Assembly (NCBI GenBank): GCA_012735245.1
Contig: JAAYHU010000144.1
Span: 1-44,085 of the forward strand
Direction of reading: 5' to 3'
DNA from: Tissierellia bacterium
GTDB taxonomy: Bacteria; Bacillota; Clostridia; Tissierellales; Tissierellaceae
DNA: 44,085 nucleotides
The notes under the pieces were generated by a model that saw only the letters and a list, made by a program, of their open reading frames with translations, made no database searches and was not told the origin of the DNA. This document shows positions 1-44,085 of the stretch, piece after piece (position 1 is the first letter of the stretch; each line of letters begins with the position of its first letter). A program made the translations under genes and the position numbers.

Positions 1-103
1 AAAAAGTAACGGGTTCGCTGCCAAGCAACTCTCTCAATTCGTCTTCATAAGTTACTTGGTCTATATATCCTCTTTCTTCTAAAATATCATATACATTGCT
101 CAT
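1..103 (-). CDS. tyrS: Tyrosyl-tRNA synthetase, N-terminal fragment (runs off the window)
   Basis: Only the first 34 codons are present, read on the minus strand from an ATG at 103 behind a strong AGGAGGG Shine-Dalgarno. The peptide begins [16 protein letters not shown] and ends near GSEPVTF, just before the position where class I TyrRS carries its FDPTADSLHxGH signature. The start resembles clostridial TyrS. The identification is reinforced by the T-box leader directly upstream, whose candidate specifier codon is UAC (Tyr). The enzyme charges tRNA-Tyr in the cytoplasm. The catalytic domain lies outside the window, so no active-site residue can be checked. Confidence 0.85.
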
Positions 104-154
104 TTTATCCCTCCTAGTTGTATTTTTGAGATTATGTGCTTTTCCCATTCCTTA

Positions 155-345
155 TAAAAAAAGGTTTTTCTCATCTAAAGGACGAGAAAAACCCGTGGTA
201 CCACCTTAATTCGCATAAAGCCTCTAACCACTTAACGCATGGTGACGAGTAAACTCCAGATTTGTAATTCGCTAATTTAGGTTACAGACCTCTCACCACC
301 GGTCTATTCTCTGCGATTTTACCTTAGATTAGCTACTAGAATCCT
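155..345 (-). promoter_or_regulatory. T-box riboswitch leader of tyrS (specifier UAC)
   Basis: Read on the minus strand, the leader holds in order a GA-motif (AGAGA, about 306-312), an apical GGTGGTGAGAG hairpin, a GAAT-TAC-AAATCTGGAG segment and the diagnostic AAGGTGGTACCACGG T-box (193-207). An intrinsic terminator follows (157-193: GGGTTTTTCTCGTC pairing with GATGAGAAAAACC, then a T run). TAC at 264-266 sits at the usual specifier position upstream of CTGGAG, which predicts a response to uncharged tRNA-Tyr. Known mechanism: uncharged tRNA stabilises the antiterminator. The boundaries are approximate. Confidence 0.92.
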
Positions 346-374
346 TCATAGTTATCTGCTGATTTATACATTTT

Positions 375-403
375 ATATTAATATAAGACAAAAATCTTGT
401 CAA
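375..403 (-). promoter_or_regulatory. Sigma-A promoter of the tyrS T-box transcript
   Basis: On the minus strand TTGACA (398-403) and TAATAT (375-380) are separated by 17 bp, a near-consensus housekeeping promoter. Transcription would start around 368 and run straight into the T-box leader. Confidence 0.8.
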
Positions 404-453
404 GCCTAAGAAAAGGCTTTAACATAGGGTTAATAGAAATATATAAAAACTGA

Positions 454-477
454 AAAGCTCAGAAATCTCTGAGCTTT
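454..477. terminator. Hairpin terminator between the SOR gene and the tyrS promoter
   Basis: AAAGCTCAGA and TCTGAGCTTT form a 10-bp stem with a 4-nt loop just downstream of the superoxide reductase stop codon. On the minus strand it is followed by a broken T tract. It probably ends the SOR transcript. Confidence 0.7.
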
Positions 478-489
478 ACTAAGTAAGTA

Positions 490-867
490 TTATTCTTCTA
501 CCTTAAGTTCTACACTGTTTTCCCATAATCCATGGATATTGCAGTAGGATTCAGCATATATTGTACCTGACTTTGATGGTTTAAATTTAACTGTTGCTCT
601 AGGTTCGGTAAATAGGTCTGACTCACCATGGGCTGTGAAATTGCAGCTTCCAACTTCTATTGGGAATTTATGTCCTTCTGGTTGGAAATATACTTTAACC
701 CATGAAATATAGTGTTCAAAAGTATTTGGATGTGGTATTTCCTCTCCAATCATAACTTCAACCTCTACAAAATCACCAAGCTTAACTTTTTCAGGAGCAT
801 GAATTACAGGAACATGCTTTTCACCTTTCCAATCCCCACTTTGATATAGACTGCTTAAATGTTTCAT
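490..867 (-). CDS. Superoxide reductase, neelaredoxin type
   Basis: This 125-aa protein matches class II superoxide reductase (neelaredoxin), which reduces superoxide to hydrogen peroxide in anaerobes without releasing oxygen. The single-domain length is right, and the N-terminal desulforedoxin Fe-Cys4 domain of desulfoferrodoxin is absent. Expected iron ligands are visible: E16 and K17-H18 in EKHVP, H46 and H52 in HPNTFEH, and C109/H112 in CNIHG, giving the His4-Cys centre. The start ATG at 867 follows a GGAGGG Shine-Dalgarno. It is a single-gene unit transcribed away from the rRNA methyltransferase gene and ends at the hairpin at 454-477. It supports an oxygen-sensitive, anaerobic lifestyle. 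Confidence 0.9.
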   Translation of the reverse strand: MKHLSSLYQSGDWKGEKHVPVIHAPEKVKLGDFVEVEVMIGEEIPHPNTFEHYISWVKVYFQPEGHKFPIEVGSCNFTAHGESDLFTEPRATVKFKPSKSGTIYAESYCNIHGLWENSVELKVEE

Positions 868-1006
868 GTATATCCCTCCAATTATTTATATTTTATTGTT
901 TACTTAATTAGTGTTATACCCAAATAATCAAAAAAAAATCATTTTTGCTCACTAATTATATAGGATATGGAGTATAATAGAGTTAGCTAGATTTTGAGGT
1001 GAGAAG

Positions 1007-2134
1007 ATGGCAAATTTAGAATTAATAGCCACTGCCACTTTTGGCTTAGAGGCAGTGGTGAAAAGGGAATTGATAAACTTAGGGTATACAGACTTAAAGG
1101 TAGATAATGGTAAGGTTACTTTCAAAGGAACTGAAAAGGATATTCCCAAGGCAAATATATGGCTTAGGACTGCTGACAGGGTCTTGCTTAAAATGGGAGA
1201 GTTTAAGGCCCTAACCTTTGATGAACTATTTGAAAAAACTAAGGCATTGCCCTGGGAAGAATGGATACCAGTAGATGGAAATTTTGTAGTAGAGGGAAAG
1301 AGTAAAGATTCTAAACTATTCAGCATATCTGATTGTCAGAGGATAGTTGAAAAGGCCATAGTGGAAAAGTTAAAGACTAAGTATGATGTTACTTGGTTTC
1401 AAAAGACTGGCCCTAAATATACAGTTGAGGTAGCTTTGCTTAAGGATATGGCAACTCTAACTATAGATACTTCTGGAGAAGGCCTTCACAAAAGAGGGTA
1501 TAGAAGTAGACAAGGGGAAGCACCTATAAAAGAGACCTTAGCTGCCGCCATGGTGCTTTTAAGCTATTGGAATAAGGACAGAGTACTATTTGACCCCTTT
1601 TGCGGTTCTGGTACAATACCTATAGAAGCAGCCATGATTGGGAAAAACATGGCACCCGGAATAGATAGGAGTTTTGCATCTGAAAAATGGCCCAGGATTA
1701 AAAAAGAATATTGGACTGAGGCAAGGCGAGAAGCCTTAAAAGCCATAGATACTAAAAGCAAGCTTCATATTTTAGGATGTGATATCGATAAAAAAGCCAT
1801 ACTGCGTGCTAGGGACAATGCAGCTAATTTTGGCCTAGAAGATGATATTGTTTTTTTCAATAAGGATTTTCGTGAAGTAGAATTAAAAAATGAGTATGGA
1901 GTAGTCATTACAAATCCACCTTATGGTGAGAGAATCGGTGAAAAAAAGGAAGTAGAAAAGCTGTATAAAGATTTGGACGCTAAGTTTAGAGAACTTGACA
2001 CCTGGTCAGTATACGTTATCACTTCAGATGAAGATTTTGAAAAACATTATGGAAAAAAGGCAAATAAAAAGAGGAAGCTCTATAACGGAAGGATAAAGGT
2101 GGACTATTATCAGTATTACGGACCCAAACCTTAG
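1007..2134 (+). CDS. THUMP-domain class I rRNA methyltransferase (RlmL/YpsC family)
   Basis: This 375-aa protein has an N-terminal ferredoxin-like/THUMP RNA-binding part (about residues 1-155) and a C-terminal SAM-dependent methyltransferase (UPF0020, about 165-375). Visible motifs are the SAM-binding FDPFCGSGTIPIEAA near residue 195 and the catalytic NPPYGERIG near residue 300. The NPPY motif is typical of N2-guanine or N6-adenine methylation. The length matches Bacillus YpsC and the N-terminal half of E. coli RlmL, so the likely substrate is a guanine of 23S rRNA; the exact nucleotide is not inferable. The start is set by GAGGTGAG 7 nt upstream. A TATAAT at 973-978 may be its -10, but no good -35 was seen. 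Confidence 0.85.
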   Translation: MANLELIATATFGLEAVVKRELINLGYTDLKVDNGKVTFKGTEKDIPKANIWLRTADRVLLKMGEFKALTFDELFEKTKALPWEEWIPVDGNFVVEGKSKDSKLFSISDCQRIVEKAIVEKLKTKYDVTWFQKTGPKYTVEVALLKDMATLTIDTSGEGLHKRGYRSRQGEAPIKETLAAAMVLLSYWNKDRVLFDPFCGSGTIPIEAAMIGKNMAPGIDRSFASEKWPRIKKEYWTEARREALKAIDTKSKLHILGCDIDKKAILRARDNAANFGLEDDIVFFNKDFREVELKNEYGVVITNPPYGERIGEKKEVEKLYKDLDAKFRELDTWSVYVITSDEDFEKHYGKKANKKRKLYNGRIKVDYYQYYGPKP

Positions 2135-2198
2135 GCAATTTTCATTGTCTATTGAGTTAAATTCACTATTAACTAAATAAAATCTAGGGGGGATAAGT

Positions 2199-2723
2199 AT
2201 GAAAATATATACTAAAACTGGGGATAGGGGAAGCACAAGCCTTTTTGATAATAAAAGGGTTCCAAAGGACCATATAAGGGTCGAAAGCTACGGAACTATT
2301 GATGAGCTTAATTCATTTATGGGCCTTGCAAAAAATTACGTTGAGGATGAGGAAATGTATAATTTAATTGAAAATATACAAAACAAACTCTTTACCGTAG
2401 GGGCATATTTGGCAACGGAAGACCCTGCTAAGGTCAAGTATCATATAGTAGAGAAGGATATTGAAGATTTAGAAAAAATCATAGATACTTACATGAGCAA
2501 ATTAAAGGAAGTTAAGGGATTTATTGTACCTGGTTCCGGTAAAAAATCTGCCTATCTCCATGTGGCTAGGACCATTTGCAGAAGAGCAGAAAGAAGGATT
2601 ATCACCTTATCACAAGAGGTGGAGATAAATCCACTGGTTATTAAATATATAAATAGGTTATCGGACTGCTTATATGCCCTTGCAAGATATTCTGAAGTAA
2701 AGGAAGTTAATGTAAGATATTAA
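2199..2723 (+). CDS. Cob(I)alamin adenosyltransferase, PduO type
   Basis: This 174-aa protein belongs to the PduO/MMAB family, which transfers the adenosyl group of ATP to cob(I)alamin to form coenzyme B12 (AdoCbl). The N-terminal signature KIYTKTGDRGSTSLF (ATP-binding glycine loop), YGTIDELNSF, and the C-terminal arginine cluster in ARTICRRAERR are all present. The length is normal for the family. The start ATG lies behind AGGGGGG. The AdoCbl product is the cofactor of the methylmalonyl-CoA mutase encoded at 30778-32925, which is probably its principal client here; that link is inference. The gene is not in the same operon. Confidence 0.93.
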   Translation: MKIYTKTGDRGSTSLFDNKRVPKDHIRVESYGTIDELNSFMGLAKNYVEDEEMYNLIENIQNKLFTVGAYLATEDPAKVKYHIVEKDIEDLEKIIDTYMSKLKEVKGFIVPGSGKKSAYLHVARTICRRAERRIITLSQEVEINPLVIKYINRLSDCLYALARYSEVKEVNVRY

Positions 2724-2869
2724 ATGTTTAAATAGACAAGTAAAAAGAGGGTTCCAAATATTAAAATTTGATTACAGTATAAAAAATATATGGCTATTGT
2801 CTATTAAATATTATAAAATAGACTAAAACCAATATTTTTGTTTATTATTTTTTATATAGGTGATTAAGC

Positions 2870-3994
2870 ATGCTAAGTAAAAAAGAGATGAAGCAAGTTC
2901 AAAAAAAGATAGAAGAGTATGGTATGCTAAACTATCATGCTCTTGAAGGCATGGCTGACTGGGTTCGAGTGGTAGATGTAGATGGAACTATTATCTATGC
3001 CAATAAAACTATGAAGGAAGCCCTAGGAGAAAACATTGTAGGCATGAAATGTTATAAAGCCCACGGAAAAACTACGCCCTGTGGTTTTTGCATTACAGAT
3101 AGAAGTATAAGTTCTGGTGAGATTGTACAAAAAGAAGAAATCATAAATGGCAGGTATTTTTCAGTAAAATCTTCTCCAGTTTCCAATTCCGATGGAAAAA
3201 TCTTTGCTGCAGTGGAAGTTTTTAGGGATGTTACTAGAGAGAGGAAATTGGAATTAGAACTAATAGAAAAGAACAAAAAGATGAGCAAAGACCTGGTCTT
3301 TGCAAAGCGGATACAGGAAAAAATTTTACCAACTAAAGGTGTAATTGATAATATTCGCATAGATTATATATATAAGCCCTCTGAAATGTTAAGCGGTGAT
3401 ATCTTTGATGTATTCCATATTGATGAAGACCATATAGGAATTTATATATCAGACGTGTCTGGTCATGGAGTTGCAGCTGCCATGATGACCATGTTTATAA
3501 GGCAGACTATGAGGTCCATAATTGAAGATATACTTAGCCCTGCTGAAGCTTTGGCTGAATTATATAATAGATTTATGAAGTTAGACTTAGAAGTAGATAA
3601 ATACTTCACCATATTTTATGGAGTATTCAATACAAAGACTTATGAATTCAGATTTGCCAATGCAGGACATAATTGTATTCCTATTAAGTACAATGGCGAC
3701 AATATGGAGATGTTGGAGATAAAGGGATATCCCATAGCCCTTCTTTTCAATGAAATGTCCTATAATGAAAAGAAAATTAAATTGAAGAAAAATGATAAGA
3801 TTTTGTTCTATACTGATGGGATTACAGAAGCTAAGGATAAGGATGGCAAAGAGTTTGGTATAGAAAGCGTCATAGAAATGATAGGAACCCATAGAGAGAA
3901 TATCCTCCAAGAAATAGAGAATAGGATAACAGATTACAGTTGGGGAGATCAGCAGGACGATTTTGCCTTACTTCTGATGGAGGTCATTGAATAA
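2870..3994 (+). CDS. PAS domain - PP2C-type serine phosphatase (RsbU/SpoIIE-like)
   Basis: This 374-aa protein has a PAS sensor domain (about residues 20-130) joined by a helical linker to a SpoIIE/RsbU-type PP2C phosphatase domain (about 165-374). Metal-binding motifs are visible: SGDIFDVF, ISDVSGHGVAAAMM, FANAGHN, LFYTDGITEA and the terminal DDFALLL. The PAS part carries a cysteine cluster C61-x9-C71-x2-C74, which could bind a metal or sense redox state (inference). Proteins of this build usually dephosphorylate an anti-anti-sigma (STAS) partner, but no STAS or anti-sigma gene lies nearby, so the target is unknown. It is a stand-alone gene that ends at a strong terminator overlapping its stop codon. 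Confidence 0.85.
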   Translation: MLSKKEMKQVQKKIEEYGMLNYHALEGMADWVRVVDVDGTIIYANKTMKEALGENIVGMKCYKAHGKTTPCGFCITDRSISSGEIVQKEEIINGRYFSVKSSPVSNSDGKIFAAVEVFRDVTRERKLELELIEKNKKMSKDLVFAKRIQEKILPTKGVIDNIRIDYIYKPSEMLSGDIFDVFHIDEDHIGIYISDVSGHGVAAAMMTMFIRQTMRSIIEDILSPAEALAELYNRFMKLDLEVDKYFTIFYGVFNTKTYEFRFANAGHNCIPIKYNGDNMEMLEIKGYPIALLFNEMSYNEKKIKLKKNDKILFYTDGITEAKDKDGKEFGIESVIEMIGTHRENILQEIENRITDYSWGDQQDDFALLLMEVIE

Positions 3995-4024
3995 ACTGAA
4001 TAGGTCAACCTGTTCAGTTTTTTT
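3993..4024 (+). terminator. Rho-independent terminator of the PAS-PP2C gene
   Basis: AACTGAATAGGT and ACCTGTTCAGTT form a long stem (with a G-U pair) around a CA loop, directly followed by seven T residues. The stem begins at the stop codon. Confidence 0.9.
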
Positions 4025-4073
4025 ATGCACTTCTCTATTGATATAAATAATGTTATAATATTCTTTAAAGTAA

Positions 4074-4102
4074 TTGTATTTTTATGGAAAGATTGATACA
4101 AT
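4074..4102 (+). promoter_or_regulatory. Candidate sigma-A promoter of crt-hbd
   Basis: TTGTAT (4074-4079), a 17-bp spacer and TACAAT (4097-4102) lie 43 bp before the crt start codon. A TATAAT at 4050-4055 is an alternative -10 but lacks a matching -35. Confidence 0.55.
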
Positions 4103-4144
4103 ATTAACAAACACCCCTTTAAGGGAGAGAAAAGGAGGTATTGT

Positions 4145-4924
4145 ATGGAGTTTACTAACTTATTGTTGAAAAAGGACAACAAGATTGGTATTTTAAGCAT
4201 CAATAGACCAGAGGCTCTTAATGCGTTGAATTCTGCTGTCTTAGATGAGCTTGATAAGGCCATAGATATGATTAACAAGGATGATGAAATATACGTGCTC
4301 ATATTAACAGGGGAAGGCAGGGCCTTTGTAGCAGGAGCAGATATAAAGGAAATGAAGGATATGAATTCCATGGCAGCTAGAGACTTTGCTGAAAAGGGCA
4401 TGAGAATATTTAGAAAGATTGAATTAATGGAAAAACCTGTTATAGCTGCAGTAAATGGCTTTGCCTTAGGTGGAGGCTGTGAATTATGTATGTGCTGCGA
4501 TATTAGAATAGCTTCTGAAAATGCAAAGTTTGGCCAACCGGAAGTAGGCCTTGGTATAACTCCTGGATTTGCTGGCACTCAAAGACTACCTAGACTAGTA
4601 GGACTGGGTAAGGCCAAGGAATTGGTATTCACTGGGGTTACCATAGATGCAAATGAAGCCCTTAGGATTGGCCTAGTAAATAAGGTGGTGGCAGCCGATA
4701 AGCTGATGGAAGAAGCAATGGAAATGGCAAATACAATAGTTAAAAAGTCTCAGTTAGCGGTTAGGTATGCTAAAACAGCCATCAATAGGGGTATTGAAAC
4801 TGATATAGAAACTGGCATGGCCATAGAAAAGGATTTATTTGGCTTATGTTTTGCAACAGAAGACCAAAAAGAAGGCATGTTGGCATTTTTAGAAAAACGC
4901 CAACCTGATTATAAATTAAAATAA
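4145..4924 (+). CDS. crt: Short-chain enoyl-CoA hydratase (crotonase)
   Basis: This 259-aa crotonase-fold protein is of usual family length. The oxyanion-hole segments AFVAGADIKEM and ALGGGCELCMCCDIRIAS are intact, and FGQPEVGLGITPGFAGTQRLPR carries the catalytic glutamate region. It hydrates crotonyl-CoA to 3-hydroxybutyryl-CoA (or the reverse) in butyrate or butanoyl-CoA metabolism. It is followed 15 nt later by hbd, with which it forms a two-gene operon. Thiolase, bcd and etfAB are not in this window and must lie elsewhere. The start is fixed by a perfect AAAGGAGG Shine-Dalgarno. Within the crotonase superfamily the substrate call rests mainly on pairing with hbd. Confidence 0.9.
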   Translation: MEFTNLLLKKDNKIGILSINRPEALNALNSAVLDELDKAIDMINKDDEIYVLILTGEGRAFVAGADIKEMKDMNSMAARDFAEKGMRIFRKIELMEKPVIAAVNGFALGGGCELCMCCDIRIASENAKFGQPEVGLGITPGFAGTQRLPRLVGLGKAKELVFTGVTIDANEALRIGLVNKVVAADKLMEEAMEMANTIVKKSQLAVRYAKTAINRGIETDIETGMAIEKDLFGLCFATEDQKEGMLAFLEKRQPDYKLK

Positions 4925-4939
4925 GCTGGAGGTGCAATT

Positions 4940-5788
4940 ATGAAAAAAATTGGTGTATTAGGCAGAGGAACTATGGCAAGTGGTATAGTTCAAATTTTTG
5001 CCCAAAAAGATTATGAAGTAACTATGTGGGTTAGATCTATAGACGAAAATGACCCAAGAGCCAGTGTAAGACCTATTGAAAAGGGACTAAACAGGCTTGT
5101 TGAGAAGGAAAGAATCACAAAAGAAGACATGGATAAGACCCTGAACAATATCTCCATAACTACATCCTTTGACGATTTAAAAGATTGTGATTTAATCATA
5201 GAAGCCATAGCAGAAGATATGGACCTTAAAAAGGAGTTCTTTGCAAAGCTAGATGAAATTTGTAAAGAAGATACTATCCTTGCTACTAATACTTCATCCT
5301 TGTCCATAACTGAAATTGCCAATGCTACCAATAGGCCAGATAAGGTAATTGGAATGCATTTCTTCAATCCAGTGCCTGTAATGAAATTAGTAGAGATTAT
5401 AAAAGGAATTGCTACTTCAGAAGAGACTAAAAATAAGATTTACGAGCTTTCTAAGGAACTTGGAAAAGAGCCAGTAGAAGTGGAAGAAGCTCCAGGCTTT
5501 GTAGTTAATAGAATTCTTATTCCAATGATAAATGAAGCTGTAGGAATACTAGCAGAAGGCATAGCTTCAGCAGAAGATATAGATTTGGCCATGAAGCTAG
5601 GTGCTAATCATCCAATAGGGCCCTTAGCCTTAGCAGATTTAATTGGTTTAGATGTTTGTTTAGCAATTATGGAAGTATTATATGAAGAATTTGGCGATTC
5701 TAAATATAGACCTCATCCACTTTTAAGAAAGATGGTTAGGGGAGGACTATTAGGTAGAAAGACTAAAAAGGGATTCTTTGAGTATTAA
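4940..5788 (+). CDS. hbd: 3-hydroxybutyryl-CoA dehydrogenase, possibly NADP(H)-preferring
   Basis: This 282-aa protein has an N-terminal Rossmann domain (1-about 185) and the C-terminal 3HCDH helical dimerisation domain. NTSSLSITEIA and GMHFFNPVPVMKLVEII contain the catalytic Ser, His and Asn, and the glutamate partner is in VEEAPGFVVNR. It interconverts acetoacetyl-CoA and 3-hydroxybutyryl-CoA. The dinucleotide loop reads GRGTMASG (GxGxxA) rather than the usual GAGTMGSG. The end of the second strand reads VTMWVRS, with no acidic residue where the NAD-dependent clostridial enzymes have LRD. Both features point to NADP(H), as inference. The last gene of the crt-hbd unit, it is followed by a terminator. 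Confidence 0.93.
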   Translation: MKKIGVLGRGTMASGIVQIFAQKDYEVTMWVRSIDENDPRASVRPIEKGLNRLVEKERITKEDMDKTLNNISITTSFDDLKDCDLIIEAIAEDMDLKKEFFAKLDEICKEDTILATNTSSLSITEIANATNRPDKVIGMHFFNPVPVMKLVEIIKGIATSEETKNKIYELSKELGKEPVEVEEAPGFVVNRILIPMINEAVGILAEGIASAEDIDLAMKLGANHPIGPLALADLIGLDVCLAIMEVLYEEFGDSKYRPHPLLRKMVRGGLLGRKTKKGFFEY

Positions 5789-5792
5789 TATA

Positions 5793-5824
5793 AAAGCCTT
5801 CAGAATAATCTGGAGGCTTTTTTT
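5793..5824 (+). terminator. Rho-independent terminator after hbd
   Basis: AAAGCCTTCAGA and TCTGGAGGCTTT form a 12-bp stem (one G-U) around AATA, followed by a T run. It lies 5 nt after the hbd stop codon. Confidence 0.92.
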
Positions 5825-5884
5825 CATCCACCACTATAAAATTTTTCTCTTTGGTTACAATATATGGGAGGATTATTTTGAAGG

Positions 5885-6880
5885 GTGGATAACATGAGAA
5901 CTTTTATTAAGGTATTTCTCTTATCATTTTTGTTTTTCATAATGTCTTTTTCAATTGGTTCCTATTCTTATATAAAGGAAAAGGGTTCAGTTTTAGAAAA
6001 TAACATTGCAGAAGATGAAGAAGAAAAAGATATTAAAGATATCATTTTAGCTAAATTAGAAGATGAAAGAAAGGAACCTGAAAGCTTTTCTAGCCTAGAG
6101 GAAGCTATGGAAAAGAGCAATAGGATAAATTTCCTAATAATGGGCCTTGAGGATATTAGGACCGACACCATAATCTTTGCATCCTTTTGTCCTGACAGTA
6201 AGAAAGTAAAATTAATCAATATACCTAGGGATACCTATATTCATAGAAAGGGATATGATGCTGCAGAACAGAGAAAAATCAACAGTATCTATGGAGAACA
6301 TGGAGCATTGGGGTTAAAAAAAGCTGTATCTTATATCTTAAATAATGCACCTATTCACCATATTATAACAATAGATTATGAAGGAGTAGAAAAAATTGTT
6401 GATGCTTTAGGTGGAGTGGAAGTCAATGTACCATTTCATATGAAATACAATGACCCATATGATAATCCTCCCTTAAATATAGATATAGCTCCTGGCTATC
6501 AAATTTTAGATGGAAAAACTGCCTTAAAGTTTTTAAGATATAGAAAGGGCAACAACAATAGGGGGGGATATGCAGATGGAGATTTGGGAAGAATTAAGGC
6601 CCAGCAGGAATTTTTAAAATCTTTTATAGATAAGGCTTCAGATAATTTACTTACAACAGTTGCAAAGGGTTTCAATTATGTAAAAACTGACATGAACCTA
6701 TTGACAACCATTTCCTATGGTAGAAAGGCCTTAGGAATCACCAAGGATGATTTTGATATGAGAATTTTGCCTGGCAAAGCAGAGTTTAGAAAAATAGGGA
6801 AAAAGGTATTATCTTATTATATATACAATAAAGAGGAGATAAGGGAAATGTTAGAAGAAATATATAATGTTAAAAAATAG
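5885..6880 (+). CDS. LytR-CpsA-Psr (LCP) family cell-wall glycopolymer ligase
   Basis: This 331-aa protein has a short cytoplasmic start, one signal-anchor helix (about residues 8-27), an acidic linker, and an extracytoplasmic LCP domain (about 75-300). Conserved features are DTIIFASF, the arginine of NIPRDTYI, the ALKFLRYRKGNN stretch and the downstream DLGRIKAQQEFL. LCP enzymes transfer undecaprenyl-linked glycopolymers such as teichoic acids onto peptidoglycan. The start shown is GTG at 5885. An ATG at 5894 with GGGTGG 5 nt upstream is at least as likely, and would remove three residues. It is monocistronic and converges on murC. Confidence 0.87.
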   Translation: MDNMRTFIKVFLLSFLFFIMSFSIGSYSYIKEKGSVLENNIAEDEEEKDIKDIILAKLEDERKEPESFSSLEEAMEKSNRINFLIMGLEDIRTDTIIFASFCPDSKKVKLINIPRDTYIHRKGYDAAEQRKINSIYGEHGALGLKKAVSYILNNAPIHHIITIDYEGVEKIVDALGGVEVNVPFHMKYNDPYDNPPLNIDIAPGYQILDGKTALKFLRYRKGNNNRGGYADGDLGRIKAQQEFLKSFIDKASDNLLTTVAKGFNYVKTDMNLLTTISYGRKALGITKDDFDMRILPGKAEFRKIGKKVLSYYIYNKEEIREMLEEIYNVKK

Positions 6881-6905
6881 GGCGAGTATTCGCCCTATTA
6901 TTTTT
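6876..6905. terminator. Bidirectional terminator between the LCP gene and murC
   Basis: AATAGGGCGA and TCGCCCTATT pair around a short loop, with a T run on the plus strand and an A run (T on minus) on the other side. It includes the LCP stop codon and serves both convergent genes. Confidence 0.88.
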
Positions 6906-6907
6906 GC

Positions 6908-8326
6908 TTAAACAGCTGCTTTTTCATTACTATTTTGGTCGTCACTTTGCTCCACAATGGAGTCTCCAATCATATATACGTTACCTGCTCCCATAGTCAA
7001 TATAATGTCATCTTCCTTAACATGGCTCATTAAGTAGTCTTCAACTTCACTAAAACTGCCAAGATATATGGCATCAAATCCCTTGTCAAATATTGCATTT
7101 ACTAAGTCCCTTGAATGTATAAGTCCATTATCCTTTTCCCTAGCAGCATAAATATCTGTAATTATTATTTTATCTGCTGAGGCGAAGGATTCAGCAAAGG
7201 AATTTAATAATAGCTTAGTCCTAGTATAGGTATGAGGCTGGAATACACAATAAATATTTCCATTAGTAGTATTTCTCAAAGCACTTAATGTAGCCTTAAT
7301 TTCTGTTGGATGGTGAGCATAATCGTCTATTACCTTAGCTCCATTATAATAACCTTTTAGCTCCAACCTTCTGTGGACTCCTGTATAAAGGCTGATCCTT
7401 TCCAAAATATCTTCCATGGGTATTCCAAAAATATGGGCCGAGGCAATACTGGCTAATGAATTGTAAACGTTGTGAAGGCCCATGACACTTAGATTCACTT
7501 TATAGGATTTATCATTTTTTATTTTTAAAGTATAGGTAGGGTATCCTTCCTTAGTAAAATTTATATCCTCAGCTTTATAATGGCAATCATTGTGAATACC
7601 AAAGGTATAGACCTTTGCCTTAGTACTTTTTACTACTTTTTCAGCACCAGCATCATCCCTATTAATAATTAAATATCCATCTTTATTTAGATTTTTAGCA
7701 TATTGAACGAAGGTATCCTGTATATGTTCAATACTTTTAAAGTAATCTAAATGATCTTCATCCATATTTAAAATAATTGCCATGGTGGGGAAGTATTTCA
7801 AAATATTTCCTTTATATTCGCAGGCTTCAGTAAGGATAAGTTCTTTTGATCCAAGTTTTACATTTCCACCTATTTCATCAAGTTCTCCACCTAGGAGAAT
7901 GGTGGGATTTAATTTTGAGTGGTTTAATATTGTAGAAATCATACTAGTAGTTGTTGTTTTACCGTGGGTTCCAGAAACTGCAATGGAATTCTTGTAATTC
8001 TTCATCAAAGCTCCCAGAAAGGTAGCCCTGTCTATAACCGGTATATTTAAGGAGATTGCCTTTAAAAATTCTACATTATCCTTGGAGATTGCATCGGTAT
8101 AAATTACCAAATCAACATCTTGTACATTTTCCTCATCATGTCCTATGTATATTTTAGCTCCAAGTTTCCTCAATCTTTCAATAATTAGACTATCCTTTGT
8201 ATCTGAACCAGAAATATTATATCCCTCAGAGATTAATATTTCTGCTAAAGCACTCATAGAGATTCCACCTATTCCGATAAAATGAACCTTAGAATATTTA
8301 TGATTATTTAAACAAAAATCAAACAT
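6908..8326 (-). CDS. murC: UDP-N-acetylmuramate--L-alanine ligase
   Basis: This 472-aa Mur ligase adds L-Ala to UDP-MurNAc, the first step of peptidoglycan stem-peptide assembly in the cytoplasm. The N-terminal Rossmann motif HFIGIGGISMSALAE, the P-loop SGTHGKTTTTSMI and the C-terminal DDYAHHPTEIKA are intact. The frame is open to 8368, but a GGGAGG Shine-Dalgarno sits 7 nt before the ATG at 8326, and the protein from that ATG (MFDFCLNNHKYSKVHF) matches the family's usual length, so that start is used. The gene runs against its neighbours and occupies the spot where B. subtilis has purR-yabJ upstream of spoVG. Confidence 0.95.
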   Translation of the reverse strand: MFDFCLNNHKYSKVHFIGIGGISMSALAEILISEGYNISGSDTKDSLIIERLRKLGAKIYIGHDEENVQDVDLVIYTDAISKDNVEFLKAISLNIPVIDRATFLGALMKNYKNSIAVSGTHGKTTTTSMISTILNHSKLNPTILLGGELDEIGGNVKLGSKELILTEACEYKGNILKYFPTMAIILNMDEDHLDYFKSIEHIQDTFVQYAKNLNKDGYLIINRDDAGAEKVVKSTKAKVYTFGIHNDCHYKAEDINFTKEGYPTYTLKIKNDKSYKVNLSVMGLHNVYNSLASIASAHIFGIPMEDILERISLYTGVHRRLELKGYYNGAKVIDDYAHHPTEIKATLSALRNTTNGNIYCVFQPHTYTRTKLLLNSFAESFASADKIIITDIYAAREKDNGLIHSRDLVNAIFDKGFDAIYLGSFSEVEDYLMSHVKEDDIILTMGAGNVYMIGDSIVEQSDDQNSNEKAAV

Positions 8327-8417
8327 AAGTTTTCCTCCCAAAATCCTTTGTCTTATTATTATTACCAAGTTGTATATTAATTATTGTATTCTATTAATTT
8401 TAATTTGTCACTGATAG

Positions 8418-8426
8418 ATTATACCA
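8418..8426 (-). promoter_or_regulatory. Extended -10 promoter of murC
   Basis: On the minus strand the sequence reads TGGTATAAT, a consensus extended -10 element, 92 bp upstream of the murC start codon. No convincing -35 was found, as is common for extended -10 promoters. Confidence 0.6.
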
Positions 8427-8526
8427 TATTAGAAAAATAAATAAAACTAATTTCAGTATTATGTTAAGTAAGAAGGATTCTTTGTAGAAAAAAATGGAAA
8501 AAATAAAAAAATTTTCAAAAAAAAGA

Positions 8527-8551
8527 AGGAGTTTTTGAAATTATATAGAAT
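8527..8551 (+). promoter_or_regulatory. Sigma-H-type promoter of spoVG
   Basis: AGGA (8527-8530) within GAAGGAGTT and GAAT (8548-8551) within ATAGAATAT are spaced 17 nt apart, end to start. This fits the sigma-H consensus RnAGGAwWW / RnnGAATwW, and the spacing equals that of the B. subtilis spoVG promoter as recalled. A matching copy sits before divIC at 21788-21812. Confidence 0.8.
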
Positions 8552-8602
8552 ATATAGTTATTCAATAGATTTGGACTTAAATAAAGGATGGTGAATTAAT
8601 TA

Positions 8603-8875
8603 ATGAAAATTACTGATGTAAGGCTTAGGAAAATTTCTGAAGAGGGGAAGATGAAAGCAATTGTTTCTGTTACTTTTGATGATGAATTCGTAGTCCATGA
8701 TATCAAAATCATCGAGGGACAAAACGGATTATTCGTTGCCATGCCAAGTAGAAAGATGGCCGATGGTGAGTTTAGGGATATAGCTCATCCTATCAATGCA
8801 GAGACTAGACAAAAGGTTCAAGAAGCTATTTTTCAAGAATATGAAAGGGTACTATCAGCAGAAGCCACCGATTAA
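8603..8875 (+). CDS. spoVG: Septation/sporulation regulator SpoVG
   Basis: This 90-aa protein is a full-length SpoVG, beginning [11 protein letters not shown] and containing [22 protein letters not shown], the family signature. SpoVG is a small nucleic-acid-binding regulator affecting asymmetric septation, capsule and virulence genes in Firmicutes. Its neighbours (glmU and prs downstream) and its sigma-H promoter match the B. subtilis arrangement. The Shine-Dalgarno is weak (AGGATGGTGAA). It is closed off from glmU by its own terminator, so it is probably transcribed alone at the start of sporulation. Confidence 0.96.
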
Positions 8876-8877
8876 TT

Positions 8878-8914
8878 AAAAAGGGCCTGAAAAAGGGCCC
8901 TTTTGCCTTTTTGT
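8878..8914 (+). terminator. Rho-independent terminator after spoVG
   Basis: AAAAGGGCC and GGGCCCTTTT pair around an A-rich loop and are followed by a T-rich tail. It lies directly after the stop codon. Confidence 0.88.
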
Positions 8915-8922
8915 ATGAAAAA

Positions 8923-8956
8923 TCCACAAAACTTATTTTCCCTGTGGACTTATAAT
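8923..8956 (+). promoter_or_regulatory. Inverted repeat plus -10 element upstream of glmU
   Basis: TCCACA (8923-8928) and TGTGGA (8943-8948) are an inverted repeat that ends 2 bp before a TATAAT -10 (8951-8956). The position, between -35 and -10, would suit an operator. Each arm loosely resembles half of a DnaA box. Function unknown. Confidence 0.3.
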
Positions 8957-9007
8957 CTAAATAGGTTAAAATATATTTGATGGATAAATTTAAGACGAGG
9001 TGAAAGT

Positions 9008-10387
9008 ATGAATATTTCTATAATCTTAGCAGCTGGCGAAAGTACCCGGATGAAATCGAAGCTTTCAAAGGTATTACATAGGGTTTGTGGCAAACCCCTA
9101 TTAGAATATATAATAGATGCTAGTAAAGGAGCTAAGGTGGACAAAAATATAGTAATAGTAGGCCATAGTGGAAATCAAGTTAAAGAATACTTTAAGGATG
9201 AAGATATTATTTTTAAGACCCAACCTATTGGTGAGGGGATCCCCTATGGAACTGGGTTTGCTGTAATGCAGGCAACAGAATATATAGAAGATGATAGTAC
9301 AGTGGTTATCTTATATGGAGATACACCCCTTATTAGAGAAAGTACGATTTTAAATCTTTTCAATTATCATAAAGAAAACAATTTAGATGCAACTGTCTTA
9401 ACTGCTGAACTGGATAATCCTACAGATTATGGTAGAATTGTAAGGGGAGAAAATGGAAATATATTAAAAATAGTAGAAGAAAAGGATGCCTCTGAGGAAA
9501 TAAAAAAGATTAAAGAAATTAACTCTGGGATATATTGTTTTAATGGAAAGCTTTTGAAACAGGCCCTATCTAAGATAAACAACAACAATGCACAGAATGA
9601 ATACTATATTACAGATGTTATAGAAATACTGAAGAATGAAGGTTATAATGTAGGAGCATATAAAATAGAGGATTCAACTGAAATTCATGGTGTAAACTCT
9701 AGAGCACAACTGGCCTATTGTGAAAAGATAATGAGGGATAGGATCAGCCAATATCATATGGGAAATGGTGTAACTATTATAGATCCTGACAATACTTATA
9801 TTGAAGCAGGAGTAAAAATAGGAAGGGACAGCATTATATATCCTGGTGTAGTCTTAGAAGGTAGTACTGAAATAGGAGAAGATTGCATTATTAGAGGAGA
9901 TACTAGGATAGTTAACAGCATTATTGCAGCAGGAGTTTCCATTGAATCTTCCACTATTGAGGATAGTACCGTAGGTGAAAACACCAAAATAGGGCCTTAT
10001 GCCCATTTAAGACCAAATAGCTGCATTGGGAAAAACGTAAAAATTGGCAATTTTGTAGAAGTAAAAAATTCTACAATAATGGATAACTCAAAGGCTAGCC
10101 ATTTGGCATATATAGGAGATGCAGACATTGGATATAATGTTAATATAGGATGTGGAGTTGTATTTGTTAACTATGATGGAAAGAAAAAGTACAGGACCAC
10201 TGTTGGAGACAATGCATTTATAGGCAGCAACTCTAACCTAGTGGCACCTTTAAATGTAGAGCCTTGGGCCTATATAGCAGCTGGTTCTACAATTACAAAG
10301 GCAGTTAAAGAAGGAGAGTTATGTATTGCTAGGGCTTCCCAGGTAAATATTCCTGGTTGGGTTGAAAAAAAAGGATTAAAAAAATAA
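9008..10387 (+). CDS. glmU: Bifunctional GlmU: GlcNAc-1-P uridyltransferase / GlcN-1-P acetyltransferase
   Basis: This 459-aa protein has the expected two-domain structure. The N-terminal nucleotidyltransferase (about 1-230) carries LAAGESTRMKSKLSKVLH, the YGDTPLI metal-binding aspartate and EINSGIY. The C-terminal part (about 250-459) is a left-handed beta helix of hexapeptide repeats, with the acetyltransferase region RPNSCIGKNVKIGNFVEVKN and the NYDGKKKYRT loop. It makes UDP-GlcNAc for peptidoglycan and teichoic acid synthesis. The next gene, prs, starts 22 nt later, so the two are probably co-transcribed, as in B. subtilis. Confidence 0.97.
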   Translation: MNISIILAAGESTRMKSKLSKVLHRVCGKPLLEYIIDASKGAKVDKNIVIVGHSGNQVKEYFKDEDIIFKTQPIGEGIPYGTGFAVMQATEYIEDDSTVVILYGDTPLIRESTILNLFNYHKENNLDATVLTAELDNPTDYGRIVRGENGNILKIVEEKDASEEIKKIKEINSGIYCFNGKLLKQALSKINNNNAQNEYYITDVIEILKNEGYNVGAYKIEDSTEIHGVNSRAQLAYCEKIMRDRISQYHMGNGVTIIDPDNTYIEAGVKIGRDSIIYPGVVLEGSTEIGEDCIIRGDTRIVNSIIAAGVSIESSTIEDSTVGENTKIGPYAHLRPNSCIGKNVKIGNFVEVKNSTIMDNSKASHLAYIGDADIGYNVNIGCGVVFVNYDGKKKYRTTVGDNAFIGSNSNLVAPLNVEPWAYIAAGSTITKAVKEGELCIARASQVNIPGWVEKKGLKK

Positions 10388-10409
10388 ATATACTTAGGAG
10401 GAAATTATA

Positions 10410-11360
10410 ATGAATTTATGTATGGGTGGAATGAAAATCTTTTCTGGAAATGCAAATAGAAAACTAGCAGAAAAAATTTGTGAAGAACTAGGAAAACCCC
10501 TAGGGATATGCGATGTAAGCAGGTTTAGCGATGGGGAGATAAATGTAAATATTGGGGAGACAGTTAGGGGAATGGATGTATTTATAATACAGTCTACCAA
10601 TACTCCTGTTAATGAAAACCTAATGGAAGTATTGATCTTGATTGATGCTGTAAAAAGAGCATCTGCAGGCAGGATTAATGCAGTTTTGCCATATTATGGG
10701 TATGCTAGACAGGATAGAAAGACTAAGGCAAGGGAGCCAATTACAGCAAAACTAGTGGCTGATTTATTAACTGTAGCTGGAGCAGATAGGGTTATAAGCA
10801 TGGACCTACACGCTGCCCAGATCCAAGGATATTTCAATATTCCAGTTGACCACTTATCGGGAGTACCAATTTTAGCTGAATATTTTAAAGGTATTGCAGA
10901 TAAAGATACTGTAGTAGTTTCTCCTGATTTAGGAGGGGTAACCAGGGCTAGAAGCTTTGCAAACCTACTGGACCTTCCAATTGCCATTATAGAGAAACGT
11001 AGGCCAAAGGCCAATGTTTCTGAGGTAATGAATGTTATTGGAGATATCGAAGGAAAAAATGTTATATTAATTGATGACATAATAGATACTGCGGGCACCA
11101 TAACCAAGGCAGCATCAGTACTGAAAAACTTTGGTGCTAAGAAGGTATATGGCTGTGCTACCCACGGCGTATTATCAGGTCCTGCCATAGAAAGAATAGA
11201 TAATTCAGAATTAGAAAAGTTCATTATAACAGACACTATACCTTTGCCTGAGAAGAAAAAAATTGGCAAAATAGAGGTTGTGTCAGTGGCCCCATTGTTT
11301 GCTGAAGCCATTAAGAGGATTCATGAAAATGAATCCGTAAGTAAATTATTCGAAGAGTAG
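10410..11360 (+). CDS. prs: Ribose-phosphate pyrophosphokinase (PRPP synthase)
   Basis: This 316-aa class I PRPP synthase has [18 protein letters not shown], the flexible-loop region [26 protein letters not shown] and the PRPP-binding loop [11 protein letters not shown]. It makes PRPP from ribose-5-phosphate and ATP for purine, pyrimidine, His, Trp and NAD synthesis. The start ATG follows AGGAGG. An internal ATG at residue 8 (MKIFSGNAN) is the more typical N-terminus of the family, but the annotated start has the better Shine-Dalgarno. pth follows 11 nt after its stop codon. The rplY/ctc gene that sits between prs and pth in B. subtilis is absent. Confidence 0.97.
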
Positions 11361-11371
11361 GAGTTGGTCTA

Positions 11372-11953
11372 TTGTTTGTAGTAGTTGGATTAGGAAATCC
11401 AGGCAGGGCTTATGAAAATACTAGGCATAATGTGGGATTTGATACAATAGATATATTAGCAAGTAGAAATAATATTAAGATAAACAAGATAAAGTTTAAA
11501 GCTGTATATGGGGAAGGCTACATTGGAAATGAAAAGGTAATGTTGGTAAAGCCACAAACTTATATGAATAATAGTGGAATAACAGTAAAAGATATATATG
11601 AATACTATAAAGTTCCCATTGAAAATATCATAGTAATAGTAGACGATATCGACATAGATTTTGCATCTATACGGATCAAAAGAAAGGGCAGTGCAGGAAC
11701 CCATAATGGATTAAAATCTATAATCTATCTTTTAGAGGATGATAATTTCCCAAGGGTAAAGATTGGAATTGGGAAAAGACCTGAAAACATGGATTTAGCA
11801 GATTTCGTCTTAAGTAGATTCTCTAAGGAAGAAAGGGAAGTAATTGAAGGAAGCTTAATTTCAGCTGCTGAATCGGTAGAAACCATAATAAAAGAAGGCA
11901 TAGATATTGCTATGAACAAATTTAATACCAGAGCTAATAGGGCCCAGGATTAA
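11372..11953 (+). CDS. pth: Peptidyl-tRNA hydrolase
   Basis: This 193-aa protein is a standard bacterial Pth, which releases peptides from prematurely dropped peptidyl-tRNAs. [19 protein letters not shown] contains the catalytic histidine, and [10 protein letters not shown] and [28 protein letters not shown] complete the active site. The start is TTG, placed behind TAGGAG, which overlaps the prs stop codon. A CCCAGG/CCTGGG hairpin straddles its stop codon but lacks a T run. mfd starts 36 nt downstream. Confidence 0.96.
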
Positions 11954-11989
11954 ACCTGGGCTTAAGGCATTTCCTCAAGGAGTGATGAA

Positions 11990-14900
11990 ATGGCAGACTT
12001 TTTAATCGATCAGCTTAAAAAACTAGATTCCTACAAAAGGCTTATTGAAGATATAAAAAACAATCTTAGCCCCATAGCCACTTATGGTATCATTGATGAA
12101 AGTATGGGCCACTTTCTCTATGCATTGAATAACCATACTGGAAAGCAAATCCTGGTGATTACCTATAACGAAATGAGAAGTAAGAAACTTTATGAGGATA
12201 TAAAGGGCTTAGGAAACCAAGATGTTATGTTATTGCCTAAAAAAGAAATCCTTTTCTACGACATAGATGCCTATAGCCATGAAAGGATAAATGAAAGGAT
12301 GGAGGTAATTACAAAACTAGCTCAAGGAGAAGACATAATAGTTATAGCTTCTGTAGAGGCCATATTGGATAAGCTCATGTCTAGAAAGATATTTGAAGCC
12401 TATTCTAAAAAAATAAGTGTAGGGGATGAAATAGAATTAGATTTTTTAAAGGAGATCCTCTTAAGGGGAGGGTATGAAAAGGTAAATATGGTGGAAGCTA
12501 AGGGCCAATTTAGCATAAGAGGTGGCATATTAGACTTTTTCCCACCATATAGTGCAAACCCCTTTAGAATAGAATTTTTTGATATAGAAGTGGATTCCAT
12601 ACGAAGCTTTGATATTCTTAGTCAAAAATCCATAGAAAACTTAGAAAGAGCCATGATAACTCCAGTGATGGAAACCCTTATTCTAGATGAGTATAGGGAA
12701 ACTATGATAAAAAAACTAGAGGAAGACATGAAAAAGGTCATATTTAAGGGGAAAAGGGATATTTTGGAGAAGGAGAATATAAAAAATAAGTTTAATAAGT
12801 ATAAAGAATATTTAACTGAAAACCTATTTATTTCTAATAGGGACATAATGATACCCTATATCCCCGGTGATAAACTAACATCTATCCTTGGATATTTGAA
12901 GGAGGATGCTGTAGTCTTTATTGATGAGCCTAAGAGGGTAGACGAAAGGGCGAAAAATGAAGAAGAAGATTTTAGGATTAAGTTTACAGACCTTTATGAG
13001 GTAGGAGAGCTGCTACCTTCTCATATAAATATTCTCTACGATTATAAAGACATCCTAAATGAAATTAAGAAAAAAGTATGTGTTGCCAATACGGCCTTAC
13101 TCAGTAGTGACAATAGCCTTAATCCAAAATCCATTTATAACTTTGCCAGCAAAAGCATGCAACCCTATCATAATCAAATGGAACTATTAAAGGAAGATAT
13201 TAACCACTATAGATATAGGGGATATAAAACTGTAATCCTATCTGGCAATGAAGAAAGGGCAGAAAGATTGAGAAAAATCCTCTTATCAATGGATATTGAA
13301 GCCAGTGTAATGATAAATAGGGATTGTGAAATAAAATCTTCCCAAGTTTTTATTACTCCTGCCAGCATCCATGGAGGATTTGAATATACTCAGTTAAAGT
13401 TCATAGTAATCAGCGATAAGGAAATCTTTGGTGTAGGTAAGAAAAAAACCAGAAAGGCAAAGAAAAAGGACCCTGACAAGATAATTAGTCTTGCCGATTT
13501 AAAGATAAACGATTATGTAGTACACGAAAATCATGGTATAGGAATTTATGAGGGCATAGAACAATTAAATATTCAAGGAGTTAAAAAGGATTACTTAACC
13601 ATAAGGTATAAGGGGGAAGACAAATTATACGTCCCCATAGACCAGATGAACCTTATTCAAAAATATATCGGTGCAGACAGTGTCAAGCCAAAAATCAATA
13701 AACTATCCAGCACTGAATGGGCTAGGACTAAGGAGAGGGCTAAAAAGGCCGTAGAGGATATGGCCCAGGATTTATTAGAACTCTATGCCAAAAGGGAAAG
13801 CTATAAAGGTTTTGCATTCTCAAAGGATGGAGAATGGCAAAGGCAGTTTGAGGACCTCTTTCCCTATGAAGAAACAGAAGGCCAACTAAGGAGTATCCTT
13901 GAAATAAAAAGGGATATGGAAAGACCCAAGCCAATGGATAGGCTCCTCTGTGGAGACGTAGGCTATGGGAAGACTGAAGTAGCCTTAAGGGCAGCCTTTA
14001 AGGCAGTAATGGATAGTAAGCAAGTAGCTTTCCTGGTCCCAACTACCATACTTGCCCAACAGCATTTTAATACTATTAGAGAGAGATTTGCAAATTTCCC
14101 AGTAAGGGTAGATATGCTCAGTAGGTTTAGGTCTAAGGCAGACCAAAAATTAATCATTGAAAACCTAAAAAGCGGAGTTATAGATATTATAGTTGGAACC
14201 CATAGATTATTGTCTAAGGATGTGGTCTTTAAAGACTTAGGTTTATTGATCATAGACGAAGAGCAGAGATTTGGTGTAAAGCATAAGGAAAAGTTGAAGA
14301 AATTAAAGGAAACTGTGGATGTACTGACTTTAACAGCTACTCCCATACCAAGGACCTTGCACATGTCCTTATCAGGTATTAGGGATATGTCCATTATAGA
14401 AGACCCTCCAGAAGAAAGGTATCCAGTACAAACCTATGTTGTGGAGTTTAATGAGCAGATGATAAGGGATGCCATCTTAAAGGAGTTAGCAAGGGGAGGG
14501 CAAGTTTATTTTGTATATAATAGGGTGGAAACCATAGACAAAATAACTGCCAGCCTAAAAAAACTAGTGCCTGAAGCAAGATTTGGCATAGGCCATGGTC
14601 AAATGAGTGAAAGGGAATTGGAAAGGGTAATGATTAGCTTTTTAGAAAAGGAGATAGATGTTTTGGTATGTACTACCATCATTGAAACTGGCCTAGATAT
14701 AGCCAACGTAAATACTATAATAATCTATGATGCAGATAAAATGGGATTATCTCAATTATATCAGCTTAGAGGCAGGGTAGGCAGGTCTAATAGGATAGCC
14801 TATGGTTATTTTGTATATGAAAAAAATAAGGTACTAACAGAAGTGGCAGAAAAAAGGCTAAGGGCCATAAAGGAGTTTACAGAATTTGGTTCCGGCTTTA

Positions 14901-15508
14901 AAATTGCCATGAGAGACTTAGAAATACGAGGTGCTGGAAACCTCCTTGGAACAGAACAACATGGCCATATTGAGGCCATAGGATATGACCTATATGTTAA
15001 GTATTTGCAGGAAGCCATAAAGAAATTAAAAGGAGAAAAAGTGGAAGAACAAATCGATACTACAATCGATATTAAAGTAGATGGCTACATTAGTGATAAA
15101 TATATAGAAGATGAGGAGCAGAAAATTGAAATCTATAAAAAGATAGCATCTATATCCAGCTTAGATGAGTATAGGGAGCTAATAGATGAATTAATCGATA
15201 GGTTTGGAGATATTCCTCAGGAAGTTAATAACCTAATGGATATTTCCTATATTAGGTACTTAGGCAGCAAAAACGATATAAAGGATATTTATCAAAGGGA
15301 TAAGGAGATTATCCTAGAATTTAAATCCTTAGAAGATATATCCTTAGAACTTTTGAAGTACCTATCCCATGAATATGATAGAAAGTTAGTCTTTGATTTA
15401 TCAAAGAAACCTGCCTTTAAACTTAGGTGGAAGGAAGATATCTTAGGTGAATTAAAATCCTTATTAGAAAAAATTAATGGTTTTAATCATGATAAAAATA
15501 ATATATAA
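11990..15508 (+). CDS. mfd: Transcription-repair coupling factor Mfd
   Basis: This 1172-aa protein is of full family length. Its domains are an N-terminal UvrB-homology region (about 1-350), the CarD-like RNA polymerase interaction domain near residues 500-560 (DYVVHENHGIGIYEGI), an SF2 helicase core with Walker A GDVGYGKTEVALR near 655, DEEQRFGV near 755 and LTATPIPRTL, then QLRGRVGRS, and a C-terminal TRCF domain. It removes stalled RNA polymerase at DNA lesions and recruits UvrA. It is in an operon with pth upstream. The fin gene that precedes mfd in B. subtilis is missing. Confidence 0.97.
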   Translation: MADFLIDQLKKLDSYKRLIEDIKNNLSPIATYGIIDESMGHFLYALNNHTGKQILVITYNEMRSKKLYEDIKGLGNQDVMLLPKKEILFYDIDAYSHERINERMEVITKLAQGEDIIVIASVEAILDKLMSRKIFEAYSKKISVGDEIELDFLKEILLRGGYEKVNMVEAKGQFSIRGGILDFFPPYSANPFRIEFFDIEVDSIRSFDILSQKSIENLERAMITPVMETLILDEYRETMIKKLEEDMKKVIFKGKRDILEKENIKNKFNKYKEYLTENLFISNRDIMIPYIPGDKLTSILGYLKEDAVVFIDEPKRVDERAKNEEEDFRIKFTDLYEVGELLPSHINILYDYKDILNEIKKKVCVANTALLSSDNSLNPKSIYNFASKSMQPYHNQMELLKEDINHYRYRGYKTVILSGNEERAERLRKILLSMDIEASVMINRDCEIKSSQVFITPASIHGGFEYTQLKFIVISDKEIFGVGKKKTRKAKKKDPDKIISLADLKINDYVVHENHGIGIYEGIEQLNIQGVKKDYLTIRYKGEDKLYVPIDQMNLIQKYIGADSVKPKINKLSSTEWARTKERAKKAVEDMAQDLLELYAKRESYKGFAFSKDGEWQRQFEDLFPYEETEGQLRSILEIKRDMERPKPMDRLLCGDVGYGKTEVALRAAFKAVMDSKQVAFLVPTTILAQQHFNTIRERFANFPVRVDMLSRFRSKADQKLIIENLKSGVIDIIVGTHRLLSKDVVFKDLGLLIIDEEQRFGVKHKEKLKKLKETVDVLTLTATPIPRTLHMSLSGIRDMSIIEDPPEERYPVQTYVVEFNEQMIRDAILKELARGGQVYFVYNRVETIDKITASLKKLVPEARFGIGHGQMSERELERVMISFLEKEIDVLVCTTIIETGLDIANVNTIIIYDADKMGLSQLYQLRGRVGRSNRIAYGYFVYEKNKVLTEVAEKRLRAIKEFTEFGSGFKIAMRDLEIRGAGNLLGTEQHGHIEAIGYDLYVKYLQEAIKKLKGEKVEEQIDTTIDIKVDGYISDKYIEDEEQKIEIYKKIASISSLDEYRELIDELIDRFGDIPQEVNNLMDISYIRYLGSKNDIKDIYQRDKEIILEFKSLEDISLELLKYLSHEYDRKLVFDLSKKPAFKLRWKEDILGELKSLLEKINGFNHDKNNI

Positions 15509-15545
15509 TAGATACGACTAAATAGATAAAGAAAGGATGTTATAA

Positions 15546-16475
15546 TTGTTAAATTTCAAGCAAAAGAAAATTTTTGGCATTTGTTTAATCTTAATACTTG
15601 CTATTAGTATTATTGGATGCAGCAATAAGGAGGAAGGCTTAATTGCTAAAGTAGATGGAGAAGGTATTACAGAGGAAGAATTTAATACGAGATTTGAAAT
15701 CTTTAAAAGTATTAGCGAGCAGCAATTAGGTGAAGGTGTTTTAGACCAAGTAAACGAAGAAACTGGAAAAACTAGAGAAGAAGAGTTGAAAGAAGACATC
15801 TTGGAAATGCTAATAATGGAAAGGCTAATAGCCAATGAAGCAAGCAAGGCCAATATAGAGGTTACTGATGATGAAATTAATATGGTTATGAGTCATTATA
15901 TTGAAATGATGGGCGGAGAAGAAGAATTCAACAAATCCTTAGAAGATAGCTTATTAACAAGGGAATTTTTAGAAGAAAATATAAAAAAGGACATATTAAT
16001 CAATAAACATAAAGACTATTTTATACAAAATGCAAGTGTTACTGAAGAAGAAGCCCGAGAGTTCTTTGAAGAAAATAAAGATGATTTAGTAGTTATTAGG
16101 GCTAGCCATATTTTGGTTAAAACAGAAGAAGAAGGTAAGGGAATCCTGGAAAGATTAAATCAAGGTGAAGATTTTGCTAAATTGGCTGAAGAATTATCTG
16201 CCGATAAGGCTTCAAGTGTCTTAGGTGGAGATTTAGGTTATTTTGGCAAGGGAAGTATGATTGCAGAGTTTGAAGAAGCGGCCTTTGCTTTAAATCCAGG
16301 AGAGACTAGTGACTTAGTGAAAACTGAAGTGGGATATCATATCATTCGTGTAGAAGATAAGAAGGATACCTTTGAATCATTAAAGGATGATATCATAAGC
16401 TTCTTAAAGGAGCAAAAATATTATGACAATCTACAGGAGATTAGAGAAAAGGCAAAGGTAAAGATATTTCTTTAA
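15546..16475 (+). CDS. PrsA/SurA-like peptidyl-prolyl isomerase lipoprotein
   Basis: This 309-aa exported foldase has a type II signal peptide with a lipobox ending SIIGC (lipidated C25), a helical SurA-N/trigger-factor-like region (about 35-165) and a parvulin domain (about 178-270) recognised by RASHILVKTEEEG, GGDLGYFGKGSM and VKTEVGYHIIRVED. Proteins of this type help fold secreted proteins on the outer face of the membrane. The start is TTG at 15546 behind AAAGGATG. Its position between mfd and spoVT is common in clostridia, though it is absent in B. subtilis (from memory). prsA is a plausible symbol, but several paralogues usually exist. Confidence 0.88.
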   Translation: MLNFKQKKIFGICLILILAISIIGCSNKEEGLIAKVDGEGITEEEFNTRFEIFKSISEQQLGEGVLDQVNEETGKTREEELKEDILEMLIMERLIANEASKANIEVTDDEINMVMSHYIEMMGGEEEFNKSLEDSLLTREFLEENIKKDILINKHKDYFIQNASVTEEEAREFFEENKDDLVVIRASHILVKTEEEGKGILERLNQGEDFAKLAEELSADKASSVLGGDLGYFGKGSMIAEFEEAAFALNPGETSDLVKTEVGYHIIRVEDKKDTFESLKDDIISFLKEQKYYDNLQEIREKAKVKIFL

Positions 16476-16598
16476 AGAGTGAATTACCACTTTTCCACTT
16501 AATGTATTTACATTAACCTATTCTTGTTAAGATGTATAAAATTTCCCTCTTAGTTGAATAATAATTTTACTACTAAATTTTGAGCTAGGAGGTTAATT

Positions 16599-17150
16599 AT
16601 GAAAGCTACAGGAATTGTTAGAAGGATAGATGAGCTTGGTAGAGTTGTAATTCCGAAGGAAATTAGAAGGACCCTTAGAATCAGAGAAGGGGATCCTTTA
16701 GAGATATTTACTGATAGAGAAGGACAAATAATCCTTAAGAAATATTCTCCTATTGGAGAGTTAAATGAATTTGCTCAGGAATATTGTGATTCTCTATATG
16801 AAAGTACTAGCTATACAACTATGATATCAGATAGGGATTTTATCATTGCCATAGCAGGAGGATCAAAAAAGGAGTACTTAGATAAGAGGATTAGTCCCGA
16901 ATTGGAAAAACTAATAGAGAATAGGACTGGATACTTAACAGACGATAACAATAAACCCATAAAAATAACTTATGAAGATGGAAATTTAGAAAAATATACT
17001 GCTCAGGTAATTGCTCCCATAGTCATGCAAGGGGATCCTATAGGTTCCGTTATACTTGTATCTAAAGAACCGGATACAGTTATGGGTAAATTGGAGATGA
17101 AACTGGCAGAAACAGCTGCAGGCTTTTTATCTAAACAAATGGAAAATTAA
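16599..17150 (+). CDS. spoVT: Stage V sporulation protein T (AbrB-family regulator)
   Basis: This 183-aa protein has an N-terminal AbrB/MazE-type swapped-hairpin DNA-binding domain (MKATGIVRRIDELGRVVIPK, then RTLRIREGDPLEI) and a C-terminal GAF-like domain (about 55-180). That is exactly the SpoVT build. SpoVT modulates forespore sigma-G-dependent genes. The start follows AGGAGG. It sits between the foldase gene and the spoVB-like flippase gene, in the same order as B. subtilis, and is closed by a modest hairpin terminator. No clear sigma-G promoter was identified in the 120 bp upstream. Confidence 0.96.
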   Translation: MKATGIVRRIDELGRVVIPKEIRRTLRIREGDPLEIFTDREGQIILKKYSPIGELNEFAQEYCDSLYESTSYTTMISDRDFIIAIAGGSKKEYLDKRISPELEKLIENRTGYLTDDNNKPIKITYEDGNLEKYTAQVIAPIVMQGDPIGSVILVSKEPDTVMGKLEMKLAETAAGFLSKQMEN

Positions 17151-17155
17151 TATTG

Positions 17156-17184
17156 CCTACCCCTAGAGGGTAGGTTTAGCTTTT
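17156..17184 (+). terminator. Terminator after spoVT
   Basis: CCTACCC and GGGTAGG form a 7-bp stem around CTAGA, followed by TTTAGCTTTT. The T run is imperfect. Confidence 0.65.
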
Positions 17185-17249
17185 AATAGTGTTATTTTTC
17201 AATACAAAGTGATATAATATTAAAGATTATATTTTAGGGGGACTTACTT

Positions 17250-18860
17250 ATGTCTAAGAGTCAGAATTATCTAAAGGGAGCTGCAATACTAGGTATCGCT
17301 GGTATAATAGTTAAAATCTTAGGTGCAGTATATAGACTTCCTTTATCTAATATAATAAAATCAGAGGGGATGGGCTACTACCAAACTGCCTATCCTTTGT
17401 ACACTCTCCTACTCACTATTTCTACTGCAGGCTTTCCCATAGCCATAGCTAAGCTGGTGGCTGAAAGGAGGGCCATTGGCGATTATAAGAATGCTTATAA
17501 AGTATTTAAAGTGGCCTTAACAGGCTTGTTTATAGGTGGGGTACTGACATCCCTATTTGTATTTTTTAATGCAAAAGGCATTGTAGAGAGACTGGGAAAC
17601 AGCAACGCCTATTATTCATTAATAGCCTTGGTACCTGCCTTGTTTTTAGTTCCCATAATGTCAGCCTTTAGAGGCTTTTATCAGGGCCATCAGTTTATGG
17701 TGCCAACTGCCTTATCTCAAATTGCAGAACAATTTGCTAGGGTTGTAGTAGGTCTAGCCCTTACATATTTGTTATTAAATAGGGGTATCCCCATAGCGGC
17801 TGGAGGAGCTTCCTTTGGCGGTTCTGCAGGGGCTATGGCAGGTTTACTAGTTATTGGACTAATATTCATCAAAAAAAGACAGGATATTAAGAAGGAATTA
17901 CATGAAACTAAGCTTGTAGAAGAATATGAAGTGAGAGATATTATTAAGGATTTACTGACCATTTCCATACCAATTACTTTTGGTTCAGCTATTGTACCCA
18001 TTATGGATTCCATAGACGTGGCAATAGTATTAAATCGACTTCAGCTAATTGGATATACAGAAATGGAGGCCAATGCCCTATATGGAAATTTAAAGGGGAT
18101 GGCATCTACCTTAATCAATTTACCTCAGGTCCTTTCAGTGGCTATATCAATGAGCTTAGTTCCTGCAATTTCCAACGCCAATGCCAGGGGAGATAGAAGG
18201 GAAATCCAAAGTATTACCTCCTCAGGGATTAGGATTACCTTGTTAATAGGATTGCCCTGTGCCTTTGGCTTATATGTTTTAGCAACTCCAATAATTGCCT
18301 TATTATATTATAAAAACGATATGGCAACCATAATAAATACAGGCAATTTACTTTCTGTTTTGTCCTTTGGAGTCATATTCTTAACATTAGTTCAAGCTCT
18401 ATCATCCATACTACAGGGTTTAGGAAAGCCAATTATACCTGCAATAAACTTGCTTTTTGGAGCAGTATTTAAGATAATACTATCCTATACATTAACTGTT
18501 ATACCAAAGATAAACATCAATGGTGCAGCCATATCTACTGTAGTTGCTTACGCTACTGCAGCCATCTTGGATTTAATAAGCGTAAGGAAGCATGCAAATA
18601 TTAAATTAAGCATAAAGGATGTATTTATAAAACCATTTATTTCAGCCTTGGGAATGGCTATAATAGTTTTCTTAAGCTATAGCTTCCTAATGAACTTCTT
18701 AGGTGGGAAATTGGCTACTATTGTATCCGTATTGATAGGAGTCATTGTTTATGGAGTTTTATTAATCCTAACAGGAGCTATAACAAATGAGGATTTAAGC
18801 CTATTACCAAAGGGTAATAAAATAGGTAAGAAACTGGAGAGATTTAAATTATTTAAGTAA
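17250..18860 (+). CDS. SpoVB/YabM-like polysaccharide flippase (MOP superfamily)
   Basis: This 536-aa protein is very hydrophobic, with about 14 predicted membrane segments. It has the Pfam Polysacc_synt-type N-terminus LKGAAILGIAGIIVKILGA followed by YRLPLSNIIKSEGMGYYQTAY. Members such as SpoVB, YabM and MurJ flip lipid-linked wall precursors. Its place between spoVT and the mazG gene corresponds to B. subtilis yabM. It may act in spore cortex or general envelope synthesis; the substrate cannot be inferred from sequence. The start ATG is behind AGGGGGA, and mazG starts 20 nt after its stop codon. Confidence 0.9.
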   Translation: MSKSQNYLKGAAILGIAGIIVKILGAVYRLPLSNIIKSEGMGYYQTAYPLYTLLLTISTAGFPIAIAKLVAERRAIGDYKNAYKVFKVALTGLFIGGVLTSLFVFFNAKGIVERLGNSNAYYSLIALVPALFLVPIMSAFRGFYQGHQFMVPTALSQIAEQFARVVVGLALTYLLLNRGIPIAAGGASFGGSAGAMAGLLVIGLIFIKKRQDIKKELHETKLVEEYEVRDIIKDLLTISIPITFGSAIVPIMDSIDVAIVLNRLQLIGYTEMEANALYGNLKGMASTLINLPQVLSVAISMSLVPAISNANARGDRREIQSITSSGIRITLLIGLPCAFGLYVLATPIIALLYYKNDMATIINTGNLLSVLSFGVIFLTLVQALSSILQGLGKPIIPAINLLFGAVFKIILSYTLTVIPKININGAAISTVVAYATAAILDLISVRKHANIKLSIKDVFIKPFISALGMAIIVFLSYSFLMNFLGGKLATIVSVLIGVIVYGVLLILTGAITNEDLSLLPKGNKIGKKLERFKLFK

Positions 18861-18880
18861 CTTAGATAAGGAGTAGTATT

Positions 18881-20338
18881 ATGGGAAAAATCTATATAAT
18901 AGGTTTAGGACCGGGAAGTATTGATGCATTAACCTTAGGTGCAATTAAAAGGATAAATTCAGGGGATAAAAATTTTTTACGAACAGAAAAACATCCTACT
19001 GTTAAATATTTTAAAGATAGGAATATTCCCTATAAATCCTACGATTACCTATATGAAAGTGAAGAAGATTTTGCAAAGGTGTATGAAAAAATAGTAGAAG
19101 ACCTGATTAATGAATCAGAGGATAAGGATATTAACTATTATGTTCCTGGCAACCCTTTGGTTGCTGAAAAAACTGTAGAGTTATTAATGGAGAAGGATGT
19201 AGACTTAGAAATAATATCTGGCATGAGCTTTATAGAGCCTATAATAGAATTAGTCCGTAGAGATCCTATAAATGGATTAAAACTAGTTGATGGGGCAGAC
19301 TTTAGTAGCCTAGTAGTAGATGTTAATTCTGATTTATTAATTACTCAAGTATATAATGAGAGGATCCTATCTGAGGTCAAGCTGGTCTTATCAGAAATAT
19401 ATGGTGATGAGCATGAAGTATACTTAATCCATAGTGCAGGAGTCAAAGATGAGGAAGAAATACACCTGATTCCTGTATATGAATTGGATAGAGATAATAA
19501 AACCACTGCTTTGACTAGTATATATGTCCCAAAAGTGGATAAAATAAACAAGAAAGTATTTGATTTTAGCGATTTATTATGTATAATGAAATTACTAAGG
19601 TCTGAAAATGGATGTCCTTGGGATAAAGAGCAGGATCATAAGTCCATACGTCAATCTGTTATTGAAGAAGCCTATGAGGTTGTTGATGCAATTGATAATG
19701 ATGATGTAGATGGACTTATAGAAGAATTGGGTGATGTCCTACTTCAAGTGATTTTCCACAGCCAAATTGCTGAGGAAGAAGGAGATTTTAATATATATGA
19801 TGTAATGTCAACCTTAGGCAAAAAATTAATTTACCGACATCCTCATGTTTTTTCAAAAAAAGATGTGGAAAATTCTGCAAAAGTAGTATATAATTGGAAT
19901 ATGCTAAAATACTCAAAAAGGAATATTACTAAATTTACTGATAAACTAAAGGATATACCTAGACTTCCCGCCTTAATGGTAAGTTTTAAAATCCAAGAAA
20001 AAGCAGCAGAAATTGGATTTGATTGGGAAGATATGAAAGGACCTTTAGATAAGATAAAAGAGGAATATGAAGAAGTAGTAGAGGCTATAGAAAAATTTGA
20101 GTTTGGCCATGAAAAAATTGAAGATGAAATCGGAGATTTGCTATTTGCCATAGTTAATCTATCAAGATTTTTGAAAATAAATCCTGAAGTAGCTTTAAAT
20201 AGGACAATTAACAAATTCATTAACAGATTTGAATTTATGGAAAAAAGCCTAGAAGGCTCTGGTAAAAGCCTAGAGGACATGACCTTAGAGGAATTGGATA
20301 AACTATGGAATGAGTCAAAGTTAAATAAAATTCACTAG
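18881..20338 (+). CDS. YabN-type fusion: tetrapyrrole methylase-like domain + MazG pyrophosphohydrolase
   Basis: This 485-aa protein has an N-terminal SAM-dependent tetrapyrrole (corrin/porphyrin) methylase-like domain (about 1-215, starting KIYIIGLGPGSIDALT). A MazG nucleoside triphosphate pyrophosphohydrolase follows (about 235-485), with NGCPWDKEQDHKSI, the metal-binding EEAYEV and EELGDVLLQV, and a second EEYEEV/EIGDLLFA set. This is the domain order of B. subtilis YabN. The MazG part probably hydrolyses non-canonical NTPs; the role of the methylase-like domain is unknown. It is co-transcribed with the flippase gene upstream. Confidence 0.93.
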   Translation: MGKIYIIGLGPGSIDALTLGAIKRINSGDKNFLRTEKHPTVKYFKDRNIPYKSYDYLYESEEDFAKVYEKIVEDLINESEDKDINYYVPGNPLVAEKTVELLMEKDVDLEIISGMSFIEPIIELVRRDPINGLKLVDGADFSSLVVDVNSDLLITQVYNERILSEVKLVLSEIYGDEHEVYLIHSAGVKDEEEIHLIPVYELDRDNKTTALTSIYVPKVDKINKKVFDFSDLLCIMKLLRSENGCPWDKEQDHKSIRQSVIEEAYEVVDAIDNDDVDGLIEELGDVLLQVIFHSQIAEEEGDFNIYDVMSTLGKKLIYRHPHVFSKKDVENSAKVVYNWNMLKYSKRNITKFTDKLKDIPRLPALMVSFKIQEKAAEIGFDWEDMKGPLDKIKEEYEEVVEAIEKFEFGHEKIEDEIGDLLFAIVNLSRFLKINPEVALNRTINKFINRFEFMEKSLEGSGKSLEDMTLEELDKLWNESKLNKIH

Positions 20339-20413
20339 ATAAAGTGGGTTTTATTAACTAAAGATTTATTAATTTTAATAATTAATAATATAAACAATGA
20401 GGAGGAATCAATT

Positions 20414-20692
20414 ATGAACAAAGCTGAATTAGTAGCTAGTATGGCAGAGAAAGCTAACTTAACTAAAAAAGATGCAGAAGCTGCATTAAATGCATTCATT
20501 AAATCAGTAGAAGAAACATTGGAAAAAGGAGAAAAAGTACAATTAGTTGGCTTTGGTACTTTTGAAGTAAGAGAAAGAAAAGCTAGAGAAGGTAGAAATC
20601 CAAGAAATCCAGAAGAAGTTATCCACATACCAGCTTCAAAGGCTCCAGTATTTAAAGCAGGTAAATCACTAAAGGAAATAGTAAATAAATAA
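20414..20692 (+). CDS. hup: HU-family DNA-binding protein
   Basis: This 92-aa protein is a canonical HU histone-like protein. It starts MNKAELVASMAEKANLTKKD, with the central GFGTFEVRERKAREGRNPRNPEE beta-arm including the DNA-intercalating proline, and ends PAFKAG-like (PVFKAGKSLKEIVNK). It compacts and bends the nucleoid DNA. It has a good Shine-Dalgarno (GAGGAGG) and its own terminator, so it can be expressed independently of the flanking mazG and rqcP genes. In clostridia HU is often placed between mazG and the S4 gene. Confidence 0.97.
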   Translation: MNKAELVASMAEKANLTKKDAEAALNAFIKSVEETLEKGEKVQLVGFGTFEVRERKAREGRNPRNPEEVIHIPASKAPVFKAGKSLKEIVNK

Positions 20693-20718
20693 AAATCAGG
20701 TCTTAGACCTGGTTTTTT
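20693..20718 (+). terminator. Rho-independent terminator after the HU gene
   Basis: AAATCAGGTC and GACCTGGTTT form a strong stem around TTA, followed by a T run. Confidence 0.92.
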
Positions 20719-20732
20719 AATAGGAGGAATTA

Positions 20733-20972
20733 ATGAGAATAGATAAATTTTTGAAAAACTCTAGGATTATCAAAAGAAGAACTGTGGCTAAAGAAGCTTG
20801 TGATCAGGGAAAAGTTTTTATCAATGGAAAGCAAAGCAAAGCTGGAGATGAAGTTAAAGTTGGAGATATAGTAGAGATTAAATTCAGCAAGCCTTTGAAG
20901 TTTGAAGTCCTAGATGTATCGGACAATGTAAAGAAAGAAGATTCAAAGGAATTATATAGGATACTTGATTAA
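20733..20972 (+). CDS. rqcP: S4-domain RNA-binding protein RqcP (YabO/RlbA)
   Basis: This 79-aa protein consists almost wholly of an S4 RNA-binding domain: MRIDKFLKNSRIIKRRTVAKEAC, then GKVFINGKQSKAGDEVKVGDIVEI. The size and context (mazG upstream, yabP-yabQ-divIC downstream) match B. subtilis YabO, now named RqcP. RqcP acts with RqcH on stalled 50S-peptidyl-tRNA complexes during ribosome-associated quality control (C-terminal alanine tailing). The start follows TAGGAGGAA. It is flanked by terminators on both sides. Confidence 0.93.
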   Translation: MRIDKFLKNSRIIKRRTVAKEACDQGKVFINGKQSKAGDEVKVGDIVEIKFSKPLKFEVLDVSDNVKKEDSKELYRILD

Positions 20973-21000
20973 AGACTTTGTAATAAAAGTCTTTTTTTTT
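20971..21000 (+). terminator. Rho-independent terminator after rqcP
   Basis: AAAGACTTT and AAAGTCTTT pair around TGTAATA-type loop bases and run into about ten T residues. The stem begins at the rqcP stop codon. Confidence 0.9.
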
Positions 21001-21032
21001 ACATAAATATTATTAGGTAAGGGGGGATAACT

Positions 21033-21308
21033 ATGACTGAAAACAGGGTTAGATATAGAAATCAAAACATTATGGTAGAAGATAGGGAAAACATGACTGT
21101 CACGGGAGTTGAGCAGGTTGAAAGCTTTAATGAAAATACTATAATATTAAATACAATAAAAGGCGGAATGATTATAAAAGGTGAAAACTTAAACATTTCA
21201 AAATTAAATTTAGATGATGGAAATGTGAAAATACAGGGAAAGATAAATGGAATAAATTATTCCAATAAAGAGACTCCCAAAAACATAATGGGGAAATTAT
21301 TTAAGTAG
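21033..21308 (+). CDS. yabP: Sporulation protein YabP
   Basis: This 91-aa protein matches YabP/YqfC-type sporulation proteins: an N-terminal segment, then NIMVEDRENMTVTGVEQVESFNENTI and the LDDGNVKIQGKINGINYS end. YabP is needed for spore cortex formation in B. subtilis and is made in the mother cell under sigma-E. The Shine-Dalgarno is AAGGGGGG. yabQ begins 14 nt after its stop codon, so the two form an operon. No sigma-E promoter could be defined confidently in the 32 nt between the rqcP terminator and the start. Confidence 0.92.
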   Translation: MTENRVRYRNQNIMVEDRENMTVTGVEQVESFNENTIILNTIKGGMIIKGENLNISKLNLDDGNVKIQGKINGINYSNKETPKNIMGKLFK

Positions 21309-21322
21309 CAAGGGAGTATACC

Positions 21323-21787
21323 ATGGATACTACATTATTGTTGGAGTTTCATATTTTTTTATCTACAATATATGGAGGATTAGTGGCAGGCTTCATATAT
21401 GATGTATATAAGACCATTCGATATTTTTCAAAGCCTAGGAAATTCATGACCTCCTTAGGGGACCTGTTATTTTGGACATTGACAGCCTCCATATTTTTTA
21501 TTATCTTAATAAAAAACAATTGGGGCGAAATTAGAGGATATACTATTTTAGGATTTTTTTTGGGTATATTAGTTTATAATAAGATATTTAGCAGGTTCAT
21601 CTATCCTATTTGTCTTAGGATTGGAAGGATTTTAAAAGGTTTTTTTGCCAAACTATTATCCATTGTCTTTTATCCCTTTAGGGTACTTAAAAAGACTAGC
21701 CCCCTGTTTAAAAAAGTAAAAAGAATTATAGTGGAGATATTTAGACAAATAAAAAAACATAAAAGCATAATTTCTTCAAAAAAATAA
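21323..21787 (+). CDS. yabQ: Spore cortex biosynthesis protein YabQ
   Basis: This 154-aa integral membrane protein has about three hydrophobic segments in residues 1-95 (including GGLVAGFIYDVYKTIRYF and LLFWTLTASIFFIIL) and a very basic C-terminal tail rich in Lys and Arg. YabQ proteins act in the outer forespore membrane during cortex synthesis. The context yabP-yabQ-divIC is the same as in B. subtilis. Its 3' end abuts a sigma-H-type promoter for divIC. Confidence 0.9.
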   Translation: MDTTLLLEFHIFLSTIYGGLVAGFIYDVYKTIRYFSKPRKFMTSLGDLLFWTLTASIFFIILIKNNWGEIRGYTILGFFLGILVYNKIFSRFIYPICLRIGRILKGFFAKLLSIVFYPFRVLKKTSPLFKKVKRIIVEIFRQIKKHKSIISSKK

Positions 21788-21812
21788 AGGAGTTTTTGAA
21801 TTAATGTAGAAT
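21788..21812 (+). promoter_or_regulatory. Sigma-H-type promoter of divIC
   Basis: AGGA (21788-21791) and GAAT (21809-21812) have the same 17-nt spacer as the spoVG promoter. The surrounding sequence AAGGAGTTTTTGAA (14 nt) and TAGAATA is identical to that at 8525-8552. It starts right after the yabQ stop codon, 23 nt before divIC. Confidence 0.72.
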
Positions 21813-21834
21813 AATAAACTTAGGTGGTGATTTT

Positions 21835-22155
21835 ATGACCAAAAGAAGAAGGAAAAAGAAACTAAGGCTAGGAAGAACCCTTATTATTCTATTGATCCTA
21901 TATGTAGGCTTTATACTACTTAATCAAAGGAAACTAATGAATGAATTGAATAGCAAGAAGGAAAAAATACAATTAGAAATTGAAACATTAAAGGCCGAGA
22001 TTGATGCCTTAAATGAGGAAATAGAAAATAGCCATTCATTGCAATTCGTTGAAAAGGTGGCCAGGGAAGAATTGGGAATGGTAAAACCTAGGGAAATAAT
22101 TTACATAGATAAAAATAGGATTAAGAAGCCATTTTTTGGGTTTAGAAAAAAATAG
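21835..22155 (+). CDS. divIC: Septum formation initiator DivIC (FtsB family)
   Basis: This 106-aa bitopic protein has a basic cytoplasmic start (TKRRRKKKLRLGR), one membrane helix (about residues 13-31), a coiled coil (about 35-66, KIQLEIETLKAEIDALNEEI) and a short extracytoplasmic end containing VAREELGMVKPREIIYI, typical of DivIC/FtsB. It acts with FtsL and DivIB/FtsQ in the divisome, including the sporulation septum. A sigma-H-type promoter directly precedes it. Confidence 0.92.
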   Translation: MTKRRRKKKLRLGRTLIILLILYVGFILLNQRKLMNELNSKKEKIQLEIETLKAEIDALNEEIENSHSLQFVEKVAREELGMVKPREIIYIDKNRIKKPFFGFRKK

Positions 22156-22161
22156 ATTTGA

Positions 22162-22190
22162 TTGACAAAGGATGATTTCTAATATATACT
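22162..22190 (+). promoter_or_regulatory. Sigma-A promoter of yabR
   Basis: TTGACA (22162-22167), a 17-bp spacer and TATACT (22185-22190) form a near-consensus promoter starting 6 nt after the divIC stop codon and ending 40 nt before yabR. Confidence 0.75.
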
Positions 22191-22230
22191 GAATTAAGAA
22201 AACAAATTTTTAAGGAGGAATTATTAGTTT

Positions 22231-22647
22231 ATGCCATTATCTGTAGGAGAAGTGGTTGATGGCACCGTTACAGGGATAACCAGCTTTGGTGCTTTTATCC
22301 AACTACCAGAAGGAAAAAGCGGACTTGTTCACATTTCAGAAATATCTCAAGACTATGTTGAGAAGGTTTCTGACTGTTTAAAAAAGAACCAAAAAGTTAA
22401 GGTCAAGATTCTATCAATTTCACCAGATGGAAAGATTAGCCTTTCCATAAGGCAAGCAATGACAAAAAATGCACAACCTATCGAAATTGAATGGAACAAG
22501 ATAGATGAAAAACAAAAGTACATGTCCTTTGAAGACAAATTAAACAAGTTTTTAAAGGATAGCAGTGAAAAACATGATCAGCTTAAGCTTAGAGATAATA
22601 GACGGGGCAATTATAGGCAGAAAAGACACAATAGCTTCGATTATTAA
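22231..22647 (+). CDS. yabR: S1-domain RNA-binding protein YabR
   Basis: This 138-aa protein has one S1 RNA-binding domain (residues 1-about 75; VGEVVDGTVTGITSFGAFIQL, GLVHISEIS, VKVKILSISPDGKISLSIRQ) and a charged, probably flexible C-terminal tail (about 90-138) that ends in Arg/Asn/His-rich sequence. The context between divIC and spoIIE corresponds to B. subtilis yabR. The S1 domain is of the general-stress-protein-13/PNPase type and probably binds RNA or the ribosome; the specific function is not established. The start follows AAGGAGG. Confidence 0.92.
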   Translation: MPLSVGEVVDGTVTGITSFGAFIQLPEGKSGLVHISEISQDYVEKVSDCLKKNQKVKVKILSISPDGKISLSIRQAMTKNAQPIEIEWNKIDEKQKYMSFEDKLNKFLKDSSEKHDQLKLRDNRRGNYRQKRHNSFDY

Positions 22648-22670
22648 AACCGGTAAGGCCGGTTTTTTTT
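22646..22670 (+). terminator. Rho-independent terminator after yabR
   Basis: AAAACCGG and CCGGTTTT pair around TAAGG, followed by a T run. The stem overlaps the stop codon. The next 190 nt (to the spoIIE promoter) are AT-rich and hold three CTTAAGG repeats and one weak hairpin but no gene. Confidence 0.92.
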
Positions 22671-22859
22671 ATTCTCTTTTTCATATAGATTTACCAAAAT
22701 TCTACATCTAATTGAAAATATTTCCCTTAAGGCTAGAGGCTTTGAAAAAAGCTTATTTGAATTTAAAGTTAATAAGTTTAACTTTTCTTAAGGAAAACTT
22801 AAGGTTATAGGAAATGGCATAGGTTTATGTCAGAATTTTTTTTGTAAAGATTCAATGGT

Positions 22860-22892
22860 TTGACAAATTATTTTTCACTTCTTTGCTATTAT
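22860..22892 (+). promoter_or_regulatory. Spo0A-type sigma-A promoter of spoIIE (21-bp spacer)
   Basis: TTGACA (22860-22865) and TATTAT (22887-22892) are separated by 21 bp, not 17. B. subtilis spoIIE and spoIIG promoters have such long spacers and require Spo0A~P. The -35 lies inside TTTGACA (22859-22865), one mismatch from the inverted 0A box TTCGACA, an overlap also seen at those promoters. Confidence 0.7.
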
Positions 22893-22934
22893 CAACATTA
22901 CAAAATCATTGATAATGCCATGGGAGTGATCATT

Positions 22935-25256
22935 ATGATGAAAGTAGAATCCTCAATAGGAAAGAAAAATTGGTCTGATTTATGGGCAAAAATGGAAAAG
23001 GAGGCTATAATTACAATCCTCATAGGCTTTGTCCTAGCCAGAGCAAGTATATTTAAGGATTTAACCCCTTTTGGATTTGCCTTTTTTAGCGCCTATGTAA
23101 TATTGAAGGGATTGAATCTACCCCTATTACTTTCTGTAGCAATTGGAACCATAAGTATAAATGGTTTTCAGAATATAAGCTATATATTTGCATATATCCT
23201 GGTCCATATATTATTTCTATTTGTAAAGGAAGAAAAATCTTATTCTTTGATAAGGGCCTTCATAGGTACATCCATAATATTTTTACTTTGCAGAATCATA
23301 GGTCTGCTACTGGGGAAAAACCTATTTATTTATGATGTTTTTATGCTTTTCTTTGAAACAGTAATAGTATTTACCTTTAGCTATATATTTTCCTTTAGCC
23401 TTCCCATAGAGAAAATCAAGGGGACCAATATAGGCAATGAAAAGGCTATATGTTCCTTTATTACCTTGGCCTTGGTCCTTTCCGGTTTGAGGGAATTAAG
23501 CTTTTTTGGGATCCAGACTAAGAGTTTAACTAGTACACTTATTATACTCCTGTTATCCTTTAATCAGGGGGCTTTTATAGGGGGCATTACAGGAATAGTA
23601 TTAGGGATGATATCATATATTTCTCATCCAGAGATGCCCTTTATAATTAGTATCTTAGCAGTGGGAGGCTTACTATCAGGTATATTTAGGGACCTGGGAA
23701 AAATTGGAGCCATTTTAGGCTTTGTCTTAGGAAATGGAATAATCTCCTATTATATTAATGGACTAGGGACAAGCTTTTTTACCTACAAGGAGTTAATACT
23801 AGGGTCCATTGTTTTTCTAATGACTTCAAAGAATATCAATGAGAAAATATCTGAAATCTTTACAGCAAATTATTATTTGAAAAGGGACTATAATCAAAAA
23901 AGGGATGAGCTAGTAGCTAAAAAACTAAATAAAATGGCAGAATTGTTTGAAAGCCTAAGTATTACTTTCAAAGAGGCAGCGGATGAAGGAGAATATTACT
24001 CAACGGGAGAAGTATATGGTTTAGTAGATAATATAGCCAATGACGTATGTATCAATTGCTCCAAGTATGACAGTTGTTGGAATAGAAATTACTACAGAAC
24101 CTATCAAAAGTTCTTCAATACCATCTGCCTAGCAGAAATAAAGGGAGGAAATAATGAAGTCCTTTATACTGAAATAGATAGGTTCTGCATTAGGCCTATG
24201 GAAATATTAGATAGGGTAGATAGGGCAGTGGAGAGGCTAAGGCTAAATGAAAGTTGGAAAAACAAATTAAAAGAAAATAGGATGTTGTTATCAGAGCAAT
24301 TAGATGGCTTTAGTAAAGTAATAGAGGATATAGTCTTAAATATTTATGAAAAACCTAGTTTCAATGAAGAACTGGAACTAAGCATATATAAAGAGTTAAA
24401 AAACAATAGGGTAGACATAAGTGAAGTTACTGTGGCCCAAATGGGAGAGGAGAACTTAGACATATTCATAGATTTAAACAGGCCTGTGAAATCAGATGAA
24501 AAGATCAATAAGATTGTATCTCAAGCCCTAGAAGTACCAGTTGTGGGGGATAATCAGAACACTAATACCAAGAGGCTTAAGTTTAAGCTTATTAGACATA
24601 ATAGATACAGTGCTGTATCCAAGGTGGCTTTGGCATCTAGTTTAGATAATAAAGTATCAGGTGATAGCTATACCTTTGGAGAGACGGAAAATATTCATTT
24701 TGTAGCAATAAGCGATGGAATGGGCATAGGCTCAAAGGCTCATAGGGAAAGTAAAATAGCCATTTCCTTATTGGAAAGGCTTATGGAGGCCAATATAGAT
24801 AAGGAATTAATATTAAAAACTATAAATTCTGTACTTAGGGCTAAATCAAGTGAAGAAGCCTTTACAACCTTAGATTTAGGATTAATAGATTTATATACTG
24901 GTAAATTTCAAATGATAAAGACAGGAGCTCCTGCAACCTTTATTAAGAAGAAGGATAGGGTAGAAGTCATCAACTCCAGTTCCTTACCAGTAGGCATGTT
25001 AAAGGAAGTAGATTTTAATATTTATGAAGAGTATATTGAGGATGGAGATATAATCATTATGATGTCCGATGGAGTATTAGATTCCTGCCGAGATGTGGGA
25101 AATAGGGAAAGCTGGATGAAGGATATCATAATGAATATAGACAGCATTAATCCAGAAATAATTGCTAATGAAATACTCAATAGATCAAGGAGTGTTGCTG
25201 CAAATAATAGGGACGATATGACGGTCTTAGTTACCAAGGTATGGAAAAACCTTTAA
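22935..25256 (+). CDS. spoIIE: Stage II sporulation protein E, PP2C phosphatase
   Basis: This 773-aa protein has about ten N-terminal membrane helices (about residues 25-310), a central cytoplasmic region with a Cys cluster INCSKYDSCW near 375, and a C-terminal PP2C domain (about 560-770) with ISDGMGIGSKA, GAPATFI, MMSDGVLDS and NRDDMTVLV. SpoIIE dephosphorylates SpoIIAA-P to release sigma-F in the forespore and interacts with the septal divisome. The open frame extends upstream to 22860, but that overlaps the promoter -35. The ATG at 22935, 6 nt after GGGAGTG, is used instead. Confidence 0.95.
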   Translation: MMKVESSIGKKNWSDLWAKMEKEAIITILIGFVLARASIFKDLTPFGFAFFSAYVILKGLNLPLLLSVAIGTISINGFQNISYIFAYILVHILFLFVKEEKSYSLIRAFIGTSIIFLLCRIIGLLLGKNLFIYDVFMLFFETVIVFTFSYIFSFSLPIEKIKGTNIGNEKAICSFITLALVLSGLRELSFFGIQTKSLTSTLIILLLSFNQGAFIGGITGIVLGMISYISHPEMPFIISILAVGGLLSGIFRDLGKIGAILGFVLGNGIISYYINGLGTSFFTYKELILGSIVFLMTSKNINEKISEIFTANYYLKRDYNQKRDELVAKKLNKMAELFESLSITFKEAADEGEYYSTGEVYGLVDNIANDVCINCSKYDSCWNRNYYRTYQKFFNTICLAEIKGGNNEVLYTEIDRFCIRPMEILDRVDRAVERLRLNESWKNKLKENRMLLSEQLDGFSKVIEDIVLNIYEKPSFNEELELSIYKELKNNRVDISEVTVAQMGEENLDIFIDLNRPVKSDEKINKIVSQALEVPVVGDNQNTNTKRLKFKLIRHNRYSAVSKVALASSLDNKVSGDSYTFGETENIHFVAISDGMGIGSKAHRESKIAISLLERLMEANIDKELILKTINSVLRAKSSEEAFTTLDLGLIDLYTGKFQMIKTGAPATFIKKKDRVEVINSSSLPVGMLKEVDFNIYEEYIEDGDIIIMMSDGVLDSCRDVGNRESWMKDIIMNIDSINPEIIANEILNRSRSVAANNRDDMTVLVTKVWKNL

Positions 25257-25260
25257 TTTT

Positions 25261-25288
25261 AGGTCGATTTATAGTCGACCTTATTTTA
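25261..25288 (+). terminator. Terminator after spoIIE
   Basis: AGGTCGA and TCGACCT form a perfect 7-bp stem followed by TATTTTAT. It lies 4 nt after the stop codon. Confidence 0.8.
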
Positions 25289-25371
25289 TGGGTAAATATT
25301 GTTAAATTAACCTAAAAATTTGTCCAATATTAAGTTATAATATAAAGTGAATATGTAGTTAAGGTGATTTT

Positions 25372-26754
25372 ATGGAAAAAAAGGTATTGGCTGCAATTAA
25401 AGAGTATGAATTAATTGAAGAAAATGATCATGTTGTTGTGGGAGTGTCTGGCGGGCCTGATTCCATGGCCTTGCTCTATTGTTTATTAGAAGCCAGAAAA
25501 GCCATACCCTTTATGATTCATGTTGCCCATGTAAACCATGGAGTAAGGGGGGAAGAGGCTAGGAGCGACCAGTTGTTTGTTGAAAGAATATCTAAGGAAT
25601 TAGGCCTGCCATATTATACAATAAATGTTAATATGATTGAATATGGTAAGGAAAAGGGGATTACTGCTGAAGAAGCAGGCAGGGAATTAAGGTATGGTTT
25701 TTTTAGAGATATATTAAGGAGCCTAGGCAAGGGTAAGATTGCAGTAGCACATAATATGAATGATCAGGCAGAGACCCTACTTATGAGAATCATGAGGGGT
25801 ACTGGACCTGATGGACTTAAGGGTATGGACTATAAATCGGGTGATATAATTAGGCCAATATTGGGTATAGATAGAAAGGAAATTGAAGAATATATAGCAG
25901 AAAAGGGAATTGAAACCGTATTGGATAAAACAAATCTACAGCCAATTTATGACAGAAACAAGGTAAGGTTGGAGCTTATTCCCTATATTGAAGAAAATTT
26001 CAATCCTAATATAATTAATACCCTATGGCGAATGTCTAGGATTTTTTCCCTAGATTTAAATTTCTTAGAAGAATATACTAAAAGAAAATTCAATAATATG
26101 CTGAAAAGCCATGACAAAAATAGTATAATCTTACATGGAAGCAAATTTTTAGAGGAGGATAGGAGTATCCAACAAAGGATTATTAGGAATGCCATTTTAG
26201 AATTAAATAAATCATTACAGGGGATAACCGAAGGTCAAGTATCTGCTGCCGTCAATCTTTTAGAGGATTTTAAAACGGGAAAGGAATTTCATTTTTCCAA
26301 TAATATAGTATTAAGGATTAATTACCATGAGATTATCATTGAAAAATCAAAAGAAAAGGAAAATGAATCATATACATATGATATTGATATTCCTGGTTCC
26401 CTTAGTCTAAATAATGGCTACCATTTTGAGACTAAGATACTTACTAAAGACGATAATTTTGTAATGGAAAAAGCAAAGAACATTAAATATTTCGATTTTG
26501 ATAAGGTTAAAGGGAATTTGAAAGTAAGAAACAGGAGAGAAGGAGACAGGTTTATACCCTTTGGAATGAAGGGAAGCAAAAAACTTAAGGACTATTTCAT
26601 CGATGAAAAAGTTCCTAGGGATTTAAGGGATAGAATTCCTCTTGTAGTTGATGAAGAAAATATCCTGTGGGTAGTTGGATATAGAACTAGCGAATTATAT
26701 AAGGTAACTGATGAAACAAGGAGGATTCTATTAATTTCATATAAATTGCAATAA
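25372..26754 (+). CDS. tilS: tRNA(Ile)-lysidine synthase
   Basis: This 460-aa protein is a full-length long-form TilS. It contains the PP-loop ATPase motif GVSGGPDSMALL, the HVNHGVRGEEARSD and AHNMNDQAETLLMR segments, a middle TilS domain, and a C-terminal TilS domain (about 385-455) with VRNRREGDRFIPFGMKGSKK. It modifies C34 of the CAU-anticodon tRNA-Ile to lysidine so that it reads AUA. It is upstream of hpt and ftsH as in B. subtilis. A TATAAT at 25336-25341 is a probable -10, but the -35 is weak. Confidence 0.96.
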   Translation: MEKKVLAAIKEYELIEENDHVVVGVSGGPDSMALLYCLLEARKAIPFMIHVAHVNHGVRGEEARSDQLFVERISKELGLPYYTINVNMIEYGKEKGITAEEAGRELRYGFFRDILRSLGKGKIAVAHNMNDQAETLLMRIMRGTGPDGLKGMDYKSGDIIRPILGIDRKEIEEYIAEKGIETVLDKTNLQPIYDRNKVRLELIPYIEENFNPNIINTLWRMSRIFSLDLNFLEEYTKRKFNNMLKSHDKNSIILHGSKFLEEDRSIQQRIIRNAILELNKSLQGITEGQVSAAVNLLEDFKTGKEFHFSNNIVLRINYHEIIIEKSKEKENESYTYDIDIPGSLSLNNGYHFETKILTKDDNFVMEKAKNIKYFDFDKVKGNLKVRNRREGDRFIPFGMKGSKKLKDYFIDEKVPRDLRDRIPLVVDEENILWVVGYRTSELYKVTDETRRILLISYKLQ

Positions 26755-26774
26755 TTATATTAAGGAGGAGTTCC

Positions 26775-27314
26775 ATGGATCATTTAATAAAAGAAATACT
26801 AGTTGAAGAAGACCAAATTAGAAAAAAAGTAGCTGAATTAGGAGCAAGGATAACAGAAGATTATAGAGGAAAGGACCTGATATTAGTTGGAATTTTAAAA
26901 GGTGCAGTAATATTTATGTCTGATTTAGTTAGAAATATTAAAATACCCATTGGTATGGATTTCATGGCTGTTTCAAGCTATGGAAGGTCAGCAACTTCTA
27001 CTGGAGAAGTTAGGATAATTAAAGATTTAGATGGCAGCGTAGAAAATAAGGATGTTATTATTGTAGAGGATATTATTGATACTGGCTATACTCTAGCATA
27101 CTTAACAGATAATATAAGAAAAAGAGGAGCTAGATCCGTTAAAGTCTGCACCCTTTTAGACAAGCCAGAAAGAAGAAAAGTAGATGTGCCAGTGGATTAT
27201 TTAGGGTTTGAAATACCTGATGAGTTTGTTATAGGCTATGGCTTAGACTATGCTGAAATAGGAAGAAACCTTCCTTATGTGGCAGCCTTAAAAGAAGAAG
27301 TATATAATAAGTAA
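26775..27314 (+). CDS. hpt: Hypoxanthine phosphoribosyltransferase
   Basis: This 179-aa type I PRTase has the PRPP-binding loop VEDIIDTGYTL, the early SYGRSATSTGEVRIIKDLD segment and the GFEIPDEFVIGYGLDYAEIGRNLPYV C-terminus that marks bacterial HPRT. It salvages hypoxanthine (and guanine) with PRPP. It starts 20 nt after tilS behind AAGGAGG and belongs to the tilS-hpt unit. Confidence 0.97.
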   Translation: MDHLIKEILVEEDQIRKKVAELGARITEDYRGKDLILVGILKGAVIFMSDLVRNIKIPIGMDFMAVSSYGRSATSTGEVRIIKDLDGSVENKDVIIVEDIIDTGYTLAYLTDNIRKRGARSVKVCTLLDKPERRKVDVPVDYLGFEIPDEFVIGYGLDYAEIGRNLPYVAALKEEVYNK

Positions 27315-27321
27315 TAAGATC

Positions 27322-27350
27322 TTGAAATTTACCGAAAAAAATGTTATAAT
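27322..27350 (+). promoter_or_regulatory. Sigma-A promoter of ftsH
   Basis: TTGAAA (27322-27327), 17 bp and TATAAT (27345-27350) lie 44 bp before the ftsH start codon, a near-consensus housekeeping promoter. Confidence 0.82.
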
Positions 27351-27394
27351 GAAAAGATGTTATCTACCCATAAGTGAAGGGAGGAGTTGTATAA

Positions 27395-29206
27395 TTGAGA
27401 AGATTTTTCAAGGGAATTAGTGTGTATCTACTAATAGTCATATTAATAATGCTTCTTGTAAGAACCTTAGGCAATGATGTAGATCAAGTTGTTTCAATTA
27501 ATGTAACCCAATTAGTAGAGCATTTAAATGAAGATAGAGTTGAAAGTATAGAAATTGTTGGTAGGGAAGTTACAGGCCGGTTGAGGGATAGTACTAAATT
27601 TACTACTATCCTACCACATCAAATGGAAGAGACCTTCTATGACAATTATTTAAAGGAAAAAGTGGATAATAAGGAAATAGAATTAAGTTCTGATTATGAA
27701 CCCACAACGCCTGTGTGGGTAAGCGCAATACCAACTGTATTGATGATTCTAGTATTTGTTGTATTCTGGTTTGTATTTATGCAGCAATCCCAAGGAGGCG
27801 GAGGAAAGGTAATGTCCTTCGGTAAATCTAGGGCAAAGTTGCATAAACATGAGGATGGCAAGGTTGTTACATTTAGTGATGTTGCAGGATTGGAAGAAGA
27901 AAAGGAAGAGTTAAAAGAGATAGTAGACTTTTTAAGGTCCCCTAGAAAATATATTGAAATAGGAGCAAGGATACCTACTGGAGTATTACTAGTAGGGCCT
28001 CCAGGAACAGGTAAGACTTATTTAAGTAAGGCTGTTGCTGGTGAAGCAGGCGTACCTTTCTTCAGCATATCCGGTTCCGATTTCGTAGAGATGTTTGTGG
28101 GAGTAGGGGCAAGTAGAGTAAGGGACCTGTTTGAACAAGCTAAGAAAAATGCACCTTGTATAGTATTTATAGACGAAATTGATGCCGTAGGTAGAAGAAG
28201 AGGGGCAGGCCTTGGTGGAGGACATGACGAAAGAGAGCAAACCTTAAACCAATTACTAGTAGAGATGGATGGATTTTCAACAAATGAAGGTATAATAGTT
28301 ATGGCAGCTACCAATAGGGCTGATATCTTAGACCCAGCACTACTTCGTCCTGGTAGATTTGATAGAACTATCTATGTTGGCTTACCAGATGTAAAAGCTA
28401 GAGAAGAGATATTAAAAGTCCATACAAGGAATAAGCCCTTAGCAGATGATGTTAACTTAGAAATTATAGCAAAGAGAACTCCAGGTTTTTCACCAGCTGA
28501 TTTAGAGAACCTTGTAAATGAAGCTGCCTTATTGACAGCAAGGCATAACCTAAAAGCTATACCAATGCATTTAATAGAAGAAGCTTCTATAAAGGTTCAA
28601 GCGGGACCTGAAAAGAGATCTAAGGTGGTAACAGAAAAGGAAAGAAGGCTTACTGCATATCACGAAGCGGGCCATGCAATTACTTCAAGGCTAACTCCAG
28701 ATACAGACCCTGTTCATATGATTACCATAATTCCACGGGGAATGGCTGGCGGTTTTACAGCATATATTCCTGAGGAAGACAGAAACTTTATAACTAAGAA
28801 GCAAATGGAGGGTAGACTAGTAACCCTTCTTGGAGGTAGGGCAGCTGAAGCCCTAGTCTTAGGAGATATAAGTACTGGAGCTCAAAACGATATTGAAAGG
28901 GCAACTAAGATTGCCAGGTCCATGGTTACTCACTATGGGATGAGTGAAGAGCTTGGACCTATGACCTATGGTACAGATGATGAAGAAGTATTTGTAGGTA
29001 GAGACTTTGGCAGAACTAGAAACTATAGTGAAGACGTGGCAGCAGCCATAGATAGGGAAATGAGACGTATAATCGACACAGCATATAATAAGGCTGAACA
29101 AATATTAAAGGACAATATAGATAAGCTTCATAGGGTAGCTGAAGCCCTACTTGAGAAAGAAACCCTAACTGGTAAAGAGTTTGAAGAAATATTCCAAGGA
29201 GCTTAG
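27395..29206 (+). CDS. ftsH: ATP-dependent zinc metalloprotease FtsH
   Basis: This 603-aa protein has an N-terminal membrane helix (about 6-24), an extracytoplasmic domain, a second helix (about 108-130), an AAA+ domain and a C-terminal zinc protease. Motifs are Walker A GPPGTGKT, Walker [13 protein letters not shown], the second region of homology [19 protein letters not shown], and the zinc site HEAGH. It degrades membrane and short-lived regulatory proteins. The start is TTG behind GGGAGGAG, because no ATG or GTG is suitably placed. It is followed by a terminator and then the propionate-forming genes. Confidence 0.97.
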
Positions 29207-29213
29207 AATTATA

Positions 29214-29256
29214 AACCCAGTATTAATGGTTTGTCCCATTGATACTGGGTTATTTT
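29214..29256 (+). terminator. Terminator after ftsH (hairpin copy 1)
   Basis: AACCCAGTATTAATGG and CATTGATACTGGGTT form a stem of about 15 bp followed by ATTTTAT. An inverted, diverged copy lies at 30604-30645. Confidence 0.9.
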
Positions 29257-29286
29257 ATATAAAGTATGCAAAAAGACAATTGAATA

Positions 29287-29295
29287 TGATATAAT
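29287..29295 (+). promoter_or_regulatory. Extended -10 promoter of mmdB
   Basis: TGATATAAT is a consensus extended -10 element 38 bp before the mmdB start codon, directly after the ftsH terminator. Confidence 0.6.
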
Positions 29296-29332
29296 AAATT
29301 GGCTAAATAGTAAGAAATGGGAGGAATAAGTC

Positions 29333-30445
29333 TTGGAACAATTGTTAGCGGGCATTAAAGCTTTGGAGTTTAATCAAGTATTTATGTATGTAATTGGTGG
29401 TGTACTTATTTACTTGGCAATAAAGAAGGATTATGAGCCAATGTTGTTATTGCCAATAGGCTTTGGAGCCATATTAACAAATCTGCCAGTAATTCCAGGT
29501 ATCCCAGGCATAGCAAGTGACGAAGGTATTTTAGGGATACTTAGAAATGCAGGTATACTAAATGAATTGTTTCCAGCTTTAATTTTTGTGGCAGTTGGAG
29601 CCATGATCGATTTTACACCGTTACTTCAAATGCCTTCCATGTTTTTCTTTGGAGCTGCAGCACAGTTCGGAATATTTATGACTATTATTTTTGCTTATCT
29701 CTTAGGCTTCGATATTAAAGAAGCAGCCTCCATTGGTATAATAGGAGCAGCAGATGGACCAACATCTATTTTTGTAACTACAAGGTTTGCAAGACATCTG
29801 TTAGGTCCCATATCTGTAGCTGCCTATTCCTATATGTCCTTAGTTCCAATGATTCAGCCAATAGTCATAAAGGCACTTACTACAAAAAAAGAAAGAAGAA
29901 TAAGGATGGAGTATAAGGAAGTAAAGATATCTAAAAGTGTAAAAATATTGTTTCCAATAGCAGTTACAATAATTGCAGGAATTATAGCTCCTATGTCTGC
30001 TACTTTAATTGGTTTCTTAATGTTTGGAAACCTCATTAGAGAGTGTGGAGTATTGGAAAGATTGTCTCAATCAGCTCAAAACGAATTGGCTAATTTAGTT
30101 ACCTTGCTTTTAGGTATAACCATTGGTTCAACTATGACAGCGGAGGCCTTTATTAATTGGAATACTATTAAGATTTTGTTACTTGGTTTAGTTGCATTTA
30201 TATTTGATACAGCAGGTGGAGTATTGTTTGCTAAATTCTTAAACTTGTTCGTAAAGAAAAAGTACAATCCCATGGTTGGAGCAGCAGGTATATCGGCTTT
30301 TCCAATGTCTGCTAGAGTAATTCAAAAGCTAGCAAAGGAAGAAGATCCTACGAACTTTATTTTAATGCAGGCAGCATCTGCCAATGTAGCTGGACAAATA
30401 GGTTCTATTATAGCGGGCAGTATGGTACTAGCACTGTTATCTTAA
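29333..30445 (+). CDS. mmdB: Sodium-translocating methylmalonyl-CoA decarboxylase, beta subunit
   Basis: This 370-aa, highly hydrophobic protein belongs to the OadB/MmdB/GcdB family of Na+-pumping biotin decarboxylases. It has about nine to eleven membrane segments. The conserved IGIIGAADGPTSIF motif (with the Na+-binding aspartate) and a second re-entrant-type stretch GAAGISAFPMSARVIQ are present. It decarboxylates carboxybiotin and exports Na+. The substrate call comes from the mmdA, mmdD, mmdC and methylmalonyl-CoA mutase genes downstream. The start is TTG behind GGGAGGAA. It has its own promoter and, with the small gene that follows, its own terminator. Confidence 0.9.
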   Translation: MEQLLAGIKALEFNQVFMYVIGGVLIYLAIKKDYEPMLLLPIGFGAILTNLPVIPGIPGIASDEGILGILRNAGILNELFPALIFVAVGAMIDFTPLLQMPSMFFFGAAAQFGIFMTIIFAYLLGFDIKEAASIGIIGAADGPTSIFVTTRFARHLLGPISVAAYSYMSLVPMIQPIVIKALTTKKERRIRMEYKEVKISKSVKILFPIAVTIIAGIIAPMSATLIGFLMFGNLIRECGVLERLSQSAQNELANLVTLLLGITIGSTMTAEAFINWNTIKILLLGLVAFIFDTAGGVLFAKFLNLFVKKKYNPMVGAAGISAFPMSARVIQKLAKEEDPTNFILMQAASANVAGQIGSIIAGSMVLALLS

Positions 30446-30460
30446 TCTAGGAGGGCTAAT

Positions 30461-30574
30461 ATGAGTAATAAATTAATAGAACTATTAGTATTTGGCATGG
30501 GGACAACTTTTTTAGTACTTATACTTTTCTATTTTTTAGTAAAGTTATTGGTAAAGGTTTTCTCTGAAAGATAA
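30461..30574 (+). CDS. 37-aa single-pass membrane peptide, OadG-like
   Basis: A short frame begins at an ATG 6 nt after AGGAGGG, 15 nt downstream of mmdB. It encodes 37 residues: MSNKLIELLVFGMGTTFLVL, then a continuing hydrophobic stretch with one membrane helix (about 8-29), then a basic end finishing VFSER. The pattern of a short N-terminus, G-M-G-x-x-F at the helix start and a basic exit resembles the N-terminal anchor of OadG/MmdD subunits. A terminator follows 30 nt later. It probably belongs to the decarboxylase complex with MmdB (inference). It was located by reading the spacer directly. Confidence 0.65.
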   Translation: MSNKLIELLVFGMGTTFLVLILFYFLVKLLVKVFSER

Positions 30575-30603
30575 TAAATATAGCATAAAGACTTCTAAAG
30601 AAG

Positions 30604-30645
30604 AACCCAGCATTAGTGGAATAAAACATTAATACTGGGTTTTTT
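30604..30645 (+). terminator. Terminator after the mmdB operon (hairpin copy 2, inverted)
   Basis: AACCCAGCATTAGTG and CATTAATACTGGGTT form a long stem followed by six T residues. Its reverse complement matches the ftsH terminator hairpin at 31 of 37 positions. Confidence 0.92.
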
Positions 30646-30691
30646 AGTAATGCAATATTCCATGCATTTTTTAAAGATATTGAAATATATG

Positions 30692-30721
30692 TTGCAATAT
30701 TCAGTAGTTTATTACTATAAT
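30692..30721 (+). promoter_or_regulatory. Sigma-A promoter of the methylmalonyl-CoA operon
   Basis: TTGCAA (30692-30697), an 18-bp spacer and TATAAT (30716-30721) lie 56 bp before the mutase start codon. Confidence 0.65.
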
Positions 30722-30777
30722 AGACTTAAAGAATAAGTTGTGGGAAGTAATAAATTGCCATTGAGGGAGGTAAAAAA

Positions 30778-32457
30778 ATGTTTGATGGTAAAAAAATCAA
30801 TGAGATAAAAACATCCATTGATAGGTGGGAAAAAGAGACTGTAGAAAAAACCATCTCAAGGTTTCCAGAAAGAAAGGAAAAGTTTACGACAGGTTCAAAT
30901 GCAGAAGTCAAAAGATTATATACACCTGTAGATATAAAGGATTTTGATTATGAAGAAGACTTAGGCTATCCTGGAGAGTATCCTTACACTAGAGGGGTTC
31001 AACCTACCATGTACAGAGGTAGACTATGGACCATGAGGCAATATGCAGGATTTGCTACAGCTGAAGAATCAAATGAAAGATATAAATATTTATTAGAACA
31101 GGGCCAAACAGGCTTAAGTGTTGCTTTTGATTTACCTACCCAAATAGGATACGATTCAGACCATCCCTTAGCTGAAGGGGAAGTAGGCAAAGTTGGAGTA
31201 GCCATAGATTCTCTTAAGGATATGGAAGTATTATTTGATGGCATACCCTTAGATAAGGTAAGTACATCCATGACTATAAATGCACCAGCTTCTGTACTAT
31301 TGGCAATGTACATTGCGGTGGCAGAAAAACAAGGGGTATCTAAGGATAAATTAAGGGGCACTATACAAAATGACATCTTAAAGGAATACATAGCAAGAGG
31401 TACTTATATATTCCCGCCAGAGCCTTCTATGAGGTTAATAACTAATATTTTTGAATACTGTTCAAGGGAGGTTCCAAAGTGGAATACCATTAGCATCAGC
31501 GGATACCATGTTAGAGAAGCAGGCTCCACTGCTGTCCAAGAAGTAGCCTTTACTCTAGCAAATGGTATTGCTTATGTAGAAGCAGCTATAAATGCTGGTC
31601 TTGATGTAGATGACTTTGCACCTAGATTATCCTTTTTCTTCAATGCCCACAATGATTTACTAGAAGAAGTGGCTAAATATAGGGCTGCTAGAAGGCTTTG
31701 GGCTAGGATAATGAAAGAAAGATTTAAGGCAAAAAATCCAAAATCAATGCAGTTAAAATTCCATACCCAAACAGCAGGTTCCACATTAACTGCTCAACAG
31801 CCTGATAATAATATTATTAGGGTTACAATTCAAACCTTGGCAGCTGTACTAGGTGGTACTCAGTCCCTACACACTAATTCAAGGGATGAAGCCTTGGCCC
31901 TACCTACAGAAGAATCCGTAAGAATTGCCTTAAGAACCCAGCAAATAGTGGCCTATGAATCTGGAGTTACAGAAACAGTAGATCCCTTAGCAGGCTCATA
32001 TTATGTTGAAAGCTTAACTAATAAAATAGAGGAAGAAGCAATTAGGTATATAGAAAAAATAGATGAATTGGGTGGAGCCCCTAAGGCCATAGAAAAGGGA
32101 TATATCCAAAGAGAAATTCAAAATGCAGCCTATAGATATCAAATGGAAATAGAATCTGGAGAACGAATTGTAGTAGGCGTAAATAAGTTCCAAATTGAAG
32201 AAACGGAGAAAAAAGAAATTCTAAAAGTTGATAGGACAGTTGAATTAAATCAAAAAGAAAAGCTTGCTAGATTGAAAAAAGAAAGAAATAATGAGGAAGT
32301 CGAAAGAGTATTGAAATTATTAAAGGAAAAGGCAGAAACAGATGAAAATTTAATGCCATATATTTTAGATGCTGTAAAAGCTTATGCAACCTTAGGTGAA
32401 ATTTGTGATGTACTAAGGGAAGTGTTCAGTGAATATGAGCAATCGGTCATATTATAA
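30778..32457 (+). CDS. Methylmalonyl-CoA mutase, catalytic (TIM-barrel) subunit
   Basis: This 559-aa protein is the substrate-binding barrel of AdoCbl-dependent methylmalonyl-CoA mutase, which interconverts succinyl-CoA and (R)-methylmalonyl-CoA. Characteristic segments are [67 protein letters not shown] and [20 protein letters not shown]. The C-terminal cobalamin-binding domain of one-chain mutases is absent; it is encoded separately by the next gene, as in archaea and several clostridia. The start follows GGGAGG. It is the first gene of an operon that continues to mmdC. Confidence 0.95.
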
Positions 32458-32529
32458 TCTGTATATTTAGATGGTAAATACCAGTAATATGAGGTACTGA
32501 ATTCTAAAGTATTAATGGGAGGTAAAATT

Positions 32530-32925
32530 ATGGATAGACCAATTAGAGTATTGGTAGCTAAACCAGGCCTTGATGGCCATGATAGAGGTGCAAAGGTAAT
32601 AGCCAGAGCCTTAAGGGATGCCGGCATGGAAGTTATATATACTGGGCTTAGGCAAACGCCAGAGCAAATAGTAGCTGCAGCTATTCAAGAAGATGTGGAT
32701 GTAGTGGCCATGAGCATATTGTCTGGTGCTCATAACCACCTGTTTCCTAGGGTAGTTAATCTATTAAAAGAAGAAGGGGTAGACGATGTACTTATAATAG
32801 GTGGAGGAGTTATTCCAGAAGACGATATTCCCTTCCTATTAGAATCAGGAATAGAGGCTATCTTTACTCCAGGAACATCTACAAAGGATGTAATAGAATT
32901 TATAAAAAACAACCTAAAAAGATAA
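32530..32925 (+). CDS. Methylmalonyl-CoA mutase, cobalamin-binding subunit
   Basis: This 131-aa stand-alone B12-binding domain has the base-off/His-on signature GLDGHDRG (lower-axial ligand H17), a [12 protein letters not shown] segment and the GGGVIPEDD loop. It completes the split mutase encoded immediately upstream. The open frame extends back to 32515, but GGGAGG lies inside that extension and 8 nt before the ATG at 32530, which gives the typical [13 protein letters not shown] start. The 72-nt gap after the catalytic subunit gene contains no obvious element. Confidence 0.95.
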
Positions 32926-32942
32926 CTAAGGTGGTGCCTTAT

Positions 32943-33881
32943 TTGAATATTGAAGAAAGATTGCTAAAAGGCGATAAGAGGGCCTGTGCCCGTCTTATTA
33001 CCATGTTAGAGTCAAACGATATGGAAGCAGTTGAAATACTAAAAAGATTATACAAAAATACTGGAAATGCCTATGTAATTGGAGTCACTGGCCCTCCTGG
33101 TGCAGGTAAATCTACACTAACGGATAAACTAGTCAAGGAGCTTAGAAAGAAAGATAAAAAAGTAGGAATTATAGCCATAGATCCCACCAGTCCCTTCAGT
33201 GGCGGAGCAATTTTGGGGGATAGGATTAGAATGAATGACTTATCCCTGGATAAAAACGTATTCATTAGAAGCATGGGTACCCGTGGCTCCTTAGGCGGCA
33301 TGTCAAGGGCCACTTGGGGGGCTGTAAAGGTCTTAGATATTTTTGGATGTGATTATATTTTTATTGAAACAGTGGGAGTAGGCCAATCAGAAGTAGATAT
33401 CGTAAAGACAGCAGATACAGTGCTTATGGTCATGGTTCCAAATTTAGGAGATGATATTCAAGCTATAAAGGCAGGTATTATGGAAATAGCAGACGTATTT
33501 GCCATAAATAAATCTGACTTAGATGGGGCAGACAAGACTAAATTGGAAGTAGAAATGAATCTAGATTTAAATGAGAATACGGATTATAGGCCTCCAGTAG
33601 TTAAAGTATCTGCAGCCAAGAATAAGGATATAGATGTATTATTGGAAAAAATCATAGAACATAGAAGGCATTTAGAAGAAACCAATAAACTGGAAGAAAG
33701 AAGAATTAGAAATAATAAGATGGAATTGTTGAAAATGGTAGAAGAGGATTTGATGAGTTTAATACTGGATAAGGCGGTGAAAGAAGATTTACTTGAAAGA
33801 TTAGCAAGGGACGTGACTTTAAGAAAAACAGACCCTTATACTGCAAAAGACGAGATATTAAAGTTAGTAGTTAATGAATAA
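32943..33881 (+). CDS. meaB: MeaB-family GTPase, methylmalonyl-CoA mutase chaperone
   Basis: This 312-aa G3E P-loop GTPase has Walker A GVTGPPGAGKSTLTDKL, IDPTSPFSGGAILGDRIRM, FIETVGVGQSE and the base-recognition NKSD. MeaB/MMAA proteins load AdoCbl into the mutase and protect or reactivate it. It lies directly after the mutase genes. The frame can be opened at tandem GTG codons from 32931, but AGGTGG there is better read as the Shine-Dalgarno for the TTG at 32943, giving an N-terminus (NIEERLLKGDKRA) typical of the family. Confidence 0.92.
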   Translation: MNIEERLLKGDKRACARLITMLESNDMEAVEILKRLYKNTGNAYVIGVTGPPGAGKSTLTDKLVKELRKKDKKVGIIAIDPTSPFSGGAILGDRIRMNDLSLDKNVFIRSMGTRGSLGGMSRATWGAVKVLDIFGCDYIFIETVGVGQSEVDIVKTADTVLMVMVPNLGDDIQAIKAGIMEIADVFAINKSDLDGADKTKLEVEMNLDLNENTDYRPPVVKVSAAKNKDIDVLLEKIIEHRRHLEETNKLEERRIRNNKMELLKMVEEDLMSLILDKAVKEDLLERLARDVTLRKTDPYTAKDEILKLVVNE

Positions 33882-33993
33882 TTAACATACTTCTTAAATA
33901 AGAAAAAATGCTAAATCACTCCTTTCGCTTTAAGATTTGATATCTACACGCAACTTTTCTCATATACTCGATTGACCTAGGCAATTGTCCATG

Positions 33994-34014
33994 GTCAACT
34001 GTCAACTGTCAATT
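33994..34014 (+). repeat. Three tandem copies of a 7-bp unit
   Basis: GTCAACT, GTCAACT and GTCAATT follow one another in the spacer between meaB and the epimerase gene. The preceding bases hold a TTGACC/GGTCAA inverted pair (33972-33977 and 33993-33998). This 150-bp spacer is the only large one inside the operon and has no terminator or clear promoter. Confidence 0.6.
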
Positions 34015-34037
34015 TGAAAAGAATGGGGGGTAAATGG

Positions 34038-34439
34038 ATGGTAACTAAAATTGACCATATCGGTATTGCTGTTAAAAACTTAGAGGAAACTCTAAAGTTC
34101 TACGAAGAAGTTTTAGGTATTAAAAGTGTAGGCACAGAGGTGGTAGAAGAACAAAAAGTAAAAGTAGCCTTTTTACCTATAGGAGATACTGAAGTGGAAT
34201 TACTTGAGTCTACAGATGAAGATGGGCCAATAGCTAAATTCATTGAAAAAAGAGGGGAAGGTATCCAGCATATAGCCTATAGGGTAGATAATATTGAAGA
34301 GGCCATAGAAAGATTAAAGGAAAAGGGAATAAGGCTTATAGATGAGAAGCCGAGATATGGTGCTGGTGGTGCAAAAATTGCATTTTTACACCCAAAATCA
34401 ACTTTTGGAGTTCTTATAGAGCTTTGTGAAAGAGATTAG
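34038..34439 (+). CDS. mce: Methylmalonyl-CoA epimerase
   Basis: This 133-aa vicinal-oxygen-chelate fold protein has a metal-binding His in [11 protein letters not shown], a second in [14 protein letters not shown] and a C-terminal Glu in LIELCERD. It converts (R)- to (S)-methylmalonyl-CoA, linking the mutase to the decarboxylase. The frame opens at TTG 34014 next to a tandem repeat, but GGGGGG 8 nt before the ATG at 34038 sets the start, which gives the normal family N-terminus. It ends 24 nt before mmdA. Confidence 0.95.
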
Positions 34440-34463
34440 TTGAAGAAATCAAGGAGGGAAAAC

Positions 34464-36008
34464 ATGAAGGAGAAAATTCAACAACTCCTAGATGCTGAGA
34501 AAAAAATAAAACTCGGTGGTGGGGAAGAAAGAATAGCAAAGCAGCACAAAGCTGGGAAGCTTACTGCAAGGGAAAGAATCAATCTTTTATTTGATGAAGG
34601 CAGCTTTGTAGAACTAGATAAGTTTGTAGAGCATAGGTGTACAAACTTCGGTATGGAAAAAGTAGAAGCTCCTGCAGATGGCGTAGTAACTGGATATGGT
34701 ACGGTAGATGGAAGGCTTGTGTTTGCCTACGCCCAGGATTTCACTGTCCTAGGTGGTTCCCTAGGGGAAATGCACGCTGCAAAAATATGTAAAGTTCAGG
34801 ATATGGCATTGAAAATGGGAGCTCCAATTATTGGGTTTAATGATTCTGGCGGTGCCAGAATTCAAGAAGGGGTAGATGCCTTATCCGGTTATGGACAAAT
34901 CTTCTATAGAAATACAATTGCCTCAGGAGTTATACCTCAAATATCAGTGATTTTGGGGCCTTGTGCCGGTGGAGCTGTATATTCTCCTGCTTTAACTGAT
35001 TTTATTTTTATGGTGGAAAATACTAGTAGAATGTTCATTACAGGGCCACAGGTAATAAAATCTGTAACAGGGGAGGAAGTAACCCAGGAAGAACTTGGAG
35101 GTGCAAGTACACACAACAAAGTATCCGGAGTAGCACATTTTATGGACAAGACAGAAGAAGAATGTATTGAAAGAATAAAGGTATTATTGTCCTTCCTGCC
35201 TTCCAATAATCTGGAAGAAGCACCTGTATTTGATACAGAGGATAATATCAATAGGATAGAAGAAAGGTTAAATGAAATTGTGCCAGTGAACCCAAATAAG
35301 CCTTATGATATGAAGGAAGTGATAAGGCTTATTGCTGACAATGGATATTTTTTCGAAGTACAAGAATATTTCGCACAGAATATAATAACTGGATTCATTA
35401 GATTGAATGGCAAGGCAGTAGGTGTGGTGGCAAATCAGCCTAGGTTCTTGGCAGGATGTTTAGATATCAATGCTTCAGATAAGGCTGCCAGATTTATAAG
35501 GACCTGTGACGCCTTCAATATTCCACTACTAAACTTAGTAGATGTTCCAGGATTTTTGCCAGGCACTGAGCAGGAATATGGTGGAATCATTAGGCATGGT
35601 GCAAAAATGCTTTATGCCTATAGTGAGGCAACGGTACCCAAGGTAACTTTAATAATTAGAAAGGCTTATGGCGGGGCATATCTTGCCATGTGTTCCAAGG
35701 ACTTAGGGGCTGACCAGGTATTTGCATGGCCAAATTCGGAAATTGCAGTTATGGGTCCAGAAGGAGCGGCAAATATCATATTCAAAAAGGACATAGAAAG
35801 CTCAGACAATCCTATTGAAACTAGGCAGGAAAAGATTATGGAATATAGGAATACTGTTGCAAATCCATATATTGCTGCCCAAAGAGGATTTGTAGACGAT
35901 GTACTGGTTCCAAGCATGACTAGGCCAAGGCTAATATCAGCCTTTGATATGTTAGAGTCCAAGAGGGAAGGCAGGCCTGCAAAAAAACATGGAAATATGC
36001 CTGTATAG
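34464..36008 (+). CDS. mmdA: Methylmalonyl-CoA decarboxylase alpha subunit (carboxyltransferase)
   Basis: This 514-aa acyl-CoA carboxylase beta-type carboxyltransferase has two crotonase-like halves. The first includes [19 protein letters not shown] and [21 protein letters not shown]. The second includes NVVD-type [31 protein letters not shown] and [11 protein letters not shown]. It moves the carboxyl group from (S)-methylmalonyl-CoA to biotin on MmdC. The start ATG at 34464 is behind AAGGAGGG; the longer frame from 34440 would contain that Shine-Dalgarno. Propionyl-CoA carboxylase beta is nearly indistinguishable by sequence, but mmdB and mmdD favour the decarboxylase. Confidence 0.92.
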
Positions 36009-36043
36009 ATGCAGAGCTAAGGGTTAGTTTAGGAGGATGGCAT

Positions 36044-36370
36044 ATGAATAATATTTCTAGTGTAGTAATAGGAATTTTAGGATTAATAGGATTGGCCTTT
36101 GTTTTAACATTATTTAAAAACATAGGCAGTGAAAAGGAAGAAATAGAGGTACCCATAAAAAAGGTAGATCCTGCAGTAAAAGCTGAAGTAAGGGAGAAAG
36201 TAGATGATGAAGAGTTAATAGCAGTTATTGCAGCTAGTATTGCAGCAAGCTTAGGGGTTAGGGTTCCAGAGATTAATATAAAGAGCATAAAAAGAATACC
36301 TCAAAGAACTCCTATATGGGCTCAAGCTGGTAGGCAAGAGTTAATCTATAGGAAACTACAATTAAAATAG
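36044..36370 (+). CDS. mmdD: Methylmalonyl-CoA decarboxylase delta subunit (OadG family)
   Basis: This 108-aa protein has one N-terminal membrane helix (about residues 5-25), an acidic/basic linker, a helical VDDEELIAVIAASIAASLGV segment, and a C-terminal IKRIPQRTPIWAQAGRQELI end. The W-x-x-x-GR ending is typical of MmdD/OadG-type anchors that hold the soluble alpha and biotin subunits to MmdB. It lies between mmdA and mmdC as in Veillonella and Propionigenium (known arrangement). The 37-aa frame at 30461 may be a second, truncated OadG-like partner. Confidence 0.85.
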   Translation: MNNISSVVIGILGLIGLAFVLTLFKNIGSEKEEIEVPIKKVDPAVKAEVREKVDDEELIAVIAASIAASLGVRVPEINIKSIKRIPQRTPIWAQAGRQELIYRKLQLK

Positions 36371-36386
36371 TTAAGGAGGCATTTGG

Positions 36387-36794
36387 ATGAGAAAGTTTAT
36401 AATAAAGGTAAATGGAAATACCTATGAGGTGGAAGTTGAAGAAGTAGGGATAGAAAAAGAAGCTAAAAGTCCTGTAGCTAAAATGGCTGCACCAGCACCA
36501 GCAGCTGCACCAGCACCAACACCAGAACCAAAGGTTGCAAGTCTTAAGGAGGAGAAAAAGGAAGTAGCAGTAGCTCCTGGCCAAGAAGTAATAGAAGCAC
36601 CAATGCCAGGTAATATTTGGAAAATAGAGGTAAAGGTGGGAGACGTAGTAAAGGCTGGAGACGTATTGTTGATCTTAGAAGCAATGAAGATGGAAAATGA
36701 AATAGTTGCACCAAGGGATGGGGTTGTGGCTAGTATCAATACTACAGAAGGAGCACAAGTAAATACGGGGGATAAATTAATAGTATTAGACTAG
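36387..36794 (+). CDS. mmdC: Biotin carrier subunit of methylmalonyl-CoA decarboxylase
   Basis: This 135-aa biotinyl protein has a short N-terminal beta segment (1-25), an Ala/Pro-rich flexible linker (about 30-50), and a biotinyl domain (about 66-135) with EAMKMENE; K101 is the biotinylated lysine. It shuttles CO2 from MmdA to MmdB. It begins 16 nt after mmdD behind AAGGAGG and is the last gene before a strong hairpin, so it ends the operon. Confidence 0.94.
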
Positions 36795-36800
36795 TATAGC

Positions 36801-36845
36801 GGATTATAGTAGAGAAATTCTCTACTGTAATCCTATTTATATTTC
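36801..36845 (+). terminator. Terminator after mmdC
   Basis: GGATTATAGTAGAG and CTCTACTGTAATCC form a long stem around AAATT, followed by TATTTATATTT. The T run is interrupted. Confidence 0.72.
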
Positions 36846-36881
36846 ATTTAATTTGTTAGGAAATTGAGAAGGGAGATTAAG

Positions 36882-37838
36882 ATGTTTGAAGGTTATATAA
36901 CAGATGTAAAGGGTATAAAAGTAGGACACTCCCAATCAAGGGAAGGCATGACAGGCTGTACTGTAATATTATGCGAAAAAGGGGCTACGGGTGGAGTTGA
37001 TGTTAGGGGTTCTGCTCCCGGTACTAGGGAAACAGATTTATTGAAAGCAGAAAAAATGGTAGATAAGATCCATGCAGTAGTCTTATCTGGTGGTTCAGCC
37101 TTTGGCTTAGAGGCAGCATCTGGTGTTATGAAATATCTAGAAGAAAAGGGTATAGGATTTGATGTAGGGATAACTAAGGTTCCCATAGTTACATCTGCTG
37201 TCATATTTGATTTAAATATAGGTGATTATAAAATCAGACCAGATATAAATATGGGGTATGAGGCTTGCAAAAATGCCAGTTTTGAAGAGAAGAGACAAGG
37301 CAACATTGGATGTGGTATGGGAGCAACAGTAGGGAAAATATTAGGGCACACAAGCTCTATGAAATCAGGCCTCGGTTCAGCCACTGTTAAGGTAGGAGAC
37401 TTAGTTGTATCTGCCCTTGTAGCTGTTAATAGCTTTGGTGACATATATGATTTTAGTACAGGAAGACAAATAGCTGGAGTATATGATTATGATAATAAGA
37501 AGTTACTCAATACTGTAGAGATTATGAAGGGTATGAATAATAATATAGGATTTAATATGACTAATACTACCATAGGGGTAATAGCTACCAATGCTATATT
37601 AACAAAGGCAGAAGCCAACAAGGTCTCACAAATGGCCCATAATGGCTTAGCATGGACCATCAATCCAATCCATACCATGGTAGATGGAGATACCATATTT
37701 ACCATGGCTACTAATGAAATCAAGGCAGATATAAACCTAATAGGAACTATGGCAGCAGAAGCCATGGCTAAGGCGGTGTTAAATGGAGTATACTATGCTG
37801 AAGGCAGCTATGGATTAAAAGCAGCTAAGGATATTTAA
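36882..37838 (+). CDS. P1-family (DmpA/S58) peptidase
   Basis: This 318-aa protein belongs to the P1/DmpA aminopeptidase family of N-terminal-nucleophile-like, self-cleaving hydrolases. Recognisable segments are DVKGIKVGHSQ, GGVDVRGSAPGTRETDLL, VVLSGGSAFGLEAASGV and NTTIGVIATNA. In the last of these the expected self-cleavage before the nucleophile would fall at the Asn-Thr bond. Members act on short peptides or amides with D- or beta-amino acids; the substrate is unknown. The ATG at 36882 follows GAAGGGAGA; the frame open to 36864 contains that site. It sits after the mmdC terminator with no obvious functional link to the pathway. Confidence 0.85.
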   Translation: MFEGYITDVKGIKVGHSQSREGMTGCTVILCEKGATGGVDVRGSAPGTRETDLLKAEKMVDKIHAVVLSGGSAFGLEAASGVMKYLEEKGIGFDVGITKVPIVTSAVIFDLNIGDYKIRPDINMGYEACKNASFEEKRQGNIGCGMGATVGKILGHTSSMKSGLGSATVKVGDLVVSALVAVNSFGDIYDFSTGRQIAGVYDYDNKKLLNTVEIMKGMNNNIGFNMTNTTIGVIATNAILTKAEANKVSQMAHNGLAWTINPIHTMVDGDTIFTMATNEIKADINLIGTMAAEAMAKAVLNGVYYAEGSYGLKAAKDI

Positions 37839-37971
37839 GGCCAGTGAAGGAATAATAACTTATAATAGGGTTTACAATTCACAATTTAGGATAAACCATT
37901 CATAATAAACAATTATCTACTTGTAGTCTAAATGTAGTTTTCATAATTCATATAAATTTTTAGGGAATATA

Positions 37972-38000
37972 TTGAATTTATACAAAAATACAATTATAAT
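37972..38000 (+). promoter_or_regulatory. Sigma-A promoter of the ECF S-component/coaX operon
   Basis: TTGAAT (37972-37977), 17 bp and TATAAT (37995-38000) form a near-consensus promoter. It predicts a leader of about 98 nt carrying the two hairpins described next. Between 37839 and 37971 only AT-rich sequence with short CAATT/ATTCATAAT-like repeats is seen. Confidence 0.8.
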
Positions 38001-38013
38001 GGTTTTGTTAGAT

Positions 38014-38092
38014 AGCCAATATCAAGGATGAATTGGACTTTAAAACTATTATTACTTATTATTACGACTAGTATCTTTGGTGAACTAGAGCG
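38014..38092 (+). promoter_or_regulatory. Tandem bulged hairpins in the leader (pan-motif-like candidate)
   Basis: Hairpin 1 (38014-38039): CCAAT pairs with ATTGG, a 3' GA bulge follows, then ATC pairs with GAT around AAG; below, AG/CT pair with a bulged A37. Hairpin 2 (38065-38092): CTAGT pairs with ACTAG, the same 3' GA bulge, then ATC pairs with GGT around TTT; CG/CG pair below. The 5-bp stems differ in sequence but keep pairing, and the bulge is identical. Hairpin 2 abuts the Shine-Dalgarno GGGAGGG (38092-38098), which suggests control of translation. The pan RNA motif of pantothenate genes is recalled as tandem hairpins with bulged adenosines, so this may be a member. Confidence 0.6.
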
Positions 38093-38104
38093 GGAGGGAT
38101 TTTT

Positions 38105-38863
38105 GTGTCAAATGAAACAAGTAAATTAAGTTTAAGAAAGATTGTTATTATTGGAGTTTTAGGTGCAATATCAATTGTACTTGGTATGACTCCAATTGGG
38201 TTTATACCCATTGGGCCAACTAGAGCTACCATAATGCATATACCAGTGATTATTGGAGCCATTATGGAAGGGCCCATAGTGGGAGGGTTTATAGGGCTGA
38301 TATTTGGATTATTTAGCATATATCAAGCTTTGACTAACCCTACACCAGTATCCTTTGTATTTTTAAATCCTTTAGTATCGGTTATACCTAGAATTTTGAT
38401 TGGTATAGTATCTTATTATGTATATAATACCTTGAAAAATCTAGGGAAAAGAGGGACCTTAGGGCTTTTATATTTAATTTGGATAGGAACTATTGGATAT
38501 TTATTATACGGAATATTTACGAATATAAAGAACTTCCAAAGTACAGACCTTTGGATGCTTTTAATGAATATAGTTCTTTTATTATTAACCTTAACCTTAG
38601 CCTATTTAACCCATGCAAAATTTAGGGAAAAGGCCTTAGATGTTATTATATCTTCTGCAGTAGGTACTCTTACCAACACTGTTGGAGTGCTCTCCATGAT
38701 ATATCTACTATATGCAGAAAGATTTGTAGAAGCCTTGGGTGGAGATGTAACTACTGCAAGAAAAGTAATTGTTGGTATTGGTATAACTAATGGCATACCG
38801 GAGACCATAATTGCTATTATAATAGTAACTTCAGTAGTAGGAGCCCTAAAAAACAGGAGATAA
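38105..38863 (+). CDS. ECF transporter S component, probably for pantothenate
   Basis: This 252-aa membrane protein has about six to seven helices. It starts LSLRKIVIIGVLGAISIVLGMTP and carries the polar loop GPTRATIMHIPVIIGAIMEGP, typical of ECF substrate-capture (S) proteins. S components bind a vitamin and associate with a shared EcfAA'T module encoded elsewhere. Its direct coupling to coaX (type III pantothenate kinase), 18 nt downstream, suggests pantothenate (PanT-like); this is inference, since S components are hard to assign by sequence. The start is GTG behind GGGAGGG. Confidence 0.75.
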   Translation: MSNETSKLSLRKIVIIGVLGAISIVLGMTPIGFIPIGPTRATIMHIPVIIGAIMEGPIVGGFIGLIFGLFSIYQALTNPTPVSFVFLNPLVSVIPRILIGIVSYYVYNTLKNLGKRGTLGLLYLIWIGTIGYLLYGIFTNIKNFQSTDLWMLLMNIVLLLLTLTLAYLTHAKFREKALDVIISSAVGTLTNTVGVLSMIYLLYAERFVEALGGDVTTARKVIVGIGITNGIPETIIAIIIVTSVVGALKNRR

Positions 38864-38881
38864 GAATGGAAGGTGAAATTA

Positions 38882-39655
38882 TTGTTATTAGTCATTGATG
38901 TTGGCAATACTAACATAGTACTTGGGGTATATAAGGATGATAAATTGCTTTATGATTGGCGAATAGCCACCGATAAGGATAAAACCTCTGATGAATATGG
39001 ACTTTTATTTGAGCAGATATTTAAGTATAATGGATTGAGCACAAAGGATGTAAAAAATGTTATAATTTCTTCAGTAGTGCCACCTCTCATGCATACACTA
39101 CCTGCTATGAGTATAAAATATTTTAAAATAAGACCAATAGTTGTAGGACCTGGTGTAAAAACTGGGATGAACATAAAGTATGATAATCCAAGGGAAGTAG
39201 GAGCAGATAGGATAGTAAATGCGGTAGCAGCCTATGAAAAGTATGGAGGACCACTAATAATAGTAGATTTTGGTACAGCTATAACCTTTTGTGCAGTTTC
39301 CAAAAAGGGAGAATACCTTGGTGGAGCTATTACACCAGGAATTAAGATTTCCTCTGAAGCGTTGTTTTTAAGAACAGCCAAGCTCCCAAAGGTGGAAATT
39401 GCAAAACCAAAGAGTATAATAGCTAAAAATACAATAAACAGCATACAAGCAGGCTTAGTATATGGATATATAGGAATGGTTGATTATATAATAGAAAAGA
39501 TGATAGAAGAAATGAAGGAAGAAGGAGAAGATATAAAGGTTGTAGCAACTGGAGGTTTTTCTAACTTAATCGCAGCAGAAAGTAAATATATACAGAAAAT
39601 AGATAAACTATTGACTTTGGAAGGTCTAAGAATTATATTTAATAGAAATAAGTAA
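38882..39655 (+). CDS. coaX: Type III pantothenate kinase
   Basis: This 257-aa ASKHA-fold kinase has the phosphate loop [13 protein letters not shown] at the very N-terminus, [13 protein letters not shown], and [14 protein letters not shown] with the catalytic aspartate, plus [15 protein letters not shown] and [12 protein letters not shown]. It phosphorylates pantothenate, the first step of CoA synthesis, without using feedback by CoA. The frame opens at GTG 38873, but GGAAGGTG there serves as Shine-Dalgarno for the TTG at 38882, giving the family's usual [11 protein letters not shown] start. It is downstream of the S-component gene and ends at a terminator. Confidence 0.95.
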
Positions 39656-39682
39656 GTAGCATATAGCTACTTGCTTTTCTTT
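39651..39682 (+). terminator. Terminator after coaX
   Basis: AGTAAGTAGC and GCTACTTGCT (one G-U) pair around ATATA and are followed by TTTCTTT. The stem includes the stop codon. Confidence 0.8.
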
Positions 39683-39700
39683 ATATATATGGAGGTATAG

Positions 39701-40684
39701 ATGAGAATAGGAAATATTGAATTTAGAAATAATATTTTTTTGGCACCAATGGCAGGAGTTACAGATTTAGCTTTTAGAATACTGTGTAAAGAAATGGGGG
39801 CAGGCTTAGTAGTTTCAGAGATGATAAGTAGCAAAGGCCTATATTATAATGATCCTAGTACAAAGAAACTGCTGCAAGTGGACCCTAAGGAAAGGCCTAT
39901 AGCTATACAAATATTTGGCTCTGACCCTCTAATAATGGCCAATGTTGTAGAAAATTATATTAATCCCAGAAAGGATATAGATATTGTAGATATTAATATG
40001 GGCTGTCCTACGCCTAAAATAGTTAAGAATAATGATGGCTGTGCTTTAATGAAGGACCCAATTTTAGTTAGGCAAATACTAAGGGAAGTAGTGAAAGTAG
40101 CTAAGAAGCCTGTAACCATAAAAATACGAATGGGATGGGATAAAGATAACATAAATGGATTAGAAATTGCAAAAATAGCAGAGGAAGAAGGTATATCTGC
40201 CTTGACAATTCACGCTAGAACTAGGGATATGTTTTATTCAGGCAAGGCAGACTGGGAATATATAAAAATGATTAAGGAAAATATAAGTATTCCAGTAATA
40301 GGAAATGGAGATATATTTGAACCCCAGGATGCAATAAAGATGCTAAGGACCACTGGCTGTGATGCTGTAGCAATAGGCAGGGGGGCCCAAGGAAATCCCT
40401 GGATATTTAAAAGGATATTAAATCTCTTGGAAGGAAAAGATGCCCCTCTTCCTTCGCTAGATGAAATAATTCATACCTGTATTAGGCATTTAAACCTGCT
40501 TTGCTCAATTAAAGGAGAAAAAATTGGAGTCCTAGAGATGAGGAAGCACGCCTCTTGGTATTTAAAGGGGCAAAGAAACTCCAATGAAATAAAAACTATA
40601 TTATATACCATAGATAAGAAGGAGGAGATGGAAAGGGTTTTATTAGAATATCTTTATAAATCTAAAGGCCATAGTAATTATTAA
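39701..40684 (+). CDS. dusB: tRNA-dihydrouridine synthase, DusB type
   Basis: This 327-aa FMN-dependent enzyme reduces uridines in the tRNA D-loop region. The TIM-barrel part has NIFLAPMAGVTDLAFR, QIFGSDP, NMGCPTPKIVKNNDGCALM (catalytic Cys in NMGCP), ALTIHARTRDMFYSGKADW, VIGNGDI and AIGRGAQGNPWIF. The helical C-terminal domain follows. The Shine-Dalgarno is TGGAGG. Position before greA/lysS matches B. subtilis yacF. It ends 28 nt before the unrecognised gene, with which it may be co-transcribed. Confidence 0.95.
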   Translation: MRIGNIEFRNNIFLAPMAGVTDLAFRILCKEMGAGLVVSEMISSKGLYYNDPSTKKLLQVDPKERPIAIQIFGSDPLIMANVVENYINPRKDIDIVDINMGCPTPKIVKNNDGCALMKDPILVRQILREVVKVAKKPVTIKIRMGWDKDNINGLEIAKIAEEEGISALTIHARTRDMFYSGKADWEYIKMIKENISIPVIGNGDIFEPQDAIKMLRTTGCDAVAIGRGAQGNPWIFKRILNLLEGKDAPLPSLDEIIHTCIRHLNLLCSIKGEKIGVLEMRKHASWYLKGQRNSNEIKTILYTIDKKEEMERVLLEYLYKSKGHSNY

Positions 40685-40712
40685 CTAGCCTTTCTCATAT
40701 AATAGTTAAAAA

Positions 40713-41648
40713 TTGGAGAGGAGGGTTAGTATAGGACTATTATATGTAGTAGGGGATGAAAAGTACTTAAAGCATTACAGAAAGGGTATGGCCAAATTTT
40801 TGCCAAATTTTTTTATTCCCAAGATTAGGCCTAGGATTATACATAATATAAAAGGAGAGGAAACTGAAGACATAATAGTTGCAGGAATCAACATAAAACC
40901 TATTGATTTAAATAACAGTCATGATTTAGATGGGTATTTACAAGGGATAAGGGAGGTTTTAACTGAAGATATAAGTAGAATTTATATTGAAGGACAAGAA
41001 AAATTAAATTATAAGATATTAAAATATATTGAAGACAATATAAATATTAAAGTATTTTATGGTGAAGATATAAAAATAAAATACCTACCATATATAATGA
41101 AAAAGATATATAGGGTTCTAAAGGATAATTTAGAAGAGAAGGAAGTATTAATTTTAGATGATAATGTAAATAGAGTAAAAAAAATCATAGAGGCAATATC
41201 TAAATATGTAGGTTATATTACTGTAGTAGGGTTAGATGAGCAGGAACAAAACCAATTATATGAATATATATTAGAAGAAACAGGTATATCTATATTTTAT
41301 CCTTATAATATTGAAAAAATTGCTGGAAACTATAGCATTATTATTAATTTTATGGACAATGCAGAACTTTTGTTTAATAGATTAAAAAAACATTCCCTAG
41401 TGTTTGATTTTAGCCAGGGGGAATATGAAGGCTTAAAGAATAGGCCACCTTTGATTAGGGACTTTTACTTCATTTTTAAGAACATAAAAGTAGAAAACCT
41501 TATAGTCGATACAAAAATTAGTTCCAGTTTATTTGAAGCCTTATCTTTAACACAGTATTCTGATGATGTGCTCTTATATGCAGAAGATATACATTATACT
41601 ATAAGAAGTTATGTAGATAATTTCATGAAATTTAAAGGCAGGTTCTAG
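40713..41648 (+). CDS. Unrecognised protein, about 305-311 aa, with possible AUA start
   Basis: I do not recognise this family. The protein is soluble, rich in Ile, Lys and Glu, without signal peptide or membrane helix. A central stretch (about 135-185: EEKEVLILDDNVNRVKKIIEA, then YITVVGLDEQE) alternates strands and helices like a Rossmann-type fold, but has no glycine-rich nucleotide loop. The late segment LVFDFSQGEYEGLKNRPPLIRDFYF looks conserved. The in-frame TTG at 40713 has no Shine-Dalgarno upstream; the strong AGGAGG (40719-40724) instead points to codon AUA at 40731, 6 nt away. It lies between dusB and a greA promoter. Base composition is like that of its neighbours. Confidence 0.7.
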   Translation: MERRVSIGLLYVVGDEKYLKHYRKGMAKFLPNFFIPKIRPRIIHNIKGEETEDIIVAGINIKPIDLNNSHDLDGYLQGIREVLTEDISRIYIEGQEKLNYKILKYIEDNINIKVFYGEDIKIKYLPYIMKKIYRVLKDNLEEKEVLILDDNVNRVKKIIEAISKYVGYITVVGLDEQEQNQLYEYILEETGISIFYPYNIEKIAGNYSIIINFMDNAELLFNRLKKHSLVFDFSQGEYEGLKNRPPLIRDFYFIFKNIKVENLIVDTKISSSLFEALSLTQYSDDVLLYAEDIHYTIRSYVDNFMKFKGRF

Positions 41649-41651
41649 TAC

Positions 41652-41680
41652 TTGACATTATGAGATTACTTGATTATAAT
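41652..41680 (+). promoter_or_regulatory. Consensus sigma-A promoter of greA-lysS
   Basis: TTGACA (41652-41657), exactly 17 bp and TATAAT (41675-41680) form a perfect consensus promoter. The leader of roughly 100 nt contains a GAAGAAATTTCTTC palindrome (41694-41707) and an AATACAA/TTGTATT hairpin (41718-41737), neither with a terminator-type T run. Confidence 0.9.
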
Positions 41681-41784
41681 AACTTGCATATATGAAGAAA
41701 TTTCTTCAAACAAGAAAAATACAATATTTTTTGTATTATCTAATATAGATTTTGCAGTGTATAATATGAAAGGGAGAGAGATAG

Positions 41785-42261
41785 ATGCCAGAAAGAGATG
41801 TATTTTTGACAGAAGATGGACTGAGAAAGCTGGAGAATGAACTAGAGGAGTTAAAAACTGTTAGGAGAAAAGAAATAGCTGAAAGGATTAAGCAAGCTTT
41901 AAGTTTTGGAGATATAAGTGAGAACTCAGAATATGACCAGGCAAAAAATGAACAGGCACAGTTGGAAGATAGAATTTCAAAGCTTGAAAATATGCTTAGA
42001 AATGCTAAGATAATAGATAAGGATGATATTTCTACTGATAAGGTAGGTATAGGCTCAAAAGTATTGGTTAAGGATTTAGAATATGACGAAGAGATGGAGT
42101 ATACAATAGTTGGTTCAGCAGAAGCAGATCCTTATAATGGTAGGATATCTAATGAATCACCTGTGGGAAAGGCCCTATTAGGACGAAAGTCTGGAGACAT
42201 TGTAGATGTTGTAGTGCCAGATGGAATTATTAAATATCAGATTATAACCATAACTAGATGA
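41785..42261 (+). CDS. greA: Transcript cleavage factor GreA
   Basis: This 158-aa protein has an N-terminal antiparallel coiled coil (about 1-76; [17 protein letters not shown], and [18 protein letters not shown] with the acidic D/E tip residues) and a C-terminal FKBP-like domain (about 80-158; [20 protein letters not shown]). It rescues backtracked RNA polymerase by stimulating its cleavage activity. lysS follows 29 nt later, probably on the same transcript. Expression from a perfect promoter fits a housekeeping role. Confidence 0.97.
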
Positions 42262-42278
42262 GACCAATAAAAAACTAA

Positions 42279-43769
<1,491 letters not shown>

Positions 43770-43798
43770 TTATTAGTCTTTTATTTGCTAGTTAAAGG

Positions 43799-43830
43799 GG
43801 TCGGTTTTGAGCCGACCTAAAATTATTTAA
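43799..43830 (+). terminator. Terminator after lysS
   Basis: GGTCGG and CCGACC form a GC-rich stem around TTTTGAG, followed by TAAAATTATTT. The T run is poor, but the position is right. Confidence 0.7.
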
Positions 43831-43848
43831 AAAATTTCTAAAAAGGTA

Positions 43849-43877
43849 TTGACAATTAATAAAAAAGGGAGTAATAT
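43849..43877 (+). promoter_or_regulatory. rrn promoter P1
   Basis: TTGACA (43849-43854), 17 bp and TAATAT (43872-43877) upstream of the 16S gene. The preceding A/T-rich tract (43820-43845) could act as an UP element. Confidence 0.8.
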
Positions 43878-43924
43878 GATAAAGATCGACTGAAACAAAC
43901 AACAAAAAATGACAAAAAAACCAG

Positions 43925-43953
43925 TTGACAATTAAATCAAAATTTGTTATGAT
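43925..43953 (+). promoter_or_regulatory. rrn promoter P2
   Basis: TTGACA (43925-43930), 17 bp and TATGAT (43948-43953). P1 and P2 lie 76 bp apart and share the 11-mer TTGACAATTAA, the tandem arrangement usual for Firmicute rRNA operons. A CCTCTC-AAG-GAGAGG hairpin (43964-43978) stands at about the P2 start point. Confidence 0.85.
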
Positions 43954-44054
43954 AATTGGGTGACCTCTCAAGGAGAGGCCTTAATAATCTAATGAACCAA
44001 GACAACTAAACAGTGTGAGACTTTGAGTTAAACAATAAGAGCTAATCAAACTTT

Positions 44055-44085
44055 TTAAATGAGAGTTTGATCCTGGCTCAGGACG
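44055..44085 (+). rRNA. rrs: 16S ribosomal RNA, 5' end (runs off the window)
   Basis: AGAGTTTGATCCTGGCTCAG (44062-44081) is the universal 5' 16S sequence at E. coli positions 8-27, followed by GACG. Counting back places the mature 5' end near 44055. Only about 31 bases are present. The leader's ATCAAACT (44045-44052) is complementary to AGTTTGAT (44064-44071) inside the 16S. Confidence 0.96.

Follow-up and report, generated by a model that had tools for sequence, protein, structure and literature searches.

The window analysed here, 44,085 nt of contig JAAYHU010000144.1 from a Tissierellia bacterium, carries a predicted pantothenate uptake and phosphorylation operon (panT-coaX) whose 5' leader is, in nearly its whole length, most likely a cis-regulatory RNA of the pan family. 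We consider it probable, at roughly three chances in four, that this element acts as a translational off-switch on the operon, where the direction of control, its translational level and the effector are what we infer. The features of the locus are collected in Table 1.

Table 1. Features of the panT-coaX leader and operon in the window
Feature	Positions	Strand	Basis
Promoter-like TTGAAT-17-TATAAT	37972..38000	+	Consensus scan, 10/12; predicted transcript start ~38007
pan hairpin 1	38014..38039	+	Rfam pan alignment; pair counts in 17 MAFFT-aligned leaders
A/T-rich linker, hairpin 1 to hairpin 2	38040..38064	+	Length 19-36 nt over 52 relatives, not conserved
pan hairpin 2	38065..38092	+	Rfam pan alignment; pair counts; bulged As kept in 52/52 relatives
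Shine-Dalgarno GGAGG	38093..38097	+	Sequence; joined directly to the 3' strand of hairpin 2, likewise in 17/17 aligned panT-type leaders
ECF S component, PanT-like, 252 aa, GTG start	38105..38863	+	Pfam PF12822, 105.8 bits; PDB 4rfs, 6zg3
coaX, type III pantothenate kinase, 260 aa as listed	38873..39655	+	Pfam PF03309, 279.6 bits; NCBIfam NF009847 above cut-off

Inspection of the sequence confirmed two hairpins 52 nt apart with the 5-bp stems of the original prediction, CCAAT/ATTGG and CTAGT/ACTAG. Hairpin 1 is built of two lower pairs (A38014-T38039 and G38015-C38038), bulged A38037, its 5-bp stem, bulged A38021, a TC/GA pairing and a 6-nt loop; hairpin 2 has the lower pairs C38065-G38092 and G38066-C38091, an internal loop of A38067 against A38089 and G38090, its stem, bulged A38073, TC/GA and again a 6-nt loop. 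The closing pair C38065-G38092 directly abuts GGAGG, as had been claimed from the window sequence, and most relatives have the initial G of GGAGG paired within hairpin 2. The upper stem as first drawn (AUC/GAU with a 3' GA bulge and a triloop) did not survive comparison, since its pairs fail in 11, 6, and 14 of 17 orthologous leaders for hairpin 1 and in 13, 3, and 16 of 17 for hairpin 2. The canonical upper pairing, bulged A38021 or A38073 and then UC/GA, holds in 17/17 leaders, and the loops are therefore about 6 nt long rather than triloops. In its corrected form each hairpin consists of a lower stem, a 3'-side bulged A, 5 bp, a 5'-side bulged A, UC(C)/(G)GA, and a variable loop.

In a search against all Rfam families, positions 38013-38096 matched pan (RF01749) over its full length (1-92) with 35.3 bits (E 1.3e-4 in the stretch, 1.8e-4 genome-wide), and this was the sole match of the pan model in the genome. 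The curated gathering cut-off is 36.2 bits, so that a default Rfam scan is blank at this leader. Elements at the same position in relatives scored 36.6-50 bits, with 16 orthologous leaders exceeding the cut-off. The four bulged adenosines A38021 and A38037 (hairpin 1) and A38073 and A38089 (hairpin 2) were kept in 49, 50, 52, and 52 of 52 relatives, respectively. The tandem arrangement typical of pan is present in the window, and some distant relatives have a single hairpin. On structure and homology we count the window element among the pan RNAs, although strictly it falls 0.9 bits short of the curated score; association with a gene context is descriptive for pan and not a structural criterion, and one genome can hold both contexts. 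The pan match, the orthologous leaders and the PanT-like gene support the earlier reading of a pan-like element controlling pantothenate uptake and phosphorylation.

Among 100 relatives, 30 carried pan above the Rfam cut-off. Of 31 pan loci then examined, 17 (window included) lay before S component-coaX, with the 3' end of the motif forming the Shine-Dalgarno; the remaining 14 lay before panG (DUF2520), panB or panC genes. Across the 17 S component-type (panT-type) leaders the canonical structure paired in 97.8% of cells (98.7% for hairpin 1, with double changes at four pairs, and 97.1% for hairpin 2) against 79.4% for the structure first proposed, seven pairs had changed on both sides, and no shuffle reached the covariation score. 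The covariance model built from the 17 leaders scored the window element, itself one of the 17, at 84.5 bits (E 1.5e-15). The claim of covarying paired hairpins was thereby borne out beyond the single leader from which it had been made: covarying hairpins occur before S component-coaX in dozens of genomes, and both pan matches and conserved hairpins were found upstream of the orthologous operons. The folding energy of the window leader was no better than that of dinucleotide shuffles (z +0.83), and the case for the structure therefore rests on comparison.

The covariance model of the orthologous S component-type leaders (R1) was also run on 80 named loci found via the S component protein. Of these, 52 gave a match below 1e-4, in every case where the S component gene begins, and coaX lay within the fetched flank at 71 of the 80. 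The alignment fitted to the model, which leans towards the structure, paired in 96.4% of cells with double changes at 17 of 19 pairs. Named carriers include Tissierella praeacuta, T. creatinophila, [Clostridium] ultunense, Anaerosalibacter bizertensis, and Sporosalibacterium faouarense; loci of Peptoniphilus and Anaerococcus gave weak matches or none, nearly all of the weak ones correctly placed. In 391 genomes of the class R1 gave 93 matches, every one before genes of pantothenate or CoA supply: 82 before PanT-like S components (77 no more than 60 nt before PanT, and five further before weaker or truncated S components), nine before an OPT transporter and type II pantothenate kinase, and two before panB operons. 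Phylum-wide, the matches with a nameable downstream gene were confined to PanT-like and panB loci. Some families (L164, L167-L170) have single-hairpin pan RNAs fused to the panT Shine-Dalgarno, in which the Shine-Dalgarno-proximal hairpin is the one kept; this was the smallest natural form seen.

The first gene of the operon matched only two PDB chains, 4rfs (E 2.1e-14) and 6zg3 (E 1.1e-6), and nothing else up to E 1. We take these to be the S components of the L. brevis and L. delbrueckii ECF-PanT transporters, and the matches support a pantothenate-specific, PanT-like S component, as originally suggested. On pantothenate binding and transport by this protein it is the genomic context that bears, with coaX adjacent and a pan RNA upstream. 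The genome (completeness 87%) gave no PanB match and has a CoaB domain, so that pantothenate import followed by phosphorylation by CoaX forms a coherent route. Full-strength PanB was found in only three of the 17 panT-type genomes (G005, G052, and G074) and was partial or broken in two more. Upstream of the element, window positions 32931-37838 resemble a gene cluster for a methylmalonyl-CoA/propionyl-CoA decarboxylase (MeaB-like GTPase, epimerase-like protein, carboxyltransferase, and biotin carrier, judged by eye from translations), followed by an S58 peptidase family protein, a call which, unlike its by-eye neighbours, is a database match.

We propose that at a sufficient supply of pantothenate or CoA an effector, either a metabolite of the CoA pathway or a protein sensing one, would bind the double-bulged-A hairpins and stabilise hairpin 2. 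With the Shine-Dalgarno directly following the 3' strand of that hairpin, ribosomes would be kept out, and pantothenate uptake and phosphorylation would drop. At low supply this hairpin, being marginally stable, would open and let the operon be translated. Since the leader is no more stable than its shuffles, such a switch needs a binder. Activation instead of repression may also be compatible with the sequence.

That the binder is a protein is a sub-case of this off-switch to which we give an even chance. Here the hairpins would be bound by a repressor protein, perhaps a dimer, that responds to a metabolite of the CoA pathway and blocks the Shine-Dalgarno. Weinberg et al. (2010; PMC2864571) took the simplicity and tandem arrangement of the structure to suggest a motif bound by a dimeric protein, and among our leaders the conserved bases are confined to the bulges and their neighbouring pairs while loop length varies from about 4 to 11 nt. 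The single-hairpin families show, however, that a site for a dimer is not required, and no candidate protein was found. CoaX was considered as an RNA-binding regulator and set aside, as it is present in 20/20 genomes examined and its co-occurrence does not discriminate.

Control by transcription termination, as in the pan leaders of panB type, appears unlikely for the panT-type operons. An intrinsic-terminator candidate stands after pan in 28 of 43 panB-type leaders. By contrast, no terminator-like site was found in the window leader, nor in the leaders at 18 panT-type loci, where the few candidates fall inside coding sequence, and only 8-10 nt separate the motif from the start codon. A terminator is common in panB-type leaders (L002-L013, L027, L030, and most of L112-L141), and its 5' arm holds a UGUGUCU-like stretch complementary to the GACAGAGACAG strand in hairpin 2; this complementarity suggests a switch between hairpin and antiterminator; the pairing of hairpin 2 with the terminator arm had a mean z of -1.1, negative in 24 of 28 and individually at the 5% level in 6 of 28, values that are suggestive only. 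In many pan-panB operons the first gene encodes a Rossmann/DUF2520 protein (L002 1688-2545 and equivalents), presumably PanG, the alternative ketopantoate reductase. Elements of panB type and panT type were both present in 11 genomes of the class, and also in G052 among the relatives, a co-occurrence which implies one shared signal. We infer one sensor with two output devices, termination for the synthesis genes and ribosome blocking for the uptake genes, both of which fit repression at high CoA supply.

The promoter-like site predicted just upstream of the hairpins was found in the window. Of 52 orthologous leaders, 33 have a site of at least 10/12 in the 60 nt that precede hairpin 1, where shuffles would give 1.9, so transcription probably starts right before the hairpins. 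Imperfect palindromes directly downstream of a promoter might be read as DNA operators for a transcription factor, not as RNA structure, but covarying positions often hold a G-U pair (37 of 69 in one case), the bulges are asymmetric and conserved, the spacing of the hairpins varies over 19-36 nt without phasing, and hairpin 2 joins the Shine-Dalgarno directly, all of which make operators very improbable. Chance palindromes in A+T-rich DNA, for which the unremarkable folding energy and the sub-threshold Rfam score could be cited, are refuted for practical purposes by conservation, covariation, and exclusive genomic association.

Nine of the R1 loci (L190, L192-L198, and L200; genomes G124, G451, G293, G332, G114, G231, G468, G381, and G157) have a Shine-Dalgarno-fused pan before genes for a transporter of the OPT family (PF03169) and a type II (Fumble-type) pantothenate kinase (PF03630), and the Rfam pan model itself scored above its cut-off at several of them (G451, G332, G293, G231, and G468). 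A PanT match was absent in eight of these nine genomes and marginal in the ninth, so that the OPT protein may replace PanT as importer of a CoA precursor. In yeast, Opt1 takes up CoA precursors in the form of mixed disulfides with glutathione (PMC12406275), and by analogy such a role for the bacterial OPT protein is plausible. At the OPT loci the Shine-Dalgarno of pan belongs to a very short reading frame of some 7-25 codons (MYFISVFQT and MIKFIFISN, for example), which lies 120-460 nt ahead of the OPT gene and may encode a leader peptide gated by pan; terminators after this short frame were weak and mixed. Neither a CoaB domain match nor PanB was found in G114 (L195) and G468 (L197), which belong to different families, are both 99% complete (4% and 2% contamination), and do have CoaX. 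CoaB was seen in 11/11 panT-type control genomes, and five other OPT genomes have weakly matching, divergent CoaB, such that a still more divergent CoaB could escape detection. If G114 and G468 truly are without CoaBC, pantothenate lies off their path to CoA and the common signal would be 4'-phosphopantetheine or later; both are candidates for pantetheine-dependent CoA synthesis. A wider reading can be put forward in which pan would be a general CoA-supply switch with interchangeable outputs, a terminator before panB/panC/panG and Shine-Dalgarno occlusion before panT-coaX and OPT-kinase. Because these two OPT-kinase genomes show no CoaB domain and no PanB, the effector in this reading would be CoA itself or an intermediate from 4'-phosphopantetheine onwards, and the OPT protein would be a bacterial importer of pantetheine-type CoA precursors. 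We hold this extended reading tentatively and would give odds of about two to one against it.

Since 2010 pan has stood as a candidate regulator without a known effector, and the open literature searched ties it to pantothenate synthesis only. Its place before a transporter and first kinase, often in genomes without recognisable panB, indicates that its signal is not confined to synthesis, and it extends the range of pan from vitamin-synthesis to vitamin-uptake genes (vitamin B5) in many bacteria. The Shine-Dalgarno-fused form is short and so lends itself to direct assays of translation and binding, and pan offers a genomic handle for assigning transporters of pantothenate and CoA precursors, the OPT-family candidate included.

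Small translational riboswitches such as preQ1 mask the Shine-Dalgarno. The proposed switch shares with them an effector-stabilised stem adjoining or including that sequence; it differs in that pan may be a protein site and is without a known ligand, and membership in that class is not claimed. With the pantothenate ECF transporters the likeness lies in the first gene, whose best and only PDB matches are the PanT chains named above, at low identity. For pan itself, descriptions place the motif before panB/panC/panD operons (PMC2864571, PMC5670726). In the literature searched, which was mostly open-access, we found no pan ligand, no expression data for the family, and no pan before transporters or OPT genes, only before panB/C/D, and an earlier mention in subscription journals is possible; Sun et al. 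(2013; PMC3766115) do not mention pantothenate genes. The window element has in common with the motif of Weinberg et al. (RF01749; PMC2864571) the tandem hairpins with two conserved bulged As each, the position in the 5' leader of pantothenate-pathway genes and the full-length match. It differs from the published examples in standing before panT-coaX, fused to the Shine-Dalgarno and without the terminator of most panB-type leaders, and we rate this Shine-Dalgarno-fused panT-coaX form as new within the pan family in both gene range and expression platform.
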